The notes beneath the pieces were generated by a model. It had not been told where the DNA came from and searched no databases. It worked only from the letters and a program-made list of their open reading frames with translations. Positions 1-64,000 of a stretch of DNA of 64,000 nucleotides are shown here, in pieces. Within the stretch, counting starts at the first letter, position 1. Each line of letters starts with the position of its first letter. The stretch covers positions 1 through 64,000 of IMG/VR virus record IMGVR_UViG_3300008450_000013; one strand, written 5' to 3'. This stretch comes from a virus. Made by a program: the position numbers and the translations under genes.

Positions 1-261
1 TGCCCCATTTGTTTGCATATCAATATATTCGCCAGCGTCATTTTTCGATGTGTCAAAATTCACGGAATCTACAGATGGGTTCCAACACCAAGTTTCAAAA
101 TCTTCCTTCGTTTGCTCTTGCTCTAGCTGGCTCTCTAGCTCTTTGATTCGCTCTTTCAACTGCTCCACCTCAATTTGATATTGTCTACAAAACTCTGTAG
201 CACAATCAAGCTGTTGTTCTAAGCTTCTGACTTCCTCAGACATTTCCTGTTCGTCGCTCAT
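1..261 (-). CDS. Hypothetical coiled-coil protein, C-terminus off the left edge
   Basis: An open frame of 87 codons starts at 261 (ATG, with GGAGAAATT just before it) and runs off the left edge. The first 65 or so residues are rich in Glu, Gln, Leu and Arg with heptad-like spacing, so a coiled coil is likely. The rest is Asp/Asn rich. Its start overlaps the stop of the gene upstream by four bases (ATGA), as for most genes in this leftward operon. Function unknown. Confidence 0.75.
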   Translation of the reverse strand, partial: MSDEQEMSEEVRSLEQQLDCATEFCRQYQIEVEQLKERIKELESQLEQEQTKEDFETWCWNPSVDSVNFDTSKNDAGEYIDMQTNGA

Positions 262-380
262 AATTTCTCCTTAAAATACGTATAAGCTGTCTGCACAGCC
301 ACAAATAACACAACACTAATCGCTGCCACAGCCCAACACTGCAACAACCATGCAACGAATAATATAGTAGAATAAATCAT
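258..380 (-). CDS. Small membrane protein (40 aa)
   Basis: A 40-codon frame with ATGA overlaps at both ends, at 377-380 with the gene upstream and at 258-261 with the gene downstream. Residues 5-32 are almost all hydrophobic (for example ILFVAWLLQCW), giving one transmembrane segment. The tail is short and charged. Function unknown. The tight overlaps are the main evidence that it is real. Confidence 0.65.
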   Translation of the reverse strand: MIYSTILFVAWLLQCWAVAAISVVLFVAVQTAYTYFKEKL

Positions 381-583
381 GTGTCAAGCCCTTTCTTAAT
401 AATTTTCTTAAATTCATCTGGAGCATAATAGTTCCACAATGTGAAATCTGTGTCGTAAAGCTTCTGCATACGTTGTAGCTGTGCTAGTTCTTCACGTCCT
501 TTGCGAGTGATTCTGTAATCATCTGAGAACTCATGTGTCCAATCGTGCGAAGCTAGACACTTCTCATAGAGAGCTATTGTCAT
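377..583 (-). CDS. Hypothetical protein (68 aa)
   Basis: Small soluble protein rich in charged residues, translationally coupled to the next gene by an ATGA overlap at 377-380. It overlaps the end of the gene upstream by 20 bases. Residues 20-45 read like a winged-helix wing region (DDYRITRKGREELAQLQ resembles the end of small wHTH proteins), so a DNA-binding role is possible but unproven. Confidence 0.7.
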   Translation of the reverse strand: MTIALYEKCLASHDWTHEFSDDYRITRKGREELAQLQRMQKLYDTDFTLWNYYAPDEFKKIIKKGLDT

Positions 584-866
584 AATCTTCCCATTCTAAT
601 AATTTATTTAAAACATTCTGCCAAGAAGTTCTATCATTCCACTGTCCTAACGTATAAAATCCAGCTTCAGGGTTAGCTTCACGTTCCTCTTCATCCTTCT
701 TAAAAGCATACTTAAGCTCTCGGAGCATGAGCTTCTTAGTTTTATCTGGCACTTCATCGAAGTTAGCTAGGAACGCTTCTTCAAAATCTGAGACAATGTA
801 TGACATACGCCCAAGGCAATATCTGAAACTACAAAACCATAATACATCCAAGTGTGTTTGTTTCAT
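564..866 (-). CDS. Hypothetical protein (100 aa)
   Basis: Follows directly after the 867-1052 gene, with the purine-rich AAGGGGAGGG before its ATG. The N-terminal 30 residues are aromatic and Cys-rich. The middle is highly charged (KKDEEEREANPEAG) and the end is acidic. No family recognised. It sits in a run of small coupled genes typical of phage early regions. Confidence 0.7.
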   Translation of the reverse strand: MKQTHLDVLWFCSFRYCLGRMSYIVSDFEEAFLANFDEVPDKTKKLMLRELKYAFKKDEEEREANPEAGFYTLGQWNDRTSWQNVLNKLLEWEDYDNSSL

Positions 867-1052
867 TTAGCCCCTCCCCTTCAACATTTCATCTGCGAAA
901 TAATAAGCCATTTCACCAAGTTGTTCTAGCTCGTATTCTTTAGGATTAGATAACATACCTTGCATAGCCAATCCTGCAAAGTGGTCACGAAGAGTTGAAA
1001 ATTCTTTGTCAGTGTCCATTTTCAAGTGGTTGTTGTTAATTAACTCTTTCAT
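867..1052 (-). CDS. Small conserved phage protein of the TLRDHFAGLAMQGML type
   Basis: 61 residues with the sequence STLRDHFAGLAMQGMLSN near residues 20-37. This resembles a motif seen in many short phage and prophage proteins (usually TLRDYFAAKALQG), whose function is not known. The start at 1052 has GGAGAATGT upstream and overlaps the stop of the preceding gene. Confidence 0.75.
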   Translation of the reverse strand: MKELINNNHLKMDTDKEFSTLRDHFAGLAMQGMLSNPKEYELEQLGEMAYYFADEMLKGRG

Positions 1053-1270
1053 ACATTCTCCAAGTAAAAATGTTTTACTTTCTTTAGGCGCTTCACAGCA
1101 TTCTTAGGGTGAATAAGGTGCTTGTCTCCGAGATAGTTCTTAGCAGCCTGTAATTTGTCCTCCAACACATTGTCTGCTGTAATCTTAGCAGAATACACAT
1201 TGTCAATTGTGTGAGATTGATCGTCAGATGTCATGCATTTCTGTTTAAATATATTCCAAAATAAATTCAT
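1049..1270 (-). CDS. Hypothetical protein (73 aa)
   Basis: Lysine-rich protein with a basic C-terminal half (NAVKRLKKVKHFYLENV). Shine-Dalgarno AAAAGGAAACC precedes the ATG, and ATGA overlaps link it to both neighbours. No family recognised. Confidence 0.7.
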   Translation of the reverse strand: MNLFWNIFKQKCMTSDDQSHTIDNVYSAKITADNVLEDKLQAAKNYLGDKHLIHPKNAVKRLKKVKHFYLENV

Positions 1271-1440
1271 TTGGTTTCCTTTTCTTTTAATTTATAACCT
1301 GCTTTGAACGATTGAAAACTGAAATCAATTGTAGAGTTCATGTAGAAGTCCATACTACTACTTCTAATAAATTTACTTATTGGTTTATAGTTTTCAATAT
1401 ACCATGTTTCAAACTCTTGGTTTATGACAGGAATTTTCAT
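1267..1440 (-). CDS. Hypothetical protein (57 aa)
   Basis: A 57-codon frame starting at 1440 with AAGGACTAAT before the ATG and ending in an ATGA overlap with the next gene. The product is basic at its C-terminus (YKLKEKETK). The region between the flanking genes has no other use, which supports this call. Function unknown. Confidence 0.65.
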   Translation of the reverse strand: MKIPVINQEFETWYIENYKPISKFIRSSSMDFYMNSTIDFSFQSFKAGYKLKEKETK

Positions 1441-1441
1441 A

Positions 1442-1639
1442 TTAGTCCTTTGGTTGGTTGTCGAAATAAATTTGTTTAGCTTGTTGAAATGCGTTATGTA
1501 TTCCTACCCATTCTGCCACAGCTTCATGAAAAAGAAATTCATGTCTTGTGTCAATCATTTTTCGTCTTTCGGCTGTTCGTTGTCTAGCCTTATAAACTCT
1601 CCAAGCTAAGTTTGCTAGGATTTTACGGTCTGTGTGCAT
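1442..1639 (-). CDS. Hypothetical protein (65 aa)
   Basis: I place the start at 1639 because GAGAGGATTT lies just upstream, rather than at the earlier in-frame codon at 1654. The product is mostly helical and basic (VYKARQRTAERRKMIDTRH). No family recognised. Confidence 0.65.
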   Translation of the reverse strand: MHTDRKILANLAWRVYKARQRTAERRKMIDTRHEFLFHEAVAEWVGIHNAFQQAKQIYFDNQPKD

Positions 1640-1640
1640 A

Positions 1641-1931
1641 TTAAATCCTCTCAATTAGTTTCATAATCAAGTTGCTAGGCTCAATTCTATGTGTATTATC
1701 AGAGTATGTCAAGGGGTATTCTGTTGTTGCTGGTTCTATGTTGTAATAGCTTGACATCTCATCAAAAATAAATGTACTACCATTCTCTAACTTCCATGTT
1801 GTCGGCATGTATCCAACATCTGTGAGGCAGGCTTCCATCATTTCCATGGTAAGAGACTTGCCCCTAAATCTACCTCCTCCTCCGACAATTAGCACTCTCT
1901 TGTCATCTTTCGTATACAGTTCTTCGTTCAT
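1641..1931 (-). CDS. Hypothetical protein with a P-loop-like motif
   Basis: About 96 residues from the ATG at 1931 (AAAGGGTGTTGT upstream). Residues near 12-25 read RVLIVGGGGRFRGKSL, which resembles a Walker A loop (GxxxxGKS) after a beta strand, as in small NTPases. No clear Walker B follows and the protein is short for an ATPase, so nucleotide binding is only a suggestion. It follows the recombinase gene directly. Confidence 0.6.
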   Translation of the reverse strand: MNEELYTKDDKRVLIVGGGGRFRGKSLTMEMMEACLTDVGYMPTTWKLENGSTFIFDEMSSYYNIEPATTEYPLTYSDNTHRIEPSNLIMKLIERI

Positions 1932-1942
1932 ACAACACCCTT

Positions 1943-2590
1943 TCACACTGCTTTAGCAGAAATTTGTCGTTGTAGTTGTTCCCACTTAACTTCCAATTGC
2001 TTAAAAGCCTCAGCACAAGAATATTGCTTCTTGTATGTGCTTACTGTCTTCTCAGATATGCCATGTCGATGTGCTACATTCATACGAGAAACACCAGCTT
2101 GCAAGTCTGCTAGGATTGCTTTGATTTTGTCTGGGCTGTGTTGCATTTGGCGACCAACGATAGTTCCTTGTTCACGAGTTCTATTCAATCCAGCCACTAC
2201 ACGCTCCGCGATCATGTTTCTTTCTAGCTCCGCCACCGCACTAAGCATTGTCAAGAGCATCTTACCAATGGGACTACACAAGTCTACAGAATCAAGCTGC
2301 AACACTCTCAGCTTAACTCCCATAGACTTGAACAATTCTACTGTGTTAAGAATATCAATAGCACTACGCCCCATACGATCTATAGAAATTGTGACAACAC
2401 AATCTGAAGGCTTGAGAATGCTTAACATTTCCTTGAACGCAGGTCGTTGTCCAGCCTCTACTGTACCACTGACACCGACATCTGAGAACTGTTTGTCAAT
2501 CTTAAAACCAGCATCTGCAATCAGCTTATCTTGATTGTCGGTTGTTTGCCCTTTCAGCGTACTTACGCGAGTGTAAGAGTATGTAGCCAT
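1943..2590 (-). CDS. Serine recombinase (resolvase/invertase family)
   Basis: 215 residues, the usual size of a small serine recombinase. The catalytic serine is Ser10 in YTRVSTLKGQTTDNQ. The family motifs DVGVSGT, RPAFKEML, IDRMGRSAIDIL and LLTMLSAVAELERNMIAERV follow in order, then a C-terminal helix-turn-helix (VSRMNVAHRHGISEKTVSTYKKQ). Such enzymes cut and rejoin DNA at short inverted sites to invert or resolve segments, or resolve multimers. I saw no obvious invertible segment with paired sites nearby. It could act on concatemers or be a mobile passenger. Confidence 0.93.
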   Translation of the reverse strand: MATYSYTRVSTLKGQTTDNQDKLIADAGFKIDKQFSDVGVSGTVEAGQRPAFKEMLSILKPSDCVVTISIDRMGRSAIDILNTVELFKSMGVKLRVLQLDSVDLCSPIGKMLLTMLSAVAELERNMIAERVVAGLNRTREQGTIVGRQMQHSPDKIKAILADLQAGVSRMNVAHRHGISEKTVSTYKKQYSCAEAFKQLEVKWEQLQRQISAKAV

Positions 2591-2640
2591 TTGAATTTCT
2601 CCAAGAATTATTTGATGAACGTATTATTGCAGAACTATTT

Positions 2641-3144
2641 TTATCTGTCAAGCTTTCTTTTCAAAATCTCAGCAGCCTTGATAAAATCTCTCAACCGCAT
2701 TCCCTGAAAAGCATCTGTCTGTACAAAATTATCTATCAGAGGCTCCATGTCACTGTCATCATCTAGAATGACAAAGTTATCAAACTCTGAGGAATACTTA
2801 TTAATCCACTGCAAGATTTCTTTACCTCGTCCGTGTTCTTCATAAGGAACCCCATTTATAGTAGGAGTCTTCCAACGATCATCTGTGTACATGTAATGTC
2901 CTAATGACGGACAAGCAGCTCCTAATATTCCTTGCAGTGCATATTGGTCGTAGAGTTTTCTCCAAGAGCTACTAATCACAATACGACAATTATATTCTTC
3001 ACAGAGACGCTTTACAAGACGACATGATACAGGGTCAAGATAGTTGTATCCTGCAATTTCTCCTTCTGCAATGCATGTCTCAGGGTTACAGATAACTCCG
3101 TCAAAATCCAAGAAGATGATGTTTGGTAGTGGCTTAGTTGTCAT
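2641..3144 (-). CDS. HAD-fold phosphatase, Swiss-Army-Knife RNA repair type
   Basis: 167 residues. The HAD motif I is FLDFDGVI with Asp13 and Asp15. A Ser/Thr motif II lies in IVISSSWRKL, and the acidic motif IV is FVILDDDSDM near residue 138. The layout (RGKEILQWI then VILDDDSD) matches the HAD_SAK family found in phage and bacterial RNA repair proteins, where the domain can act as a 5'/3' end phosphatase. A general nucleotidase role is also possible. It is a stand-alone domain here, without a ligase partner in view. Confidence 0.8.
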   Translation of the reverse strand: MTTKPLPNIIFLDFDGVICNPETCIAEGEIAGYNYLDPVSCRLVKRLCEEYNCRIVISSSWRKLYDQYALQGILGAACPSLGHYMYTDDRWKTPTINGVPYEEHGRGKEILQWINKYSSEFDNFVILDDDSDMEPLIDNFVQTDAFQGMRLRDFIKAAEILKRKLDR

Positions 3145-3313
3145 TGTTAGTCACTCCCACATCAAGAACATAGAAAGCTCCTTTATAGAAGCTAATCGTA
3201 ACAACCCAGCCTTCAGACTCTGTTGTAACTACCTCTCCAAAAGCTTTGGCTTCGTCAAACATTTCTTGTGAAGGAGGTTTGTAGTGGACAGGGAATTCTA
3301 TGAATGGTTTCAT
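3134..3313 (-). CDS. Hypothetical protein (59 aa)
   Basis: A 59-codon frame beginning at 3313 with GGAGAAGAAATT upstream. It overlaps the HAD gene start by 11 bases and shares an ATGA with the gene before it. The product looks like a small beta-rich domain (EGWVVTISFYKGAFYVLDVG). Function unknown. Confidence 0.65.
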   Translation of the reverse strand: MKPFIEFPVHYKPPSQEMFDEAKAFGEVVTTESEGWVVTISFYKGAFYVLDVGVTNNDN

Positions 3314-3558
3314 AATTTCTTCTCCTTATTCAAATAGAACAATCTACTCTCGGCAATCTCTAACGCAAAAGCCTTCTCAGCTACTTTCTTTCTATTAGCC
3401 ATAACACCCTTCCACACATTTATGTCGTGGTTAGAGCTAATTCTTTCAATGTCACATAAATCTAAATCTTCCGAGCTACGAATTAATGTCCGCAGTCCTT
3501 GCCAATATGCATTGTACAGAGCTTTTAGTTCTGTGTCTTGTTGGTCTTCTGAGATCAT
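3310..3558 (-). CDS. Hypothetical protein (82 aa)
   Basis: Acidic N-terminus and a basic helical C-terminus (NRKKVAEKAFALEIAESRL). Coupled at both ends through ATGA overlaps. No family recognised. Confidence 0.65.
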   Translation of the reverse strand: MISEDQQDTELKALYNAYWQGLRTLIRSSEDLDLCDIERISSNHDINVWKGVMANRKKVAEKAFALEIAESRLFYLNKEKKL

Positions 3559-3716
3559 TCTGCTTCCTTCACTTTTCTCTTAAGCTCTTCTCTCATCCAG
3601 TTGTATGAGAAACTTGGTTGAGCTTTACCTACTGTGAGGATTGTGATAATCCCATCTAGTATTTGACAGAATCCATATTTAATACGTCTCTTATCAAAGT
3701 TCTTGTTATAAGTCAT
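3555..3716 (-). CDS. Hypothetical basic protein (53 aa)
   Basis: A 53-codon frame with an ATGA overlap to the gene downstream and AAAGGAGAAATGAT before its start. Highly basic ends (NKNFDKRRIKYG and REELKRKVKEAE). Might bind nucleic acid, but no family is recognised. Confidence 0.6.
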   Translation of the reverse strand: MTYNKNFDKRRIKYGFCQILDGIITILTVGKAQPSFSYNWMREELKRKVKEAE

Positions 3717-3717
3717 A

Positions 3718-3885
3718 TCATTTCTCCTTTAATTTACCAACAAACCAATAAGCTCCTACCAAAGCCAACATTCCTCGGAAGAATCCGTTGAAGTGTTCTG
3801 ATACTCCGTGCACTAAGCCTATCATAATGAAACTTAACACAATAGCTACGCACAGCTCAATAATGAACCACATGAATGCTTTCAT
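3718..3885 (-). CDS. Small membrane protein (55 aa)
   Basis: Starts at 3885 with AAAGGAAGCTAA upstream. Two hydrophobic stretches (residues 4-24 and 36-50) separated by a short polar loop, so two membrane passes are likely. Ends with KLKEK. Function unknown. Confidence 0.65.
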   Translation of the reverse strand: MKAFMWFIIELCVAIVLSFIMIGLVHGVSEHFNGFFRGMLALVGAYWFVGKLKEK

Positions 3886-4113
3886 TTAGCTTCCTTTTAA
3901 TTTATGTTCTAAACGTATAATCTTCACTTGCATGTCATACTTATCACAAATATCATGGATAGTACTATTCTGATAGACAACAACCTCGACATCATTATGT
4001 TTCGCAACAAATCCATTCCGATGCGAGGTTCTAACTTCTTCTAGCACTCTTTGCAAGAAAAAATATATGTGCTCTCCTAATTGTGCTTCAACTACTGGCA
4101 TATTGTTATTCAT
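3886..4113 (-). CDS. Hypothetical protein (75 aa)
   Basis: Strong Shine-Dalgarno AAGGAGAACTT before the ATG at 4113. Mixed alpha/beta composition with a basic C-terminus (IIRLEHKLKGS). No family recognised. Confidence 0.7.
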   Translation of the reverse strand: MNNNMPVVEAQLGEHIYFFLQRVLEEVRTSHRNGFVAKHNDVEVVVYQNSTIHDICDKYDMQVKIIRLEHKLKGS

Positions 4114-4123
4114 AAGTTCTCCT

Positions 4124-4492
4124 TTAGTTAATCAAATCAACAAGACATGTTGCTTCCAACAACACTTGATAATACCCATCACTGTGAGAATTCTCCCAAG
4201 CCTTCTCAAACAGTTTCTCACGCTTAGGGTGATTTGTAATCCCAAGCTCTTCAAATAAATCTTGTTTGAATTCATTGTAGAGCTTTGCCTTCTCTTCGTT
4301 ATATTGCTTCAAGTGTTTCTTGTAAGCTTCTTTGTTTAATACAGTTTCTTTAGCTGAGTAGTTTGTCGGAGCAACAATACCCACACCAGAAGCTGCAATA
4401 CAAACACCAGCTTTGTAGTAGTACGTTGTTTCATATTCTCGTTTGTTAGGGTATTTAGTTGTTGGTGTCGCGTAGTAATCCATGTCTTTCAT
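4124..4492 (-). CDS. Hypothetical protein (122 aa), first gene of the leftward operon
   Basis: First gene after the leftward promoter at 4524-4552, with AAGGAGAAATAA before its ATG. The N-terminus is tyrosine-rich, followed by a Gly/Ala stretch (CIAASGVGIVAP) and a charged helical C-terminal half. Being first in the operon suggests early expression. No family recognised. Confidence 0.75.
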   Translation of the reverse strand: MKDMDYYATPTTKYPNKREYETTYYYKAGVCIAASGVGIVAPTNYSAKETVLNKEAYKKHLKQYNEEKAKLYNEFKQDLFEELGITNHPKREKLFEKAWENSHSDGYYQVLLEATCLVDLIN

Positions 4493-4523
4493 TTATTTCT
4501 CCTTACGTTGTTAATGTGTAGTC

Positions 4524-4552
4524 ATTGTGAAGCATTTAAAATTCCTTGTCAA
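4524..4552 (-). promoter_or_regulatory. Sigma-70-type promoter, leftward
   Basis: On the minus strand TTGACA (4552-4547), a 17-bp spacer and CACAAT (4529-4524). The start point falls about 25 bases before the first gene of the leftward operon (4492). Confidence 0.75.
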
Positions 4553-4651
4553 GCATTTTGTTGAGTTAATTCTCTAGGAATTCCAGTTATATGAAATAAG
4601 TATATCTCTAATACGTGTTATCAATTATGGTGATATCTGTTATTAAGCTAC

Positions 4652-4680
4652 TTGCAATTTCACCATCTCACTGTTATAAT
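4652..4680 (+). promoter_or_regulatory. Sigma-70-type promoter for an orphan transcript
   Basis: TTGCAA at 4652-4657, a 17-bp spacer, and a perfect TATAAT at 4675-4680. No well-supported gene follows for more than 500 bases, and a terminator lies at 5135-5168. Confidence 0.75.
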
Positions 4681-4686
4681 GTCTGT

Positions 4687-5168
4687 TACATAGAAGGGCG
4701 GTTGTAATTGTACGTTGGCTTCTATGGAATATGTGAAATCATATTACAGACATCTACCAAGGGAGTGCGCAAGGTGTCAGCTTGAAAGAAGGGTATTATT
4801 ACACATGCGAAATCAATCAAAGTTGATTAATAACGTGTCAATGATAGTATTCGGAAGTGGAAGCTTCGCACAGCATAATACAATAGTGCTGCATATAGCC
4901 ACTGAAATGAATGGAGTGTATTCTCACATTCTGCTTATAAGTGATAATCGGTGACAGGGATGTTCTGTTGTTGAGAGACTATAAGTAAACCTCTAAGCTG
5001 CTTCTTAGGAAGTGGCTAGGGAAAGTTTTGCTTAAAGTTCCTCTCAGTGACAGGGGTTATATACTACTGTAAGATGCATTCAGTTTACTTTAAGTACGTT
5101 ATATCAGAATAAATGATACAAATAAAGAGTACATAGAGCTACAGCCTTAATCGGTTAGTAGCTCTTTT
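4687..5168 (+). ncRNA. Candidate structured non-coding RNA of about 480 nt
   Basis: The stretch lies between a strong promoter (4652-4680) and a hairpin-plus-T terminator (5135-5168). Visible pairings include CATAGAAG 4689-4696 with CTTCTATG 4719-4726, AATATG 4728-4733 with CATATT 4740-4745, AATCAA 4811-4816 with TTGATT 4823-4828, and a long-range TGAGAG 4972-4977 with CTCTCA 5041-5046. GTGACAGGG occurs twice, at 4951 and 5047. A 79-codon frame (4715-4954) starts with TTG, or ATG at 4724, and has no ribosome binding site, so I favour RNA over protein. No known RNA family is recognised. Confidence 0.5.
5135..5168 (+). terminator. Intrinsic terminator
   Basis: Stem AGAGCTAC (5135-5142) with GTAGCTCT (5158-5165), a 15-base loop, then TTTT. 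It ends the orphan transcript just before the promoter of the next operon. Confidence 0.75.
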
Positions 5169-5191
5169 GCTTTATGGAGAGAAGAAATATG

Positions 5192-5220
5192 TTGACATAC
5201 AAAACTAGAGGAGCTACTAT
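5192..5220 (+). promoter_or_regulatory. Sigma-70-type promoter for the rightward early genes
   Basis: TTGACA at 5192-5197, a 17-bp spacer, TACTAT at 5215-5220. It lies 33 bases before the ATG at 5253 and right after the terminator at 5135-5168. Confidence 0.85.
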
Positions 5221-5252
5221 TCTTTCATTCGCTAACAAACAAGGAGAAACAA

Positions 5253-5513
5253 ATGTCAAGATTTGAAGATTGGATATTAGAAACATCACGTAGAGCTGGA
5301 ACACATATTGACAGGAGCACAAATGGAACATACTTAGACAATCGTGTAGCTGCTAAATATTCTGCTTGGAAAGCTTCTAAGACGCTTCCAACAGCTAAAC
5401 AAGTTCTTGACACATATCATAATAATGTTGTAGAGTATGATCTGTCCACTAACGAAGGGATATTTATGTTGGTGTCTGATGTTGTTAATCGTATGAATAA
5501 GGAGGATGTATGA
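5253..5513 (+). CDS. Hypothetical protein (86 aa), first rightward early gene
   Basis: AAGGAGAAACAA precedes the ATG, and the promoter at 5192-5220 is immediately upstream. The product is a soluble, mostly helical protein (AAKYSAWKASKTLPTAKQVL). It overlaps the next gene by four bases. No family recognised. Confidence 0.8.
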   Translation: MSRFEDWILETSRRAGTHIDRSTNGTYLDNRVAAKYSAWKASKTLPTAKQVLDTYHNNVVEYDLSTNEGIFMLVSDVVNRMNKEDV

Positions 5514-5785
5514 AACATTTCAATACTAGAACAGTACCAGAGAAAACAGAAACATACTGCAGTGGAACAACTTGTGACTTTTGCAATAACAGGCTAGATT
5601 TTGTAAAGTATGCTGACTACTCTGTAGTCGAGATGTCACATGAAGAAGGTGTTAATTATCCTGAATACAGCCATTACACTAAGGTGCACATCCACTCTTG
5701 TGTTACTTGCTTTAATTCAAAGATACTTCCAAAGCTTAAGGAAATAGCTATCAGCGAGTTCTATGTCGAGAAGTATGAAGATTGA
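5510..5785 (+). CDS. Small putative zinc-binding protein (91 aa)
   Basis: AAGGAGGATGT precedes the ATG, which overlaps the previous stop. Cysteines occur in two clusters, CSGTTCDFC near residues 18-26 and HIHSCVTC near 65-72, a spacing that could hold one zinc ion in a ribbon-like fold. Function unknown. Confidence 0.75.
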   Translation: MKHFNTRTVPEKTETYCSGTTCDFCNNRLDFVKYADYSVVEMSHEEGVNYPEYSHYTKVHIHSCVTCFNSKILPKLKEIAISEFYVEKYED

Positions 5786-5815
5786 GACTGTACAAAACAA
5801 CAGGTGAGAAATATC

Positions 5816-5968
5816 ATGAAGATATTTAGAGTGACATACAAAATATATGATGACTTTGGAGAATTAATCAGAATCAGTATTGACAAGCCTAATAAAGACG
5901 ATTATAGTTACACCACTGTCAAGGAACTTATATTTGACACAGAATTATGTGAAGAAGCTTTGTTTTAA
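5816..5968 (+). CDS. Hypothetical protein (50 aa)
   Basis: Short frame with AGGTGAGAAATATC before the ATG. Acidic C-terminus (DTELCEEALF) and a beta-rich start (FRVTYKIYDDFGELIRISI). It fills the gap between two good genes in the same direction. Function unknown. Confidence 0.6.
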   Translation: MKIFRVTYKIYDDFGELIRISIDKPNKDDYSYTTVKELIFDTELCEEALF

Positions 5969-5990
5969 TAAATTTTAAAGGAGAATTACA

Positions 5991-6407
5991 ATGAATACGA
6001 ATAACACGACAAATTTGCAACAAGTTGCAACACAGCAAATTAACGACACAACAGCCAAGAATGCAGCTATTCTTACAGCGATGTACGACGTAGCATTCAA
6101 TAAAGTGCCAGATGCTGAAGGCTTTCAATATTGGATGAATGAAATGGCTAATGGCAAGACAAGCCATGACATTGCTAAGATTTGGCAGAGCTACATTCCT
6201 AGCTTTGGTAGCATGGCTAACACAGAGGTTGTCATTGATATGTTTAGCAACAATGGATACAATCATGATGCTAGCACGTCAGTGCAGAATCACTGGGGTA
6301 ATTTGGCATTAAGTGCTGTGCCCAGCTATGAGCTGTTGTATGATATGAGTGTGAAGCTTGTAGGGCAGACAAATGAGTTTCACAGTTTTTATGACAATTA
6401 TTTCTAA
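5991..6407 (+). CDS. DUF4214-like domain protein
   Basis: 138 residues, with AAAGGAGAATTACA before the ATG. Residues about 25-75 (YDVAFNKVPDAEGFQYWMNE and following DIAKIW) match the DUF4214 pattern, which is usually found as a repeat in secreted RTX, S-layer or tail-linked proteins. No signal peptide is seen. The tape measure protein of this phage carries a similar C-terminal stretch (residues about 1749-1800), so a structural or tail-tip role is possible even though the gene sits among early genes. Confidence 0.75.
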   Translation: MNTNNTTNLQQVATQQINDTTAKNAAILTAMYDVAFNKVPDAEGFQYWMNEMANGKTSHDIAKIWQSYIPSFGSMANTEVVIDMFSNNGYNHDASTSVQNHWGNLALSAVPSYELLYDMSVKLVGQTNEFHSFYDNYF

Positions 6408-6420
6408 TAGGAGAATTACA

Positions 6421-6972
6421 ATGACTATAAAATTTAAAGTAGGTGATCGTGTGGTTCGCACAGAACCTTATACATGGGTGTTTGACTATGATTTTATGCA
6501 AAAAGATAGCGAATACATAGTTAGTGACATTATTGGAATCCTAAACTTGAAGGTTGAAGGAAGTAATCATATTTATGCGAGTGCGAACTTCAAGCTTGTA
6601 GAAGAAAATCCAGTATTCAAAGCCATGAAATTTCGTGTAAACACTCCAGAGCAGTCTAAAGAAATTCAGGAAGCTTTGTTCTCTATGGGGTATGGGTGGG
6701 AGCAATACGCAAAGAAAGTTATGTTTCAAGAGGATGTTTGGGATTGGATATATACAGAGGGTAATGGATATATCTGGAGGATGTACAAGGAAGGCGAAGG
6801 AATTTGTAGCATCTTTGATTCTGCAGAAGAATTTACAATCAAGACTACAAAATCCTATGAACTCATTCCTGTGGAAACTGAAATTCCAGAAGAAACAATT
6901 GAGCTAATGGGACAGAAGTATTCTAAGAAGGAATTGGAAAATGCTTTACGTTCTCTGAAGCCTGTTGAATAG
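6421..6972 (+). CDS. Hypothetical protein (183 aa)
   Basis: The ATG at 6421 is preceded by AGGAGAATTACA, the same leader as the gene before, so I prefer it to an upstream in-frame codon. The N-terminus (KFKVGDRVVRTEPY) reads like a small SH3-type barrel. A middle part (residues about 62-140) is aromatic-rich, and the C-terminus (MGQKYSKKELENALRSL) is helical. No family firmly recognised. Confidence 0.8.
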   Translation: MTIKFKVGDRVVRTEPYTWVFDYDFMQKDSEYIVSDIIGILNLKVEGSNHIYASANFKLVEENPVFKAMKFRVNTPEQSKEIQEALFSMGYGWEQYAKKVMFQEDVWDWIYTEGNGYIWRMYKEGEGICSIFDSAEEFTIKTTKSYELIPVETEIPEETIELMGQKYSKKELENALRSLKPVE

Positions 6973-6984
6973 GATTTCCTTGGA

Positions 6985-7148
6985 AATTACGTTTTCCTGA
7001 TGTTTTGAAAATGCCTTGGAAAATAGGATTTTGATTTTGTCTTGGAAAACGTAATTGAACAGGAAAATACGTTTACACATTGTTCTATCATAATCATGCT
7101 GCAAATATGCAACATTTATGTAAGAATGATGTGTAAACACAACTGAAA
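6985..7148. repeat. Two nested-type inverted repeats in an intergenic gap
   Basis: AATTACGTTTTCC (6985-6997) is perfectly inverted as GGAAAACGTAATT (7044-7056). GTTTACACAT (7071-7080) is perfectly inverted as ATGTGTAAAC (7139-7148). Short copies of CTTGGAAA also recur. These could be operators, or RNA hairpins in the transcript between 6972 and 7204. Confidence 0.7.
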
Positions 7149-7203
7149 TAAGTAATATCATGGGCGTGGTAGATAACATGGACATGGTTGTTTAGGAGGG
7201 AAT

Positions 7204-7413
7204 ATGGAGAAGATGTATTATAATGGTAGGGAGGTTATTCTTGTTCAGAACATGTATGAGAGTAATCTGGATAATTTCCTCTGTCATAACTGTGTATTGG
7301 TGAGCGAGAACAACTGTGTTAAAGTGATTAACCCTCCACAGGGTAATAACATTTGTTGTCCTAGAAATAGTGGGAAGTTTTATGTATTTAAATTCAAGGA
7401 GGAAGCAGAATGA
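7204..7413 (+). CDS. Hypothetical Cys-rich protein (69 aa)
   Basis: TAGGAGGGAAT precedes the ATG. Five cysteines (FLCHNC, NNC, ICC) may bind metal. It overlaps the next gene by four bases. No family recognised. Confidence 0.7.
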   Translation: MEKMYYNGREVILVQNMYESNLDNFLCHNCVLVSENNCVKVINPPQGNNICCPRNSGKFYVFKFKEEAE

Positions 7414-7649
7414 AAGTAGTTCAGCAATGTAATGAGAAGCCTAAGTATGTGCCTATTACGATAACATTAGAGACAGCAGAAGAATTTATGGAGTTGTATT
7501 CAATTGTGAATAACAATACGCAACAGACTAATGTCGAGAAGTGGGTTAAGGAAGACTTTAATATAGACAATTATGTTTCTCCGAATAGCCCTGATCTGTT
7601 GTATGAATCTTTGAAGCAGCTTAAACAACAAGTAAAGGAGACATTATGA
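7410..7649 (+). CDS. Hypothetical protein (79 aa)
   Basis: AAGGAGGAAGCAGA before the ATG and four-base overlaps with both neighbours. The product contains the segment YVPITITLETAEEFMELYSI, a pattern common in small phage proteins of unknown role, followed by a polar helical end. Confidence 0.7.
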   Translation: MKVVQQCNEKPKYVPITITLETAEEFMELYSIVNNNTQQTNVEKWVKEDFNIDNYVSPNSPDLLYESLKQLKQQVKETL

Positions 7650-7867
7650 GCATTTCAGTGAGTAGATTAGATGAAAGTTCTCCTGTGGTTATAAAGCTCA
7701 CTGAGAAATGTGAATTGGAGTTCTTGAATGCTGCTATCAAACATTTTCTTGCTAACGGACATTACTCAGATATGATAACAGGTAGCAAACATATCAATAT
7801 GCGTAGCTTGGATAGCTTAATTACTGGCTTTAGCAATGTTAATTTTTGTTTGAAATACTATTTGTAA
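7646..7867 (+). CDS. Hypothetical protein (73 aa)
   Basis: AAAGGAGACATT before the ATG. Last gene of the first rightward group, followed at once by a terminator hairpin. The product is mixed alpha/beta with no recognised family. Confidence 0.7.
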   Translation: MSISVSRLDESSPVVIKLTEKCELEFLNAAIKHFLANGHYSDMITGSKHINMRSLDSLITGFSNVNFCLKYYL

Positions 7868-7877
7868 AGATTTATAC

Positions 7878-7912
7878 GCCCTGTCATTCCCTTCAATGGG
7901 AAGCAGGGCTTT
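7878..7912 (+). terminator. Intrinsic terminator
   Basis: Outer stem GCCCTG (7878-7883) with CAGGGC (7904-7909), inner stem TTCCC (7887-7891) with GGGAA, followed by TTT. It closes the operon that ends at 7867. Confidence 0.7.
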
Positions 7913-8054
7913 GTCACATCTGGCTTGTAATATGTGTGGGAATATTCTAGAGAATATTTTTATAAATTTAAAAAATTTTAAGGCCAACTTTCGGAGTTGT
8001 GTAATCATTCTCCCTCCCCATGAATTCCTCGTTTTCAGCCTGCTTTGTCAAGGA

Positions 8055-8150
8055 TGCTTTACATAACTATATAAGCATATAACTATATAATCATATACGT
8101 ATATAACTATTTACGCATAGATGCAAATACGTATATAAGCATGTAAAGCA
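8055..8150. repeat. Tandem AT-rich 8-bp repeat array bounded by a 10-bp inverted repeat
   Basis: From 8063 the sequence reads in 8-base steps: ATAACTAT, ATAAGCAT, ATAACTAT, ATAATCAT, ATACGTAT, ATAACTAT, TTACGCAT, AGATGCAA, ATACGTAT, ATAAGCAT. The array is flanked by TGCTTTACAT (8055-8064) and its exact inverse ATGTAAAGCA (8141-8150). It lies in an 890-bp stretch without a convincing gene. It could be a DNA-unwinding element, a protein-binding array or part of an origin. Confidence 0.8.
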
Positions 8151-8312
8151 CGTTTGACTTTTCTTGTAATTGCGTTGGTAAGTGTTAGACAGCTCAAGGA
8201 CGTTATAGAATGCCGTTACAGCTTGCGAGAACGCCCCAGAATCAATTTAAAACACTTGGTAGGGTACTTACTAGCCTAAAACATTTAAACGGCTCAGAAT
8301 GGCTTAAAATGC

Positions 8313-8465
8313 TTGTCTGAATATGGCGTGCAGGAAGCAATTAATAGCGCAATTCCAAAGGAAGGCGAAACGAGGCACAAGCTAGCTTCAGAATATGATA
8401 ATAAGCTTGTGGGACTGTCAATAGAACGGACAGCGAAGGGAAACAAACGACAAGACGAATATTAA
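8313..8465 (+). CDS. Doubtful short reading frame (50 aa)
   Basis: A TTG-started frame of 50 codons whose second half looks protein-like (ERTAKGNKRQDEY at the end, rich in charged residues). It has no ribosome binding site and the stop-free stretch is short. It may be a remnant of a lost gene. Reported because it is the only coding-like stretch in the 7868-8757 gap. Confidence 0.2.
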   Translation: MSEYGVQEAINSAIPKEGETRHKLASEYDNKLVGLSIERTAKGNKRQDEY

Positions 8466-8502
8466 AACATATAAAACCAGAATGCAAGCATGTTGTGAAA
8501 AT

Positions 8503-8550
8503 ACTTCAAAATAAATACATGCATATATAAGCATCAAATTATTTTGAAGT
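8503..8550. repeat. 12-bp perfect inverted repeat
   Basis: ACTTCAAAATAA (8503-8514) and TTATTTTGAAGT (8539-8550) surround an AT-rich core with another ATATAAGCAT octamer of the 8.1 kb array. It ends 16 bases before the -35 box of the promoter at 8567, so it is a good operator candidate. Confidence 0.7.
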
Positions 8551-8566
8551 TATTTGCAGAAAGTTG

Positions 8567-8596
8567 TTGACAGAATTTTCGATTCTCTGTTAAGAT
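8567..8596 (+). promoter_or_regulatory. Sigma-70-type promoter
   Basis: TTGACA at 8567-8572, an 18-bp spacer, TAAGAT at 8591-8596. It would drive the genes from 8758 after a leader of about 150 bases. The region GATTCTC just after the -10 recurs at the promoter near 10925. Confidence 0.6.
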
Positions 8597-8757
8597 TCTC
8601 CCATCGCAGCAAAACAAGGTTTTACGAAACTTTGGACAAGCTAGTTAAGTAAGGGTGAAAAGTCAGGCGGATCAATTAGACGTTAAAACGCTACTCTGAA
8701 ATGCTAGAATGTTGAATGCGATAGTGTAAGAATGTTTAAATCAATTAAGGGAATATC

Positions 8758-8940
8758 ATGTTTGAATCAGATATGCTGGAAAATATGCAAGCTATGCCAT
8801 CTTATAAAATGAATGTTTATCGTGCATGTAAGTATAAAAACAAGTGGGCAGTGCTAGACACAAAAACGAATGTGTATTATTTTATTGGTACAGGTTTTAA
8901 ATTCTGCGAAGCCAAAGCGAAAGAATTAAATACATTATGA
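8758..8940 (+). CDS. Hypothetical protein (60 aa)
   Basis: TTAAGGGAATATC before the ATG. Small basic protein (CKYKNKWAVLDTKTNVYYF). It overlaps the next short gene by four bases. Function unknown. Confidence 0.6.
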   Translation: MFESDMLENMQAMPSYKMNVYRACKYKNKWAVLDTKTNVYYFIGTGFKFCEAKAKELNTL

Positions 8941-9020
8941 AAGATTTTTCAACGCGCCAAGCTAGTATTTTATTGTTTGCAGTATTTTTTGTTTTAGTTC
9001 CTCTTTTAGAAAGTATTTGA
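8937..9020 (+). CDS. Very short membrane peptide (27 aa)
   Basis: The ATG at 8937 overlaps the stop of the previous gene (ATGA). A 27-codon frame with a single hydrophobic segment (SILLFAVFFVLVPLL) after a basic start. A plausible small membrane peptide, but the length makes the call uncertain. Confidence 0.45.
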   Translation: MKDFSTRQASILLFAVFFVLVPLLESI

Positions 9021-9021
9021 T

Positions 9022-9354
9022 ATGAAAACCAATATTCAAAAAATAAGCCAAGAATGGCAAGCAATGATACAAGGAAATACAATCCCGTGTTTTGAATTAG
9101 AGTTAAAGGATGGCGGGTATCTTTTAGTTGATTTAGAACTATTTGCAGACTTAGAAGAAATTCGGTTTTGTTTCGATTCTATGAATTTAAAACCGTGGTT
9201 TTCTGGCAATATCAAGGAAATTCACGATTGTAAATTTGCCTTGTCTATTACAGAATATGACGATAGTTTAGATACACTCTTAGAAGTGATTTATCAAGAA
9301 ATTACGGAAGGTTTTATGCTTCCTAATGATTTGTTCCCGAATGAAGAAAACTAA
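9022..9354 (+). CDS. Hypothetical acidic protein (110 aa)
   Basis: Starts one base after the previous stop. The product is strongly acidic throughout (ELELKDGGYLLVDLELFADL). Such charge can mimic DNA, as in some anti-restriction proteins, but no family is recognised and this is only a thought. Confidence 0.65.
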   Translation: MKTNIQKISQEWQAMIQGNTIPCFELELKDGGYLLVDLELFADLEEIRFCFDSMNLKPWFSGNIKEIHDCKFALSITEYDDSLDTLLEVIYQEITEGFMLPNDLFPNEEN

Positions 9355-9379
9355 TTTTAATTAAACGAAAGAAATTATT

Positions 9380-9838
9380 ATGCCTACTTACTACATGCAA
9401 ACAGAATCAGGACGCATTTTCACAACTTCTAGTTCACAGTATCACAAACAAGATAAAAAGCTTACTAAAAAAGAAGGTGAACAGCTTTACAAAGAACAAT
9501 GCAGAAATGAATTATTATCGCTGGTAAAACCTAATGATAAAATTTATGTTAATGTGGTTTCTGTGTCATCATCTGGCATGTCTAGAAAAATGAGTTTTCA
9601 CATTATCAAAGACAATGAACTGCGTAGTATTAGTTATCTTGTTTCTGTTGTAGCTGGGTATAATACCGATAATAATTACAATCTTAAGGTGTCTGGCTGC
9701 GGAATGGACATGGGTTTTAGTGTTGTTTATAATCTTGGGCGCTGCTTATGGCGTGATGGCACACCTGAATCACATGGCACTAGAAACGGTGTCGCTGACT
9801 TTGATGGCGGGTATGCTTTGAAATATTCTTACATTTAA
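9380..9838 (+). CDS. Conserved phage hypothetical protein (152 aa)
   Basis: Contains VSVSSSGMSRKMSFHII (residues about 55-71) and VSGCGMDMGFSVVYNLGRCL (about 105-124). These two blocks, with the invariant GMSR and CGMDMGF motifs, mark a family widely present in tailed phages and prophages, whose function is unknown. The weak leader GAAAGAAATT precedes the ATG. Confidence 0.8.
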   Translation: MPTYYMQTESGRIFTTSSSQYHKQDKKLTKKEGEQLYKEQCRNELLSLVKPNDKIYVNVVSVSSSGMSRKMSFHIIKDNELRSISYLVSVVAGYNTDNNYNLKVSGCGMDMGFSVVYNLGRCLWRDGTPESHGTRNGVADFDGGYALKYSYI

Positions 9839-9846
9839 GGTTATTT

Positions 9847-10215
9847 ATGTCTTACACTAAATTAAAGTCACTTAATATAAATTGGGTAGATAAAATTGAT
9901 GGTTTAACAATTGCTAATGCCATCGAATATCTTAAAACTCTTGATCAAGACAAGCGCTTAGACTGTTATCTTGATGGCGATACACAAGGTTGTGATTTAG
10001 TATCACGACTTGTCTATGATGTACCAATGACTAATAAAGAAATTCTGTCACAATTGCGAGAAAAGCACGATAGGAATATAAAGCTTTATCAAGATGCAAT
10101 TGCCAGATATAAGGCTAGAAACGAACAACCGGAACGAATCTTGCAATGTGAAAAGCTTATTGCTGAACATCAAAACAAGCTTGATGAATTGATTTTAAAA
10201 TACTTGAAAGACTAA
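9847..10215 (+). CDS. Hypothetical protein (122 aa)
   Basis: The start follows AAGGTTATTT. The N-terminal half looks globular (WVDKIDGLTIANAIEYLKTL) and the C-terminal half is a long charged helix likely to form a coiled coil (residues about 65-120). No family recognised. Confidence 0.7.
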   Translation: MSYTKLKSLNINWVDKIDGLTIANAIEYLKTLDQDKRLDCYLDGDTQGCDLVSRLVYDVPMTNKEILSQLREKHDRNIKLYQDAIARYKARNEQPERILQCEKLIAEHQNKLDELILKYLKD

Positions 10216-10219
10216 CAAC

Positions 10220-10375
10220 ATGATCCAATTCACAATTCAACACAACCCTACAGCGCTTGCAAAATGGCAAGCCGTAGACAGTTCTGGCAAAGTATGGAAA
10301 AGTCACATTTATAAGCGTGGCATTATCGACTGGATAAGCGCGCAGTGTGGCACGGCTCCAACTAAGCAATATTAA
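10220..10375 (+). CDS. Hypothetical protein (51 aa)
   Basis: Short frame starting four bases after the previous stop. Basic, Trp-containing product (LAKWQAVDSSGKVWKSHIYK). No good ribosome binding site, so translation may depend on coupling. Function unknown. Confidence 0.5.
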   Translation: MIQFTIQHNPTALAKWQAVDSSGKVWKSHIYKRGIIDWISAQCGTAPTKQY

Positions 10376-10391
10376 TTTACAAGGATTTATT

Positions 10392-10610
10392 ATGACAATC
10401 AATTCAATCAGGTACTGTGTGCAATGCACAGATAAAGATTCTGGAAAGGTGGGAGACTTTATAGTAAATGAAATTGCATATTCTCAAGGAAAAGGATTTT
10501 ATGCGATTAGCCCAATATTTACTAATCTTGTGGAATTATTCCAGTATGCAAAACAATTAGGCTATACAGAACATTCTTTCGCAGCACCTTTTACAATTTC
10601 AAGGAAGTAA
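10392..10610 (+). CDS. Hypothetical protein (72 aa)
   Basis: AAGGATTTATT before the ATG at 10392 favours this start over an upstream in-frame codon. The opening MTINSIRYCVQCTDKDSGK contains a CxxC that could bind metal. Otherwise no family recognised. Confidence 0.6.
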   Translation: MTINSIRYCVQCTDKDSGKVGDFIVNEIAYSQGKGFYAISPIFTNLVELFQYAKQLGYTEHSFAAPFTISRK

Positions 10611-10612
10611 TA

Positions 10613-10765
10613 ATGCAAACAAATTTCAACACAATCAAAACAATACGTAAGCCTAAGACACAAGAGGCAATCGAGAAGCAATCTAAAACGGCTTACAAGG
10701 GCAAAACGTGGAAGCGGGACACGAATAAGCGGGAAATGTACAATTATGCATCGGAGGCACGTTAA
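10613..10765 (+). CDS. Basic protein (50 aa)
   Basis: Starts two bases after the previous stop, with AAGGAAGTAATA upstream. Very basic and without hydrophobic core residues (TIRKPKTQEAIEKQSKTAYK), so it may bind nucleic acid. Function unknown. Confidence 0.55.
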   Translation: MQTNFNTIKTIRKPKTQEAIEKQSKTAYKGKTWKRDTNKREMYNYASEAR

Positions 10766-10766
10766 A

Positions 10767-10916
10767 ATGATTTTATTTCACAAGTACAAGGGACATTCAA
10801 TAATACAAGGAAATGCGTATTTCTGGCACGAATTCAGCAGCAGAAAATTTGAGACTTTGAAGAATGCTAAAATATCACTTTCGAGTATTTTAAAAATAAA
10901 ATCGTGGCTGTTGTAA
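10767..10916 (+). CDS. Hypothetical protein (49 aa)
   Basis: Starts two bases after the previous stop, with CGGAGGCACGTTAAA upstream. Basic product with a helical end (KNAKISLSSILKIKSWLL). Function unknown. Confidence 0.5.
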   Translation: MILFHKYKGHSIIQGNAYFWHEFSSRKFETLKNAKISLSSILKIKSWLL

Positions 10917-10924
10917 AATAATGC

Positions 10925-10954
10925 TTGACACAATCTTTTAAGTTATGAGATGAT
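10925..10954 (+). promoter_or_regulatory. Possible sigma-70-type promoter
   Basis: TTGACA at 10925-10930 and GATGAT at 10949-10954 with an 18-bp spacer. The -10 is weak. The sequence after it (GATTCTC) matches that of the promoter at 8567-8596. Confidence 0.45.
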
Positions 10955-11017
10955 TCTCTTAACGCAATTGTTTTGATTCCCAAAACTGTTTTGCGCATAA
11001 TTAAACAGGGGTTCAAA

Positions 11018-11167
11018 ATGAGAGATTATTTATTCAATGTAGTGTCTGCTGTAGTGATTGCATTCTTTATTATGTCGTTGTTAGTGTTTTTGGTGGTCAG
11101 TAGTCCTTTGCAAGCGAGTAATGATCATTTCAAAGGAATCCATACAAACTGCCTGCATGCAAAATAA
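11018..11167 (+). CDS. Single-pass membrane protein (49 aa)
   Basis: The ATG at 11018 has AGGGGTTCAAA upstream and is preferred to the frame's earlier codon at 10973. Residues 7-30 are hydrophobic (VVSAVVIAFFIMSLLVFLVV), followed by a polar tail with His and Cys. Function unknown. Confidence 0.6.
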   Translation: MRDYLFNVVSAVVIAFFIMSLLVFLVVSSPLQASNDHFKGIHTNCLHAK

Positions 11168-11182
11168 CTTGCACAGAATTAA

Positions 11183-11205
11183 AAGCCTAGTGTAAAATTA
11201 GGCTT
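11183..11205 (+). terminator. Hairpin, possible weak terminator
   Basis: AAGCCTA (11183-11189) pairs with TAGGCTT (11199-11205) across a nine-base loop. The downstream tract CCTTC is not a good U-run, so it may only protect or pause the RNA. Confidence 0.4.
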
Positions 11206-11235
11206 CCTTCAAACAACTAATAAATAGGTTTTATC

Positions 11236-11358
11236 ATGAGCTACGCTATACCGTACAAAGGAATCACACGGTTCTTCAACAGTGAAGAACAAGCGATAGT
11301 TTTCTGTAAGCTTGCTATGATTCCAGCTAATTCTGTCATAAAGGTGACATTATCATGA
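11236..11358 (+). CDS. Hypothetical protein (40 aa)
   Basis: A 40-codon frame whose stop overlaps the next ATG (ATGA at 11355). The sequence (GITRFFNSEEQAIVFCKLAM) looks like a small alpha/beta domain. Function unknown. Confidence 0.5.
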   Translation: MSYAIPYKGITRFFNSEEQAIVFCKLAMIPANSVIKVTLS

Positions 11359-11594
11359 AATATCAATATTTTGCACAATTCTACAAACTTGATTTACTAG
11401 GTAATCTAGTGGAAGCACTGGGAAGTGATGCAGTGTGTCCAATTGACGGGCGCTTATCACGGTGTAATATGTTCTGGCAAGCGTCACAACATAACGAACG
11501 CTTGCAAGCGTTAAACAAGTGTTTTATGGGGTTTTCTGTGCATTATGGTACTTACTCACAGAATCGTGTAGTTTTGTCTTATACTGCGTTTTGA
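11355..11594 (+). CDS. Hypothetical protein (79 aa)
   Basis: AAGGTGACATTATC before the ATG, coupled to the previous gene. Aromatic-rich product with no recognised family. Confidence 0.6.
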   Translation: MKYQYFAQFYKLDLLGNLVEALGSDAVCPIDGRLSRCNMFWQASQHNERLQALNKCFMGFSVHYGTYSQNRVVLSYTAF

Positions 11595-11603
11595 GGAATA
11601 AGA

Positions 11604-11807
11604 ATGTTAACATCAATAGATAATCATAAAGAGGTATGCAAGGCAATAGCACCGATTGACTGGACTTATACAGGCTTCGATGATGGCTTCTATTGTTTTC
11701 AAACTGGGAGCTATTCAACAGGCTTCAAAGAAATGAAGTGTAAGCAAGTAGACTTGACTAAAGCTAACTTGGTGCTTATGGTAAGATTAAATATGACAAG
11801 GGTATAA
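11604..11807 (+). CDS. Hypothetical protein (67 aa)
   Basis: GAGGAATAAGA before the ATG. The start ends one base before the following gene begins. Contains WTYTGFDDGFYCFQTG. No family recognised. Confidence 0.6.
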   Translation: MLTSIDNHKEVCKAIAPIDWTYTGFDDGFYCFQTGSYSTGFKEMKCKQVDLTKANLVLMVRLNMTRV

Positions 11808-11808
11808 C

Positions 11809-11991
11809 ATGACAATCAATACAATCAAGTTAGACAAGCGGTATACATACCACCTAGAATGGTGCGGTTATGTCACGCCACTGTATTGTGCAAGGTTCCT
11901 AGGCGAGCTTATATCTACGCATAGGAACAAACAGGATGCTATACAGGCGTGCTCAGATGCTTATGATAGGCGGATGGCAGAGTACCTATAA
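11809..11991 (+). CDS. Hypothetical protein (60 aa), last gene of the rightward early block
   Basis: AAGGGTATAAC before the ATG. Basic helical end (NKQDAIQACSDAYDRRMAEY). Followed 25 bases later by a strong terminator. Function unknown. Confidence 0.6.
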   Translation: MTINTIKLDKRYTYHLEWCGYVTPLYCARFLGELISTHRNKQDAIQACSDAYDRRMAEYL

Positions 11992-12015
11992 GCATAAATG
12001 ATAGTGTCGTATCAT

Positions 12016-12040
12016 AAGCCGCTTCTCAGCGGCTTTTTTC
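12016..12040 (+). terminator. Strong intrinsic terminator
   Basis: AAGCCGC (12016-12022), loop TTCTCA, GCGGCTT (12029-12035), then a run of T. It ends the rightward early block. Confidence 0.9.
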
Positions 12041-12090
12041 TTTATGTGGTGTGGTATAGTTGCGAGTAGGTTATAGTACCATTAGTATAC

Positions 12091-12227
12091 TTATCCACAG
12101 GTTATCATTACTTATCACAGAGTTTGTATGTTATCCACAGAGTTATCCACAGGCTGGAGGTCAATTGTAACCTTTGCAGCTAGTAAGGACAAAGTGGTCT
12201 GACCAATTCAAAGTGGTAGTACCAATT
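12091..12227. other. Candidate replication origin: DnaA boxes and 19-bp repeats
   Basis: Three perfect DnaA boxes TTATCCACA lie at 12091-12099, 12131-12139 and 12143-12151, with a related TTATCACA at 12112-12119, all in the same orientation. Just after them a 19-bp unit is repeated in tandem (12190-12208 and 12209-12227): CAAAGTGG, then T, a variable triplet (CTG or AGT), then ACCAATT. Each unit has the palindromic core TGGT-N3-ACCA. The region is free of genes and lies between converging operons. Origin function is inferred. Confidence 0.6.
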
Positions 12228-12841
12228 GATAAACTTCGAACCAATAGCAATATCACAACACTTTCAATTTGCAAGCACCTACTCTCACCAAATCCATCAC
12301 AATAGCACTCGATCAGATCACATCGTCGCAGTATCCTAGCCAGTCAATCTACCATAACACCACTAATACATCACTCACAATACCGATTGTAAGGCATTAG
12401 AATCACTGCCAAGCGATTATATTGTGCTGTCCTATGTCTTCCTATACCTAGGTTTCTAAACGCCTAGAATCGCTTCTATTAAGGGAAATAAACAGGTGTA
12501 ACGGTAACACTGGCGCGGGTTTCAAGGAAGTGTTAGATATTTTACAAGTTACAGGTGTAGCGTTACATGCGTAGCAGGGCGTGTTAAGCGAAGGAAGCGT
12601 CTCTGACCAATTTTGAAGATGACACCCTCTCAGATATATTTCCAGAATCTCGAAAATACTCTCCCACAAAGAGGCTATGTCAGAAAAATTTTCATAGAAA
12701 TTTCAGCTCTCAAACTCACTTTATGTTATCAGAATAGATATTTTCTGTACAGAATAGCAATTATATGTGTCTTAAAAGATACAATAAAATTAAATTTTCA
12801 GAATAATTCAATTTGGGAAGAATTTACGGAAGTATAGACAG
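12228..12841. other. Gap without a supported gene
   Basis: About 600 bases between the origin candidate and the hairpins before the leftward operon end. Two open frames (12448-12669 minus, 12613-12837 plus) lack ribosome binding sites and have odd composition, so I do not call them. I see no further clear signal here. Confidence 0.5.
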
Positions 12842-12865
12842 GCATATTAATAGGATTTAATATGC
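12842..12865. repeat. Perfect 9-bp hairpin
   Basis: GCATATTAA (12842-12850) and TTAATATGC (12857-12865) around a six-base loop. No T-run follows on either strand, so it is more likely a binding site or an RNA end structure than a terminator. Confidence 0.5.
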
Positions 12866-12902
12866 TATTGGGAAGCGTCTTATAGTGGGAATTAGACGTA
12901 AG

Positions 12903-12960
12903 AAAACGATTTAAACATCCATCCCATAGAAACATACTAGGACAACATTTAAATCGTTTT
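12903..12960 (-). terminator. Inverted repeat at the end of the leftward operon, probable terminator
   Basis: AAAACGATTTAAA (12903-12915) is perfectly inverted as TTTAAATCGTTTT (12948-12960). In the leftward direction the 13-bp stem ends in a run of T, 24 bases after the last stop codon at 12984. The loop of 32 bases is long, so efficiency is uncertain. Confidence 0.55.
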
Positions 12961-12983
12961 GAGGGTGATTTTACTTAGATAAA

Positions 12984-13163
12984 CTACTGTATTGTTCGGT
13001 AAACTCCATAAGGCATAAACTCACTATCTGGCTTGTAAGTCCATCCTAACCTTTCATCGTAATACACAACTTTACCAATACTCTGCGACATCTTTAGGAA
13101 TTCTTGAGTGTCCTTGTCCAACTTACTAAATGCTTCCCACTTGTCATTACTGAAACTATTCAT
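12984..13163 (-). CDS. Hypothetical protein (59 aa)
   Basis: A 59-codon frame with GAGGGACT before the ATG at 13163. Last gene of the large leftward operon. Contains KVVYYDERLGWTYKPDSEF. No family recognised. Confidence 0.65.
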   Translation of the reverse strand: MNSFSNDKWEAFSKLDKDTQEFLKMSQSIGKVVYYDERLGWTYKPDSEFMPYGVYRTIQ

Positions 13164-13172
13164 AGTCCCTCC

Positions 13173-13637
13173 TCACATATTCGGAAAGAAGCGACACACC
13201 ATGTCATAGTACAGAAATCCATCTCTGTCATATTTATACTTGTCGTCTTCCACCATCACCAATAAATGCCCTTTGTCAAAGACACTCACTTTAGAATTAA
13301 AGTTGTTTGAAGCCACAGACAGCTTTCTAGGTGCAATGTTAGTTTCTATTGGCATCCCTGTGTTAGCGTACAAATATTCCAACTCCTTAAGCTTAGAGTC
13401 TACAAGAAGCTTACAGACACCTTCTACAAAATCGGCTATCACTTCAGGGTCTGTACAAACACCTATACCATAGTAATATATGGCACAATCTGTCCCTACC
13501 TTGTACACTTCAAATTTAGCCTTAGTAGTTTTGTCCCTGTATGTCTTAGAGTGGTTCATCTGGTATGGGTATTTCTCATCCCTGTCAACAATCTCCCATC
13601 TGTCATATTGCTTGAAAGCTTTTAGTAAATTACTCAT
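13173..13637 (-). CDS. Hypothetical protein (154 aa)
   Basis: Starts at 13637 with GAAGGAGGGATTGGT upstream and overlaps the stop of the gene before by four bases. Beta-rich globular composition. It follows the NAD-synthesis genes, but nothing in the sequence links it to them. Function unknown. Confidence 0.75.
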   Translation of the reverse strand: MSNLLKAFKQYDRWEIVDRDEKYPYQMNHSKTYRDKTTKAKFEVYKVGTDCAIYYYGIGVCTDPEVIADFVEGVCKLLVDSKLKELEYLYANTGMPIETNIAPRKLSVASNNFNSKVSVFDKGHLLVMVEDDKYKYDRDGFLYYDMVCRFFPNM

Positions 13638-13990
13638 ACCAATCCCTCCTTCAACTCAAGCACAACCCCTGCTGCAGCATACGCACTCCACGTAGGGTTG
13701 TTCTCTACAAAATATTTCATTGACGTATAGTGCTCATTGAATGTCTCAACCTCCACACCAGCCTTCTTCAAATACTTCCTAAGCACCTTGACAGAAACAC
13801 CCTCATCTCGTGAGGGCATCCTAATCTTCCACTTAGAAGCTAGTCCTTCCCAATATCCCATGTCAAGATAGCTTGTCTTGTATAAATGCTTATTAGCTTG
13901 AATGTCCAGTTGCTTCTGCTTACGTGCTTCTCTTGCCTTTACTAGAGCTTCTTCACGTTGCTCTGCTGTCATATTATTTATGAATGTCAT
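13634..13990 (-). CDS. Hypothetical protein (118 aa)
   Basis: TAGGAGAACAA before the ATG. A basic N-terminal helix (AEQREEALVKAREARKQKQ) is followed by a compact domain with conserved-looking Trp and Tyr (YLDMGYWEGLASKWKIRMPS). Likely a conserved phage protein with nucleic-acid contact, function unknown. Confidence 0.75.
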   Translation of the reverse strand: MTFINNMTAEQREEALVKAREARKQKQLDIQANKHLYKTSYLDMGYWEGLASKWKIRMPSRDEGVSVKVLRKYLKKAGVEVETFNEHYTSMKYFVENNPTWSAYAAAGVVLELKEGLV

Positions 13991-14005
13991 TTGTTCTCCT
14001 AAATA

Positions 14006-14029
14006 AAGGGCTTCATGCAGACAGCCCTT
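14006..14029 (-). terminator. Hairpin after nadV, probable partial terminator
   Basis: In the leftward direction AAGGGCT (14029-14023 read on the minus strand), a ten-base loop, AGCCCTT and then TATTT. It lies between the end of nadV and the next gene's ribosome binding site, so it may attenuate downstream transcription. Confidence 0.6.
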
Positions 14030-14037
14030 ATTGTATG

Positions 14038-15696
14038 TTAGCCGTAAAGACGCTTACGAATTTCCTCTAAACTTTGACTTACAAGCAGCTCCCCATCACG
14101 GAATACTTCCTTCATCTCTCCTTGTTGCTCTTGCTCAGGAGTTTGCTCATCATAAAGAACAAAGTTGTCTCCTTCCTTCTCTACACGCAACAAACCCTTA
14201 GCAGATTTCTTAACACCACTATCTGTCTTAGGGTCTTTGAAGATGTTACGTGGTTCTCCATTCACAACACCATATGTTGCCTTCATAGCAAAACCAAAGC
14301 TATCACGAGTTTGATATTGATATGTGTATGAACCAATACCGAATACAATATTACCAGAGGCAAAGCCCTTAGCTTCCAGACGCTTCATAATCTCGTTAGC
14401 TCGCTCCAATGTAATAGAGTCTCCATAGATTAGCCCTACATGACTATCTAACATCTTATAACTTTTATCTGTTGTAGTTCCTCCGAATATATTCCATAAA
14501 CATTCTACTGAGCCTTTAACAACATGAGCTGGAACTTCTTCTAAGAGGTCTGCCCTATGATTCCAAGTCTCTCCTTCGTAACCATAATCACAGTCAATGT
14601 CAAACTTGAAATAACGATCATCAACTTTAATAACATCATACTCGTCCTGAATATCGTAATAATTGCTGCTGTTTACAGAGACATTGAATTCCTCAAGAGC
14701 TATGTAACGCAGCCCACAAATAATATCCACAGGATTGCCACTATCAGGACGGAACACTACTTTACTTAAGCCAAGAGCATTAGGCTGACGTGACATAATG
14801 ACATCTTTGAGTTGCTTAGAGTAGTCAGTAATCACTTGCCAGTAGTCCCAACTGTCACTTACAACAGAGACGACACCTATTGGGAATGTGTCTTGAATCA
14901 ATCGACGGAATGTTTCAATTTCATTATCAGCTCCTGATAAGCACATAACAGAGTGTTCAGATGCTGGTACACTTCCACCAACAAATGTCTCTTTACCACG
15001 ATAGTAGTCTTCCACATAGTCCATAGCTGGAATTGTATCTGTACCTAAGAATGATAACAAATGACCTGCTCCAGAAGCTGCTGCATCATGCACACCAGAC
15101 AGCCCTCGGAAAGAGAAGTCGTGCCCTTGCCACAATACAAACTCCTTAGAGCTGCCTGTCTTGTCAGCATAGCTATCTAGCAACTTACGATATTGGTGAG
15201 CTGTAGTTGCTGTTGTACTAGCTTTCCATAATTCTGCAGACATAACGGATTCAATGTAATTAGGAAGCCAGAAGAACTCATCAATTGTGTTTGTCACTGT
15301 CAGAACAGGAACCTTAATATCTACTAAGCTACCTTCTGGCAGAGCTTTAATACTTAATGGCAGGTATCCTAAATTATGTAAAGCTTCAATATGGCTTGTA
15401 TCTGGATTAGCAATACATAAGCCATTGGATACACGGCTGCGATATTCTTCCACCACTTTCTCTTTTGGCTGTTGGAAGAAGTTATTATTCCATGTATCTA
15501 TTAAGAATGACTTGATGAATCCTTGTAGCCCAAAGAACACAATCTTGTTATTAAACACTGCTGGAAGCTTAGAAGCATGTGTTGAGCTACGAGGTGTAAA
15601 GTTACTGTAAATCTTTGTTGTGCCTTTCTCGTACATATCTTTATGACCAATCTTGTAGTAGTCACAGGCTGTATGAGGTTTGATATTAAATGTCAT
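14038..15696 (-). CDS. nadV: Nicotinamide phosphoribosyltransferase (NAMPT/NadV)
   Basis: 552 residues. Makes nicotinamide mononucleotide from nicotinamide and PRPP, the first step of NAD salvage. The active-site blocks align with human NAMPT almost residue for residue: HDFSFRG (Arg197, human Arg196), FLGTD (Asp220, human Asp219), VPASEHSVM with the phosphorylated His248 (human His247), and VVFRPDSGNP (Arg316 region). It is slightly longer than the usual 465-495 residues. AAAGGAGAAACCA precedes the ATG. Its first 11 bases overlap the end of the PRPP synthetase gene, so the substrate maker and user are made together. Phage NAMPT enzymes are known to refill NAD during host defence or metabolic stress. 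Confidence 0.95.
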   Translation of the reverse strand: MTFNIKPHTACDYYKIGHKDMYEKGTTKIYSNFTPRSSTHASKLPAVFNNKIVFFGLQGFIKSFLIDTWNNNFFQQPKEKVVEEYRSRVSNGLCIANPDTSHIEALHNLGYLPLSIKALPEGSLVDIKVPVLTVTNTIDEFFWLPNYIESVMSAELWKASTTATTAHQYRKLLDSYADKTGSSKEFVLWQGHDFSFRGLSGVHDAAASGAGHLLSFLGTDTIPAMDYVEDYYRGKETFVGGSVPASEHSVMCLSGADNEIETFRRLIQDTFPIGVVSVVSDSWDYWQVITDYSKQLKDVIMSRQPNALGLSKVVFRPDSGNPVDIICGLRYIALEEFNVSVNSSNYYDIQDEYDVIKVDDRYFKFDIDCDYGYEGETWNHRADLLEEVPAHVVKGSVECLWNIFGGTTTDKSYKMLDSHVGLIYGDSITLERANEIMKRLEAKGFASGNIVFGIGSYTYQYQTRDSFGFAMKATYGVVNGEPRNIFKDPKTDSGVKKSAKGLLRVEKEGDNFVLYDEQTPEQEQQGEMKEVFRDGELLVSQSLEEIRKRLYG

Positions 15697-16501
15697 TGGT
15701 TTCTCCTTTTGGTAAATTTAAGATGATTGGGTTTGGTGTTCCCATCAGATTGTAAGTGTATATGCCATCAATAAGATTGTCAAACACTTTGTAACCTTTT
15801 GAGAATATTCCATGTGTTACATACAAATAGATTTTACCTGTTGTATGTGGACGTAATGCTTTAGCTAATTCTGTGAACGTCCATCCTCCTTCACAAATGT
15901 CGTCCACTATGATGAAGTCTTGATTACCTATATGACCTCCATTAAACTGTGTAGATATGATGTTACCTGTCATACAATCTCGTTCTTTAGTTGCTACCTC
16001 TACTCGACAATTCACAAGCTTGCCAAGAGAAGCCACTTTCTTCATAGCACCTGCATCTGGAGATACCAAAACACTATTAGCAAACACTTCTGTTGGTATA
16101 GTTGCTTTAGCGCACTTAGATAAATCATTATGTATCAGATTGTTGAACAGTGCTAATGGCACATCACTATGAGCATCACACACCACCACTGTGTTAAAGT
16201 TTAAGCTGTTAATAAAGTCAGCTACCACTTTAATTGATAGGCTTTCCCCTTCATTACATACCCTGTCCTGTCGTGCGTATGGAATGTAAGGCATTTCTAA
16301 GTGGATATCTGGTTTATATTCAGCCCTACGAATAGCATCTACAGCTAAAGCTAAGTTAAATAAATCTTCATTGCTTTCCCAATCCAACACTAATGTGAAT
16401 ACTCCACTAAGAACCTCATAGTTTGGTGTATAAACAACTTTACTCTCTCCTGCAGGAAACTTAGTGATTTCTAAGTTGTGTCCTTTTAATTTAACGCTCA
16501 T
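15686..16501 (-). CDS. prs: Ribose-phosphate pyrophosphokinase (PRPP synthetase)
   Basis: 271 residues, shorter than the usual 310-320 but with all the key parts: FPAGES near the N-terminus, the catalytic flexible region PYIPYARQDR (71-80), CDAHSD (108-113), VSPDAGA (146-152), and the PRPP-binding loop FIIVDDICEGGWTF (196-209). It makes PRPP from ribose 5-phosphate and ATP. AAGGAGGAGTT precedes the ATG. The neighbour nadV uses PRPP, a pairing also known in other large phages such as vibriophage KVP40. Confidence 0.95.
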   Translation of the reverse strand: MSVKLKGHNLEITKFPAGESKVVYTPNYEVLSGVFTLVLDWESNEDLFNLALAVDAIRRAEYKPDIHLEMPYIPYARQDRVCNEGESLSIKVVADFINSLNFNTVVVCDAHSDVPLALFNNLIHNDLSKCAKATIPTEVFANSVLVSPDAGAMKKVASLGKLVNCRVEVATKERDCMTGNIISTQFNGGHIGNQDFIIVDDICEGGWTFTELAKALRPHTTGKIYLYVTHGIFSKGYKVFDNLIDGIYTYNLMGTPNPIILNLPKGETNDI

Positions 16502-16510
16502 AACTCCTCC

Positions 16511-16948
16511 TTATAGCACATAACAAACAACTTGCACATCTGTACATTCCTCTTCAATAATCTTTTCAATGATATTCCAATCTCCATTAGCTAGTCCAGC
16601 TCCAATCTTAGGGATTGCAATTGAACAATATTCACATTGTTCGTTGATAGACCTGAAAGCAACTCGTATTGCTTCGTAGTCAGCATAAAGCTTGAGTTTA
16701 TCTCTTCCATAGTATTTCTGGGTGATAGTATTCAATATCAACTTATCTCCAGAGTATGCTCCCACCACTTCTCCAAGCTCTAACACATCATTTTCGTAGG
16801 CTGCTTTATATGCTTCATAAGCCTCAGGATATCTCTTACGGATAGCCAGAGCTACACCACTTCCCATAACTCCCTGAGCATTGCAGCCATGTACAATTAC
16901 TTGTTCTGTGCATTCCAGTAAATCTCCTTGTTTATAGATTATCTTCAT
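16511..16948 (-). CDS. Macro domain protein (ADP-ribose-binding)
   Basis: 145 residues forming a single macro domain: KQGDLLE (residues 6-12), VHGCNAQGVMGSGVALAIRK (residues 19-38) with the Asn and glycine-rich loop that holds ADP-ribose, and IPKIGAGLANGDW (the second binding loop). The architecture resembles the Poa1p-type ADP-ribose 1''-phosphatases found in phages. It may process ADP-ribose 1''-phosphate or remove ADP-ribose marks. Its place next to prs and nadV suggests a role in NAD or ADP-ribose balance. It overlaps the upstream gene by four bases. Confidence 0.9.
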   Translation of the reverse strand: MKIIYKQGDLLECTEQVIVHGCNAQGVMGSGVALAIRKRYPEAYEAYKAAYENDVLELGEVVGAYSGDKLILNTITQKYYGRDKLKLYADYEAIRVAFRSINEQCEYCSIAIPKIGAGLANGDWNIIEKIIEEECTDVQVVCYVL

Positions 16949-17363
16949 TCTATCCCCTCCCCTTCAACGTATGTGATTTTCTTAATGGCTATGAGTTTAT
17001 AGTTAGCAGCACCCTGTCCATACTTCACACTCTGGAGTAAGGGTGCTTCCAATATGTGTACAACTACACGATTAGGAGCATCCTCTTCCCAGCTAGTAAA
17101 CCTGTAAATCTCCAACCACACTGTTTTCTCTTCTGGTTGTTCTACCAAATCATTATCTGTAAAATCTACCGCAAAGAACATACCGAACTTAGTCATCTGC
17201 CACACTTCAGTATCTACTACAACAACAACAGGGTAGTTACCTTCGCAGGCATCCACACACACAGCACCCTAACATCACGTCCATCACGAGTTTTGTAGCG
17301 TTTCTCCATAGAAACCAATTTCTTATCCATAGAAACTGGATTTTTAGTTTCAATTAAATTCAT
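16945..17363 (-). pseudogene. Conserved phage protein gene split by a frameshift at a (TG)5 tract
   Basis: The true start is at 17363 (GAAGGAGAAGGT before the ATG). The first part reads YKTRDGRDVRVLC, the usual opening of a common phage protein (TRDGR...V.C.D), and the continuation VDACEGNYPVVVVVD lies in another frame from 17262. The join falls in the dinucleotide run 17254-17263 ((CA)5 on the plus strand). Without a shift, translation stops after 48 codons at 17217. Removing one TG restores a single protein of about 138 residues. It could be a mutation, phase variation, or a sequencing error. The remaining sequence is undamaged. Confidence 0.7.
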
Positions 17364-17521
17364 ACCTTCTCCTTCTTCAAAATAAAGAGCAACACAATAA
17401 CACCAATAGGAATAAATAACAAGACAGGATAAGCAATAAACAATGTAACTCCAAGAGCTAATACCATCAATTGCCAGTTAATTAAGCCTAGGCATAGGAG
17501 TGCCAAAATTAGAAAGAACAT
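17360..17521 (-). CDS. Small hydrophobic membrane protein (53 aa)
   Basis: Nearly all hydrophobic from residue 2 to 48, enough for two membrane passes, ending in LKKEKV. Its stop overlaps the next start by four bases, and its own start lies inside the end of the gene upstream. Function unknown. Confidence 0.65.
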   Translation of the reverse strand: MFFLILALLCLGLINWQLMVLALGVTLFIAYPVLLFIPIGVIVLLFILKKEKV

Positions 17522-17808
17522 TGTTCCACCACCTTCTGCCTCTCATACATCTTGATAATATTATTCATCCTTTCAGTTTTCTTGTATTCCTTCATACTCC
17601 TGATAACTTGACGGAATTGTGCTATAGTGAACTGAATGTCTGTATCGAGCTGTTCCACAAACCCTGTATTAATATCCCCATACTTAACAAGGTTTATAGG
17701 CAGTGTCTTGTGCAACAGCACACCCTCTTGTGCATGATTCCACACTTCAGGCTTCATCATCTCAGCTTCAATAATAGATCTTGTCTGTTGTTCTAATAAA
17801 CTAGTCAT
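17509..17808 (-). CDS. Hypothetical protein (99 aa)
   Basis: The ATG at 17808 has GGAGAATACA upstream and is preferred to the frame's earlier codon at 17859. A helical protein with a basic end (MKEYKKTERMNNIIKMYERQ). No family recognised. Confidence 0.7.
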   Translation of the reverse strand: MTSLLEQQTRSIIEAEMMKPEVWNHAQEGVLLHKTLPINLVKYGDINTGFVEQLDTDIQFTIAQFRQVIRSMKEYKKTERMNNIIKMYERQKVVEQCSF

Positions 17809-18106
17809 TGTATTCTCCTTTACATTTCTTTTGTACCTCGTTATCGAGGAATTGAACATGAGCTGCTAACGCAGTAATATCCCTAGAGCTATTCTGAATG
17901 TATTCCTCATCCTTCTCAAACATATTTATAACAGCTTCATTAGCATCGTTCTGAGCCTGTACAAACTTAGTCATGTTGAACATGTATTCTGTCAGTGTTT
18001 CTCGTAGCAGCTCTATTTGAGATTGTTGCTGTGTTAGCTTCTGTCCTTGCACACCTATTAACACCAAACAGATGAGTATAAGTATTGCTGTTATGATTTC
18101 TGTCAT
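17801..18106 (-). CDS. Membrane-anchored coiled-coil protein A
   Basis: Start at 18106 (AAGGATACTGAA upstream). An N-terminal membrane segment (IITAILILICLVLIGVQG) is followed by a Gln/Glu-rich coiled coil and NMTKFVQAQNDANEAVINMF. The next gene upstream (18108-18311) has the same layout and related sequence, so the two are tandem paralogs. Orientation and build recall Rz-like or receptor-blocking proteins, but function is unknown. Confidence 0.7.
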   Translation of the reverse strand: MTEIITAILILICLVLIGVQGQKLTQQQSQIELLRETLTEYMFNMTKFVQAQNDANEAVINMFEKDEEYIQNSSRDITALAAHVQFLDNEVQKKCKGEYND

Positions 18107-18107
18107 T

Positions 18108-18311
18108 TCAGTATCCTTTCTTAATACAATCAATGAGCATCCGGCTAATGTCATTCTGATTCTTAATAAATTCATTCATGTTGTTGGAAAATGTTAGTGT
18201 GCTATCTTGTAACTCATGTAGCTGACGCTTCAATGTAGTAATCTCTTTTCCTTGTATGTGCAATAGAATCATAATAGCTATTATGCAAATTCCTATGAGT
18301 ATTTCTGTCAT
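18108..18311 (-). CDS. Membrane-anchored coiled-coil protein B
   Basis: 67 residues. Shares the start MTEI, a membrane segment (LIGICIIAIMILLHIQG), and the motif NMNEFIKNQNDISRMLI with its neighbour (NMTKFVQAQNDANEAVINM). AAGGAGAGAAAGA precedes the ATG, which overlaps the methyltransferase stop. Likely arose by duplication. Confidence 0.7.
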   Translation of the reverse strand: MTEILIGICIIAIMILLHIQGKEITTLKRQLHELQDSTLTFSNNMNEFIKNQNDISRMLIDCIKKGY

Positions 18312-19090
18312 TCTTTCTCTCCTTGTTTCACATTATTTAAAATACGCTCTTTAGCTATGTTGAAGTAGGTTTCATCCATCTCAATACCTATAAACTTACG
18401 TCCTAAATTGGAACAAGCCACTCCTGTAGTGCCGCTGCCCATTGTGAAGTCTAACACTGTATCACCTTCATTACTATAAGTCTTAATGAGGTATTCCATT
18501 AGAGCAACAGGCTTCTGTGTTGGATGTACTTGGCTGACATTATGGATGTTATCAAATTTCAATAGCTCTGTTGGATAGTTAGTCCACTCTTGTACATACT
18601 CATTGTTACTGTTGCTAGGTCTTGTATAAGAGTTTTCTTTACCTAAGTCGCCACGAATTGACACCTTCTTGCCTTCCTTACACTTTATCAAACCTTGTGG
18701 GTTATATAACATATTGTTCTTATTGCCATTAGAAGTTTTACCATTTGAAAACACACAAACTTCTTCGATAACTTTAAGAGGCTTAAGTTTTGCATTAACA
18801 AAACCACCTTTCCTATTCTTTTCCCAGAACCAATTGTATTTGTACATTTCAAAATTACTGGGAATCAACTTTGAAGTAAATGGCTGTGCAGCAAACAAGC
18901 AGATTGCTCTATTAGGTCTTATAATTCTCCTGAGTTGCTCCCACATTAAGTCTAAAGGAATGATACTGTCCCACTTACAAGCTGTCGTCCCGTAGGGAGG
19001 GTCTGTTAATATTAAATCAACACTCCCATCAGGAATTTCTTTCATTCGCTCTAAGCAATCCCCTAACATAAGCCAATTGTTGTCAATCAT
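18308..19090 (-). CDS. DNA methyltransferase (N6-adenine/N4-cytosine class)
   Basis: 260 residues in the beta-type order: catalytic motif IV TDPPYG (DPPY at 30-33) near the N-terminus, target-recognition part in the middle, HPTQKPVALMEYLIKTYS, then the S-adenosylmethionine motif I LDFTMGSGTTGVA near the C-terminus. It transfers a methyl group to an exocyclic amino group of adenine or cytosine. No restriction enzyme gene is nearby, so it is probably an orphan enzyme that protects phage DNA. It is a paralog of the enzyme at 22606-23337. Confidence 0.93.
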   Translation of the reverse strand: MIDNNWLMLGDCLERMKEIPDGSVDLILTDPPYGTTACKWDSIIPLDLMWEQLRRIIRPNRAICLFAAQPFTSKLIPSNFEMYKYNWFWEKNRKGGFVNAKLKPLKVIEEVCVFSNGKTSNGNKNNMLYNPQGLIKCKEGKKVSIRGDLGKENSYTRPSNSNNEYVQEWTNYPTELLKFDNIHNVSQVHPTQKPVALMEYLIKTYSNEGDTVLDFTMGSGTTGVACSNLGRKFIGIEMDETYFNIAKERILNNVKQGEKE

Positions 19091-19100
19091 TTATTTCTCC

Positions 19101-19493
19101 TCAGTCGTTAATAGCAATAAACAATATAATCATACATAGGAGTCCACTTAAGATAACCCCAATCAAAGCCCAAGCTTTTGAATGTTGGCTTCTGTCCTCA
19201 AATTTAATACTATCACCAACACTATACTTGTAGTGAGTCACTTTGCTAACATCCTTGCTATCAAGTTCTCCTGTCAACACGTCCTTGACAATGAATGACA
19301 AAACTTGATTCTGCCCACTCTTAGAGTATGTGTAATTCATAAGCTTGTCCACTACAATGTATTCTTTAAACACAGGCTCTTGTAGGCTATTGACATAAAT
19401 CCCTATTGTAGCTGGCGTTGCTATAAATAGAATTATTCCAAATGTTACACAAATAGCTACAATAGCTTCCTTAATTGTTTTTAATAGTTTCAT
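19101..19493 (-). CDS. Membrane protein with a central exposed domain (130 aa)
   Basis: AAAGGAGAGTTAA before the ATG. Membrane segments at residues about 12-32 (IVAICVTFGIILFIATPATI) and 107-127, with a soluble beta-rich loop between. Similar in layout to phage inner-membrane proteins of unknown role. Confidence 0.7.
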   Translation of the reverse strand: MKLLKTIKEAIVAICVTFGIILFIATPATIGIYVNSLQEPVFKEYIVVDKLMNYTYSKSGQNQVLSFIVKDVLTGELDSKDVSKVTHYKYSVGDSIKFEDRSQHSKAWALIGVILSGLLCMIILFIAIND

Positions 19494-19809
19494 TTAACTC
19501 TCCTTTAAATTGTTCAACAAGCTTCCTACCTCTTTGGAATCTACCTATCCACTTCTTCATCTTGTACAGCAACGTCTCCTTGTTACGCTCTGGAGTGATT
19601 GTCTCATATTGCCAACGCCCATTCAGCTTATGTGTAGCAACTTGTAAAATCATGTTCTCAGCTCTAGATACATGCACCACCTTATTAGCCTTGGTATGCA
19701 CCATGACAAGATTACCATCCTTCTTGATGTTAGTCATAAATGGTGTTGCAGAGGAGATTTCAGCGCCTGTGTCACGGTCTAGGAATCGGTAACGTACATT
19801 AAATCTCAT
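19471..19809 (-). CDS. Hypothetical basic protein (112 aa)
   Basis: AAGGAGAAGCA before the ATG. Beta-rich N-terminal half and a basic helical end (MKKWIGRFQRGRKLVEQFKG). It overlaps the next gene by 23 bases. No family recognised. Confidence 0.7.
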   Translation of the reverse strand: MRFNVRYRFLDRDTGAEISSATPFMTNIKKDGNLVMVHTKANKVVHVSRAENMILQVATHKLNGRWQYETITPERNKETLLYKMKKWIGRFQRGRKLVEQFKGELNETIKNN

Positions 19810-20126
19810 TGCTTCTCCTTGTAGAATTCCCCTAATTCAAATATCGCACCATTCCCTATACCAGCTTGCAGGCTACGTACAAGCTGTTCAACACTAATAA
19901 ACAATTGTACCCCTTTGAAAAATGGGTATGGCTGTGCATTCCATACTTCTAATACAACGCCTGTCAGTTTGTCTCGAATAACAACTGTTCTAGTAGTATC
20001 AAAGTATGTCACAACCCCTTCTTTTTCATAACTACTCAATGGGACTATTTCCCACCTAGCAATATCTTTAAAAGTCTCCTCCATTGACGCAAGTATTTTA
20101 TTCTTTCTTTCGTATTCTTCAAACAT
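19806..20126 (-). CDS. Hypothetical protein (106 aa)
   Basis: GAGGAGGATTGAT before the ATG. Contains VVTYFDTTRTVVIRDKLTGV, a beta-hairpin-like stretch. No family recognised. Coupled to the next gene through a four-base overlap. Confidence 0.7.
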   Translation of the reverse strand: MFEEYERKNKILASMEETFKDIARWEIVPLSSYEKEGVVTYFDTTRTVVIRDKLTGVVLEVWNAQPYPFFKGVQLFISVEQLVRSLQAGIGNGAIFELGEFYKEKQ

Positions 20127-20127
20127 A

Positions 20128-20451
20128 TCAATCCTCCTCTAATGCTAAAGCCAACGGAGCTAATATTGTCTCAGCCCATTCTTTGCGTGTCATTCCTTGT
20201 TCGTAGAATGTTGTGCTTTCATAAGTGTACTCCTCTGAATCTTCCACACTAAGTTCAGCATCAAGGTTTTCATTAATATTCTTCTGAATAGCTTGAGTCA
20301 ATACTTGGTAGTCATATTCGTTGTATTTCTCATTGTACTCAGGAAATATGCCAAAATGACCTGTGATATACCCAATGCGATTGCATAGGTATTGGTCACG
20401 GGTATTTAAGGCTACAGCTTCCATCAATAAATCTACATGTTTCTGCGACAT
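20128..20451 (-). CDS. Hypothetical acidic protein (107 aa)
   Basis: The ATG at 20451 has CAAAGGAGAAAACAA upstream, so I prefer it to the earlier in-frame ATG at 20484. Acidic with a long helix (QVLTQAIQKNINENLDAEL). First gene after the promoter at 20503-20531. Confidence 0.7.
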   Translation of the reverse strand: MSQKHVDLLMEAVALNTRDQYLCNRIGYITGHFGIFPEYNEKYNEYDYQVLTQAIQKNINENLDAELSVEDSEEYTYESTTFYEQGMTRKEWAETILAPLALALEED

Positions 20452-20502
20452 TTGTTTTCTCCTTTGTTTGTTAAGAAAGCTCATAATTAAGCTGACAGAC
20501 GA

Positions 20503-20531
20503 ATAGTATTAGAGATTGGGAGGGATGTCAA
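20503..20531 (-). promoter_or_regulatory. Sigma-70-type promoter inside the end of the preceding gene
   Basis: On the minus strand TTGACA (20531-20526), a 17-bp spacer, TACTAT (20508-20503). It overlaps the last codons of the 20509-21678 gene and drives the block that includes prs and nadV. Confidence 0.8.
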
Positions 20532-21678
20532 GAGAAATTTCTTTCAATCCCACACATAATTCCAAAACTTCCTCTTTTCTGTCAATGCTGATACTCTCAC
20601 GTCTGAAGCCTTCGCAGTCTATTAAGCCTGTCTTGTGTAACAACTTGATAGCATTCTCCACTGATAAAATCTTAGTACCAGACCCCTCGAAGATTCTCGT
20701 TGAGAGGATTTTGTAGCCTAAATCTTTTAAGTTCTTACGGTGTGTTGTAAGTCTGTTGTTGAGTTTGTTAGTTATGCCGTAGCCTAGAACAATGGTAGAA
20801 TCTGTTTGGATTTCTAGTAGGTATAGTGAGCCTTGTTTGGACTTATCATAGCCTGTTTTTGGAGGGTTGCATTCTATACATTCGTAGCCTATCGCAGATG
20901 TACTATCATGTACGCGAGAGTATAACCCATGTATCTTACAAACAAAAGTAGGGAACCAGTAGTTACCTTTCTTTACTGCACCAATAACAGATATATTCTC
21001 ATTATTACCCTCTGAAACCCTTCTTTTAGCCATTTCCGATATATAATCCCCAGATAACTTCTTCTTGGCAGAACAATAGCAAGGTATCCTACCTTTATCA
21101 AGATTGTTCAAGGTACTTTCAAACAAACTCTCAAGTCCTTTGGATTCGCAAATCTTACAATGAAATCCGCACCAAACACTACTGCCGAATTTCTTGCCAG
21201 TATCCCATACTGTGTAAGATGGATTGTTCATGTTGTATTTAGATAGAGTTTCACTAGCAGAATGAGGAATTCCTAAGTTCCCATCTCCAGCAAAGAAACT
21301 GTTGATCGAATTTATAGTGAATTCTATTCCCATCCTATTGCAGAAAAGATTTACTTCAGTATTACTTGGTTTTCCTGAAATTACTCCAAACCCTAAAAAT
21401 TTAATTGGGAGGTTTTCGGAAACAATTTTACGATCAATCTTGATTTTATACTGCATCAAGGAAATTCTGGGATTTTTGGCACAACCACATGGAATACTTC
21501 CTTTTCTTAAAGCAGTATAAACTTGCTCAAATACTGCATCACCATATAACTCTGGGTCTTTTGCACAAACCAGACATTTAACTTTTACATAACCGCCTTT
21601 AGCACGGCTAACAACTACAAGATTACCTTCATTAAATGTTTCTCCAACTCTACTTTTATTATATTCCCTCATCTCCAT
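20509..21678 (-). CDS. Zinc-finger protein with a C-terminal GIY-YIG-like domain (possible homing endonuclease)
   Basis: About 389 residues. The N-terminal 270 residues hold several repeated CxxC units (CLVC...CGC, CKIC...CYC, CKIHG...CIEC), each like the zinc-ribbon modules that read DNA in some phage homing enzymes. The C-terminal part begins GSLYLLEI, then LGYGITNKLNNRLTTHRKNL, matching the GIY and YIG strands and catalytic Arg helix of GIY-YIG nucleases, with a later Glu (SVENAIKLL). The start is uncertain: ATG 21678, or GTG 21699. It overlaps the end of the gene upstream and may be a mobile insertion. Confidence 0.75.
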   Translation of the reverse strand: MEMREYNKSRVGETFNEGNLVVVSRAKGGYVKVKCLVCAKDPELYGDAVFEQVYTALRKGSIPCGCAKNPRISLMQYKIKIDRKIVSENLPIKFLGFGVISGKPSNTEVNLFCNRMGIEFTINSINSFFAGDGNLGIPHSASETLSKYNMNNPSYTVWDTGKKFGSSVWCGFHCKICESKGLESLFESTLNNLDKGRIPCYCSAKKKLSGDYISEMAKRRVSEGNNENISVIGAVKKGNYWFPTFVCKIHGLYSRVHDSTSAIGYECIECNPPKTGYDKSKQGSLYLLEIQTDSTIVLGYGITNKLNNRLTTHRKNLKDLGYKILSTRIFEGSGTKILSVENAIKLLHKTGLIDCEGFRRESISIDRKEEVLELCVGLKEISLDIPPNL

Positions 21679-22474
21679 CCCACTTGTTATCTCTTTCACA
21701 ATCTATGTAGAAAGAAGCCTCATCAAAATAATTAAATAAATCCTCATCTACCTCTTTATCCACAGTATTTGAAGCCCAAGCTAGAATATCAGGCTCAACA
21801 ACATATACTTTTTCCTCTATAGCAGAATTAGTATATATGTCTACTTTTTCATCACTATACTTTTCTACGCAAGTATATATATGGGATATAATAGCATTGC
21901 GGTTCTCAAACTCATTAACTAAGTTCTCAACCATGTTGATTGTTGACTGTGCATCTGTACCATTGCCTAACTTACTGCCTGCATACGTTAATGAAACAAT
22001 AGCCCATCGTACACTGTTAGCATAAGAAGAATCAAGATTAAATAAATCAATGTAGTTACTTACCTCCTCCTCAATTCTGTCACTAATCAATTTTGTTGAT
22101 TGCATTAGTTCAATAAATGATTGTTGTGCTTTGTGAGGCTGTAACCAGTATGGACGTACAAGACAGTCTTTGTGTTCACGTAATCTTAGTTTGATACGAT
22201 TAAATATCTTGTCTTCTTTTATTTTGTCTTCTTTAGTGAATGTGTTTGTGTGCAAGGTTCTAATGATGTGTCGGATTTCAATATTTGTGATTCCTTCTTT
22301 ACTTCTTGCTTTATCCATTGTTTGTGCAAGAATTTCATCATCTGTTTTGTGTTTCTTCACTGTCTTGAGGTTGGTTTTGCACCATATCTCACTACACCCT
22401 AGTGTTTGTGCAATCTCTTTATATGTACAACCTTCTTCACGTAGTTGTTTAGCTTTGTTTATGTCAATCTTCAC
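21659..22474 (-). CDS. Helix-turn-helix protein (271 aa), first gene of the operon
   Basis: Residues 9-36 form a helix-turn-helix of the resolvase/homeodomain-like type (REEGCTYKEIAQTLGCSEIW). The remaining 230 residues are helical and acidic, without a recognised domain. As the first gene after the promoter at 22519-22547 it may be a transcription regulator or a DNA-replication accessory protein. The role is inferred only from the HTH. Confidence 0.7.
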   Translation of the reverse strand: MKIDINKAKQLREEGCTYKEIAQTLGCSEIWCKTNLKTVKKHKTDDEILAQTMDKARSKEGITNIEIRHIIRTLHTNTFTKEDKIKEDKIFNRIKLRLREHKDCLVRPYWLQPHKAQQSFIELMQSTKLISDRIEEEVSNYIDLFNLDSSYANSVRWAIVSLTYAGSKLGNGTDAQSTINMVENLVNEFENRNAIISHIYTCVEKYSDEKVDIYTNSAIEEKVYVVEPDILAWASNTVDKEVDEDLFNYFDEASFYIDCERDNKWDGDEGI

Positions 22475-22518
22475 TTACTATCCTTTCTTTATTATACTGT
22501 GTATGAATTTATAGGTAT

Positions 22519-22547
22519 ATTGTAGCACCCACTCTATCTGAAGTCAA
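22519..22547 (-). promoter_or_regulatory. Sigma-70-type promoter
   Basis: On the minus strand TTGACT (22547-22542), a 17-bp spacer, TACAAT (22524-22519). It lies just after the terminator at 22566-22600 and 45 bases before the ATG at 22474. Confidence 0.85.
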
Positions 22548-22565
22548 CAATTATTTGTGTACATA

Positions 22566-22600
22566 GAATAAAACCCCATACCAACTAAGGTACAGGGTTT
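22566..22600 (-). terminator. Intrinsic terminator after the second methyltransferase
   Basis: Leftward reading gives AAACCC, TG, TACC, loop TTAGTT, GGTA, TG, GGGTTT and TTATT. A near-perfect stem with one internal loop and a T-rich tail. Confidence 0.85.
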
Positions 22601-22605
22601 GCTTG

Positions 22606-23337
22606 TTAAGCCTTCCAAATCCTCTCTTGAGCAATCTTGAAGTAAGCCTCATCAAGCTCAATTCCTATACCATTCCTGCCAGTATTTTTACAAGCTAGTA
22701 AGGTTGTACCACTCCCGCAAGTGAAGTCCAACACTGTATCTCCTTCATTACTGTAAGTCTTGATTAGGTATTCCATAAGCGCAACAGGCTTTTGTGTTGG
22801 ATGTAAGTTACTGGTAAGGATATCTCTTTTGAATCGTAATACTTGTGTAGGATATCTCAAACCATTGTCTTTGTACTCGAAAACCTTTTTCTCTGAAGAA
22901 TCAGACAATCCACCTATTTTCCCATTCTTGACTTTATTTGTTCTTGGAATACCATCATATACTACCATTTGCGGATTATATACACATTGTTTGTCATAGA
23001 ATACAGAAATTGTCTCCACGGTTTTTCCCGCCCGTTTCTTAACTTGATGTATGTTTGTAAGACGTTCTTTCTCCCATATCCAGTCGTACTTATACAACTT
23101 TAAGTTACTTGTGCGCAGTATGCTAGAGAACGGTTCTTGCCCAAACAACACAATAGCTCCGTTAGGTTTGATAACACGTTTCAATTGCTCCCACATAGGT
23201 TCTAATGGAATTATAGAATCCCAGTGGCACTGAGTCGTCCCAAAAGGAGGGTCTGTAAGCACTAAATCAATGCTTCCGTCAGGAATACCCTTCATTACTT
23301 CTAAACAATCCCCATTATATAATTCTATTTTACTCAT
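22606..23337 (-). CDS. DNA methyltransferase (N6-adenine/N4-cytosine class), second paralog
   Basis: 243 residues with the same order as the enzyme at 18308-19090: DPPFG (29-33) in place of DPPYG, SIIPLEPMWEQLKRVIKPNG, HPTQKPVALMEYLIKTYS, then LDFTCGSGTTLLA. Long identical stretches show recent common descent, while the middle target-recognition regions differ, so the two probably methylate different sequences. It ends at a terminator. Its stop is reached just before the promoter of the next operon. Confidence 0.92.
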   Translation of the reverse strand: MSKIELYNGDCLEVMKGIPDGSIDLVLTDPPFGTTQCHWDSIIPLEPMWEQLKRVIKPNGAIVLFGQEPFSSILRTSNLKLYKYDWIWEKERLTNIHQVKKRAGKTVETISVFYDKQCVYNPQMVVYDGIPRTNKVKNGKIGGLSDSSEKKVFEYKDNGLRYPTQVLRFKRDILTSNLHPTQKPVALMEYLIKTYSNEGDTVLDFTCGSGTTLLACKNTGRNGIGIELDEAYFKIAQERIWKA

Positions 23338-23555
23338 TAGTAGTCACTCCATTCAAGTTTTAACAAATACTTATTGCCACCAGCCTTCTTATACGTCACC
23401 CAAATCTCTTCATTTAGTAACAAACTAATAACATCATCTAAAGTAAATGGTTGCGTACAGGAAACAGTACGAATAATTGTGTTGTGGAACAAATTCTTAG
23501 CCATAGCCACTTCATGCAGCAAATTGCTTACAATAATCTCAGATTCCGATTTCAA
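23337..23555 (-). CDS. Hypothetical protein (72 aa)
   Basis: I favour the TTG at 23555, which has GGAG six bases upstream, over the GTG at 23567. The same arrangement (GGAGAATAAATTG) is used at 26725. The product is a small alpha/beta protein (FTLDDVISLLLNEEIWVTY) with no recognised family. Confidence 0.6.
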   Translation of the reverse strand: MKSESEIIVSNLLHEVAMAKNLFHNTIIRTVSCTQPFTLDDVISLLLNEEIWVTYKKAGGNKYLLKLEWSDY

Positions 23556-23556
23556 T

Positions 23557-23751
23557 TTATTCTCCACAAGGTTGAATGTCTACAAACTTCTTACCAGTTG
23601 CTGCACCTGTGAACTCTGTATATGCAATATTACCGTCATCTTTAAGAGTTACACTGTACTCGTCATTCAAGCCAAGTTCGGCTTCTCCAAATCCATCTGC
23701 AATAAGCTTATCACACAGTCGCTTTAAGTCATTTATTGTTGCGTATTTCAT
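23557..23751 (-). CDS. Hypothetical protein (64 aa)
   Basis: GAAGGAGGTGTTGA before the ATG, which overlaps the previous stop. N-terminal helix (TINDLKRLCDKLIADGFGE) then beta strands. No family recognised. Confidence 0.65.
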   Translation of the reverse strand: MKYATINDLKRLCDKLIADGFGEAELGLNDEYSVTLKDDGNIAYTEFTGAATGKKFVDIQPCGE

Positions 23752-23912
23752 TCAACACCTCCTTCCACAACAGCGAGCACACGAGTTGCATTAACAGCCT
23801 CCTTGATACGCTCAATCTCCATGTCAATATCTTCAATAGCCTCTGGAGAGTCATCTAGCAATTTGCCTAGTGACCCATCAGGTTTTCGATAGTAGTAATG
23901 TACGACAGTCAT
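23748..23912 (-). CDS. Hypothetical protein (54 aa)
   Basis: A 54-codon frame, AAGGAAACA before the ATG, linked to both neighbours by ATGA overlaps. Ends with an acidic-to-basic helix (EDIDMEIERIKEAVNATRVL). Function unknown. Confidence 0.65.
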   Translation of the reverse strand: MTVVHYYYRKPDGSLGKLLDDSPEAIEDIDMEIERIKEAVNATRVLAVVEGGVE

Positions 23913-24106
23913 TGTTTCTTTCCTTTCAAAATAATTATTTCTTTAAAATAAGCCAGCCAAGCTAGATTAAGAATTGGAATGAGGCATGTTACAACAAATA
24001 ATAACAACCAACCTAATTTCAAATCAATCCCTTTTTCATACTCCTCTTTAATAATCAAAATTAATGTTATTAAACTGGACAATAAGTACAAGACAATCCA
24101 AATCAT
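23909..24106 (-). CDS. Two-pass membrane protein (65 aa)
   Basis: AAGGAGGAGGT before the ATG. Hydrophobic segments at residues 2-19 and 32-52 around a charged loop (KEEYEKGIDLK). First gene after the promoter at 24146-24174. Function unknown. Confidence 0.65.
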   Translation of the reverse strand: MIWIVLYLLSSLITLILIIKEEYEKGIDLKLGWLLLFVVTCLIPILNLAWLAYFKEIIILKGKKQ

Positions 24107-24145
24107 ACCTCCTCCTTTTAATTGTTTGTCACAGCGACAGGCATC

Positions 24146-24174
24146 ACTCTACACAACAGAATTGTCCTTGTCAA
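24146..24174 (-). promoter_or_regulatory. Sigma-70-type promoter
   Basis: On the minus strand TTGACA (24174-24169), a 17-bp spacer, TAGAGT (24151-24146). It lies right after the terminator at 24188-24222. Confidence 0.7.
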
Positions 24175-24187
24175 CAGGTTTCTCCAT

Positions 24188-24222
24188 AAAATAAAAGCCC
24201 ACTACAGTTAAGTAGTAGGCTT
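24188..24222 (-). terminator. Intrinsic terminator
   Basis: Leftward reading gives AAGCCTACTAC, loop TTAACT, GTAGTGGGCTT, then TTATTTT. It directly follows the ClpP-like gene. Confidence 0.9.
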
Positions 24223-24227
24223 CTAGG

Positions 24228-25082
24228 TTATTTCTTTCTACTGTCTACAACAGCTCTCACAGCGGCTTGTGCTTCTGTTGCTGTGATGCTATCAGGGGGT
24301 TTTGCAGGACTCTTAACCTTACGTGTTGACTTCTCCAAGAACATCAACTCTTCTTCTGGTGTAATAAACCCTTCATCTATGGATTTAAAGCCCTCAGAAG
24401 GCTTTGTATCTGTTTTGGCTACCTTACTATCAACTTTCTTAGAACGTGGCTTCTTGGCTGGTTTTAGTGCCTTCAGAGCAGCTTTCTCAAGCTTCTCCAC
24501 TTGCTGCTGCATCCACTTGTTACGTTGCTCGTGTCGTTCACACCACTGTTCACTATCTAACAACAAGTCCTTACCATTCAGCATATCTTCAATTTCTTTT
24601 TCAGACATGAATCCTGCATAAGTGTTACGTAACAACTTCTCCATACGTGCAATGTGGAAAGAAGCACTTTGACGCATCTCATTCAAGTTGCCAGAATCTC
24701 CGATGCTTCCACAATGTATCAGAGCTGTGAAATCCTCACTGAGTTCAAAGGAGGGTGCATCTAGCAAGAGGATAGTTGCAGCAGAAGCATTGAATCCAGT
24801 AGCAATGAAGTGAACTTGTCCCTTTGTCTTCCGTAGAGCATGCAGGATTGTGTCAGTAGTGCTAAGGCAACCTCCACCTGATTGTAAATTGACTACCATT
24901 TCATCATCTTGCTCCATCATGCCTAAAGCGTCAATCATGTCGGAGAATTGTGAAGGAGACTCGATATAATCATAGATGTCTACAGTGAAACGTCCACATT
25001 TACTTGGAGAATAGCTAACAGGAACTTTGTTATCTTCAAAGAATGGGTTCTTAGCTGATTGTTTGTTGAATTTTTCTTTCAT
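24228..25082 (-). CDS. ClpP-like serine protease
   Basis: 284 residues. A ClpP fold is seen from the pattern NLQSGGG (66-71 oxyanion region), the nucleophile in ATGFNASAAT (Ser100) and the His in LIHCGS (His123). After residue 190 the protein becomes a Lys/Ala/Pro-rich tail. Phage proteins of this kind cleave other proteins, often during head assembly, but here the gene lies in the leftward block next to phoH, apart from the S49 protease at 32123, so an early or host-directed role is possible. Confidence 0.85.
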   Translation of the reverse strand: MKEKFNKQSAKNPFFEDNKVPVSYSPSKCGRFTVDIYDYIESPSQFSDMIDALGMMEQDDEMVVNLQSGGGCLSTTDTILHALRKTKGQVHFIATGFNASAATILLLDAPSFELSEDFTALIHCGSIGDSGNLNEMRQSASFHIARMEKLLRNTYAGFMSEKEIEDMLNGKDLLLDSEQWCERHEQRNKWMQQQVEKLEKAALKALKPAKKPRSKKVDSKVAKTDTKPSEGFKSIDEGFITPEEELMFLEKSTRKVKSPAKPPDSITATEAQAAVRAVVDSRKK

Positions 25083-25091
25083 GTGTTCTCC

Positions 25092-25865
25092 TTATTTAGT
25101 ATTGTAGTACATTTTAACAAACGCACGAGTAAGACCTGAACGCATCACATCGTCTGGTGTAAATGTAACAACACCAAATTTATTCTCAATAGCGTCTAAA
25201 TCTTCATCTTTCATATAATCAGGTTCGTCTGCCAATGTGTTCTCAATGAGCTGAACAGTTTGCTCCAATCCAGACACACCACGTAAGTCGTGCTGCTTCT
25301 CGTCTCCTGTTAGAATAAGTGTTGAATTTTTACCAAGACGTGTAAGCACCATTTCCATGTCATCTCTTGTAAAGTTCTGAGATTCTTCTACAATGACAAC
25401 ACAATCTTCAAACGAATATCCCCTGAGATATTCTACAGCTTTCATCTCTACTTTTTTCTTTTCCAAACAATAGCTCAAGAATCCACTACCCATGAAGTTC
25501 TCTAAGTGAGTGATTGTCTGAATGAAGTATGGCATAAGCTTCTCTTCTTCAGTTCCTTTCAACAACCCAATAGTTTTACCAGTTGGTACAGCAGGACGTA
25601 ACAGCCAAATTTTCTCAGTCTTCTTCTCTTTAAGTTGAGCTGCAGCCCACCAAGCAGCAATCATTGATTTCCCCGTACCTGCCGAGCCTCGTAAAACTAC
25701 CACACTCTTACCAGCTCTGAGCATTCTTACAGCTATGTTTTGATTATCATTTGCAGGAGTGAATTTAGGAATAACTTGAGAGTCTATTGTTTCCTGAACT
25801 ATGAACTTCTCTTTTACAGGTGGTTTCTCTGTTTGTTTTGCACGTTTGCCAATATTTCTTGCCAT
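25092..25865 (-). CDS. phoH: PhoH-like P-loop ATPase
   Basis: 257 residues. Walker A LRGSAGTGKSMIA (Gly60-Ser67), the PhoH motif WLLRPAVPTG, Walker B VVIVEESQNF, and the sensor-like LILTGDEKQHDL. PhoH proteins are RNA/DNA helicase-like ATPases widespread in phages, where their task is not settled (RNA processing and phosphate stress have been proposed). GGGAGATATACCTTC precedes the ATG. Confidence 0.93.
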   Translation of the reverse strand: MARNIGKRAKQTEKPPVKEKFIVQETIDSQVIPKFTPANDNQNIAVRMLRAGKSVVVLRGSAGTGKSMIAAWWAAAQLKEKKTEKIWLLRPAVPTGKTIGLLKGTEEEKLMPYFIQTITHLENFMGSGFLSYCLEKKKVEMKAVEYLRGYSFEDCVVIVEESQNFTRDDMEMVLTRLGKNSTLILTGDEKQHDLRGVSGLEQTVQLIENTLADEPDYMKDEDLDAIENKFGVVTFTPDDVMRSGLTRAFVKMYYNTK

Positions 25866-25897
25866 GAAGGTATATCTCCCTACATTAAAGTTAAACT

Positions 25898-25922
25898 GCC
25901 AAGCACTTGATACATACTTGGC
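25898..25922 (-). terminator. Hairpin before phoH, possible attenuator
   Basis: GCCAAG (25898-25903) pairs with CTTGGC (25917-25922) across 13 bases. It lies between the stop at 25941 and the phoH start with only a modest T-rich tail, so it is more an attenuator than a firm terminator. Confidence 0.4.
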
Positions 25923-25940
25923 TTGTGCTGCAAAATACTA

Positions 25941-26216
25941 CTAATTAAAATTCTTCAATATTTGCTTCTCTAACAACTTCTCAATTGTCGTACCAGATTC
26001 AATTGCCAAAGCTGTGAAAGCTTTGTGCACATCCTTTGGGATTCGCACAGTGACTGGAAACAATGTTTCAGGTTGATTTACCTGCACACCACTACCAATC
26101 AAATTGAAGTTCTCTGCAAACACTGTGTAGTTGTCTGCTTTGGTGCGGATTGTATCGCCTGTGTGTGGATTGAAATCTGTTCTACTTTTACCGAAATTTC
26201 CACTATTCGTTGTCAC
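25941..26216 (-). CDS. Ribbon-helix-helix-like protein (91 aa)
   Basis: Starts with GTG at 26216 (AAGGAGGGCATTTTA upstream). The C-terminal 45 residues match the ribbon-helix-helix pattern: strand FPVTVRIPKDVHKAF, helix TALAIESGTTIEKLL, end EKQIL. The first 45 residues are polar and probably flexible. Likely a DNA-binding regulator, possibly acting on the divergent promoters at 26755-26826. Confidence 0.75.
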   Translation of the reverse strand: MTTNSGNFGKSRTDFNPHTGDTIRTKADNYTVFAENFNLIGSGVQVNQPETLFPVTVRIPKDVHKAFTALAIESGTTIEKLLEKQILKNFN

Positions 26217-26373
26217 TAAAATGCCCTCCTTCTGAATTTACTCTGCCATTTTCAATCTTTAAGACGAGATTTCCATCTTCATCTGTCCATTCTACTAATA
26301 TGCCACCTTGTTTACATGACTCTAACACATCATACAAATCAGCTTCTAGTAATTGTTTATTTTTCTTGCCCAT
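26203..26373 (-). CDS. Hypothetical protein (56 aa)
   Basis: The ATG at 26373 (GGACGTAAACCA upstream) is preferred to the in-frame codon at 26388. Acidic product (LYDVLESCKQGGILVEW). It overlaps both neighbours. Function unknown. Confidence 0.55.
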   Translation of the reverse strand: MGKKNKQLLEADLYDVLESCKQGGILVEWTDEDGNLVLKIENGRVNSEGGHFSDNE

Positions 26374-26629
26374 TTGGTTTACGTCCACGAGGTTTTGGTT
26401 CTGTTGGAGCCTTTGGATCTTCTTGTTCTTCTGTTTCGTCTGCTACAGGTACTTCATCCCCACCTCCCCATTTTTCAAGCGTTACAACATATTGTGTGCC
26501 TTGGTAGGGCGCTCGTGTAGGGTTTGTAGAAGGTGTGAAGCCTTCTTTGTAGAATTTGAACAGGTCATCTACGAACGTGATGATTGAAGGTGTTACGATT
26601 TCTACTGTGTCGATTAAAGTTTTTGCCAT
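26357..26629 (-). CDS. Hypothetical protein (90 aa)
   Basis: GAAAGGAAACAAA before the ATG. N-terminal half globular (IITFVDDLFKFYKEGFTP), C-terminal half acidic with a Lys/Arg/Pro tail (PKAPTEPKPRGRKPNGQ), which recalls an AT-hook. Possible nucleic-acid binding. Confidence 0.65.
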   Translation of the reverse strand: MAKTLIDTVEIVTPSIITFVDDLFKFYKEGFTPSTNPTRAPYQGTQYVVTLEKWGGGDEVPVADETEEQEDPKAPTEPKPRGRKPNGQEK

Positions 26630-26644
26630 TTTGTTTCCTTTCTG

Positions 26645-26725
26645 TTAATTATCTAAGTCTTCTTCAAGCATATGCTCTACAAAGTCGTTTACGTCTAGCC
26701 ATTCTAATTCTGCGTATTCTTCCAA
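26645..26725 (-). CDS. Very short acidic peptide (26 aa)
   Basis: TTG start at 26725 with AGGAGAATAAA upstream, the same layout as at 23555. The product is strongly acidic (EEYAELEWLDVNDFVEHML). First in the leftward operon after the promoter at 26755-26783. Short, so uncertain. Confidence 0.45.
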   Translation of the reverse strand: MEEYAELEWLDVNDFVEHMLEEDLDN

Positions 26726-26754
26726 TTTATTCTCCTAATGTGTTCAGAAATTTA

Positions 26755-26783
26755 AGTCTAACATTTAAACTTAAAAATTGCAA
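26755..26783 (-). promoter_or_regulatory. Sigma-70-type promoter, leftward
   Basis: On the minus strand TTGCAA (26783-26778), a 17-bp spacer, TAGACT (26760-26755). It forms a divergent pair with the promoter at 26798-26826. Confidence 0.65.
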
Positions 26784-26797
26784 GTGTTATTTGCCAC

Positions 26798-26826
26798 TTG
26801 ACTTTATCATAATATTGTGGTAGGAT
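26798..26826 (+). promoter_or_regulatory. Sigma-70-type promoter, rightward
   Basis: TTGACT at 26798-26803, a 17-bp spacer, TAGGAT at 26821-26826. It drives the short gene at 26883. Confidence 0.7.
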
Positions 26827-26882
26827 AGATTGCAATTGCAAAAAGCCTCATGCAAGAGGTACTTTATATAAAGGGTAGTAAA

Positions 26883-27143
26883 ATGGCAAATACAAGAAAT
26901 GACGTAACAATACCAGCTAAAACTTGGACGAATTTATATTTAGCTTCAGGTATCACTGTTGGTACAGCAGTTTCAGTAATTAATAAAGGTATTAACGCAG
27001 CGTATATAAGCGTTGAAGCTACAACTCCAGCAGCCCCTACAGGGATGCCTAAAGGAGTTCCAAGTATCAATGGCGGTGTGACACAGACAGCACACTTGCC
27101 AACATACTCTGCTAAAACTGAGTTTGTGTATTTAGGTTTGTAA
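26883..27143 (+). CDS. Small beta-rich protein (86 aa), possibly virion-associated
   Basis: The ATG at 26883 has AAGGGTAGTAAA upstream and is preferred to the frame's earlier codon at 26850. Residues such as TWTNLYLASGITVGTAVSVI, with a Thr/Val/Ala-rich body and no charged core, look like a small head or tail decoration protein. It has its own promoter and terminator, which suggests high or separately timed expression. Confidence 0.65.
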   Translation: MANTRNDVTIPAKTWTNLYLASGITVGTAVSVINKGINAAYISVEATTPAAPTGMPKGVPSINGGVTQTAHLPTYSAKTEFVYLGL

Positions 27144-27153
27144 TATTGTAATT

Positions 27154-27187
27154 ATACCAAGGACTAACCTCCTTGGTATTTCTTTTT
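27154..27187 (+). terminator. Strong intrinsic terminator
   Basis: ATACCAAGG (27154-27162), an eight-base loop, CCTTGGTAT (27171-27179), then TTCTTTTT. Confidence 0.92.
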
Positions 27188-27197
27188 GTACAAGGGC

Positions 27198-27226
27198 TTG
27201 ACAAAGCACCTGAAGTGTTATACAAT
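27198..27226 (+). promoter_or_regulatory. Sigma-70-type promoter for the terminase genes
   Basis: TTGACA at 27198-27203, a 17-bp spacer, TACAAT at 27221-27226. It starts right after the terminator at 27154-27187 and 33 bases before terS. Confidence 0.85.
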
Positions 27227-27258
27227 GAGCGTATCAGAACAATAATAGCAGGAGATGT

Positions 27259-27639
27259 ATGAGTGGAGACGTAGATAATTCAGTAGGGGAGATAGTAAGG
27301 ACAGGTGTTCAGAGTAAGAAGAACTCTATTACTATTCTGAAGAGGGCTTTGAACAAGCATACTAAAGCTGCTATTGATTTAATGGCAACTATTATGAACG
27401 ACCCTACAGAGAGTAAGAAGACTCGTATGTTGGCAGCTCAAGAGATTCTAAAGTTGCACATGGAGTCTATTAAAGTTGAGTCTACTGAGAAGGCTAGGAA
27501 CAAGGAATTTGCTGCGAAGCATCATGAGTTGCTTGTAAGTATTCAGCGTAATGGTGGGGTTATTGTTGATGATAGTGATAGCGAAGATGATGACGAGCAA
27601 CCCCTGCTTATGTTCGATCAGATAGCAGAAGTTGAATAA
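27259..27639 (+). CDS. terS: Terminase small subunit (probable)
   Basis: 126 residues, directly before the large terminase gene. The middle (AIDLMATIMNDPTESKKTRM and following AAQEILKLH) matches the helical repeat seen in many phage small terminases (AI..L..IM.D......R..AA..IL). The C-terminus is very acidic (DDSDSEDDDEQ). It would recognise phage DNA and hand it to the large subunit. GGAGATGT precedes the ATG. Confidence 0.75.
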   Translation: MSGDVDNSVGEIVRTGVQSKKNSITILKRALNKHTKAAIDLMATIMNDPTESKKTRMLAAQEILKLHMESIKVESTEKARNKEFAAKHHELLVSIQRNGGVIVDDSDSEDDDEQPLLMFDQIAEVE

Positions 27640-27951
27640 AGAATAAGGGAAGGGATCAGCCAACCCCGACAGGATTGAGGAGTTCCTTATAAACCTCGCT
27701 TAGATTGTAAATACAACAGCTCTCCACTGATTTCTCCTTGGCACGTTCCTCCTCCTCGTGCTTTCTCCTGTCAGTGTCTGAGAGCTGTTCTGTTTGCAAT
27801 TTTCACAACAGTGTTTCGTCCCATATCTGGTTAGTAGATTCAGCTCTTATCGTGGAACACTGTTGTAGTTTCGTGGAGAGGGTAGCATTATGGCTACTAA
27901 GGTTCTGGCAGGTAGTTTAGTGGCGTGGAACTAAGAATTTAAAGGAGTATT
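27640..27951 (+). ncRNA. Structured leader between terS and terL with pyrimidine-rich CUCCU loops
   Basis: 312 bases with no open gene. Stem 1: AACAGCTCTC (27715-27724) pairs with GAGAGCTGTT (27780-27789), continued by CACTGA with TCAGTG and GCACG (27741-27745) with CGTGC (27757-27761). The unpaired parts are TTTCTCCTTG, TTCCTCCTCCT and TTTCTCCTG, all with CUCC. Stem 2: ACAACAGTGTT (27805-27815) with AACACTGTTGT (27856-27866). Stem 3: GTAGC (27882-27886) with GCTAC (27893-27897). The terL ribosome binding site AAAGGAG follows. It could be a regulatory leader, a separate small RNA, or part of the packaging site. Confidence 0.65.
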
Positions 27952-29706
27952 ATGGTTAAAAAAGATCGAGTAAAGTTTCAACCTTGCTCAGAGAAACAAA
28001 AGCTAATTTTGATGGATAACACCACGGACGTTATCCTGATAGGCGGTGGTGAACTTGCGCCTCCGCATTAAAAACAACTTCTTAAACGGTGAAACTCTCT
28101 AGTAGACAATACCGTGCCAAGCCCCTGAAGGGTGCAGTGCGTAACGACCAATCCGAAAGGATGTAGGGCTAAGTAGCTCGAAACAGAAGTCCTCGAAAGA
28201 GTGAAGATATGGTCTGGTCTTTATGGTGACATAAAGCAGCTTAAAAAGCGGAAGTAGATTAACGAACTACTTTGAACACAAACAGCAGGAGGAGGCAAAT
28301 CGAGGATTTGCCTTACAAAGAATTTAGATGGTATTAAAGATGGAAAGTTCCGTTGCGTTATTCTGAGACGTTTTGAGCCAGAGCTTAAAAAACAAGGTGG
28401 CTTGATTGATGAATCCAAGAATATCTACCCACACTTTACAAAAATACCTTACAAAAGTCAACAAAAATTATGGGAATTTCCATCTGGAGCCACAATCGGG
28501 TTTTCAGCAATATCTTGTGACGATGATTTAGGGAGCTGGCAGGGTAGCCAACTAACGAGGGCTTTGATAGACGAGGCGGCTGATAAGTGGACTGAAAAAC
28601 AAGTTTTGTTCTTACAATCTCGTTTGCGTACAGTTGGCTCTGATATTCACCCGCAACTGATTATGTCTTGCAACCCAGACCCTAACAGTTTCTTATTTGA
28701 GTGGGTTAAGTTCTGTCTTGATGAAGACACAGGAGTACCAAAAGAAGGTACTGAGTATCTTATCAGATGGTTCTGTGTAGAAGATAACAAAGCTAAATGG
28801 GCTGATAGTCCAGAAGAGTGCTATGAATTATATGGTGCTCCCAAGAATCTAATTTATGCTCATGGAATGACAGAAGAACAGATGAACGCATTCTCTAAAG
28901 AAGAGAAGATGCGGTTGTTCATGCCTAAGTCATTCAGGTTCATTCCAACTGGTGTTTTTGACAACCCATATCTACTCCCACCAAAGAATACAAGTTACTT
29001 AGCATCTCTCCTTTCCCAACCTTATGTAAATCAGTTAAAATTTTTACATGGAAGTTGGACAGCACGAGAACTTGGGAGTTCTTACTTCGACAGAAAGTGG
29101 GTTCAAATCGTTGACCAACCTCCCGTAAATGCAACAGCTAGGATACGTTCTTGGGACTTCGCTTCAGAAGAAAAGACAAAAACTAACAACCCCGATTGGA
29201 CAGCAGGTGTAAAAATGTCTAGGGATAGGTACGGTATTTACTATATCGAGGATGTTGTCAGAGTGCAGATGCGGATTGACGGTGTTTTAAAAACCGTCAT
29301 TGAGACTGCTAAAGCTGACGGTGTAGGCGAATGTGAAGTCTGCATTCCAGTTGACCCTGCAGCAGCGGGTAAGAGTAGTGCTCACTTCTTTCAGAAGGTA
29401 TTAGCAGAAAATGGCATTCCTTGTAAGAAAGCTCAGTCCTCTGGACACAGTAGCAAGCTCACAAGATTTAAACCGTTTTGTGCATTAGCTGAGAGTGGTA
29501 GTGTTCGTGTGGTTCGAGGGGATTGGAACGATGCATTTTTTGCAGAGCTTGAAGCATTCTCTGGTGACAAAGCAATTGAGAGAACTCAGAAGAACGACCA
29601 AGTTGATGCTTGCTCAGATAGTTTTAACAATTTAGCAAGACAATTACAGCTACCTGTATTCTCAGTACCGTCCCTAACAAAAGCCTCTCCTGTCCCAACA
29701 ATATAG
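27952..29706 (+). CDS. terL: Terminase large subunit, gene interrupted by a group I intron
   Basis: Exon 1 is 27952-28050 (33 codons, AAAGGAGTATT before the ATG) and exon 2 is 28285-29706. The splice gives a protein of 506 residues. The join falls inside Walker A: LIGGG from exon 1 and AGGGKSR from exon 2. Further motifs are the Walker B-like RALIDEAADKW, and the nuclease acidic residues in RSWDFASE, CIPVDPAAAG and DQVDACSDSF. The protein pumps DNA into the head and cuts the concatemer. Without splicing, exon 1 would stop at 28069. Confidence 0.9.
28051..28284 (+). ncRNA. Group I intron in terL (no internal ORF)
   Basis: A 234-nt insert. Exon end GCGGTGGT pairs with GCCTCCGC (28059-28066), giving P1 with the typical U-G wobble at the splice point (T28050 with G28059). 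The core holds AATACCGTGCCAAGCCC followed by GAAGGGTGCAG, then ACGACC and GATATGGTCTGG as the two P7 strands, all typical of phage group I introns. The exact boundary can shift by one base (28051-28284 or 28052-28285) with the same spliced RNA; the second ends in the usual G. It would need self-splicing for TerL to be made. Confidence 0.85.
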
Positions 29707-29745
29707 TCGTAATTATAACATAGAGATGTCTCAGTTAAAAACTAC

Positions 29746-29774
29746 TTGACTTTGACATAACAATATGTTATAAT
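29746..29774 (+). promoter_or_regulatory. Sigma-70-type promoter for the head genes
   Basis: TTGACT at 29746-29751, a 17-bp spacer, TATAAT at 29769-29774, followed by TATACG. It lies 42 bases before the portal gene. The extended -10 TATAATTATACG recurs at 36457 and 49026 with small changes. Confidence 0.9.
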
Positions 29775-29815
29775 TATACGAAATTAAATAATAAGCATTA
29801 CAAGGAGCAATAAAT

Positions 29816-31330
29816 ATGCCAGAAGCGACCTCGCCTGATGGCGTTGCAACAGCTCTACAGCCTGACAGTGGGACAACTATACCACGTATCAAATTAGGAA
29901 GTCAAGGGTTTGGAGTATTAAAAACCTCTAACGGACGCATCTACGAAGAAGCTAACGCAGCCTTTAGGATGCCAGCTCGTATCAAAGTTGTGGACGAAAT
30001 GAGGCTCTCACCTCCAGTCAGCATCGCCATGAACGCACTTAAAATGCTCATGAATCGTTCAGAGATGTACGTAGAGCCTTTTGATGACACTCCTAAGCAC
30101 AGAGAACGTGCAAAGTTCTTACACTCTTGTTTGCATGACATGGAAGAAACATTTCAGCAAACAATGCAGAATACGTTCCCTGTTCTTGAGTATGGCTTCC
30201 ACGTATCTGAAAAAGTATACCGCAGACGCTTGAAAGTAAACGGTAGTAAATACAATGACGGACTCGTAGGGCTTAAATGTCTTGCAACTCGCCCTCAAGC
30301 TTCCATTGAAAAGTGGAACTTCTCAGAAGATGGTAGAGATCTTGTCAGTGTATCACAGTCTATTGCAAACCTCGAAAACAGTTACAGATTCAAAAACCTC
30401 ACAGATGAAAATGGCTTAATTGTCATACCTCGTGAGAAGTTTGTACTCTTCAATGTTGACCCTACAAATGGTAATCCTGAAGGTAACAGCATTCTCAAAG
30501 CAGCATATTTAGCTTACAAGCAATTGACATTGCTCACAGATAATATGATGACAGGTGTTGCCAAAGATACACAGGGACTTCCTGTTATTGGTATTCCTCC
30601 TCAGTATATGTCTGCAGACGCTAGTGACGATCAAAAAGCTGTCTATCAGATGTTCATGAAGATTGTTGATGATTTAGCAAGTGGTACTCAGCGTGGTATT
30701 GTTATGCCAAAGTCTTATGACATGGATTCCAAGGGTGAAATGTTCACTGTGGAATTGTTAGAGTCTAAAGGTGGTAAGGCTTACAACGTGTTAGAGATTA
30801 TCAAGACACTTCAAGCTAACATTCTTTCTGTGCTTTCGTGTGATGCTGTCAAGATGGGTAGTGATACTTCTGGGAGTTTGTCACTTGAGGACGGGGACAC
30901 GAACCTCTTGGCGATGGCTGTTAGTTATCGGTTGATGGAGATTGCTAACGCTTTAAACAAGGATTTAGTGCAGCAGTTATGGTCACTCAACGGATGGGAC
31001 TTGTCAGAAATGCCTCAGATTAAATTCAAGGATGTTTCTAATGTATCTCAGGAAACTTTCAGTAAGTTTATACAACGAGTGGCTTCAACAGGTTTGTTAG
31101 AACTTGATCGTGGTGTCATGAACCGTGTACGAGAAGTCGGTGGATTTGATTTACTTCCACATGATCTTCCAATTCAAGAAGATATGTTATCAACAACTAT
31201 GGCTGGAAAAGCTTCTAGCGCATCCGAGGGTATGGAAGTTGGGGTTGGTAATACTGTTGAGGGTGGGACGTCTAAAGGTGGCGGTAAGAAGACTGACAAT
31301 TCTGCGAAAAATAACGATAATAAGGGGTGA
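29816..31330 (+). CDS. Portal protein (DUF935/Mu gp29-like)
   Basis: 504 residues, following terL as usual. Contains the features of the DUF935 portal family: an N-terminal region with SIAMNALKMLMNRSEMYVEP, a central YGFHVSEKVYRRR, IPREKFVLFNVDPTNGNPEG, AYLAYKQLTLLTDNM, and the stem/crown helices near GGKAYNVLEIIKTLQANIL. The C-terminus is Gly/Lys rich. The dodecameric ring would be the DNA entry site. AAGGAGCAATAAAT precedes the ATG. Confidence 0.85.
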   Translation: MPEATSPDGVATALQPDSGTTIPRIKLGSQGFGVLKTSNGRIYEEANAAFRMPARIKVVDEMRLSPPVSIAMNALKMLMNRSEMYVEPFDDTPKHRERAKFLHSCLHDMEETFQQTMQNTFPVLEYGFHVSEKVYRRRLKVNGSKYNDGLVGLKCLATRPQASIEKWNFSEDGRDLVSVSQSIANLENSYRFKNLTDENGLIVIPREKFVLFNVDPTNGNPEGNSILKAAYLAYKQLTLLTDNMMTGVAKDTQGLPVIGIPPQYMSADASDDQKAVYQMFMKIVDDLASGTQRGIVMPKSYDMDSKGEMFTVELLESKGGKAYNVLEIIKTLQANILSVLSCDAVKMGSDTSGSLSLEDGDTNLLAMAVSYRLMEIANALNKDLVQQLWSLNGWDLSEMPQIKFKDVSNVSQETFSKFIQRVASTGLLELDRGVMNRVREVGGFDLLPHDLPIQEDMLSTTMAGKASSASEGMEVGVGNTVEGGTSKGGGKKTDNSAKNNDNKG

Positions 31331-32133
31331 TGATATTGGCAATTTTATATTGGATACATTTACCTGAGCACACTGATATTACTTCAAGTGGGTATGTTGG
31401 GATAACAGTCAAAACCCTATCTCACCGTTGGTCTAGTCATAAAACTGCAACTAAAACTGCGTCTAAACAACATTTACCTATTGTACGTGCAATAAATAAG
31501 TACGGACATGAAAATTTGCTTGTAGAACCTCTTTTAGAAGGCTCTGAAGAATATGTAGCTTTAATAGAAAACAAACTCCGACCCTCTTGTGGTATTGGTT
31601 GGAATTGTGCCATAGGTGGTCAAGCTACAGGAGTGGGGAGAAAACATTCACCTGAAAGTATCGCCAAACGAGTTGCTAAGGTGAGAGGTACAAAACGTTC
31701 TGAAGAGACTAAATTGAAACAATCCCTCGCTTCCAAAGGTAAACCTAAATCTCCTGAACATAGACAAAAATGCGCGATTGCTAATCTAGGTAAGATTAGA
31801 TCACAAGAAGCTAAAGACACTCAAAGAGATAAGATGTTAGGCAAGAAGAAGATAACTGAGGAAGGTAGACTAAAGTTATCAGAGTACCACAAAAATCTAA
31901 AACCTTGGAAAAGGTCAAGGGCTAAATTCTCTTTGTGGTCTGGTGCAGCTACTCTGTTTGATTTGTTCTGTAAAGGGAATACATTGACAAATGGATTTGT
32001 GCGAACAGTCTTAAATGACAAGAACATATCTCCTATTACAATTAGGAATATGATTGAATCAGGATGGAACCCAAACGAAGATCAAGAATACCTTTCTTGG
32101 TTAGAAGAAAGAAAGGATAACGATGTCACATGA
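31330..32133 (+). CDS. Free-standing GIY-YIG homing endonuclease with NUMOD3 repeats
   Basis: About 267 residues. The start ATG (31330) overlaps the portal stop (TGATG). N-terminal GIY-YIG domain: LAILYWIHLPEH (GIY strand region), SGYVGITVKTLSHRWSSHK (YIG with catalytic Arg), Glu in YVALIENKLRP, and GIGWNCAIGG. Then NUMOD3-type DNA-binding repeats (GRKHSPESIAKRVAKVRG, KPKSPEHRQKCAIANLG). The C-terminal part ends in a helix-rich domain. It sits between portal and protease genes, a typical spot for a mobile endonuclease, and might serve the terL intron in trans. Confidence 0.9.
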   Translation: MILAILYWIHLPEHTDITSSGYVGITVKTLSHRWSSHKTATKTASKQHLPIVRAINKYGHENLLVEPLLEGSEEYVALIENKLRPSCGIGWNCAIGGQATGVGRKHSPESIAKRVAKVRGTKRSEETKLKQSLASKGKPKSPEHRQKCAIANLGKIRSQEAKDTQRDKMLGKKKITEEGRLKLSEYHKNLKPWKRSRAKFSLWSGAATLFDLFCKGNTLTNGFVRTVLNDKNISPITIRNMIESGWNPNEDQEYLSWLEERKDNDVT

Positions 32134-32959
32134 ATTAATTCGACTTATGGGGAGTGTAGTTAATACTCCTCACTTAATAACACAAGATAGTTTTGCACCA
32201 ATCCTTGATTACCTAACCTTGCGCAATGCAGGTTTGATTGAGATGAGGGATACTTCTAAGGAAGCTCCTAAGAAACCAGAATATGTTAAAGCAACTTCTG
32301 GCAAGACAATTGGGGAGATTCAAGTATCTGGTGCTCTGACTTATAAACCTGTTCAAATGATGTGCGCTCCTGATGGGACAAGCTATCAACAGCTTATCAC
32401 AGACACAGAACAGTTAATCTCGCAAGGGGTTAAAACTATATTGTACACGCATTCAAGTGGAGGTGGAGAAGCAGCTCACTGTTTTACTACAGCTAACCGA
32501 TTACGTGAACTGGCAGATGAAAGTGATGTAACTCTTGTTACTTACATTGATGAAATGTCAGCTTCAGCAGCTCTTGCATTAGGAATTATCTCAGACCATG
32601 TGGTTATTCATCCGAGTGCAAAAACTGGCAGTATTGGGTGCGTTTGCGCAGTCGTAGATCGTAGTAAAGCTTTGGCAGATGCTGGCTTGAAACCAATCTA
32701 TATCAGCTCAACAGCAGGTAAAACTCCTTACCAATCCGATGGGTCGTTCAGTCAAAGCTTCTTAGACAATCTTCAGGCAGAAGTAACAGAACTTGGTAAT
32801 CAGTTTGCACAGCATGTAGAGAAATATACAAGTATCCCAGTTGAAGAGATTCTTGCACTAGATGCTCAAGTATTTAATGCTAAACGTGCCAAAGAAATTG
32901 GGCTTGTTACAGCCGTGATGAACCATCAAGAATTCGCAGAGTTTCTTGCAAACCTATAA
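32123..32959 (+). CDS. Head maturation protease, S49 (SppA-like) family
   Basis: 278 residues. The S49 pattern is clear: ILYTHSSGGGEA (oxyanion region, about 107-117), YIDEMSASAALALG with the likely nucleophile Ser148, KTGSIGCVCAVVD, and a Lys in SSTAGK (Lys200). It would trim scaffold and capsid proteins during head assembly. The gene lies directly before the scaffold and capsid genes, as expected. AAGGATAACG precedes the ATG, which overlaps the endonuclease stop. Confidence 0.88.
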   Translation: MSHELIRLMGSVVNTPHLITQDSFAPILDYLTLRNAGLIEMRDTSKEAPKKPEYVKATSGKTIGEIQVSGALTYKPVQMMCAPDGTSYQQLITDTEQLISQGVKTILYTHSSGGGEAAHCFTTANRLRELADESDVTLVTYIDEMSASAALALGIISDHVVIHPSAKTGSIGCVCAVVDRSKALADAGLKPIYISSTAGKTPYQSDGSFSQSFLDNLQAEVTELGNQFAQHVEKYTSIPVEEILALDAQVFNAKRAKEIGLVTAVMNHQEFAEFLANL

Positions 32960-32967
32960 GGACAAAT

Positions 32968-33504
32968 ATGTTAGAGCATTTAAAAAAGTTTCTATCAGGT
33001 AACACTGATGCAACCGCTACGCAAGTAGCAACCCCTGCGCAAGCAGACATTGAAAAGGAAGTCGTTAATATGACTACAGCAACAGAGCAGCCAATCGCGG
33101 CTGAAAACACATCCGCAGACTTGGTAGCACAACTTGCTTCCTCTACATCTGCTTTAACAGAGCTGCAAGCATCCTTTGCAGAACTCACTACTAAGTTTGA
33201 AGCAGCTCAAGCAGCTTTGACAGTGGTAGAAAATGAGAAGAAAGAATTGGCAACTAAAGCTGCAGAAGCACGTTTAGTAGCTCGTAAAGAATCCTTGGAA
33301 GCAGCAGTAGGCACAATCAAAGCAGCCGAATTGTTGACTACATTGGAAGTGTTGGATGACACAGCTTTTGCTGCTGTTGTATCAACTATGAAGGTGAATC
33401 TTGATGCTGAAGCAAAGAGTGCAGCTTTCACTGAAGCAGGTGTAACAGCGGAGGCTAAAGAAGTCAAGCCTACACACTTCAAAAACTATATCAAAACTAA
33501 ATAA
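32968..33504 (+). CDS. Probable scaffold protein
   Basis: 178 residues, rich in Ala, Glu and Thr with a long predicted coiled coil at residues about 55-110 (LTELQASFAELTTKFEAAQA). Its place between the protease and the decoration and capsid genes is that of the head scaffold. AAGGACAAAT precedes the ATG. An internal start (33070) with its own GGAAG is possible. Confidence 0.75.
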   Translation: MLEHLKKFLSGNTDATATQVATPAQADIEKEVVNMTTATEQPIAAENTSADLVAQLASSTSALTELQASFAELTTKFEAAQAALTVVENEKKELATKAAEARLVARKESLEAAVGTIKAAELLTTLEVLDDTAFAAVVSTMKVNLDAEAKSAAFTEAGVTAEAKEVKPTHFKNYIKTK

Positions 33505-33513
33505 GGATATGAA

Positions 33514-33909
33514 ATGACTAAATTAGCAACTCGTAGTAATAAGTTGTCTGGTGTATTGGCTTGGGAATTAGAGCCAGAATCAGGCGTATGCCGTGAAACA
33601 GTGACAGTGGTTGTAGAAGCTGGTTTGGACGTTGGTGCTGTTGTTACATCTAACGGTGCAGGTAAGTATGTTTGGGTAGAGGCTGCTGACGTAGCAACCC
33701 TGAATGCTGACGTATGTGTTGTATTGACAGCAGATAAGGACATCCCTTCCATGACAGCAGGTGATAACACTATCACAGTATTGAAACGTGGTCATGCAAA
33801 GATTGTAGGCAGCAAGTTGACTTACAAAGATACTTTGACAACTAATCAAAAGAATACTGTCTTGGCTGCATTAAAAGTCAAGAACATTTTAGACACTGTT
33901 GCAGTGTAA
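33514..33909 (+). CDS. Head decoration protein (probable)
   Basis: 131 residues, beta-rich and similar in layout to gpD-type head decoration proteins (RETVTVVVEAGLDVGAVVTS, then ADVCVVLTADKDIPSM, VLKRGHAKIVG). The gene precedes the major capsid gene as in lambda-like heads. AAGGATATGAA before the ATG. Confidence 0.75.
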   Translation: MTKLATRSNKLSGVLAWELEPESGVCRETVTVVVEAGLDVGAVVTSNGAGKYVWVEAADVATLNADVCVVLTADKDIPSMTAGDNTITVLKRGHAKIVGSKLTYKDTLTTNQKNTVLAALKVKNILDTVAV

Positions 33910-33931
33910 TCTTATAAAAGGAAAATAACAA

Positions 33932-34969
33932 ATGAATGTACGTGATTACTACAACAGTTTTAAACAAACTGACTTCGTTGATGGCATTGTCGAAACGCCA
34001 TTGCAATACGGCTATATCAACAGCTTGAACTTGTTCAACACAAAAGGCACTAACCAAACAGCTATTGTATTTGATAAAGATGTTAGCACAACTACTTTGT
34101 TACCACAAGTTGCTCGTGGTGATAAATCTTCTACACAAGGTAAAGAACACTCTGTAGATTCTTTCGCATTGCGTACAGCATACTTCAAACATGCTGATCG
34201 TTTGACAGTTGAAGACATCCAAGGCTGGCGCAAAACTGGCACTGCTGAAACTGAAACTTTGGCAAATGCTACTGCTGAGAAGTTGACAGATATGCGCCGT
34301 ATCTACGATCAGAACGAAGAGTATATGAAGCTGCAAGCTTTGAAAGGTGTTTTCAAAACTGCTGACGGTGCTGTAATGGCTAATATGTTCACAGAGTTTG
34401 GCATCTCTCAGACTTCAGTTGACCTTGCATTGGGTACTTCAACAACTGACGTTGATGCTAAGTTCCGTCAAATTAAGTCTCTGGTTGCTACAAATGTTAA
34501 AAATGGCGGTGCAATCGGTGGTGTAGAATTCATCGTTGACCCATTGACATTTGACAAGCTCATCTCTCATCCAAACATGAAGACAGCTTACCAATACTAT
34601 ATGAACTCTGGTCGTCAAGCTTTGCGTGATGATTTGAGCAACTACATGCAGTGGGGTATTATGGATGTGTTTGAACATCGCGGTGTTCGTATCGTTTCTT
34701 ATGATGCAACTTTCAACTTACCAAGTGGCTCTACAGAGAAAGCCTTTGCGGATAATACAGGTTTGGCGTTTGCTTCTGGTGTTCGTGATTTGTTCCGTGG
34801 TTATTATGCTCCAAGTAACAAGTTGTCAGCAGCTAATACAAATGGTCAGCCAGTTTATATGAACACCAAGGTTGACGAGGATGATGAGTATGTAGAATTT
34901 ACATTAGAGACAGCTCCATTGTTCTTCTGCACCAAACCAGCGAGCTTGATTGCATTGACAACAAACTAA
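33932..34969 (+). CDS. Major capsid protein (phage lambda gpE family)
   Basis: 345 residues, in the gpE family range. Matches include the N-terminal YYNSFKQTDFVDGIVETPL, FALRTAYFKHADRLTVEDI, MRRIYDQNEEYMKLQALKG, FEHRGVRIVSYDATFNL and the C-terminal EDDEYVEFTLETAPLFFCTK. It forms the head shell. AAAGGAAAATAACAA precedes the ATG. Hairpins right after the stop suggest a separate abundant transcript. Confidence 0.9.
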   Translation: MNVRDYYNSFKQTDFVDGIVETPLQYGYINSLNLFNTKGTNQTAIVFDKDVSTTTLLPQVARGDKSSTQGKEHSVDSFALRTAYFKHADRLTVEDIQGWRKTGTAETETLANATAEKLTDMRRIYDQNEEYMKLQALKGVFKTADGAVMANMFTEFGISQTSVDLALGTSTTDVDAKFRQIKSLVATNVKNGGAIGGVEFIVDPLTFDKLISHPNMKTAYQYYMNSGRQALRDDLSNYMQWGIMDVFEHRGVRIVSYDATFNLPSGSTEKAFADNTGLAFASGVRDLFRGYYAPSNKLSAANTNGQPVYMNTKVDEDDEYVEFTLETAPLFFCTKPASLIALTTN

Positions 34970-35018
34970 TCATTAGTTTGTTAATAAAATACCTTCTCAG
35001 GAATGGGAGGGTATTTCA
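34960..35018 (+). terminator. Double hairpin after the major capsid gene
   Basis: AACAAACTA (34960-34968) pairs with TAGTTTGTT (34974-34982), spanning the capsid stop codon. A second stem AAATACC with GGTATTT follows and ends in TTTC. Likely a partial terminator or RNA-stabilising structure. Confidence 0.6.
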
Positions 35019-35053
35019 GTTAACAAATTGCACAGCTAATTAAAGGAACCTCC

Positions 35054-35602
35054 ATGCAAGACAACTACGTAGGAAGCTCTGTCTTAATCGACCTAGAGGA
35101 TAACATAGAACGTCCCACAAGAGCTGTATTAACTCAAGGGGGTTGGTTCTTTGCTCAACTTGGTACATACACTATAGGTTCTCCACTCTCTGTCCTCAGT
35201 GGTGTTAAAACTAAAATACCTTTTCCACCTTCGCAGTTTAGTTACAGCGACAGTAGAAACTTCACTTTAAACTATGACACTGCAACTGATAAGTTTCACC
35301 CCCTAGATGTTGGTGATTGTTTCATTGTTAACCTTCGTTTTAAGATCAAGGTAACTGCACAATCAGGTTACATGGATATTTTGGCAGAGAGTCCTACAGT
35401 GGTTTTCAACCCTATCCTAGCGAAAACAATTAACTTCAACAAGCAAGCAGGTGAGGAGCAATTTCAAGGTATCACGGAGATGTTGTTTGTGTCTCAGGAT
35501 GTCGCCATAAATGGGTTAGAAATATTTGTAAAACCTAGTGGTACTAACGTGCAGATATACGACTTGAGCTTACTCGTCAGCTCACAATATTCAAGCATAT
35601 AA
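35054..35602 (+). CDS. Putative virion protein (182 aa)
   Basis: AAAGGAACCTCC before the ATG. All-beta composition with a C-terminal jelly-roll-like pattern (MLFVSQDVAINGLEIFVKPS). Placed between the capsid and the connector genes, so a head fibre or decoration role is plausible. No family recognised with certainty. Confidence 0.65.
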   Translation: MQDNYVGSSVLIDLEDNIERPTRAVLTQGGWFFAQLGTYTIGSPLSVLSGVKTKIPFPPSQFSYSDSRNFTLNYDTATDKFHPLDVGDCFIVNLRFKIKVTAQSGYMDILAESPTVVFNPILAKTINFNKQAGEEQFQGITEMLFVSQDVAINGLEIFVKPSGTNVQIYDLSLLVSSQYSSI

Positions 35603-35611
35603 AGGAAAATT

Positions 35612-36025
35612 ATGGCAGTAATAGACCCAACAAGCACTACTGGAAAATTAAGATTGCGTTGCGGGGACACTTCAGACCTTCCTATTTTATCAGATGAAGT
35701 ATATGAACAGACTTACACTGACAGTGGTAATAGTCTAAATAGAGCATCTGTAACGTGCGCGCAATACATTCTAGCTTTGCTATCGCAGAACACACACCAG
35801 AAATTAGTACAAATTGAGGTGTGGGGTGGAGAAGCTTTTACGAACTACATGAACTATTTGACTAAAGTAGTTCTCAACCCACAGCTATCACAAACCTGCC
35901 CAATTCCTTACTCTGCAAGCAATGACCAAGTTCACCCTCTCGTAGAATTTAACAAGGATTGGTACGGAAATTTCCACGCAGGTACGCAGAGTGAACAGCT
36001 TGCACAGGATAGTGTTACATCATGA
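35612..36025 (+). CDS. Head-tail connector protein (probable)
   Basis: 137 residues, with AAAGGAAAATT before the ATG. The N-terminal half (KLRLRCGDTSDLPILSDEV and following) fits the head-tail adaptor type in which a helical bundle binds the portal. It overlaps the next gene by four bases. Assigned mainly from position and fold pattern. Confidence 0.65.
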   Translation: MAVIDPTSTTGKLRLRCGDTSDLPILSDEVYEQTYTDSGNSLNRASVTCAQYILALLSQNTHQKLVQIEVWGGEAFTNYMNYLTKVVLNPQLSQTCPIPYSASNDQVHPLVEFNKDWYGNFHAGTQSEQLAQDSVTS

Positions 36026-36426
36026 GAATAAACCTAAATCAATTTCATGGTGTTGTCAGAGATATGTTAGGTGCATTTCAAGGTGTTGGTGTATTAAATA
36101 TATACTCTGACACTGATGAGTATGTTGACGGTGAAGTTGCGCGTACAAAAACTACGTACCAAGTTGAGCAAGGAATGTTTGAGTTCCCGCAGGCTAATGC
36201 TGGTGATAAGTCAAAATTCGGTACATTGATATTATCTGGCGATAAATATTGCCTAATGCGACCTGTCAACCAAACTAACCCTGCCATTCCAGCCCCTGTA
36301 ATCAAAGCTAACAGAGACACAATAACGATAGATAATGTAGAGTGGAAAATCTTTGCACTAAAGACAGTCAACCCTAGTGGAATAAATGGGAATGATTTCT
36401 TGTTTGAATTTCACTTAAGGAAATAG
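36022..36426 (+). CDS. Neck or head-closure protein (probable)
   Basis: 134 residues of beta-rich sequence, coupled to the previous gene (ATGA). It follows the connector gene in the normal order connector, stopper, tail completion, tail terminator, so a head-closure or stopper role is inferred. No clear family motif. Confidence 0.55.
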   Translation: MRINLNQFHGVVRDMLGAFQGVGVLNIYSDTDEYVDGEVARTKTTYQVEQGMFEFPQANAGDKSKFGTLILSGDKYCLMRPVNQTNPAIPAPVIKANRDTITIDNVEWKIFALKTVNPSGINGNDFLFEFHLRK

Positions 36427-36433
36427 TCAGCTA

Positions 36434-36462
36434 TTGACTTTTAACCACTATCGTAGTATAAT
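36434..36462 (+). promoter_or_regulatory. Sigma-70-type promoter for the tail genes
   Basis: TTGACT at 36434-36439, a 17-bp spacer, TATAAT at 36457-36462 followed by CATAGG. The start codon at 36477 lies only 14 bases after the -10, so the 36477 gene would have a very short leader. Confidence 0.85.
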
Positions 36463-36476
36463 CATAGGACAAACAA

Positions 36477-36974
36477 ATGGGAAGCTTTGCAGATAGCATA
36501 AAAGCAAACATCAAAGAGCTTCAACAAGAAGTTAATGATAAGATAGTAGATGTGTTTGTTGAGACTTCGCTATCTGTTGTCCACCTGACACCTAGCCCTT
36601 CTTGGAAAGGGCAGACTAGAGGAGCTTCTCCTAGTAGTCCTCAATATACAGACGGTTTATTAGCAAACCAATGGTATCCAGCAGAGAACAAAATCTCTAA
36701 TGAAGAAACCTCTGCAGAGTCAGATAACGGTGGTGACAGTATTACACGCATCAACGCAATGAAATCAGCCAAAACCTTTGTCGCTAAAGATGGGTATCTA
36801 TCTCTCACAAACAATGTGCCATATGCTTATCGTGTTGACGCTGTAGGTTATCCAGCAGGTAGAGCAGATGTCATTCAAGGATACGGCGATTGGTCTTGGT
36901 GGAATGGCTCTCATGAGAAACCCTACGCCATGATAGACACAAGCATTGCCAAGATCAAAGCTAAGATAGGCTAA
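36477..36974 (+). CDS. Tail completion protein, HK97 gp10-like
   Basis: 165 residues. Fits the HK97-gp10 pattern: helical N-terminus (KANIKELQQEVNDKIVDVFV), HLTPSPSWKGQTRG, a variable middle, then LTNNVPYAYRVDAVGYPAG and a helical end. It would join the tail tube to the neck. Confidence 0.8.
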   Translation: MGSFADSIKANIKELQQEVNDKIVDVFVETSLSVVHLTPSPSWKGQTRGASPSSPQYTDGLLANQWYPAENKISNEETSAESDNGGDSITRINAMKSAKTFVAKDGYLSLTNNVPYAYRVDAVGYPAGRADVIQGYGDWSWWNGSHEKPYAMIDTSIAKIKAKIG

Positions 36975-36976
36975 AC

Positions 36977-37378
36977 ATGACACAAAGAACAATACGCTTA
37001 GAAGTAGAAGCTAAAGTGAAAGCTTGGGCAGCAGCTCAATCTCCCGCAATACCAATTGCTTACGAGAACGTAGCTTTCACAAAACCTGATGCAACATTCA
37101 TAGAACTATACATCATTCCAGCAACTACTGTCAATCAAACTGTAAGTGCAGCTAGAAAAACTTTAACAGGGTTGATACAGTTTAACATATACACAAAAGA
37201 AGGTGTTGGCACAAAGAAGTCAGAAGAACTTGCACAAGCTCTCTTAGACCTCTTCCCTGTAGTTCCTAAAACTGGCACTGTCAGTATAGAACAAACAGGT
37301 AGTATTATGAACACACTTTACGAAGCACAATGGCTCGTAACACCTGTACGTTTCAGATACAGGCAAGAAAATTATTAG
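36977..37378 (+). CDS. Tail terminator protein (DUF4128-like)
   Basis: 133 residues. Pattern of a minor tail/terminator protein: N-terminal helix (LEVEAKVKAWAAAQ), FTKPDATFIELYIIPATT, LTGLIQFNIYTKEGVGTKKS, ALLDLFPV, and a beta-rich end. It would cap the tail tube at the head side. Confidence 0.75.
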   Translation: MTQRTIRLEVEAKVKAWAAAQSPAIPIAYENVAFTKPDATFIELYIIPATTVNQTVSAARKTLTGLIQFNIYTKEGVGTKKSEELAQALLDLFPVVPKTGTVSIEQTGSIMNTLYEAQWLVTPVRFRYRQENY

Positions 37379-37383
37379 CAGCA

Positions 37384-37425
37384 AAATTTGCCCTCTTGGG
37401 CGCTATCAAGCCGTAAGGCAAATTT
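37384..37425 (+). repeat. 9-bp inverted repeat upstream of the 37441 gene
   Basis: AAATTTGCC (37384-37392) and GGCAAATTT (37417-37425) form a hairpin just before the ribosome binding site AAAGGAAATAAA. It may stabilise or regulate the messenger for the tail genes. Confidence 0.6.
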
Positions 37426-37440
37426 AATAAAGGAAATAAA

Positions 37441-37797
37441 ATGGCAGCATTAACACTCACTACACTGCAGAGTGCAACAGGTGTAGCAACAGCTATTGTC
37501 AATACAGCGTCAGCTTCTGACACTATGACATACGTTGCTGGTACTGGTCAACTGGTAGAGATGGACAATACTACAGTTGGTAGTTTGACATTGAATATCA
37601 AAGGTACAGCCCCTTCAGCAGCATACCCAATTACAGGTACTTCTACTACTACAGATTTGTCAGCAGGCTTTAACGTAACTATCGCTGCTGGTGCAAAGAA
37701 AATTATCAACTTGGATAAGATTAAAGCTTACTTGGTTGGCACAGGTGTTGTCACTCTCTCAGGTGCAGCTACATTAAAAATCACTGTTTACGCTTAA
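37441..37797 (+). CDS. Putative minor virion protein (118 aa)
   Basis: Almost no charged residues before the middle, and rich in Thr, Ala, Val and Gly (LTTLQSATGVATAIVNTASA). All-beta and probably virion-associated. It precedes the major tail gene and has its own leader hairpin. No family recognised. Confidence 0.65.
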   Translation: MAALTLTTLQSATGVATAIVNTASASDTMTYVAGTGQLVEMDNTTVGSLTLNIKGTAPSAAYPITGTSTTTDLSAGFNVTIAAGAKKIINLDKIKAYLVGTGVVTLSGAATLKITVYA

Positions 37798-37815
37798 TCC
37801 TAAAGGAAAATAAAA

Positions 37816-38259
37816 ATGGCAATTCATACCGCAGCAGGTACAAAGTTCTCTATCTCAGCAGGCTTACCAGTAACTAATGATGAAGCAGGCTACGCAGCTC
37901 TGACATTCACAGAAGTTGGTGAAGTTACAAATATTGCAGACTTCGGTGCAAACTCTAACGTCATTAACCACTCTCCTTTGAGTGACCCAATCATTCAGAA
38001 ATACAAAGGTAGTGCTGATATGGGTGGTGGTAGTTTGGACTTCGCTACATTGTCTTCTGATGCAGGTCAAATCTTGTTGAAGACAGCAGCAGCTTACAAT
38101 ACTTATGCAGCTTACTCTGTAAAAGTAGAAGAGTCTGATGGTTCTATCAGTTACTTCAAAGCATTGTTCACATCTTTCGTTAAGAAGATTGGCACAATTG
38201 ATAACGTAGTTATGGCTAGTGTCAACATGGCTATCACTTCTAAAGTTATCGACGCTTAA
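37816..38259 (+). CDS. Major tail tube protein
   Basis: 147 residues in the right place before the frameshifted chaperones. The pattern FTEVGEVTNIADFGANSNVI, then YKGSADMGGGSLDFATLSSD and the beta-rich end match short lambda-like tail tube proteins. Hexamer rings of it would form the tail shaft. Confidence 0.85.
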   Translation: MAIHTAAGTKFSISAGLPVTNDEAGYAALTFTEVGEVTNIADFGANSNVINHSPLSDPIIQKYKGSADMGGGSLDFATLSSDAGQILLKTAAAYNTYAAYSVKVEESDGSISYFKALFTSFVKKIGTIDNVVMASVNMAITSKVIDA

Positions 38260-38270
38260 TAAATAGCAAC

Positions 38271-38297
38271 AAGAAGGGGGACACAGATTCCCCTCTT
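38271..38297 (+). terminator. Hairpin after the tail tube gene
   Basis: AAGAAGGGGGA and TCCCCTCTT pair with one bulge around CACAGAT. The tail after it is only AT-rich, so it may reduce rather than end transcription. Confidence 0.45.
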
Positions 38298-38339
38298 AAT
38301 AATATAAATTAAATTCTCTCAAACTATAAAGGAAATAAA

Positions 38340-38744
38340 ATGGCTTTCAAATCTTCAAACTTCAAAGCAAAAACTTCTGCCGTGCCTATCGTTGTATTAC
38401 ATCCTGTCATTGGTGAAATGATTGATGAAAAAGGTAATAAAGTTACCCTTCATATCTACGGTAAGGCTTCTAAACAATATCGTGACTACACGGAAGCTCA
38501 GACAGATAGCTTCATTGCAAAACAGCAAGCTAAAGTCAAATCTAAGACCACTGGCAAGCAATTGTTAGCAGATCGTGTTAAGTTCATTGCAGCTATGACA
38601 GATAAGATCGAGCACTACGAAGATGAGAACGGTGGTAAGTACGATAACACAGAAGCTTTAGAGGCATTGTACACAGACCCATCTCATCACTGGTTGTTAG
38701 AATTTGCTGAAACAGCTTTGGAAGATAACGCAAATTTCTTTTAA
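38340..38744 (+). CDS. Tail assembly chaperone, gpG-like (frame 0 product)
   Basis: 134 residues between the tail tube and tape measure genes. The position and the frameshift site at its end identify it as the short tail assembly chaperone that coats the tape measure. AAAGGAAATAAA before the ATG. It ends at TAA 38742-38744, right after the slippery run. Confidence 0.85.
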   Translation: MAFKSSNFKAKTSAVPIVVLHPVIGEMIDEKGNKVTLHIYGKASKQYRDYTEAQTDSFIAKQQAKVKSKTTGKQLLADRVKFIAAMTDKIEHYEDENGGKYDNTEALEALYTDPSHHWLLEFAETALEDNANFF

Positions 38745-39187
38745 CCCTGTCTGACGAGCTTCTACTTTTTGCAAGACAATTAGGATGGTATCACAGCACA
38801 CCTGAAAAGGAAACAAAGAGTAGGGCTGCAAAATTATTAGAACAAGATCAAGGACTAGAACTCAGTTTGCCTACATGCACAGCCGAGTTTCTAGTCCTTT
38901 TGTTTTATGAGAGTGGGCTTTGTGGGCAGGGTATGAATGGGGCTACTCCTTTAACGTGGCAAGAGATTCAGTCATGGAATGAAATCGCTGATAAGCGATT
39001 GACCCCTTGGGAAGCAAACATGATACATGAGATGAGTGTAGCTTATGTAGGTGAAGTACACGCTGGCACAGACCCTTTAAAACAACCTCCTGTTGCAGTT
39101 GGTGGGGATATTACTGAAGTGAAGCGTAAAGCTGTGGCAAGTGCATGGAAACAAATGAAACAAAATGCAAACGAAAAATACAAATAA
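38340..39187 (+). CDS. Tail assembly chaperone, gpGT-like -1 frameshift fusion
   Basis: The slippery heptamer AAATTTC (38732-38738) is in the X XXY YYZ phase with frame 0 (codons AAT TTC). A -1 slip passes the stop and continues as LTLSDELLLFARQLGWYHST through to the stop at 39185-39187, adding about 149 residues. The T-like part (38738-39187) has no start of its own. As in lambda, the fusion would recruit the tape measure protein. Confidence 0.82.
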
Positions 39188-39203
39188 AGAATAAGGAAGC
39201 CTT

Positions 39204-42200
39204 ATGGCAATGACACCGAGCCAACTATCAATTATAGTTCAATCTAAAGGTATCAAGGATGCAACTGATGACCTTAATAATTTAGCTAAAGCTGCGTCTT
39301 CTGTAGATAAGGAGACGAAGGCTTTTGTCATTGCTCAACAGAAGCTTTCTGAGTCTAACAGTAAAGTCTCTAAGAGTTCTGAGGCGACAGCAAGAGGTGT
39401 GTCAGCTCAAGAGCTTGCTTTAATTAGAGCACACAATGCTGCCAATAAGATGAACGATGCTATGACAGCAACGGCTGTTAAGCAAAAACTCATGGCTGAT
39501 AATAAGTTAGCTGCAGAGTTAGAGCGTCAAGCAGTAGCTTCTGAGAGAGCTGCTAAGGCTGCAGAAGCACACGAACGAGGCATGGTTAAGCAACACATGC
39601 AAGCACTGAAAATGAACGAAGCTTTTGACAAGCATGCTAAAGGTTTGGATGAAGTTACAAGACGTGGCAATGTATATGTCAACACATTGCGCTCAATGGC
39701 TACAGCAGCTTTAGCTTATGTAGGTGTTAATTTCTTTGCTAATATTATCAAACAAGCAGATGCGTGGGGTTTGTTACAAGCTAAGTTAAAACTTGCTGTA
39801 GGTAGCATGGAGCTTGCTAAGAGTGTGCAGAACGACTTGTTTAATATGTCACAAAACCTCAGAGTTCCATTAGAAGACACTGCCAAACTCTTTACACGTA
39901 TGTCAGTTCCTTTGCAACGAATGGGGCAGACTGTTGGAGATACTAAGAAAGTTGTAGAAGCCTTTAGTATGGCATTAAAGTTAGGTGGTGCTACAGGACA
40001 AGAAGCCTCTAGTGCTATGTTACAATTGTCTCAATCGTTCAATGCTGGACGTTTGAACGGTGGTGAATTTAACTCTGTAGCAGAAGCAGCTCCAAGCGTA
40101 TTGAGAGCTATTGAGGTTGAGTTGAAACGCGTTGGCAAAGGTGCGGATTTAGCTAAGTATGGATTGAAGGAACTTGCAGCTAAGGGCATTATTTCTGTCG
40201 AGATTATGGCAGAGGCACTTAAACGTGCAGCTCCAAAATGGGAAGAAGAGTTTAAGCAACTCCCACTCACTGTTGATGGCGCTATGACTCGCATCAAGAA
40301 TGCTTGGCAAAGAGCTATAGGTGAGATGGGACAAGATACTAAGTTCAATGAGAGATTAGCTAAGTCTCTGAAAACTATTGAGGACATGCTACCTAGCGTG
40401 GCTAAAGCAATTGCTGGTGCTTTTGTGTTCATGGTAGATAATGGTGAGATTTTATTAAAGACTTTAGCTGGTATTCTTGCTGTAGGAGCAGCATTTAAAG
40501 CTTGGGCTGTTGTCTCTGCAATGTACGCTGCAGGAACGGCTGCTATGGCTTTGTCTGGCGGTTTGGCTGCTGTACGTGCAGCATTACTGGTTATTGGTAT
40601 TACTCCTGTTGGATTAGCCATCACAGCATTAGGAGCTATCTTAGCTGGAAGCATCACCCTTCTTGGTAAAAAGAAGCAAGCTTGGGAGAGTGTTAAAGAG
40701 GCTTCTGACAAAGTTAAAAGCAATGACGAACTTATTAAGTCGATGAAGCTGGAAACTTTAGCAATGATGGAGCAGGTTGACGTTGCTAGAAACAAAGCAA
40801 GTCTCCCACCTCTTTACACCAAAGAAATTGAATCCGCAAAGAAAGCGACAGGAGCTACAAGTGCTTACACAGAGGCTTTAAATACAGCAGCTAAGGTGGA
40901 GAAGGATATTCTAACTTGGAAAAAGAGTCAAAAAGGGGGAATTAGTTTAGAAGTTGGTAAAGGTGAATACTACCTACCGAAAGATTTGGTCAAAGCTCGT
41001 GAAGATGCAAAGAGGGCAGTAGAACAAGAGAAAGTAAAGAATGCGGAAGTTGCTGAACAAACTAGGCTCGGCGCTCAAATAAAAGAAGCTGCTAACAAAG
41101 AATCTATGAACAAACTTGCAGAGCAATATGCTTTGGAAGCGAAGACAGGGAAACAAAGAGCTGAAGCTGTGAAAGCTGCTGCAATTGCAGAGCTGGATGT
41201 TCTAGTAAAGAATGGGTTGAGCAAGCAAGCGGCTTTCGATAGGATGATTAAAATAGAAAGAGATTACCAAGAGGCTCTCGATAAAATCAAGTCACCTAAA
41301 GCAGAAAAAGAAGCTAATAAAAATCTTGAAGACTACAATAAGCGATTAGATGAAATTATTAAGTCCACTGCTATCATAAATCAAGAGATGGCTAACATGA
41401 AAACTTTTGGAGATGCTTGGGAAAAGATGCTCCCAGAAGAAAAGAAGTTGATGGATGTTATTTCAAACTTTGATAAAGTATCTTCTGCAGTTGGAAAAGT
41501 CAGGGCGCAAGCTGAACTCGATGCTGCTATGAAGAAAGCTAACGCAGCGTTAGAAGCGAAATTCCTACAAGATGAGCTGGCAGGTAAACTTAAAGTAATT
41601 GATTCAGCAGAGAAGTCAGCAAAGTCTGCACAAGAAGAGTTAAAATCTGTCGAAGATCAAATAGCTGCTTTTGGTAAAGTTAAGGGAAGTATCCAAGAAT
41701 CTGAGATGGCTCGTTTGAACGATCAATTGACAGTTGCTAAAGGTATTGTTGGGCAAGAAGCTCTTGTCAAAGCTCTTGAAGAAGAGATAAAAACAAGAGA
41801 TAAAATAAAAGAGAAAACTGGAGAACTCGCGGGGTTAAAAGACGTGTCGAAGTTAGATACTGATGCCAAAAAAGCACTAGCAGATATGTGGGACACTTCA
41901 AAAGTTGACAAGTTTGAAAGTGCCACTTCAAAAGCATTGAAAGGAGCATTGAAAGGATTTGTTGACTTAATAAAAGTGATGGATAAATACAAGGCAGCAC
42001 AATCCTATATTGCGGATAGAACGAAAGATAATGAGAGGACTAACCGAAAAACTGCCGAAGGGGAATTAGAGTACCAAAAGAATAAAGCAGAGATTGCCAG
42101 AAAATCTGATGAGTATCAAATAGCTGCTTATGCTTCAATGGCAACTGCTGCAAGAGATTTCTTCAAAGAAGGTACTAAGGGTTATCAAGCAATGGATGCT

Positions 42201-44846
42201 GTTTCTAAAGTGTACCACGCAGCTCAAATGGCTCGTAACCTCATGGAAATGACAATGCTTGCTACAAAGGGTGTGATGAATCAAGCAGGTGGAGATGTCT
42301 ATACAGCAATCCCCCGTATGGCAGCTATGGCAGCAATTATGGCTGGTCTTGGTTATGCTACAGGTATGTTTGGCAGTTCTGGTTCAGGTGGCATGAAAGC
42401 TGCAGACGTTCAAAAGACACAAGGAAGTGGAACAGTGTTTGGTGATGCTGAAGCGAAATCTGAAAGCATTTCTAAGACAATTGAATTACTGAAGAAATCT
42501 ACTGATAGGCTCTATCCTGTTAACCAAGGAATGTTGAAGAGTTTACAGAGTATTGAATCTAATATGACAGGTTTAGCTAATCTTGTAATTCGATCTGGCG
42601 GTATTGCAGAAGGCAGTAATATGGGTATCAAAGAGAGCAAAACAGCGAGTACATTCGGCAGCGGTATGTTTAGTTTTGCTAACAGTCTTACAGGTGGGTT
42701 GTTTGCCTCAGCAATTGACCCTCTGGGGAAAGCAATACAGAAATTATGGGGCGGTACAGAGAAGAAGATAATTGATTCTGGTTTGCAATTTGGTGGTAGT
42801 TTATCTGGCATGAAACAAGGACAAGGATTTAATCAATACGCATCTGTAGACACTACCACAAGTAAATACTTTGGATTGAGTAAAGAAACAAATAACGAGA
42901 TTAAGAAGCAAAGTCTAGATAAAGCAGTAACAGACCAGTTAGCTTTAGTGTTCACAAACATGCAGAAAACTCTAGAAGAGGCGGGTAAAGCCTTGTACGG
43001 GTCTTCCACATTTGTTACAGACGCTCTCAAAAACATGGTTGTTGAAGTAACTAACCTATCTTTGAAAGGACTATCTGGAGAAGAAGCAACTCAGGCGATC
43101 AACAATGTCATCTCTAAAACTTTAGATCAAATGGCAGCTACAGCTTTCAAGAGCTTAGATAGTTTACAGAGTCTAGTTGGCGAGGGATACGCAGAAAAGG
43201 TAATACGCATAGCCAACTCTTTTGCAACAGCTAATGCTATTCTTGGCAAGTTCAACTTCAAGTTGTTTGAAATGTCTGACGCTGGTATCAAAGCTTCAAT
43301 GGCATTCACTGAGTTATTCGGTAGCTTAGAAAACTTACAGAGTGTCACATCAAGTTACTTTGAAAACTTCTACAGAGAAGAAGAACAAGTTAAGATTAAG
43401 ACAGAAGCTGTTGCTAAAATCATGAAGAGTTTAGGTAAAGAAATGCCTGCAACTCGTGAAGGATTTAAACTGTTAGTAGATCAAGCTCAAGCTGCTGGAA
43501 ATCTAGAACTTGTAGCTAATCTGATGAAAGTTTCTGGAGCCTTCGCAGAAGTTGTACAGTGGGCTGAAAAAGCTGCTGACTCTACAATGAATTATGTTGG
43601 TGAAGCTGCTAATCGTCCTAGCCTTGAGGATGACGTACTGCCAAGTCTGAAAGAAGCTTTAACTAAATCAGCAGAAGTTGCACAGAAGTGGTTAAGTGTC
43701 AGCAAGCAAGCTAGTGATATTCGTGCTCAGATTGGTAATGTGTTAGGAGGTAATGATAACATTAAGATGGAAGCTACGAGACGTGCTGAGAAGCTTTGGA
43801 AGATGATGTCTAGTGATATTACAGTTGAACAGAAGTTAAGTTTAGCTGCAGAATTAAAAGATAATATTATTTCTAAGTATCAAATTGAACGTGAGTCTAT
43901 CACCAAAATGATTGACTTCACAAAGCAATTGAGAACGTATGTAGATGGCTTGAAACTTGGCAGCTTGTCTCCTTTGACAATGACTCAAAAGCTTGCAGAA
44001 GCTCGTAGACAATATGAAACAACATTGACAAAAGCTCAGGCAGGTGATACAATAGCTCAAGGTGCGTTGACAGGAAGTGCTAACACATACTTAGAACTTG
44101 CCAAGACAGCATACGCTTCAAGTGATGGCTACCAAGCAATCTTCAACAACATCACATCGTCTCTAGATGCAATGAACATTGACACTCGTTCTGCTGAAGA
44201 GAAGCTATTAGTTGTTAGTGAAGCTCAACGAAACGAGTTGATGAAGCTTGTCACAGAACTCAACACAATTGAGTCTGTTGCGGATAGCTACTACAAGTCT
44301 ACAGTAGTTACAATGAGTAGTCAACTGACGGTTCTTAACAATCTCTACACTCGTATGGGCATCTTTGACGGTATTGCTGTAGATGTGGCAGGACTTCCTG
44401 CTGAATTAGCAGCAGCTCTTGCAGGCACATTTGGACGTTCATCTGGCGAAGATTTTGTCAAAGCAATGTACAGTAAGTTTGCTAACAAAACTGGCACTCA
44501 AGTTGATGCACAAGGACTTGCATATTGGACTCGTGAGTTTGAATTGTATGGTAGAGATTATGTTCTCAAAGCTTTCCAAGACAGCGTAGAGAAAGTTAAT
44601 GCTAAAGCAGCTTCAATGGCTCCACCTCCTGCAGCATCGACTGCAGCTTCTAACGAGTACAAGTTACAAGTAGAAGATTTGAGAAAAGAGATTGCAGCAA
44701 TGCGTGAAGATGCACAAGTACAAACAGTGGCTCTAATGAATACTTTGATTGAAACCAGCAAGTCTAATGCTGCGACAATTGTCGAAGGTACTCAGGAAGG
44801 CTTAGATAAAAATAACCCAAATTGGAATAAGGTGACAATGGAATGA
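39204..44846 (+). CDS. Tape measure protein
   Basis: 1880 residues, by far the longest gene. The N-terminal 140 residues are charged and coiled coil. Residues about 190-400 carry the tape-measure core (ADAWGLLQAKLKLAVGSMEL, ASSAMLQLSQSFNAGRLNGG, LPLTVDGAMTRIKNAWQRAI). Membrane-like segments lie at about 402-487. Long coiled coils follow, and residues about 1749-1800 resemble DUF4214 (FANKTGTQVDAQGLAYWTRE). At the usual 0.15 nm per residue it would set a tail of roughly 280 nm. AAGGAAGCCTT before the ATG. Confidence 0.95.
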   Translation: MAMTPSQLSIIVQSKGIKDATDDLNNLAKAASSVDKETKAFVIAQQKLSESNSKVSKSSEATARGVSAQELALIRAHNAANKMNDAMTATAVKQKLMADNKLAAELERQAVASERAAKAAEAHERGMVKQHMQALKMNEAFDKHAKGLDEVTRRGNVYVNTLRSMATAALAYVGVNFFANIIKQADAWGLLQAKLKLAVGSMELAKSVQNDLFNMSQNLRVPLEDTAKLFTRMSVPLQRMGQTVGDTKKVVEAFSMALKLGGATGQEASSAMLQLSQSFNAGRLNGGEFNSVAEAAPSVLRAIEVELKRVGKGADLAKYGLKELAAKGIISVEIMAEALKRAAPKWEEEFKQLPLTVDGAMTRIKNAWQRAIGEMGQDTKFNERLAKSLKTIEDMLPSVAKAIAGAFVFMVDNGEILLKTLAGILAVGAAFKAWAVVSAMYAAGTAAMALSGGLAAVRAALLVIGITPVGLAITALGAILAGSITLLGKKKQAWESVKEASDKVKSNDELIKSMKLETLAMMEQVDVARNKASLPPLYTKEIESAKKATGATSAYTEALNTAAKVEKDILTWKKSQKGGISLEVGKGEYYLPKDLVKAREDAKRAVEQEKVKNAEVAEQTRLGAQIKEAANKESMNKLAEQYALEAKTGKQRAEAVKAAAIAELDVLVKNGLSKQAAFDRMIKIERDYQEALDKIKSPKAEKEANKNLEDYNKRLDEIIKSTAIINQEMANMKTFGDAWEKMLPEEKKLMDVISNFDKVSSAVGKVRAQAELDAAMKKANAALEAKFLQDELAGKLKVIDSAEKSAKSAQEELKSVEDQIAAFGKVKGSIQESEMARLNDQLTVAKGIVGQEALVKALEEEIKTRDKIKEKTGELAGLKDVSKLDTDAKKALADMWDTSKVDKFESATSKALKGALKGFVDLIKVMDKYKAAQSYIADRTKDNERTNRKTAEGELEYQKNKAEIARKSDEYQIAAYASMATAARDFFKEGTKGYQAMDAVSKVYHAAQMARNLMEMTMLATKGVMNQAGGDVYTAIPRMAAMAAIMAGLGYATGMFGSSGSGGMKAADVQKTQGSGTVFGDAEAKSESISKTIELLKKSTDRLYPVNQGMLKSLQSIESNMTGLANLVIRSGGIAEGSNMGIKESKTASTFGSGMFSFANSLTGGLFASAIDPLGKAIQKLWGGTEKKIIDSGLQFGGSLSGMKQGQGFNQYASVDTTTSKYFGLSKETNNEIKKQSLDKAVTDQLALVFTNMQKTLEEAGKALYGSSTFVTDALKNMVVEVTNLSLKGLSGEEATQAINNVISKTLDQMAATAFKSLDSLQSLVGEGYAEKVIRIANSFATANAILGKFNFKLFEMSDAGIKASMAFTELFGSLENLQSVTSSYFENFYREEEQVKIKTEAVAKIMKSLGKEMPATREGFKLLVDQAQAAGNLELVANLMKVSGAFAEVVQWAEKAADSTMNYVGEAANRPSLEDDVLPSLKEALTKSAEVAQKWLSVSKQASDIRAQIGNVLGGNDNIKMEATRRAEKLWKMMSSDITVEQKLSLAAELKDNIISKYQIERESITKMIDFTKQLRTYVDGLKLGSLSPLTMTQKLAEARRQYETTLTKAQAGDTIAQGALTGSANTYLELAKTAYASSDGYQAIFNNITSSLDAMNIDTRSAEEKLLVVSEAQRNELMKLVTELNTIESVADSYYKSTVVTMSSQLTVLNNLYTRMGIFDGIAVDVAGLPAELAAALAGTFGRSSGEDFVKAMYSKFANKTGTQVDAQGLAYWTREFELYGRDYVLKAFQDSVEKVNAKAASMAPPPAASTAASNEYKLQVEDLRKEIAAMREDAQVQTVALMNTLIETSKSNAATIVEGTQEGLDKNNPNWNKVTME

Positions 44847-46318
44847 TTTCAGACGCAGAATATACAACATGGCTATCAACACCCTCAGCGATGAGGTGTA
44901 TTCTGGTTGAAGCAACAGCTAACGTCAGTGGCGTAGAAACTGTCAGATATATGTCTAACAGGGGCTACGTCACTAGTCCAACTGACAGTCCTGCTAACAC
45001 TTCTTATCGGAGTATTATTACAGGGGGTGTTAAGCTCTCTGAGAGTTTATCTCTCAGCTCAGAGCCAACTATTTCTGTAGGTGATGTCACAATCACCAAT
45101 GCTAATGGAGAGCTGGATAGTTGGCTTAACGATGTGTGGGATAGCAGAGGTATTTCAATCTACTTCGGTGATATGAAGTGGGCTAGAAGCGATTTCAGAC
45201 TGATCGTAAAAGGCATGATATCAGGGATAGGGAGTCAGAGTAGAAATGAACTCACTCTCTTTATCCGTGATAGCTTACAACGTCTGAACACTCCTGTGAC
45301 GGATACTAAACTTGGTGGAAGTACAGTCAATAAAGACAAGCTTCTTCCTTTAGTGTTTGGCGAAGTGCATAATGTCACACCACTCCTGATTGATGCTACA
45401 TTACACGACTACAAAGTTCACAATGGGGCTATCGAAGGATTTATTGAGTTCAGAGATGAAGGAGTGCCTATCTCAGCTACTCCTACTCTTGGCACAGGTG
45501 TAGGACGCCTCACAGCAAGTCCGTTTGGTAATATTACGGCTTCTGTGCAAGGCAGTAAGCCTTCTACCTACTCAAATCAGATTACGGAAATAATTAAGAA
45601 TCTAGTAAAGAATTGGGGACAGGTTGATAAGCGTCTCTTAGATGCTGATATTGACACAGCAAATTTTGCAGCATTTGCAGCAGCTAACACAGCTCCTGTG
45701 GGAATCTATCTAGACAGCAAAGCTAATGTGCTGGAAGTGTGTCAGCAATTGGCTAACAGTGTTGGTGCGCAGATTACAATGTCTCGCACAGGATTGTTAC
45801 GCTTGCTGAGAATTGATTTTCCTCCAAGTGGAACTCCTAAGCTTATCACAGCTTCTGATATGGTTGAGAGAAGTTTAAAGATTGCAAGTAGAGAGCCTGT
45901 TCAGTCTGCTGTGCAGATTGGTTATTGCAAGAACTACACAATACAAGATAACTTAGCAACTATCATTCCAGACGATCATAAAGCATTATACAGCAGAGAA
46001 TGGTTGACAGCTAAAGCTAGTGATAGCACAGTGAATACGAAGTACAAGCTTCAAACAGAACCAACACAGAAGGACACATTGTTACAGGTAGCTTCAGACG
46101 CTACAGCAGAGGCTACAAGGCTTTTAAATGTCGTCAAGGTGCAAAGAACAGTGTATGAGTTTACAGGCTTTGCAAAGAGCTTAGAACTCGTCTTAGGACA
46201 AGCTGTTACATTGAAGCATAGTCGATTTGGTTTGAGTGCTGGTGTGTTAGGTGTTGTTGTAGGATTAGAGCCTCAGTGGGGGAATGAAGTAAGGGTTAAT
46301 GTAAAGGTTATGATTTAA
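44843..46318 (+). CDS. Tail hub/distal tail protein (probable)
   Basis: 491 residues, coupled to the tape measure gene by an ATGA overlap. A beta-rich N-terminus (TISVGDVTITNANGELDSWL), then LPLVFGEVHNVTPLLID and a long alpha/beta body, fit the tail-tip hub proteins that follow the tape measure in many siphophages. Assigned by position and pattern. Confidence 0.7.
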   Translation: MISDAEYTTWLSTPSAMRCILVEATANVSGVETVRYMSNRGYVTSPTDSPANTSYRSIITGGVKLSESLSLSSEPTISVGDVTITNANGELDSWLNDVWDSRGISIYFGDMKWARSDFRLIVKGMISGIGSQSRNELTLFIRDSLQRLNTPVTDTKLGGSTVNKDKLLPLVFGEVHNVTPLLIDATLHDYKVHNGAIEGFIEFRDEGVPISATPTLGTGVGRLTASPFGNITASVQGSKPSTYSNQITEIIKNLVKNWGQVDKRLLDADIDTANFAAFAAANTAPVGIYLDSKANVLEVCQQLANSVGAQITMSRTGLLRLLRIDFPPSGTPKLITASDMVERSLKIASREPVQSAVQIGYCKNYTIQDNLATIIPDDHKALYSREWLTAKASDSTVNTKYKLQTEPTQKDTLLQVASDATAEATRLLNVVKVQRTVYEFTGFAKSLELVLGQAVTLKHSRFGLSAGVLGVVVGLEPQWGNEVRVNVKVMI

Positions 46319-48996
46319 TGGCAACAATTGTAAATGCGAGAGATGTACTTCTTCAAGCTGCAACACGGCTCATCTCTGACAACATTTTGTCAATTGAAGA
46401 AAAACCAAGTTGGATTACAGCGTATGCCAACATCCTGTCAGAACAAACTTCTGTAGGAGCTGAAGCTACTAAGTGGGGCTTGACAGCACAAAAGACAACT
46501 TACGACACAGCTATCTCAGCACTTACAACTTACCTTGGGACTCTAACAACTCCTGTTGCGTGGAACAACTTGACAAACATCACTGTACTATCCTCTGGTA
46601 GTAATGGTGGCGTTACATTCAGAAGTAAGTTTACTGATGTGTCTACAGCCAAAGCTGCTATTTACGCTGGTGTAACTGCTGTTCCAACGACTAAGAGTAT
46701 TGTTGTTACAGCTTCATCTCAGCTATTCCAAATCAGCAAAGCAGGCGTTAATAGTCCTGCAAGTGTGACATTCACAGCACAACGCGAGAATCTCCCAATC
46801 AATCCTACTTGGTCTATCACAAGTGGGACAGGAACTCTCACAAGTGTCTCAGGCGATAGTGCAACTATTACGTTTGCAAACATGACCTCTGACACAGTGA
46901 CAGTTAGAGCATTGGACAGTGCGAGTGGTTTGTCTGATAGTATCACAGTTGTTAAGGTAAGAGAAGGTGTAGATGCTGTTGTAGGTTATCTCACAAATGA
47001 AGCACACACTCTTCCTGCCTCTGACACTGGTGTTGTATCAAGTTATGTAGGAGCTGGTGGAACATTTAAAGTTTACTACGGAGCTGCAGATGTTACAACG
47101 TCATGTACATTCTCTGTACAAACAAACTCCAGTTCTGTCACAACATCTATTGGAGCATCTACAGGTGTGTATGCTATTACGGCAGGTATTCCGAATGGTA
47201 CTCCTGTTGTCACAGTTACTTACAGAGCAACATATACAAGCCCTTTAGGTAATGCATACACAATAGATAAAACTTTCACAGTTGCTAAATCTAATGCCGG
47301 AACAAATGGTACTAATGGAACGAATGGCACAGATGCATTGTTAATGTCAATGACTGTTAGTAGTCAAGTGTTTCAGATCAGTAAGAGTAATGTTGTAACA
47401 CCGAGTAGTATTATGTTTACAGCTAAACCTAATAATGTTGCAGGAGCAAACTACACTGTCACAAGTGGTACAGCGACTCTTACTTCAGTCTCAGGTAATA
47501 ATGCTACTCTGACATATGCCAACCTTACTACAGACACTGCCACAATTCGTGTTGCTGATAATACAAATACATACGCAGACACAATTACTGTAATTAAAGT
47601 GAGAGAAGGTGTTGACAGTTTGTCTGGTATTCTGACAAATGATAGCGTAACAGTTCCTGCGAGTTCTGCGGGGGTTGTGTCAAGTTATTCCAGTGCCACA
47701 GGCAGTTTCATTGTCTACTATGGCAGTGCTAACGTCACAACATCGTGTACGTTCTCTGTACAATCTAACCCTGACAGCTTGACAACAAGTATTGTTGGGA
47801 GTGGGGCTAGTGCAGGACAGTATAATGTCACAAGTGGCATGAGTAGTGTGACTAATGCTAATGTTACATACAGAGCTACATACACAAATGCTTTTGGTAC
47901 TGTGTTTACAGTGGATAAGATATTCTCTTTGTCTAAAAGTAATACAGGGGCTACAGGCAATACAGGAGTTACAGGTGCTCAAGCTCGTATTGCTTATGGC
48001 AAATTCAGTATAGGATTTGTTCCTTCTGCAAGTCCAAGCAGTCAAACAGTAGTAGGAGATACACTTCCGACAGCAGGGTATTGGGGTACTCAGATTGGTG
48101 CTTGGCAAACAACACCATTTACTTTAGCTACAAATGAAATGCTATTCCAGACAACCGGATTGTTTGATACAGTATTAAATCAAACAGTTTGGGTAGAACC
48201 TTACCAAAGTAATTTGAAAGTTGGTAATTTGTCAGCTCTCACAGTAAACACAGGGACACTTACAGTAGATACAGCAGGGCATATTAAAGGTGGTCAGACA
48301 GCTTACAATACGGGTACAGGTTTTTGGCTTGGGTATGACAGTGGAGCTTACAAGTTCTCCCTTGGTAGTTCTACTAACAACATAAAGTGGACTGGTACAG
48401 GTTTGTCTATTTCTGGGGATATTGACGCTTCTGGTGGAGCTAAATTTGTTTTAACTGCCTCCAATTATGTTCAACTTGTAAGTGGCGCAGGTAGTCCAAT
48501 ACTCGGCATTTATAAAGGAACCAATAACGCATTTCCAGCTATGCGCGTTTCCGACTCCGCAGCCACCTCTGAAAGTTCGTTAGATATTGCATCTAATACA
48601 ACAGGAAGTGGTGCGGCTATTCGTGCAACAATGACAGGGACAGGTTATTGTGGGTTGTTCTCTGGCAGTAAGTTTGGCATTGGCGCATCTACTCCAATAG
48701 AATTAAGCGGCAGCGTAGGGACTTCAGGACAAGTATTAACAAGTGGTGGAAGTGGAGCTACACCGACATGGGGTAAGAAGATGTTCAGTGGTGCTAGTGC
48801 TGCAGATGGCTCTGGTAATCTTACTGTCACTGTTAGTTTTCCTGACACAAGCTATGCACCTGTTGCTACATCTACAAGTGGTGTCTATGTTGTTGTTACA
48901 GCTAAGTCAACAACGTCTATTACGTTCCAAGCACAAGATAGAGCTACAGGGGCTGGTGTTGCAAGTGCAGGCATTAGCTGGATTGCAATGGGCTGA
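46318..48996 (+). CDS. Tail fibre protein with duplicated Ig-like units and short collagen-like linkers
   Basis: 892 residues. Two copies of a unit of about 215 residues (126-340 and 341-541) begin VTASSQLFQISKAG and VSSQVFQISKSN and share VREGVD, GVVSSY and TTSCTFSVQ. Each ends in a Gly-X-Y-like linker (GTNGTNGTNGTD, GATGNTGVTGA). The later part (LTVNTGTLTVDTAGHIKGGQ, GFWLGYDSGAYKFSLGSS) resembles central tail fibre C-terminal regions. Likely a receptor-binding or central fibre protein at the tail tip. Confidence 0.8.
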   Translation: MATIVNARDVLLQAATRLISDNILSIEEKPSWITAYANILSEQTSVGAEATKWGLTAQKTTYDTAISALTTYLGTLTTPVAWNNLTNITVLSSGSNGGVTFRSKFTDVSTAKAAIYAGVTAVPTTKSIVVTASSQLFQISKAGVNSPASVTFTAQRENLPINPTWSITSGTGTLTSVSGDSATITFANMTSDTVTVRALDSASGLSDSITVVKVREGVDAVVGYLTNEAHTLPASDTGVVSSYVGAGGTFKVYYGAADVTTSCTFSVQTNSSSVTTSIGASTGVYAITAGIPNGTPVVTVTYRATYTSPLGNAYTIDKTFTVAKSNAGTNGTNGTNGTDALLMSMTVSSQVFQISKSNVVTPSSIMFTAKPNNVAGANYTVTSGTATLTSVSGNNATLTYANLTTDTATIRVADNTNTYADTITVIKVREGVDSLSGILTNDSVTVPASSAGVVSSYSSATGSFIVYYGSANVTTSCTFSVQSNPDSLTTSIVGSGASAGQYNVTSGMSSVTNANVTYRATYTNAFGTVFTVDKIFSLSKSNTGATGNTGVTGAQARIAYGKFSIGFVPSASPSSQTVVGDTLPTAGYWGTQIGAWQTTPFTLATNEMLFQTTGLFDTVLNQTVWVEPYQSNLKVGNLSALTVNTGTLTVDTAGHIKGGQTAYNTGTGFWLGYDSGAYKFSLGSSTNNIKWTGTGLSISGDIDASGGAKFVLTASNYVQLVSGAGSPILGIYKGTNNAFPAMRVSDSAATSESSLDIASNTTGSGAAIRATMTGTGYCGLFSGSKFGIGASTPIELSGSVGTSGQVLTSGGSGATPTWGKKMFSGASAADGSGNLTVTVSFPDTSYAPVATSTSGVYVVVTAKSTTSITFQAQDRATGAGVASAGISWIAMG

Positions 48997-49002
48997 TATC
49001 CA

Positions 49003-49031
49003 TTGACATTTCCCTATAAACATGATATAAT
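49003..49031 (+). promoter_or_regulatory. Sigma-70-type promoter
   Basis: TTGACA at 49003-49008, a 17-bp spacer, TATAAT at 49026-49031 followed by CATACG. It is the cleanest promoter in the window and drives the 49055 gene and the fibre genes after it. Confidence 0.92.
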
Positions 49032-49054
49032 CATACGAAAATAAAAGGAGTATT

Positions 49055-49888
49055 ATGAGCAATAAGTTACGTGTAGTATATAATAATGCTGCTAACAGAG
49101 GTACAGTAACAGCCTCTAGCACAGCAGGAACTTTAGTTGCAAGTAACTTGTTGACTGACAGTAAAGCTGATACATGGAGAGCAACTGGAACATCTGCAAC
49201 AATTACAATTGTATTCACTACAGCAGAAATTGTCAATACAATTGTCACTCCATTTGCTAACTACACCTCTGGAGTTACATTCAGGGTCAAGTATTACACA
49301 AATGCAGCAGATGCATCCCCTGTATATGATAGTACAGCCATTGCAGCTTGTGCTCCTGTCCCATTAGGTGTGTGGGATTGGGGTAGTGTTCCTCTCGGTG
49401 TAAATGCTTATAGCTATGGTGGTGCGTCTTATGGAAGACTGTTTACACCAACACACACTGTTAAGAAGATAGAACTCATAATCACTGACACTGGCAATCC
49501 AAGTGGGTATATTGAAGCTTCTAGGTTGGTTGTTGGCTCCTATTGGGAACCTAACAATGATGCGGAATTATCCCCACAATGGGTTCCTATAGAAACTTCG
49601 ACACATACCAGAAATGATGCTAGTGATCTAGTGACAGACATTGGGACTCTTAATAAGAAGTTACAAATCACTCTCCCTGTCATGGATGCTTCAGACAGGA
49701 ATGCAATGATGAATGTTCTTCGTGGCAATGGAATGTCAAGACCAATCTTCTTGAGTCTATTTCCAGACGACGGTGATAGTACAAAAGAGCAGCACTTTCA
49801 AGTGTATGGTAAGTTATCTCAACAAGCTGGCATCACGCTCCCTAACTGGAATTTATACAACACAACAATAGAAATAGAGGAAGCCTAA
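49055..49888 (+). CDS. Tail protein with a discoidin-like N-terminal domain (probable)
   Basis: 277 residues, AAAAGGAGTATT before the ATG. The N-terminal 150 residues are beta-rich and look like a galactose-binding type fold (TWRATGTSATITIVFTTAEI, KKIELIITDTGNPSGYIEAS). The C-terminal part is a small alpha/beta domain. It probably sits at the tail tip. Assigned by position and composition. Confidence 0.6.
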   Translation: MSNKLRVVYNNAANRGTVTASSTAGTLVASNLLTDSKADTWRATGTSATITIVFTTAEIVNTIVTPFANYTSGVTFRVKYYTNAADASPVYDSTAIAACAPVPLGVWDWGSVPLGVNAYSYGGASYGRLFTPTHTVKKIELIITDTGNPSGYIEASRLVVGSYWEPNNDAELSPQWVPIETSTHTRNDASDLVTDIGTLNKKLQITLPVMDASDRNAMMNVLRGNGMSRPIFLSLFPDDGDSTKEQHFQVYGKLSQQAGITLPNWNLYNTTIEIEEA

Positions 49889-52800
49889 TGACTATAGCTT
49901 ATTTTACTCCAAATGATGTAGACTACGTAGATCATTTTAACTTAATGGTAGATGCAGTCAATGCTGGAGGTGGTAGTAGTGGCACAGTTACTTCAGCTTC
50001 AGTTGTCTCTGCAAATGGTTTAGCAGGTACAGTGGCTAATCCTACAACAACTCCTGCCATCACCCTCACAACAACAGTGAATGGTATGGTAAAGGGCAAT
50101 GGTACAGCTCTTAGTGCAGCTACAGCAGGAACAGATTATAGCGCAGGCACAGCAGCTCTTGCAACAGGTATTTTGAAGTCTACCACAACTACAGGTGGAT
50201 TGACAATTGCTGTAGCTGGTGACTTTCCAACACTTAATCAAAACACGACAGGCACAGCAGCAATCTCCACAACAGCTACAACTACAAATGATGTAGCTAC
50301 AGCAACGTCTGTTTATCCATTATGGTCTAGTGCTACAAGTGGTAATAACGCAGTTAAGACATCTAGCACAAAACTATCATTCGTTCCAAGTACAGGTGTG
50401 TTGACAGCAACAGAATTTGCTGGTAGCGGGGCTTCTCTCACAAGTATCCCTAACACAGCTTTGACAAACAACTCTGTGACAATTGGTAGTACAAGCATAG
50501 CACTAGGTGCTACAGTTACGACATTCACAGGATTGTCCTCTGTCACATCAACAACATTTGTAGGTGCGCTTACAGGTAATGCTTCAACTGCCACAACAGC
50601 AGGTAATGTTACAGGTGTAGTAGCTAGTGCTAATGGTGGTACAGGTGTGAATAATGGCGCTAGTACACTAACAATGGCTGGCAATCATGTGCTGTCCGGT
50701 GCATTCGTTTCTACGTTCACGTTCACTGGAACTACAGGAGTTACATTTCCTACAAGTGGTACATTGTTGTCAACAGCAGCAGCCGTAACTGTACCTCAAG
50801 GTGGTACTGGTCTGACATCTTTAACTTCTGGTAGCGTATTAGTTGGTGCTGGCACAAGTAGCCCTACGTTAGTGGCTCCAAGTACATCTGGTAATGTTCT
50901 TACAAGTAATGGTACTACATGGGTATCTTCTCCCGCAACAGGTGGAGGTAGTGCTATCACTGTAAAGGACGAAGGCTCAACACTCACCAGCGCATTAACA
51001 AGTTTAGACTTCGTAGGCGCTGGTGTATCAGCGTCCAATACAGGTGGTGCTGTCACTGTCACAATCACAGGAGGTGGAGGTTCAGGGGGGACAGTGACTA
51101 GTGCTTCTGTAGTATCTGCTAATGGATTTGCAGGTTCTGTAGCTAATGCAACTACTACACCAGCTATCACATTGTCTACTACAATCTCAGGTATTCTACA
51201 AGGGAATGGAACAGCTATTTCAGCAGCTACCACTACAGGCAGTGGTGATGTTGCATTAGCTACAAGTCCTACATTAATAACTCCTGTACTCGGTGTGGCT
51301 AGTGCAACAACATTGAACAAGCTGGCATTCACTCAACCAGCTACAGGAGCTACACTAACAATTGCAGATGGAAAAACTCTAACTGCCAATAACACTGTAA
51401 CATTTGCAGGTACAGATGGGTCTACTCTAAACTTTGGTACAGGAGGTACATTAGGTACTGCTGCTTACACAGCTTCTAGTGCTTACGCTGCTGCTGCAGG
51501 AGCTGCTACTATTGTCACAGTTGGAACCGTTACAACAGGTACATGGAATGCTTCTGTTATTGCGGGACAATATGGTGGTACAGGAGTTAATAATTCTGGC
51601 AAGACAATCACGTTAGGAGGTAATCATACTAACTCTGGTGCGTTTGCTAGTACGTTTACATTCACTGGTACAACTACTGTAACATTCCCTACAAGCGGTA
51701 CTCTACTTTCTACAGCAGCAGCAGTCACAGTAGCGCAAGGTGGTACTGGTCTTGCAACACTGACAGCTAACAATGTGATGCTTGGCAATGGTACAAGTAC
51801 GCCATTGTTTGTAGCTCCTAGTACCTCTGGGAATGTATTGACTAGCAATGGCACTACATGGACATCTGCAGCTCCATCAGGAGGCTCTAGTGGCAGTGCT
51901 TACATAACAAGAACATCTAACACAATTCTTGGAACAGGAGATGTTGGTGACTTCATTGATATCACGTCAGGTACGTTTACACAGACATTTACAGCAGCAG
52001 CTACACTAGGAAGCTCTTGGTTTGTGTGGTTACGCAACTCAGGAACAGGGGTTATTACACTTGACCCCAACGCATCTGAAACAATAGACGGTGTGGCTAC
52101 AACGGTTATGTACCCTAATGAAGTTAGGAAAGTTCAGTGTACAGGGACTGCTTTTATATCAACAGTGGAAGTTCCATTCTTCTATCGCATTACCTCTTCA
52201 GCAACATTTATTAAGCCTTCTGGATATTCTGTCATTGAATTAGAAGTTGTTGGAGGTGGAGGTGGTGGGGGTGGGGGACGTGGAGGCTCTGGAACAACAG
52301 CTAGAACTGGTGGAGGTGGTGGGGGTGGAGGTGCTTACGTCAGATACACACTATCAGGGTCAAATTTATCTGCTGGTTTTTGTCAAGTAGGTGCAGGAGG
52401 GTCGGGAGGTACAACAAGTGGGGGTAATGGGTCAAATGGAGGGAGTTCTTATGCCATTGTTAGTGATTCTTCTTCGGCACACCAATTTCTTGTACAAGCA
52501 TTTGGAGGAGGTGGAGGCACAGGTGCAGCAAGTACAGGTGCGGGAGGTGCTGGTGGAGGAGCTACCAGCGGTGCAAGCACGACAACTGCTGGAAATGGAA
52601 ATCTAGTAGGATACGACTCAGGGGCAAGTAGTTCTGCTGGTACTGTCTCTGGTGGCGGGGTTGGAGGAGACGGAGGTTCTACATCTGGATCAGATGGAGG
52701 AGTTTCAGCATTTACCACTCAAGTAGGTGGCTGTGGAGGTGGTGGAGGTGGGGGTGTCAGTTCAACTGTGGCTGGAACAGGGGGTGTTGGGTTTGGTATT

Positions 52801-53016
52801 TTTAACTCAACTGGTGCGGCTGCTAACACAGCATCTACAAAGATCAGAGGTGGTGGTGGTGGTGGCTCATCAGTTCTCTCAGGAACTTCAAACGCTGGTG
52901 GGGCTGGTTTCCTAGGTGGAGGCGGCGGAGGCGGCGGCTCTAACTACGCTGGTGCTACAGGAGGTGCTGGAGGTGCTGGTGGTTCTGGTTATATAGCTTT
53001 ATGGGGAGTCATCTAA
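49888..53016 (+). CDS. Tail fibre/adhesin with duplicated repeats and a glycine-rich tip
   Basis: 1042 residues. Two related blocks (starting near residues 33 and 401) begin TVTSASVVSANGLAGTVAN and TVTSASVVSANGFAGSVAN, and both carry the common tail-fibre pattern TFTFTGTT.VTFPTSGTLLST. Residues about 788-1037 hold many runs of five to nine glycines, ending YIALWGVI. Polyglycine tips of this sort occur in T-even adhesins such as gp38, where loops between glycine helices touch the receptor. Likely the receptor-binding protein. The start overlaps the previous stop (TAATG). Confidence 0.85.
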   Translation: MTIAYFTPNDVDYVDHFNLMVDAVNAGGGSSGTVTSASVVSANGLAGTVANPTTTPAITLTTTVNGMVKGNGTALSAATAGTDYSAGTAALATGILKSTTTTGGLTIAVAGDFPTLNQNTTGTAAISTTATTTNDVATATSVYPLWSSATSGNNAVKTSSTKLSFVPSTGVLTATEFAGSGASLTSIPNTALTNNSVTIGSTSIALGATVTTFTGLSSVTSTTFVGALTGNASTATTAGNVTGVVASANGGTGVNNGASTLTMAGNHVLSGAFVSTFTFTGTTGVTFPTSGTLLSTAAAVTVPQGGTGLTSLTSGSVLVGAGTSSPTLVAPSTSGNVLTSNGTTWVSSPATGGGSAITVKDEGSTLTSALTSLDFVGAGVSASNTGGAVTVTITGGGGSGGTVTSASVVSANGFAGSVANATTTPAITLSTTISGILQGNGTAISAATTTGSGDVALATSPTLITPVLGVASATTLNKLAFTQPATGATLTIADGKTLTANNTVTFAGTDGSTLNFGTGGTLGTAAYTASSAYAAAAGAATIVTVGTVTTGTWNASVIAGQYGGTGVNNSGKTITLGGNHTNSGAFASTFTFTGTTTVTFPTSGTLLSTAAAVTVAQGGTGLATLTANNVMLGNGTSTPLFVAPSTSGNVLTSNGTTWTSAAPSGGSSGSAYITRTSNTILGTGDVGDFIDITSGTFTQTFTAAATLGSSWFVWLRNSGTGVITLDPNASETIDGVATTVMYPNEVRKVQCTGTAFISTVEVPFFYRITSSATFIKPSGYSVIELEVVGGGGGGGGGRGGSGTTARTGGGGGGGGAYVRYTLSGSNLSAGFCQVGAGGSGGTTSGGNGSNGGSSYAIVSDSSSAHQFLVQAFGGGGGTGAASTGAGGAGGGATSGASTTTAGNGNLVGYDSGASSSAGTVSGGGVGGDGGSTSGSDGGVSAFTTQVGGCGGGGGGGVSSTVAGTGGVGFGIFNSTGAAANTASTKIRGGGGGGSSVLSGTSNAGGAGFLGGGGGGGGSNYAGATGGAGGAGGSGYIALWGVI

Positions 53017-53432
53017 TGAGATATGCAGTTATAGAAAATAACACAGTGGTGAATATAGCAATGGCTGATGCTGATTTTGCTACAGCTCAAGGGTGGGTTT
53101 TGCTAGAAGGTGAAAATTCATATGTTGAAATAGGAGTCTCCTACGTTGATGGAATTTTTTCTAACAATACTCCTCCTATTTTAGTGGTTGTGCCAGAATA
53201 TGTAGCCATGTGGCAAGCAAGAGACTTTTTAATTGCTAATAATTTGTTGGATGATGTCCTCGCTGTAATAGACTCTATCCAAGACCCTGTAGCAAAGAAA
53301 CGTGCTCAAAGTAAATTTGAGTTCTCTAACACAGTGCGAAGAGACGACCCTTTACTAAATTACGTTTGTACAAGTGCAGGGTTTTCTTCCGAGGATGTGG
53401 ATAACTGGTTTATAGAGGCTAACCGCGCATGA
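53016..53432 (+). CDS. Tail fibre assembly-type protein (probable)
   Basis: 138 residues. The ATG at 53016 overlaps the fibre stop (TAATG), better than the upstream in-frame codon at 53001. The opening MRYAVIENNTVVNIAMAD and FATAQGWVLLEG resemble small proteins that follow fibre genes in many phages. The C-terminal half is helical. It may be a fibre chaperone or tip protein. Confidence 0.65.
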   Translation: MRYAVIENNTVVNIAMADADFATAQGWVLLEGENSYVEIGVSYVDGIFSNNTPPILVVVPEYVAMWQARDFLIANNLLDDVLAVIDSIQDPVAKKRAQSKFEFSNTVRRDDPLLNYVCTSAGFSSEDVDNWFIEANRA

Positions 53433-53965
53433 AAATAGCATTTTTCAAAGGTACTAAGTGTGGCATCAATGGTATTTACAACAAAGGTGTTAGGCGGATT
53501 GAGGACGGTTTGTACAGCCATTGCGAATTAATATTTTCCAATGGACTATCAGCGTCTTCATCGTTTATGGATGGCGGTGTAAGATTCAAAGAGATTGAAT
53601 ATGACTTAGAAAAATGGGACATATTTGAAATTCCTTGGGCTGATGAAAAGAGAGCTTTGGTCTACTTCACGCAACGTATTGGCAGACCTTATAACTTACG
53701 TGGTAACATACATTTTGTATTTGGATTCATTAGAGGTGACTCTCATGGTGAATTCTGTTCGGAAGCTTGTGCAGGAGCTTTAGGATTGAGAAATCCTTGG
53801 CAGGTAGCTCCTAATGCACTAGCTAATATTGTGATGTTAATTAATGAAAGATTTGAAATGAATAAAAATTTAGTAAACTTAAAAGCAGACCCTGAGCCAA
53901 CTAACCCAGACGAAGGGTTTACAGGTGGAGGCTCGCCTCCTAAGAAGCCTCCGACAAATCCTTAA
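53429..53965 (+). CDS. NlpC/P60-like (papain-fold) cysteine peptidase
   Basis: 178 residues. A permuted papain-type triad is suggested by YSHCELIFSNG (His31) and HGEFCSEACAGALG (Cys110), a layout seen in YiiX/NlpC-like phage proteins that cut cell-wall peptides or modify virion parts. The C-terminus is Pro-rich (GGGSPPKKPPTNP). It lies between the fibre and lysis genes and is coupled to the previous gene by an ATGA. Confidence 0.75.
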   Translation: MKIAFFKGTKCGINGIYNKGVRRIEDGLYSHCELIFSNGLSASSSFMDGGVRFKEIEYDLEKWDIFEIPWADEKRALVYFTQRIGRPYNLRGNIHFVFGFIRGDSHGEFCSEACAGALGLRNPWQVAPNALANIVMLINERFEMNKNLVNLKADPEPTNPDEGFTGGGSPPKKPPTNP

Positions 53966-53973
53966 GGCTTAAT

Positions 53974-54387
53974 ATGACAGCAGCTATTTTAAATTATCTA
54001 TGGGTATTATATCCTTGCATAATGATAGCTGCTGTGTACTTAAATAAAGCTAACGCTAATTCTTTGTTACTACTATTTTTTGTAGCTCTTACATTCTACT
54101 TCCCTGTCAGAATGATAGAGAATTATTATTTATGGTACGCAGTAGTTATATGTGCAGAACTTTCAATAATAGTTCTTTCAACTCAAATAAAATGTAATGC
54201 TAGTTTACCCATACTTAGTATAACTTGCTTACTATTAATGAGTCACATTACATCTCTATTTGCAACAAACACAATCTTGTATAGCATTATTGCTAAGTAC
54301 TTAGAACACCTTCAGATGCTCACATTCATAGTTGCATCACCATTACTTATAGAAAAATTGAAGAGGAAATTACGATGCCTAGTGTAG
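53974..54387 (+). CDS. Multi-pass membrane protein (137 aa)
   Basis: AAGGCTTAAT before the ATG. Four likely membrane segments (residues about 5-23, 30-50, 54-69, 75-95, with a further stretch at 110-128). Directly before lysis genes, so a holin or holin partner role is possible. Function unknown. Confidence 0.7.
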   Translation: MTAAILNYLWVLYPCIMIAAVYLNKANANSLLLLFFVALTFYFPVRMIENYYLWYAVVICAELSIIVLSTQIKCNASLPILSITCLLLMSHITSLFATNTILYSIIAKYLEHLQMLTFIVASPLLIEKLKRKLRCLV

Positions 54388-54737
54388 AAATTTGGTTGTG
54401 GGCGCTATCTGGAATATTTGCTGTAGCAGGAACTCTCATTACAGTGGTGTGGGCGTTACTCCGAGAGGAAGCAAAGGCACAAGCTGAACTTATTAAATCT
54501 AAAGCAGATCAAGTAAGACTGTCAGACGCTGAAACTAGGTGGAAAGAAGACCACAATCGTATGCGAGAAGATAATGAGAAGATGCGGGACAAACTTGAGG
54601 AGCGTCACTTGCGGGAGATAACACAAATGGAAACTCGACTTACTACGAAGATGGAGAGTTTAGAGCGCACTGTATTGAGTTCCAATAACAGCACAAATGA
54701 ACTGATACGGGATTTAATAAAGGAGATGGCTAAATGA
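54375..54737 (+). CDS. Membrane-anchored coiled-coil protein (120 aa), lysis region
   Basis: One N-terminal membrane segment (ALSGIFAVAGTLITVVWALL) followed by about 85 residues of charged coiled coil (MREDNEKMRDKLEERHLREI). The layout recalls Rz-type inner-membrane spanins, though it could be another lysis regulator. It overlaps both neighbours. Confidence 0.7.
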   Translation: MPSVEIWLWALSGIFAVAGTLITVVWALLREEAKAQAELIKSKADQVRLSDAETRWKEDHNRMREDNEKMRDKLEERHLREITQMETRLTTKMESLERTVLSSNNSTNELIRDLIKEMAK

Positions 54738-55189
54738 CGCAGTTATCTCCACACTTTACACTAGAGGAACTCGTTGCATCCTCTAAAGCCAAGACACTCA
54801 AAATAGATAATACACCAACTCTAGAAGTCTTAGAGAACTTAAAGGCTCTTGCATTAGCTCTAGAAATGATTAGAAGCGGCTGTGGCAAGCCTTTAAAGAT
54901 TTCTAGTGGGTATAGATCACCTGCCTTAAACAAAGCTGTAGGAGGCTCTAAAACGTCAATGCATACTCAAGGTTTGGCTGCTGACTTTACAGTATCTGGA
55001 ATGACACCTAGACAAGTATGTGAGAAGATTGTAGCAGCAGGAATAAAAGTAGACCAACTCATACTCGAAAATATTTCAGCAGAATCCCCAGATGGCGTGT
55101 GGGTACATGTCGGATTGAGTAAAGGTGTTGTGAGAAATCAAGTGCTTACAATGAAAGCTGGTAAGTATTACGTAGGCTTAATTAAATAA
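54734..55189 (+). CDS. Endolysin, M15 family zinc D,D- or L,D-peptidase
   Basis: 151 residues, Peptidase_M15_3 type. The zinc ligands are His77 and Asp84 in SMHTQGLAADF and His125 in VWVHVGL, with the conserved SSGYRSPALNKAVGG before them. It would cut peptide cross-bridges of the cell wall at the end of infection. No signal peptide, so it needs a holin. Coupled to the previous gene by an ATGA. Confidence 0.93.
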   Translation: MTQLSPHFTLEELVASSKAKTLKIDNTPTLEVLENLKALALALEMIRSGCGKPLKISSGYRSPALNKAVGGSKTSMHTQGLAADFTVSGMTPRQVCEKIVAAGIKVDQLILENISAESPDGVWVHVGLSKGVVRNQVLTMKAGKYYVGLIK

Positions 55190-55198
55190 GGAAATAAT

Positions 55199-55546
55199 AT
55201 GTTACAGAAAATCAAAGCAGCATGGGAAGTGTTGCAACTAGGGAAGTCATTAGCCAACCCTCAAAAATGGAAACGGAAACAGATAGAGGTCACAGCTCTT
55301 GGTGGCTTGTTTATCGGTGTAGCTCAATTAGCAAAGATGTTTAATTATGATATCTATCTCGATGAAGATACCGCTACAGCTTTTGCTGCTGCTATTATTG
55401 GTGCTGTCAACTGGTATTTCACACTCGCAACTTCTACCAAAGTTGGAGTTGGCTCCAAATCAACAGGTGAAGCTCTACCAGAGCTGGCAGAAGCAGACAC
55501 AATCTCAGTTCCTGTGGAGATTGTCGACCACAGCATCAACAAATAA
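55199..55546 (+). CDS. Putative holin (115 aa)
   Basis: TAAGGAAATAAT before the ATG. Hydrophobic segments at about 32-48 (TALGGLFIGVAQLAKMF) and 60-77 (ATAFAAAIIGAVNWYFTL) around a short loop, after a basic N-terminus, and an acidic C-terminus. Its place directly after the endolysin supports a pore-forming holin. Confidence 0.75.
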   Translation: MLQKIKAAWEVLQLGKSLANPQKWKRKQIEVTALGGLFIGVAQLAKMFNYDIYLDEDTATAFAAAIIGAVNWYFTLATSTKVGVGSKSTGEALPELAEADTISVPVEIVDHSINK

Positions 55547-55694
55547 GTGTCAATATAAAATAAAACCTCTTGTCTCATACAAGCCTTTTGTAGAGGCTAT
55601 ACAAGAGCAAGAGGAAATCAATAAAGAAACTGCTTTGAATATTCTGACTAATTCGTTTGAGGGAGTTAGATTCACAATGCATTGCAGATTCTAA
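55362..55694 (+). CDS. Possible overlapping lysis gene in a second frame (110 aa)
   Basis: In another frame inside the holin gene an ATG at 55362 opens a frame that begins like a signal peptide (MKIPLQLLLLLLLVLSTGIS) and continues 50 residues past the holin stop, ending FTMHCRF. The part beyond the holin reads like normal protein (YKPFVEAIQEQEEINKETAL). No good ribosome binding site is seen. Overlapping Rz1-like genes are known next to holins, but there is no lipobox Cys here, so this is tentative. Confidence 0.35.
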   Translation: MKIPLQLLLLLLLVLSTGISHSQLLPKLELAPNQQVKLYQSWQKQTQSQFLWRLSTTASTNKCQYKIKPLVSYKPFVEAIQEQEEINKETALNILTNSFEGVRFTMHCRF

Positions 55695-55717
55695 TTTGTT
55701 TTAGTTGAGAGACTATT

Positions 55718-55751
55718 GAGAAGATATCCTTCACAGGACTCTTCTCTTTTT
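55718..55751 (+). terminator. Intrinsic terminator of the late block
   Basis: GAGAAGA (55718-55724) with TCTTCTC (55740-55746), an inner CCT/AGG pair, then TTTTT. It ends rightward transcription just before converging leftward genes. Confidence 0.85.
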
Positions 55752-55760
55752 ATTGCCTAA

Positions 55761-56015
55761 TTATTTACCACTAAAGAAACCAGTAGCTTTCATAATAGAT
55801 GTAGCTACAGTAATTGCTTTGTTGAAAGCTGTAGCATAGTTCTCTTGACTAACATCTGTGGCAACAGAAGATACGTCTGACAACATCTCTTGCAGCAACT
55901 TCATCTTAGTAGCTCCTTGACCTGAAGTTGGAATTTGTGCTTCCAATACCTTCATTGCTTCAATGATGACTGGGATGAGTTGTAATACTAACTTTAGAAT
56001 ATTTAAAAATGTCAT
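55761..56015 (-). CDS. Hypothetical protein with a hydrophobic N-terminus (84 aa)
   Basis: AAGGAGAATCAAA before the ATG. Residues 3-20 are hydrophobic (FLNILKLVLQLIPVIIEAM), the rest is Ser/Thr/Ala-rich and helical. It may attach to membranes. Last gene of the right-hand leftward block. Confidence 0.7.
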   Translation of the reverse strand: MTFLNILKLVLQLIPVIIEAMKVLEAQIPTSGQGATKMKLLQEMLSDVSSVATDVSQENYATAFNKAITVATSIMKATGFFSGK

Positions 56016-56026
56016 TTTGATTCTCC

Positions 56027-56200
56027 TTAATTAATTAAACCTAAAAGTGCTCCGAGAGGAAACACTAACACGCCGACAATTTTAAATGCAAACTTGGCTG
56101 TCAGCCCACCATCATACATCTGAGTGATTTGGTAGATGTTCATACACCAACCTACAATCACTGTAACCCATAAAACAATCAAGAATAATGCTGTCTTCAT
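56027..56200 (-). CDS. Two-pass membrane protein (57 aa)
   Basis: AGGAGAAACT before the ATG at 56200. Hydrophobic segments at 4-20 and 37-56 around a polar loop (NIYQITQMYDGG). Function unknown. Confidence 0.65.
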   Translation of the reverse strand: MKTALFLIVLWVTVIVGWCMNIYQITQMYDGGLTAKFAFKIVGVLVFPLGALLGLIN

Positions 56201-56208
56201 AGTTTCTC

Positions 56209-56592
56209 CTAAGATTCAATAATATTATTCAACACTTCAAACTCATCACCAAGAATAATCTTCTCTGCGACTTTCTCAGAAGCTCGTGCTTTAAAGTAAG
56301 CTGTCAAAACTTTCAACTTATCCTTCTCTTCGTACTCACTACCCTTCGCAGCAGCTTCAATAGCCATCTTAATCTCTTTATCGATGGATTTCTTCTCTTG
56401 AATCACTTCACCAGCATTCTCAAACTTCTCTAAGTAAGCTTTAGCAGCATCTTGAGCTTCTTTGACAGCAGCCATGAGGTCTAGATAACCTTCATCTGTC
56501 GCCTTAAAATCTTTTATTAAGTCAGATTTTAAAGCACTCTGACGTAACAGAGTTTGGATTTCTGGATTATATTGTTTAATCTTTTCATTCAT
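56209..56592 (-). CDS. Helical hypothetical protein (127 aa)
   Basis: AAGGAGAACTAAACA before the ATG. Almost all helix-forming residues, with a likely coiled coil around 40-100 (LMAAVKEAQDAAKAYLEKFE). No family recognised. Confidence 0.7.
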   Translation of the reverse strand: MNEKIKQYNPEIQTLLRQSALKSDLIKDFKATDEGYLDLMAAVKEAQDAAKAYLEKFENAGEVIQEKKSIDKEIKMAIEAAAKGSEYEEKDKLKVLTAYFKARASEKVAEKIILGDEFEVLNNIIES

Positions 56593-56605
56593 TGTTTAGT
56601 TCTCC

Positions 56606-56794
56606 TTAGTTAGCTTCTTCATACATACTTGGTAAATCTTCTGCTGTGGTTTCTTCCCACTCATCCATACCTTCCCAACGTTCACCATAGCCACACCAAT
56701 TATCCACACCAGCTCCTTGTAGTGCTGTCAGTTCACGACTGTCTGACAACAAACTTAACAGCTCTTGTTCCTCAACTTTGTAATACTTCGTCAT
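56606..56794 (-). CDS. Hypothetical acidic protein (62 aa)
   Basis: AGGAGAATAAATA before the ATG. The pattern YYKVEEQELLSLLSDSREL followed by a Trp-rich segment (NWCGYGERWEGMDEW) occurs in small phage proteins of unknown role. Confidence 0.7.
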   Translation of the reverse strand: MTKYYKVEEQELLSLLSDSRELTALQGAGVDNWCGYGERWEGMDEWEETTAEDLPSMYEEAN

Positions 56795-56973
56795 TATTTA
56801 TTCTCCTTAGTTAATTTATTACACGTTAAACACTTGCTCTCAACAATGATGGTGTTCCTGTCAGGATTCATATTGACTCCTTCGCTATTGTAAATAGGAG
56901 GGTAATACGCACATGTCATTGTCTGAGCTGTTTGCATTATACGACATTTATATGGTGTTTGACAAGTATTCAT
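56794..56973 (-). CDS. Small Cys-rich protein (59 aa)
   Basis: Starts at 56973, overlapping the stop of the gene before. Cysteines at NTCQTPYKC, MTCAYY and KCLTCNKL suggest metal binding. The ATG gene directly follows its TAA. Function unknown. Confidence 0.55.
   Translation of the reverse strand: MNTCQTPYKCRIMQTAQTMTCAYYPPIYNSEGVNMNPDRNTIIVESKCLTCNKLTKENK
56936..56965 (-). promoter_or_regulatory. Possible internal promoter
   Basis: On the minus strand TTGTCA (56965-56960), an 18-bp spacer, and perfect TATAAT (56941-56936), inside the start of the 56794-56973 gene. Confidence 0.45.
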
Positions 56974-57170
56974 TTCTTCAAATCTTCAATAACAGACAAG
57001 AAATATGGTGTAGCATCTGCACCATAATCTTCCTCATCTTCAAACAACAAACGATAGGCTTCATTCATAAACTCATCAGGGGCTTCACGATAACGTCTAT
57101 CCCATTCTGTGAATGCTGCTTGAATTTCTCCTACTGTTAATGTTACTACTGAGTCTTTTGTAATGGTCAT
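56970..57170 (-). CDS. Hypothetical protein (66 aa)
   Basis: AAGGAGAAGAAATA before the ATG. Contains VVTLTVGEIQAAFTEWDRRY, a common small-phage-protein pattern, then an acidic end. Function unknown. Confidence 0.7.
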   Translation of the reverse strand: MTITKDSVVTLTVGEIQAAFTEWDRRYREAPDEFMNEAYRLLFEDEEDYGADATPYFLSVIEDLKK

Positions 57171-57349
57171 TATTTCTTCTCCTTAAATGTTTCATAACTA
57201 CGTGTCAAATAGACATCATAGGCTTCAATCAAATCCTTCATAACATCCTTCCAAACCCATTTCCATCCAATGTACAGACAATAACCAACTGTACTTACTA
57301 CAAGCAATCCCCCTACCAATACTGCAAATACCACCTCAAAAAAATTCAT
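57170..57349 (-). CDS. Single-pass membrane protein (59 aa)
   Basis: Starts at 57349 inside the end of the gene upstream. Residues 4-27 are hydrophobic (FEVVFAVLVGGLLVVSTVGY), then a Trp/Lys-rich amphipathic part (GWKWVWKDVMKDLIEAYDVY). Function unknown. Confidence 0.6.
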   Translation of the reverse strand: MNFFEVVFAVLVGGLLVVSTVGYCLYIGWKWVWKDVMKDLIEAYDVYLTRSYETFKEKK

Positions 57350-57590
57350 CTCTGCCCCCTAAGTTTTGTATTGTGATGTATTCCCAACCTGCTAAACCTG
57401 CTTCAATGATATTTGAAGCTTCTGCATCCTCTTCCTGTACACCCTTCCAAATCCAATCAAGTTCTTTAAGTACAATATCTTCGATTGCCTCTTCAGTCAT
57501 AGAATCTGGCACAGCAAACACTTCCTCATTACTGTTGCCTCCAAACTGACCATTCATGTCATACTCACACCACACTTTAATGTATCCCAT
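57336..57590 (-). CDS. Hypothetical acidic protein (84 aa)
   Basis: The ATG at 57590 overlaps the previous stop (TGATG) and has GGAGGATGAGTG upstream. Acidic C-terminal half (VLKELDWIWKGVQEEDAEAS). No family recognised. Confidence 0.65.
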   Translation of the reverse strand: MGYIKVWCEYDMNGQFGGNSNEEVFAVPDSMTEEAIEDIVLKELDWIWKGVQEEDAEASNIIEAGLAGWEYITIQNLGGRDEFF

Positions 57591-58006
57591 CACTCATCCT
57601 CCTTTTTAAATTTACGGTAACAGTTCTTGACGAATACAACAACCCTCTTTACCACTTCCAAACGTTTCAACTCTGACATTGGCATTACAATCTTTGCATG
57701 GTCACTACTCTCAGGAGATATTAGAAAATACTTCCCACAATGGCTCACTTCCGCATGAAACTTGGTGAAATACTTACCGCTACCAATCCTGTTATTCTTA
57801 CTATGCTTACGTCTTTCATTCCACACTTTGAAGCGAAACTTAAACGGGTAGTGAGCTGTATCCTTCGTCTCAAGGATAATAGCTTCAAGAGCATCATACT
57901 CTGAATCAAACACCTTTGCAATACGTTCTCTTGCAAGCCTGTGAGATTCTTTCCACTTCTCTTTGTTCTCAGGGTTCTGCCAGTATTCGGTGCTACGCTT
58001 GTTCAT
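57590..58006 (-). CDS. Hypothetical basic protein (138 aa)
   Basis: Start at 58006 chosen because GAGG lies nine bases upstream. Basic, Lys/Arg/His-rich (RRKHSKNNRIGSGKYFTKFH), with HAEVSHCGKYFLISPESSD. Might bind nucleic acid. No family recognised. Confidence 0.65.
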   Translation of the reverse strand: MNKRSTEYWQNPENKEKWKESHRLARERIAKVFDSEYDALEAIILETKDTAHYPFKFRFKVWNERRKHSKNNRIGSGKYFTKFHAEVSHCGKYFLISPESSDHAKIVMPMSELKRLEVVKRVVVFVKNCYRKFKKEDE

Positions 58007-58193
58007 TCTCATCATCCTCTACAAGCTTTAACCATCCTTCTGATACACCTGTAGCTACAACATCATCTGTGTAGTACCTTGTGAAGCCAAATCCACGCTT
58101 GATGATTGTTGTGGGGAGTCCGTCTATTACAGAGTGATAATACTCAAAGATTTCACCTGTGTCAACAAACATTGCTTTCTGTATTTTCTTCAT
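57993..58193 (-). CDS. Hypothetical protein (66 aa)
   Basis: AGGAGAATCT before the ATG. Small beta-rich domain (TGEIFEYYHSVIDGLPTTII) with an acidic end. Function unknown. Confidence 0.65.
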   Translation of the reverse strand: MKKIQKAMFVDTGEIFEYYHSVIDGLPTTIIKRGFGFTRYYTDDVVATGVSEGWLKLVEDDENEQA

Positions 58194-58201
58194 AGATTCT
58201 C

Positions 58202-58390
58202 CTAGCTCATGCGTTTCCAGATTCCTCTGTCCAACAAACTTTCAACTTCTTCAGGGTCGTAGGTAAAACTAGAATTAACAACTCCATTTATAACTGAAGC
58301 TATATCCCAAACGATAAACTCATCTGTGTGACTATCATAATAAGCTTCACATAAAACACCTTCTGAGTCTGTAAATTTCCATGAGTGCAT
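58202..58390 (-). CDS. Hypothetical protein (62 aa)
   Basis: AGGAGAATAAT before the ATG. First gene after the promoter/hairpin at 58411-58449. Contains CEAYYDSHTDEFIVWDIASV. Function unknown. Confidence 0.65.
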   Translation of the reverse strand: MHSWKFTDSEGVLCEAYYDSHTDEFIVWDIASVINGVVNSSFTYDPEEVESLLDRGIWKRMS

Positions 58391-58410
58391 ATTATTCTCC
58401 TAAGTTGATT

Positions 58411-58449
58411 GAAGGCTCTATTATGAACGTAGAGCCTTCCTTTTGTCAA
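58411..58449 (-). promoter_or_regulatory. Promoter overlapping a 10-bp hairpin
   Basis: GAAGGCTCTA (58411-58420) is perfectly inverted as TAGAGCCTTC (58430-58439). On the minus strand TTGACA (58449-58444), an 18-bp spacer and CATAAT (58425-58420) overlap it. The structure could end upstream transcription weakly, bind a regulator, or do both. Confidence 0.55.
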
Positions 58450-58472
58450 GATTTATTCACTACGTTCATGAA

Positions 58473-58694
58473 TTATTTCAACATTTCTTGCAGTCCTTTG
58501 AAACCACCTTGGACATACAATTGAGTGCCTTGGTAGATTTGAGGGAACGAGCGATGACCTTGTGCGACAATGAAATCGAAGGCTTCAAAATCTTCATCAC
58601 AGTTCTTCACGACAAACTCAATACCTTTTGACTTCAATAAGGCTTTAGCACTTTCACATGCAGCACAGTTATTTCTACTATAAACAGTTATCAT
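58473..58694 (-). CDS. Glutaredoxin
   Basis: 73 residues, the size of a phage glutaredoxin. Active site NNCAACESAKALL with the CxxC pair Cys10 and Cys13, then FPQIYQGTQLYVQGGFKGL with the cis-Pro and GG-binding part. It would reduce the C-terminal disulfide of NrdA, encoded two genes upstream. ATGGAGAAATATAA precedes the ATG. Confidence 0.92.
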   Translation of the reverse strand: MITVYSRNNCAACESAKALLKSKGIEFVVKNCDEDFEAFDFIVAQGHRSFPQIYQGTQLYVQGGFKGLQEMLK

Positions 58695-58945
58695 TTATAT
58701 TTCTCCATATCATCTGCTAAAAATCCTAAGTGGTGGTTGTGAGCTGATACTACAGTTTCCATTATATACTCTTTGAACCCATTTAAATCTGTAGTAATTA
58801 AAGGGTTGTCGTGATATTGCGAAGACAAATAACAAGTTAGAATTTCAGCGTTTATGTTTATTAAGTCTATAACGGACATGCCACGGACATTCATGACTTT
58901 CTCACTGTTCTTTAATACCTCTTTGTATTTTTCTGTACTTAACAT
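58691..58945 (-). CDS. Hypothetical protein (84 aa)
   Basis: AAGGGAATAA before the ATG. Helical protein with NHHLGFLADD near the end, placed between glutaredoxin and nrdA. No family recognised. Confidence 0.65.
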   Translation of the reverse strand: MLSTEKYKEVLKNSEKVMNVRGMSVIDLININAEILTCYLSSQYHDNPLITTDLNGFKEYIMETVVSAHNHHLGFLADDMEKYK

Positions 58946-58960
58946 TTATTCCCTTTCTAA

Positions 58961-60736
58961 TTATTGACACGATTCACAAGACTCTGGAACTTCAACTGTT
59001 TCATTTTCATCCAAACCTTCGCGTTTGCCAATCAAGTAATACAAACTCTTAATGTATGGGTCTTTAAAAGCCATTTGATGAATCTTAGAAATATACTCCT
59101 CATTGTGTCTCTTGTCAACAAACAGATTTAAACTAATACCTTGATCTATGCGACGCTGAATCATTGACACTAAGCGAAGAATACTCTCTTGAGGAAGTTC
59201 AAATCCAGTTTTAAACACAGCCTTCTCTTTATCGGTCAACCAACTTACACGTTGAACACTGCCCTTTGCTTTCTCAACATCTGAGATACACTTCTCAATA
59301 TCTAATCCCTTACTCTTAATAAGAGCTAACAGTACAGGAGACACACGAGCAACTTCACCCCCTGCTGTAGATTGAGTGTAACTGAAAGCTACGTCTGCAG
59401 CAACACCCTCACCAATCCCTCCATAAATAGCTGCTGTACTCTTTGTAGGAGCTATACAACGTAAATGGGTATTACGAATACCAAGACCTTCACACCACTC
59501 TGGTTCACCTTCATGTACTGCAAGCATCTTAGAAGCCTTTAGAGTTTCATCTTCAATTGCAGTAAACAGTTCTTTTGCCAATTGATAGGCTTCAACAGAC
59601 TCGTAAGGTAACATCTCTTGTTGGAACAATGTAGACAACCCACCGCAACCCAAACCAATTGGACGACCTTTAATGGCTCCTCGCACAGCTTTCTCAAGTC
59701 CACTAATCTTACTCGCTTCTTCAATAAAATAAGAGTTCACACAATCTAGTAATACGGTAGCTACAAATACAGCGTCTGTATCTTTCCACAACATGTACTT
59801 ACTTGCATTCATCCAACCGAGAGTGCAGATGTAGGTGTGATCTTCGTCTGAATGTAGCATCACTTCCGTACAAAGCTGAGTGGAAGAAACATTTAAGTTA
59901 TTCTTCTCGTATGCAGCTCCTTTTAGTCGGTTAGCTTTATCGGGGAAGTAGTAATAGCCTTTTCCAACCGTACTCTTCACATGCATAGACTTTGCAAATC
60001 GCTTCTGAGCTTCCTTATTACCATGGTCAAGCTTCTCAATAAACTTATCATTGACCTTCCAACCAACATTCAACTTGTCTGGATTGTAGTAGAGGTAGTC
60101 AGCAACCTCGTGGAAATCTTTATGGTGAATATCCATGTAAGATGCACAAGCCCCTCGTCTCGAACTTCCTTGAGATACGTCTGTAGTTACACTGTCCATC
60201 AACTTCATTACAGGAAGAACACCTGTAGCTACACCACCACCTTTGAAGTGACTGCCTCGGTGACGAATGTTACTCACATCTACAGCAGTTCCAAACCCTG
60301 CTTTAGTGAGCAATGCTACTTCTCGTGCAGCGGTGTAAAAGCCATCAACACTATCTTCAATCATGATACCACCAGAACAACTCACAGGGAGTCCACGATC
60401 TGTTCCAGTATTTGCTAATAGCGGAGTAGAGCAAGCAAAGTAACCTTTCCACATGATATCAAAGAACTTCTCTTCCCAATACTGACTTACTTCATTGCGG
60501 TTATGAAAAGCTTCTTTATTGTCATCAACAGGACTAATCATGAATGGTGCATACGCTGCCAATGTTTTTGCAATACGTTTGAACTGTTCTTTAGGATTGG
60601 CTGCTTGGTACAAATACTTCTTGTAAAACAATTGCACACCTGCTGTAGCCATCCACTCAGGGATTGTTCCGTCAATGTGTCCTTGCTTACGAATGTTTGA
60701 ATAATCTTCGTAATTTAGTTCTTTCTTTTTACTCAT
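58961..60736 (-). CDS. nrdA: Ribonucleotide reductase large subunit (class Ia-type)
   Basis: 591 residues, about 160 shorter than E. coli NrdA because the N-terminal ATP-cone is missing. Key sites are present: Cys120 (PVSCSGG) and Cys304 (ICTLGWMN) form the reducible pair, Cys289 and Glu291 lie in STQLCTEV, the tyrosines are in SLYYLIGK and the C-terminal CESCQ is the redox shuttle. The residue usually Asn before the radical Cys appears as Gln287. It makes deoxyribonucleotides for phage DNA. Overlaps nrdB by four bases. Confidence 0.95.
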   Translation of the reverse strand: MSKKKELNYEDYSNIRKQGHIDGTIPEWMATAGVQLFYKKYLYQAANPKEQFKRIAKTLAAYAPFMISPVDDNKEAFHNRNEVSQYWEEKFFDIMWKGYFACSTPLLANTGTDRGLPVSCSGGIMIEDSVDGFYTAAREVALLTKAGFGTAVDVSNIRHRGSHFKGGGVATGVLPVMKLMDSVTTDVSQGSSRRGACASYMDIHHKDFHEVADYLYYNPDKLNVGWKVNDKFIEKLDHGNKEAQKRFAKSMHVKSTVGKGYYYFPDKANRLKGAAYEKNNLNVSSTQLCTEVMLHSDEDHTYICTLGWMNASKYMLWKDTDAVFVATVLLDCVNSYFIEEASKISGLEKAVRGAIKGRPIGLGCGGLSTLFQQEMLPYESVEAYQLAKELFTAIEDETLKASKMLAVHEGEPEWCEGLGIRNTHLRCIAPTKSTAAIYGGIGEGVAADVAFSYTQSTAGGEVARVSPVLLALIKSKGLDIEKCISDVEKAKGSVQRVSWLTDKEKAVFKTGFELPQESILRLVSMIQRRIDQGISLNLFVDKRHNEEYISKIHQMAFKDPYIKSLYYLIGKREGLDENETVEVPESCESCQ

Positions 60737-61728
60737 TGCACTTTCTCCTCAATCTTCCAACCAAACTTATTCTCTGTAAAGCGTGAACTGTACTCTCGTC
60801 CGAGGGTGTTAAAGAAATCATTGGCTACATACCCTTTGATCTTATCTCCAAACCATTTTTCAACAGGGTTCTCAATCTCCGCAATATCAAAGATAGGGTC
60901 AATACCGAAGTTATTTAGGCAGTAGTTCAAACGAGACTTGATAAACACTTTAAACTGTTCTTTCGTGATACCTCGTAAAACACCCTTCTCATGGAACTTC
61001 TCAATGATTGCATCTTCGTGTTCGTATAATCTAACTGCTGCTTCTTGAATCTTAGAGAACAATTCTGCTTTGACTTCCTTACCTAATTTTGATTCTTTCA
61101 AGTCCTGATTGAATAAGTAAGCTCCTGCTTCATGGTGAAGGTTTTCGTCTAACGCAGATTGGTTAATTCCTGCGCCAAAGTTAACTAGTAGATTATGTCC
61201 GTTACTATTAAATGATTTGAACAACGCAAAGCTACTAAATAAAATTGCACCCTCCATCATACTAAATACAGCTAGTGCCAATCTATCATCATCTGAATCA
61301 ATAAAACTATTCAAGTAATCCATGCGGGAACTCAGAATAGGGTCTTCAATGTAACTCTCCCAAAACTCATCTGTATCCAAACCGAGTTGTGTATTCAATG
61401 CTTGGTAGAACGGACTATGAACTGCCAACTCTACCATGCCAAATGTTGCTGATAAACGCTCTACTTCTGGGCGTGGAAACATATTCATCACTCGATTCAT
61501 CCAGAACTCGTTACCAACAAAGCTCTCATACTTAACAAACAATTTAGCTGCAGTTAAGACAGCATGTTTTTCAGCTTCTGTGAGTTCTGTTAAGAATTGG
61601 TGCTTATCTTTTTCTACTTGAATTTCTTTCCAACGCCAGTAAAATTCATTCAGTTGTAAGTCTGCAAACTCTACAAGCTTAGGATATTTAATTGTAAAGC
61701 TATTTGTAGGTTCTCGTAATTTTGTCAT
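60733..61728 (-). CDS. nrdB: Ribonucleotide reductase small subunit
   Basis: 331 residues. The iron-tyrosyl site is visible as Glu68 (KYESFVGNEF), Glu100, His104 and Tyr108 (MVELAVHSPFY), Glu in SMMEGAILFSSFA and the EXXH of DENLHHEAG. The spacing Glu-x3-His at 100-104 differs from the Glu-x2-His of E. coli (115-118). It holds the radical that NrdA uses. AAGGGAAAT before the ATG, and the promoter at 61765-61793 is upstream. Confidence 0.95.
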   Translation of the reverse strand: MTKLREPTNSFTIKYPKLVEFADLQLNEFYWRWKEIQVEKDKHQFLTELTEAEKHAVLTAAKLFVKYESFVGNEFWMNRVMNMFPRPEVERLSATFGMVELAVHSPFYQALNTQLGLDTDEFWESYIEDPILSSRMDYLNSFIDSDDDRLALAVFSMMEGAILFSSFALFKSFNSNGHNLLVNFGAGINQSALDENLHHEAGAYLFNQDLKESKLGKEVKAELFSKIQEAAVRLYEHEDAIIEKFHEKGVLRGITKEQFKVFIKSRLNYCLNNFGIDPIFDIAEIENPVEKWFGDKIKGYVANDFFNTLGREYSSRFTENKFGWKIEEKVQ

Positions 61729-61764
61729 ATTTCCCTTTCTAATTATTTTCAGAGTCGAACAGAT

Positions 61765-61793
61765 ATTCTACCACCCAACTCTGAAATTTGCAA
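61765..61793 (-). promoter_or_regulatory. Sigma-70-type promoter for nrdB-nrdA
   Basis: On the minus strand TTGCAA (61793-61788), a 17-bp spacer, TAGAAT (61770-61765). About 36 bases before the nrdB ATG. Confidence 0.7.
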
Positions 61794-61818
61794 CTGTGGT
61801 TTGTTAAAGCACAAACTG

Positions 61819-61968
61819 TCATGCACATACAACAATATACCCATCTTGTGTAACATGTAACGTAGCTTCAGGGTGTTCTTCCAACACACTAACTAACGTC
61901 TTTATGATGTTAGCAACCTTCGCACCTGAATTGCAATAGTATATTTGTTTGTGATTATTGTTTTCCAT
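61819..61968 (-). CDS. Hypothetical protein (49 aa)
   Basis: Starts at 61968, overlapping the end of the next gene by 14 bases, with GGAGGGTGTGA upstream. Small alpha/beta protein (VANIIKTLVSVLEEHPEATL). Function unknown. Confidence 0.6.
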   Translation of the reverse strand: MENNNHKQIYYCNSGAKVANIIKTLVSVLEEHPEATLHVTQDGYIVVCA

Positions 61969-62488
61969 TCACACCCTCCTGCCATTCGTAGAAGCTTTTC
62001 ACTCCTCCATTAGCTCCTGTATAAGTTCCTCGGATGTCGTACACAAGTTTGTTAAGTAGATTGATTTGATCTTCGACTTCCTTATAGTCTGGCTCAAACA
62101 AACTGTCATATTCCCTATCACTGTCAGCATCCTCTTCTGCATTCTTGCCATAAGCAAAGCTACCCCCTGATAATTTTTGCATTTCTTGATGCAAACTAAC
62201 ATCTTTAGATAAATGACAAAGAGTAAGAAGTTCTGGTGTACAAGCTATACTGTCACGGAAAGACTTATCACTTCTCAAGTCTCCACTTAAAACATATCCA
62301 ACTACGACCTTACCCAAAATGTTCTTATGCTTCGCTGCAAAATAATGATAGCCACTTGTGACATCAAGACCTACTGTTCTTGCTTGATTCAACACTCGTT
62401 CATCGTTTTTAATTTGAATTAGTTCTACTTCATTCATCTCTTTAAATTCATCTACTTTCAGAATGTCTGATACGCTAAGTGAAAACAT
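61955..62488 (-). CDS. Hypothetical protein (177 aa)
   Basis: The ATG at 62488 overlaps the previous stop (TGATG) with GGAGGTGTTTG upstream. Contains GYHYFAAKHKNILGKVVVGY and an acidic region (EEDADSDREYDSLFEPD). No family recognised. Confidence 0.7.
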   Translation of the reverse strand: MFSLSVSDILKVDEFKEMNEVELIQIKNDERVLNQARTVGLDVTSGYHYFAAKHKNILGKVVVGYVLSGDLRSDKSFRDSIACTPELLTLCHLSKDVSLHQEMQKLSGGSFAYGKNAEEDADSDREYDSLFEPDYKEVEDQINLLNKLVYDIRGTYTGANGGVKSFYEWQEGVNGKQ

Positions 62489-63072
62489 CAAACACCTCCA
62501 GCTAAGAATCCTACCACTTCAAATCCTTTGAGATTAACAGGAACAAAGTTGGTTGGTTTGCGAATCTTTCCAGTCTCAATATCTTTGAATACCCAAACTC
62601 CAAACCGATCATCAGAATGTTTAGTGGTATTTGGTGGTTGGACGTCGTGTTTTACTTTAGCTACTACTCTCCCTTGTTCTGGAGTATGCGATACAGTGTA
62701 TTCAATTGGTGGAAACTTCTGTAAGTTATTTTCATTCACCTTCTTCAAAGCGCCTGCCACATCGAAGCCAGCGCATTCAAGCTTCTGCACAAGTCCTGAC
62801 ACTGTTACGAACAAGTCACAGGCTGCATCTAACACCTCTACATTTGGGTCGTAGTCATCTAAGTTTTCATCCTCGTAAGCAGTCCATTCACTTCGCGGAG
62901 TTAGTCCACGTTCTACTGCGTCAACACCCTCTACCAACTCTTCATAGATAAAACCCAACTGATTGTCAATGCTCTCTGGAGTTACACTGTCTAAATTTCC
63001 AGCTATCGAGTTAAATAGCTTCACATTCTTGTAAGCTTCTTGAATTGTATCTTCCATTGTATTGTAGCTCAT
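62488..63072 (-). CDS. MazG/PRA-PH-like nucleotide pyrophosphohydrolase
   Basis: 194 residues. The all-alpha NTP pyrophosphatase pattern is seen: QLGFIYEELVEG (metal-binding EExxE-like) and VLDAACDLFVTVSGLVQKLE with the following Asp. The C-terminal half (residues about 125-190) is a separate beta-rich region. It would clear unwanted nucleotides or lower signal nucleotides during infection, fitting next to the nrd genes. Confidence 0.8.
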   Translation of the reverse strand: MSYNTMEDTIQEAYKNVKLFNSIAGNLDSVTPESIDNQLGFIYEELVEGVDAVERGLTPRSEWTAYEDENLDDYDPNVEVLDAACDLFVTVSGLVQKLECAGFDVAGALKKVNENNLQKFPPIEYTVSHTPEQGRVVAKVKHDVQPPNTTKHSDDRFGVWVFKDIETGKIRKPTNFVPVNLKGFEVVGFLAGGV

Positions 63073-63073
63073 A

Positions 63074-63571
63074 TTATTCTTCCTTTTCTGTAATTTCTTC
63101 TACATTAATCACTTGCACATTATCTACGCACCAATTATCACCCTCTTGTTCGACAAATCGCATAAGCGTATCAACAGCTCCAAGTGATGTGTCTTCATAG
63201 TGTACGTCTATTGTGCAGCTTACTCTAAAAGTTTTATTCATTTGTTTTCTCTCCTCATAAATACTACTGATTATCTCTATCCAACTACCTTGTTTATCAT
63301 CTACAAGTACACCTGAGAAGTAATCTGTATTATACTCATCCTCAATTTTAAATTGGTATATCTTAGACCCTCTTATAAAATGACTTGGAAATAATTCACT
63401 ATGGATATTTATAAATCCGTTATTTACTCCTCCCATTACTTTTTGGATAGGAGGATACTGTCTTTCATTTTCTCCAACCACAAAATTACTTGTAATCAAA
63501 TCATATTCTAAAGTTTTGTACTCATTAATATCTACAGGGTGTTTTTCTGAGAAAGCCGCTGATATATTCAT
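63074..63571 (-). CDS. Hypothetical protein (165 aa)
   Basis: The ATG at 63571 has GGGAGAAATAATT upstream and is preferred to the frame's earlier codon at 63586. Beta-rich, with a C-terminal half (FRVSCTIDVHYEDTSLGAVD) of acidic character. No family recognised. Confidence 0.65.
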   Translation of the reverse strand: MNISAAFSEKHPVDINEYKTLEYDLITSNFVVGENERQYPPIQKVMGGVNNGFINIHSELFPSHFIRGSKIYQFKIEDEYNTDYFSGVLVDDKQGSWIEIISSIYEERKQMNKTFRVSCTIDVHYEDTSLGAVDTLMRFVEQEGDNWCVDNVQVINVEEITEKEE

Positions 63572-63573
63572 AA

Positions 63574-63750
63574 TTATTTCTCCCAACGAATGTCTATTCC
63601 AAACTTATTTGAAAAACTAACAGCATCATGTTCATTGTAAAACTCGCAGATTCTGTTTGCGTTGTCATCATATAAGCACCCAATAAATCTAATCTCATTG
63701 TTGTTTGGTAATAGTACAACAACAGCTCTTGCGTAAATATTTATCACCAT
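63574..63750 (-). CDS. Hypothetical protein (58 aa)
   Basis: Strong ribosome binding site AAGGAGGTGTT before the ATG at 63750. Small alpha/beta protein (IYARAVVVLLPNNNEIRFIG). In the 40 bases upstream TGTTGGAC occurs twice on the plus strand. Function unknown. Confidence 0.65.
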   Translation of the reverse strand: MVINIYARAVVVLLPNNNEIRFIGCLYDDNANRICEFYNEHDAVSFSNKFGIDIRWEK

Positions 63751-63798
63751 AACACCTCCTTGTCCACCAATGTTGGACGTTATGTTTTGTTGGACAGA

Positions 63799-64000
63799 TT
63801 AAAACACACATTCACAAGGTTTAGCATCTTCTTCATTCTCTATAGCTTTAAACTCACGTTTAACTCTGGCAAAGAATGTAACACCTTTCTCGTGCTCTGT
63901 AGTCTTAAATCCCATTTGTTTCATCTTCTCAAAGTCCTGCTCTACTTCATCTAAGTACCAATCTTTGTGAATACTGTATCCTATCACATCTTCAGCTAGT
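63799..64000 (-). CDS. Hypothetical protein, N-terminus off the right edge
   Basis: An open frame runs from the right edge to the stop at 63799. A GTG at 63987 is possible but has no ribosome binding site, and the frame stays open upstream of it, so the gene probably begins beyond the window. Ends with CECVF and has a helical, charged body (DEVEQDFEKMKQMGFKTTEH). Confidence 0.65.
   Translation of the reverse strand, partial: LAEDVIGYSIHKDWYLDEVEQDFEKMKQMGFKTTEHEKGVTFFARVKREFKAIENEEDAKPCECVF

Follow-up and report, generated by a model that had tools for sequence, protein, structure and literature searches.

We found that positions 4652-5169 of the window, the whole 64,000-nucleotide (64-kb) stretch of viral DNA analyzed here, hold a self-contained RNA gene with a promoter, a body of about 485 nt and a terminator hairpin, a layout that the sequence analysis confirms and from which transcription is inferred. 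Since the related phage L018 keeps the fold though about half of the letters differ, we consider this predicted RNA to be real; it is also new to the catalogues, and its function is inferred, not shown. Computationally, we could establish a conserved promoter, fold and terminator, and we detected no protein-coding signal.

The window comes from a tailed-phage virus record of 86,810 bp (86.8 kb), whose capsid, terminase and portal match tailed-phage families in Pfam and PHROG searches. Its capsid protein shares 63% identity with the one of Pseudomonas phage vB_PsaM_M1, and the terminase, an ordinary large terminase, shows a distant relationship (41% identity) to terminases of phages such as PAK_P2. 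Genome contigs searched with the early-promoter motif and the major capsid protein gave no match, so that the host of the phage could not be named. The RNA gene sits between leftward genes (the first at 4124-4492, minus strand) and a rightward early operon (first gene 5253-5513), which bears out its assignment, in an earlier note on this DNA, to a divergent control region ahead of the early operon.

By searching viral contigs with a flanking protein and the motif at the start of the early operon, we obtained three relatives, L002, L003 and L018. L018 carries a syntenic homologue (2867-3355) in the equivalent position: ahead of the promoter, its sequence is 80-84% identical to that of the window, and the terminator 86-87%, while the RNA body is only about 49% identical. 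In the L002 unit (5566-5261, minus strand), the architecture of the promoter and the final 100 nt with the terminator are shared with the window, and the body is shorter and different; this unit keeps the promoter, 3' domain and terminator, and the 5' domain is absent. Finally, L003 retains the early promoter and lacks the RNA unit, indicating that the RNA is a separable module. In the phage collection, no DNA similar to the window unit was found, the L018 unit gave only chance matches of 25-40 nt, and the L002 unit a single weak match, inside an annotated hypothetical gene. We also noted that early proteins of the L002 record (G001) are up to about 90% identical to those of the window and the major capsid proteins only 26%; as judged from these identities, early and structural modules are strongly mosaic between the two.

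A scan of the window for promoters of such quality returned six sites where 3.5 are expected by chance, and is therefore not convincing alone. However, the -10 element, the 17-nt spacer and the TG that makes this putative sigma-70-type promoter an extended -10 one are retained in L018 and L002, with TTGCAA or TTGTAT as -35, a conservation that is not chance; the TTGCAA-17-TATAAT promoter of the earlier note is thus present. The hairpin-T terminator that it described is also there and conserved in three phages, L002 having one double-sided and two one-sided changes. This terminator, which has a weak inner stem extension, was missed by a simple terminator scan because of its long loop. Its tail (TTTTGCTTT) is short, so that some read-through into the early operon is possible. 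The terminator and a separate early promoter stand between the RNA and the first early gene, and the extended motif of that early promoter was found in the window, L002, L003 and L018. With signals conserved in three phages, a discrete transcript with its own promoter and terminator is inferred, without transcript data.

Consistent with the many local pairings noticed before over about 480 bases, the RNA body is predicted to fold better than shuffled sequences in the window (z -3.25), L018 (z -3.14) and L002 (z -3.30). Given that the opposite strand of the window unit reached z -2.88, single-sequence folding is suggestive, not strand-specific and not decisive alone; the comparison with L018 is decisive. 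For that, the window and L018 were aligned with MAFFT on sequence only, a consensus was computed with RNAalifold, and 300 column shuffles were each refolded. The 5' core (P3 to just after P6) gave a consensus of -29.7 kcal/mol against -6.4 +/- 2.6 for the shuffles (z -9.05, SCI 0.90), and the strand comparison gave z -8.5 in sense and -2.5 in antisense. The 3' domain without terminator reached z -8.7 (antisense -6.1) and the terminator z -6.3. As the control, the upstream flank at 80% identity, yielded a consensus-folding z of only -0.26, we assign the signal to the transcribed body and, within the core, mainly to the sense strand.

All 55 pairs of the named structure (P3-P8, PK1 and the terminator) form in both the window and L018, 14 of them with double-sided changes, compared with 0-2 when the pairing partners are slid by 1-3 columns. 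As the two aligned sequences themselves supplied the consensus behind this structure, the shuffles with refolding provide a fairer test, and their outcome is in agreement. For the covariation there are only two full-length sequences, the window and L018, the one full-length homologue found, and the third (L002) helps at the 3' end only. The covariation check on homologous intergenic regions that had been suggested thus supports the fold, and the criterion for a large structured phage noncoding RNA, conserved secondary structure backed by covariation, is met by this predicted structure. When a covariance model built on the 5' core was run on seven records, only the window and L018 matched.

Table. 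Predicted features of the RNA gene and its surroundings (window positions).
Feature	Position	Strand	Details
Divergent promoter-like site	4524-4552	-	TTGACA-17-CACAAT, for leftward genes; promoter scan; context
Promoter	4652-4680	+	-35 TTGCAA 4652-4657, 17-nt spacer, TG and -10 TATAAT 4675-4680; conserved in L018 and L002
Predicted RNA	4687-5172	+	about 485 nt; promoter and terminator place the start near 4687 and the end at about 5169-5172 (inferred)
P1 hairpin	4689-4726	+	CATAGAAG 4689-4696 / CTTCTATG 4719-4726; by eye, outside the tested alignment
Putative pseudoknot PK2	4700-4900	+	4700-4706 (P1 loop) with 4894-4900; tentative, by eye
P3	4749-4778	+	4749-4755/4772-4778; 3 of 7 pairs with double-sided changes in L018
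Pseudoknot PK1	4766-4870	+	4766-4769 (P3 loop) with 4867-4870; one double-sided change
P4	4779-4865	+	4779-4783/4861-4865; one double-sided change; encloses P5
P5	4795-4848	+	4795-4801/4842-4848 and 4803-4807/4834-4838; 3 double-sided changes
P6	4871-4891	+	4871-4876/4886-4891; one double-sided change
P7	4909-4931	+	4909-4912/4928-4931 and 4916-4918/4925-4927; 3 double-sided changes
P8, closing helix of 3' domain	4932-5096	+	4932-4937/5091-5096; 2 double-sided changes in L018
3'-domain interior	4938-5090	+	long hairpin arm in window; branching differs in L018
Terminator	5135-5169	+	8-bp stem 5135-5142/5158-5165, then TTTT
Separate early promoter	5192-5220	+	TTGACA-17-TACTAT; 3' of terminator; context, outside RNA

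The predicted RNA includes one pseudoknot (PK1), and a second (PK2) is plausible. P1, whose equivalent in L018 is ACAAGA/TCTTGT, and PK2, with 7 bp in the window and 6 bp in L018, can tentatively form in both phages, but lie outside the reliably aligned part. With an 18-nt insertion in the window, the P5 loop is longer there and forms an additional hairpin. L002 can form a 5-bp equivalent of P8 (GCTTG/CAAGT) right where its predicted transcript begins, suggesting that the L002 RNA may consist of the 3' domain alone. By eye, the L002 RNA body (5261-5566, minus strand) also holds two imperfect direct copies of about 48 nt (GGGGCTTRTGAGTAG...AGGTTGATAG).

Could the unit encode a small protein instead, either from the 79-aa frame at 4715-4954 or from smaller ones? 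A weak tblastn match links part of this 79-codon frame with L018 (E 1e-4, search space 1.5 kb), but it is accounted for by the core being similar at the DNA level. Substitutions relative to L018 fall without bias on the three codon positions (27/70, 24/70 and 26/68), so that there is no codon periodicity and, on this basis, no protein-coding signal in the unit, and the corresponding L018 frame is only 33 codons long. Neither was there a ribosome-binding site in front of the TTG start, in agreement with the earlier note, which had seen no such site and no convincing gene. A conserved protein family for the frame ending at 4954, which would have refuted its reading, did not emerge, with no Pfam match and a PHROG match only at chance level (E 0.039). 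We find a coding function scarcely credible.

The repeated GTGACAGGG reported in the unit does occur twice, but a repeated 9-mer is found in 43% of dinucleotide shuffles and the repeat is not conserved in L018, so that its presence holds and it carries no weight beyond chance. In the window, the strand at 4965-4977 could in principle pair with either copy. However, long-range pairing of the second copy prevails there, and L018 is predicted to have no such competition; hence we claim no conserved conformational switch. A reading of the RNA as a CsrA sponge, given several GGA motifs, was also set aside, GGA not being enriched, by a rough hand estimate only.

With moderate confidence, we favor the reading of the unit as a free-standing noncoding RNA gene of a new family of large pseudoknotted phage RNAs, expressed early and acting in trans, both transcription and function being inferred. 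It could also be a cis-acting leader or antitermination element, with read-through of the terminator, the RNA or an RNA-bound protein controlling the early operon. This is what a position on the same strand directly upstream of that operon would allow, with the conserved terminator as a regulated attenuator, yet past the terminator there is a near-consensus promoter that belongs to the early operon itself, and L003, without the RNA, has both the early promoter and the early operon, two observations that argue against an obligatory cis role. Moreover, to our knowledge, antitermination RNAs are far smaller than the window RNA body. We therefore regard a cis role as unlikely, without putting it aside.

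An early-type promoter and position, the lack of tRNA genes found in the window, an ordinary large terminase and the absence of the RNA from L003 all speak against a structural or packaged RNA, forming a particle itself or carried as a virion passenger, as speculated for cage-forming RNAs or in the manner of the phi29 packaging RNA; although size and pseudoknots resemble those of the self-assembling GOLLD and ROOL (PMC12286853), such a role seems improbable. A replication RNA, that is a primer-type transcript (like RNAII of ColE1) or an origin part in the divergent region, strikes us as similarly improbable. It would suit a control region between divergent gene blocks, a long transcript predicted to be highly structured with its own promoter, and the change of GC skew sign near 5 kb, but the skew changes track gene orientation with no origin signal beyond it, the iteron-like array at 8060-8147 is a more convincing candidate for the origin, and L003 lacks the RNA.

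Coming back to a trans-acting early RNA, a more far-reaching picture is offered only tentatively, and we doubt it more than we trust it: a two-domain, doubly pseudoknotted immediate-early RNA of about 485 nt, made first by the host polymerase and acting on host machinery or defence, with a fast-evolving body exchanged between promoter and terminator "sockets". In the reading that we favor, host sigma-70 RNA polymerase would transcribe the gene once phage DNA enters, and the RNA would fold into two domains, the 5' one (P1-P7) pseudoknotted and the 3' one closed by P8, with the terminator after it. Early in infection, the RNA would then bind a macromolecule of the host or the phage, or its own copies, so acting in trans, and may help host takeover or counter-defence. 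Promoter and terminator would form the socket, in which the body may change sequence quickly or lose its 5' domain, with the fold kept. It is from the position alone that we infer trans action and any anti-host role, with neither a partner nor a target identified; the regulatory or anti-host task evoked before remains plausible, with no data on function. If the partner or host differs from phage to phage, a fast-changing body in conserved flanks would fit, but drift with the structure constrained looks identical.

Other features of the window phage were recorded along the way. An AT-rich iteron-like array (8047-8158; 8/16-nt period over 8060-8147), bounded by a 32-nt inverted repeat and lying within about 890 nt that hold few plausible genes, is a candidate for an origin of replication or a regulatory site. 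A nicotinamide/nicotinate phosphoribosyltransferase gene and, next to it, a ribose-phosphate pyrophosphokinase gene (14038-16501, minus strand; Pfam) make up an NAD+ salvage pair, as carried by some phages against NAD-depleting defences. There are two N6/N4 DNA methylase genes (18308-19090 and 22606-23337, both minus strand), part of the latter sharing 82% DNA identity with the methylase of a Vibrio phage. Serine recombinases of the window (1943-2590, minus strand), L018 (576-1226, minus strand) and L003 (7794-8495, plus strand) have a nearly identical C-terminal part (SP[DN]KIKAILADLQAGVSRMNVAHRH...) and clearly different N-terminal catalytic halves, a sequence pattern as if related phages had exchanged domains.

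In line with the earlier view that the unit matches no RNA family, Rfam cmscan gave no match to it with the whole window at the gathering threshold, nor in 4500-5300 up to E 5, and nothing above chance in the units of the relatives. Together with the covariation and the lack of codon periodicity, this supports the proposal of a large structured phage RNA. Group I introns (RF00028) were not matched in 4500-5300 up to E 5, whereas the same type of search does detect one elsewhere in the window. This compact, ORF-less intron (28041-28236, plus strand; Intron_gpI, 44.9 bits, E 4e-10, gathering score 50) has terminase N-terminal residues upstream in the same frame and appears to interrupt the large terminase gene near the Walker A motif. 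ARAGORN found no tRNA gene in the 64-kb window; the remaining 22.8 kb of the record were outside the tRNA search, the sole queries there being the DNA of the RNA unit and its model.

The lytic Pseudomonas phage PAK_P3 has two noncoding RNAs, sRNA1 and sRNA2, which are intergenic, one of them between tRNAs (PMC4933390). The terminase of the window phage is distantly related to those of PAK_P2-like phages, but these sRNAs are about 100 nt and late, in contrast to about 485 nt and an early-type promoter here. The closest cultured relative, vB_PsaM_M1 (OP714164.2), has the same control-region layout, with a noncoding unit (~3139-3475) before the early operon and between divergent genes: a promoter (TTGACA-17-TAAGAT), about 300 nt, a terminator-like hairpin, then another promoter. 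Its excess of structure (z -1.6 to -2.0 depending on ends) is weaker than in the window, and with neither sequence similarity to the window RNA nor a covariance-model match, homology is unsupported and the unit is an analogue at most. A hypothetical CDS annotated in this phage (L028, 3441-3614) overlaps the apparent RNA terminator and the following promoter and is probably not a gene. The window RNA shows that annotated "intergenic" phage control regions can hide conserved RNA genes.

Large structured phage RNAs are few. GOLLD and ROOL, from phages and prophages, assemble into cages and are of unknown function; in GOLLD, the 3' region is conserved and the 5' region less so, and ROOL, often near tRNA islands, is pseudoknotted, the solved one having 659 nt (PMC12286853). 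The window RNA is like GOLLD in its large, elaborate predicted fold and in the conserved 3' and less conserved 5' part among the window, L018 and L002, and like ROOL in being a large pseudoknotted phage RNA of unknown function. However, GOLLD often exceeds 800 nt and lies next to tRNA islands, where ROOL is often found too, whereas the window RNA occupies an early control region, with no tRNA genes in the window. As neither covariance model matched in the Rfam searches (for GOLLD, the whole window at the gathering threshold and 4500-5300 up to E 5; for ROOL, the window and the unit) and the genome location differs, we do not file the RNA as a member of either family; it is comparable to them in kind, not in sequence. 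With the functions of GOLLD and ROOL still poorly understood, a separable RNA with defined ends in an early control region offers a simple entry to the function of such RNAs.
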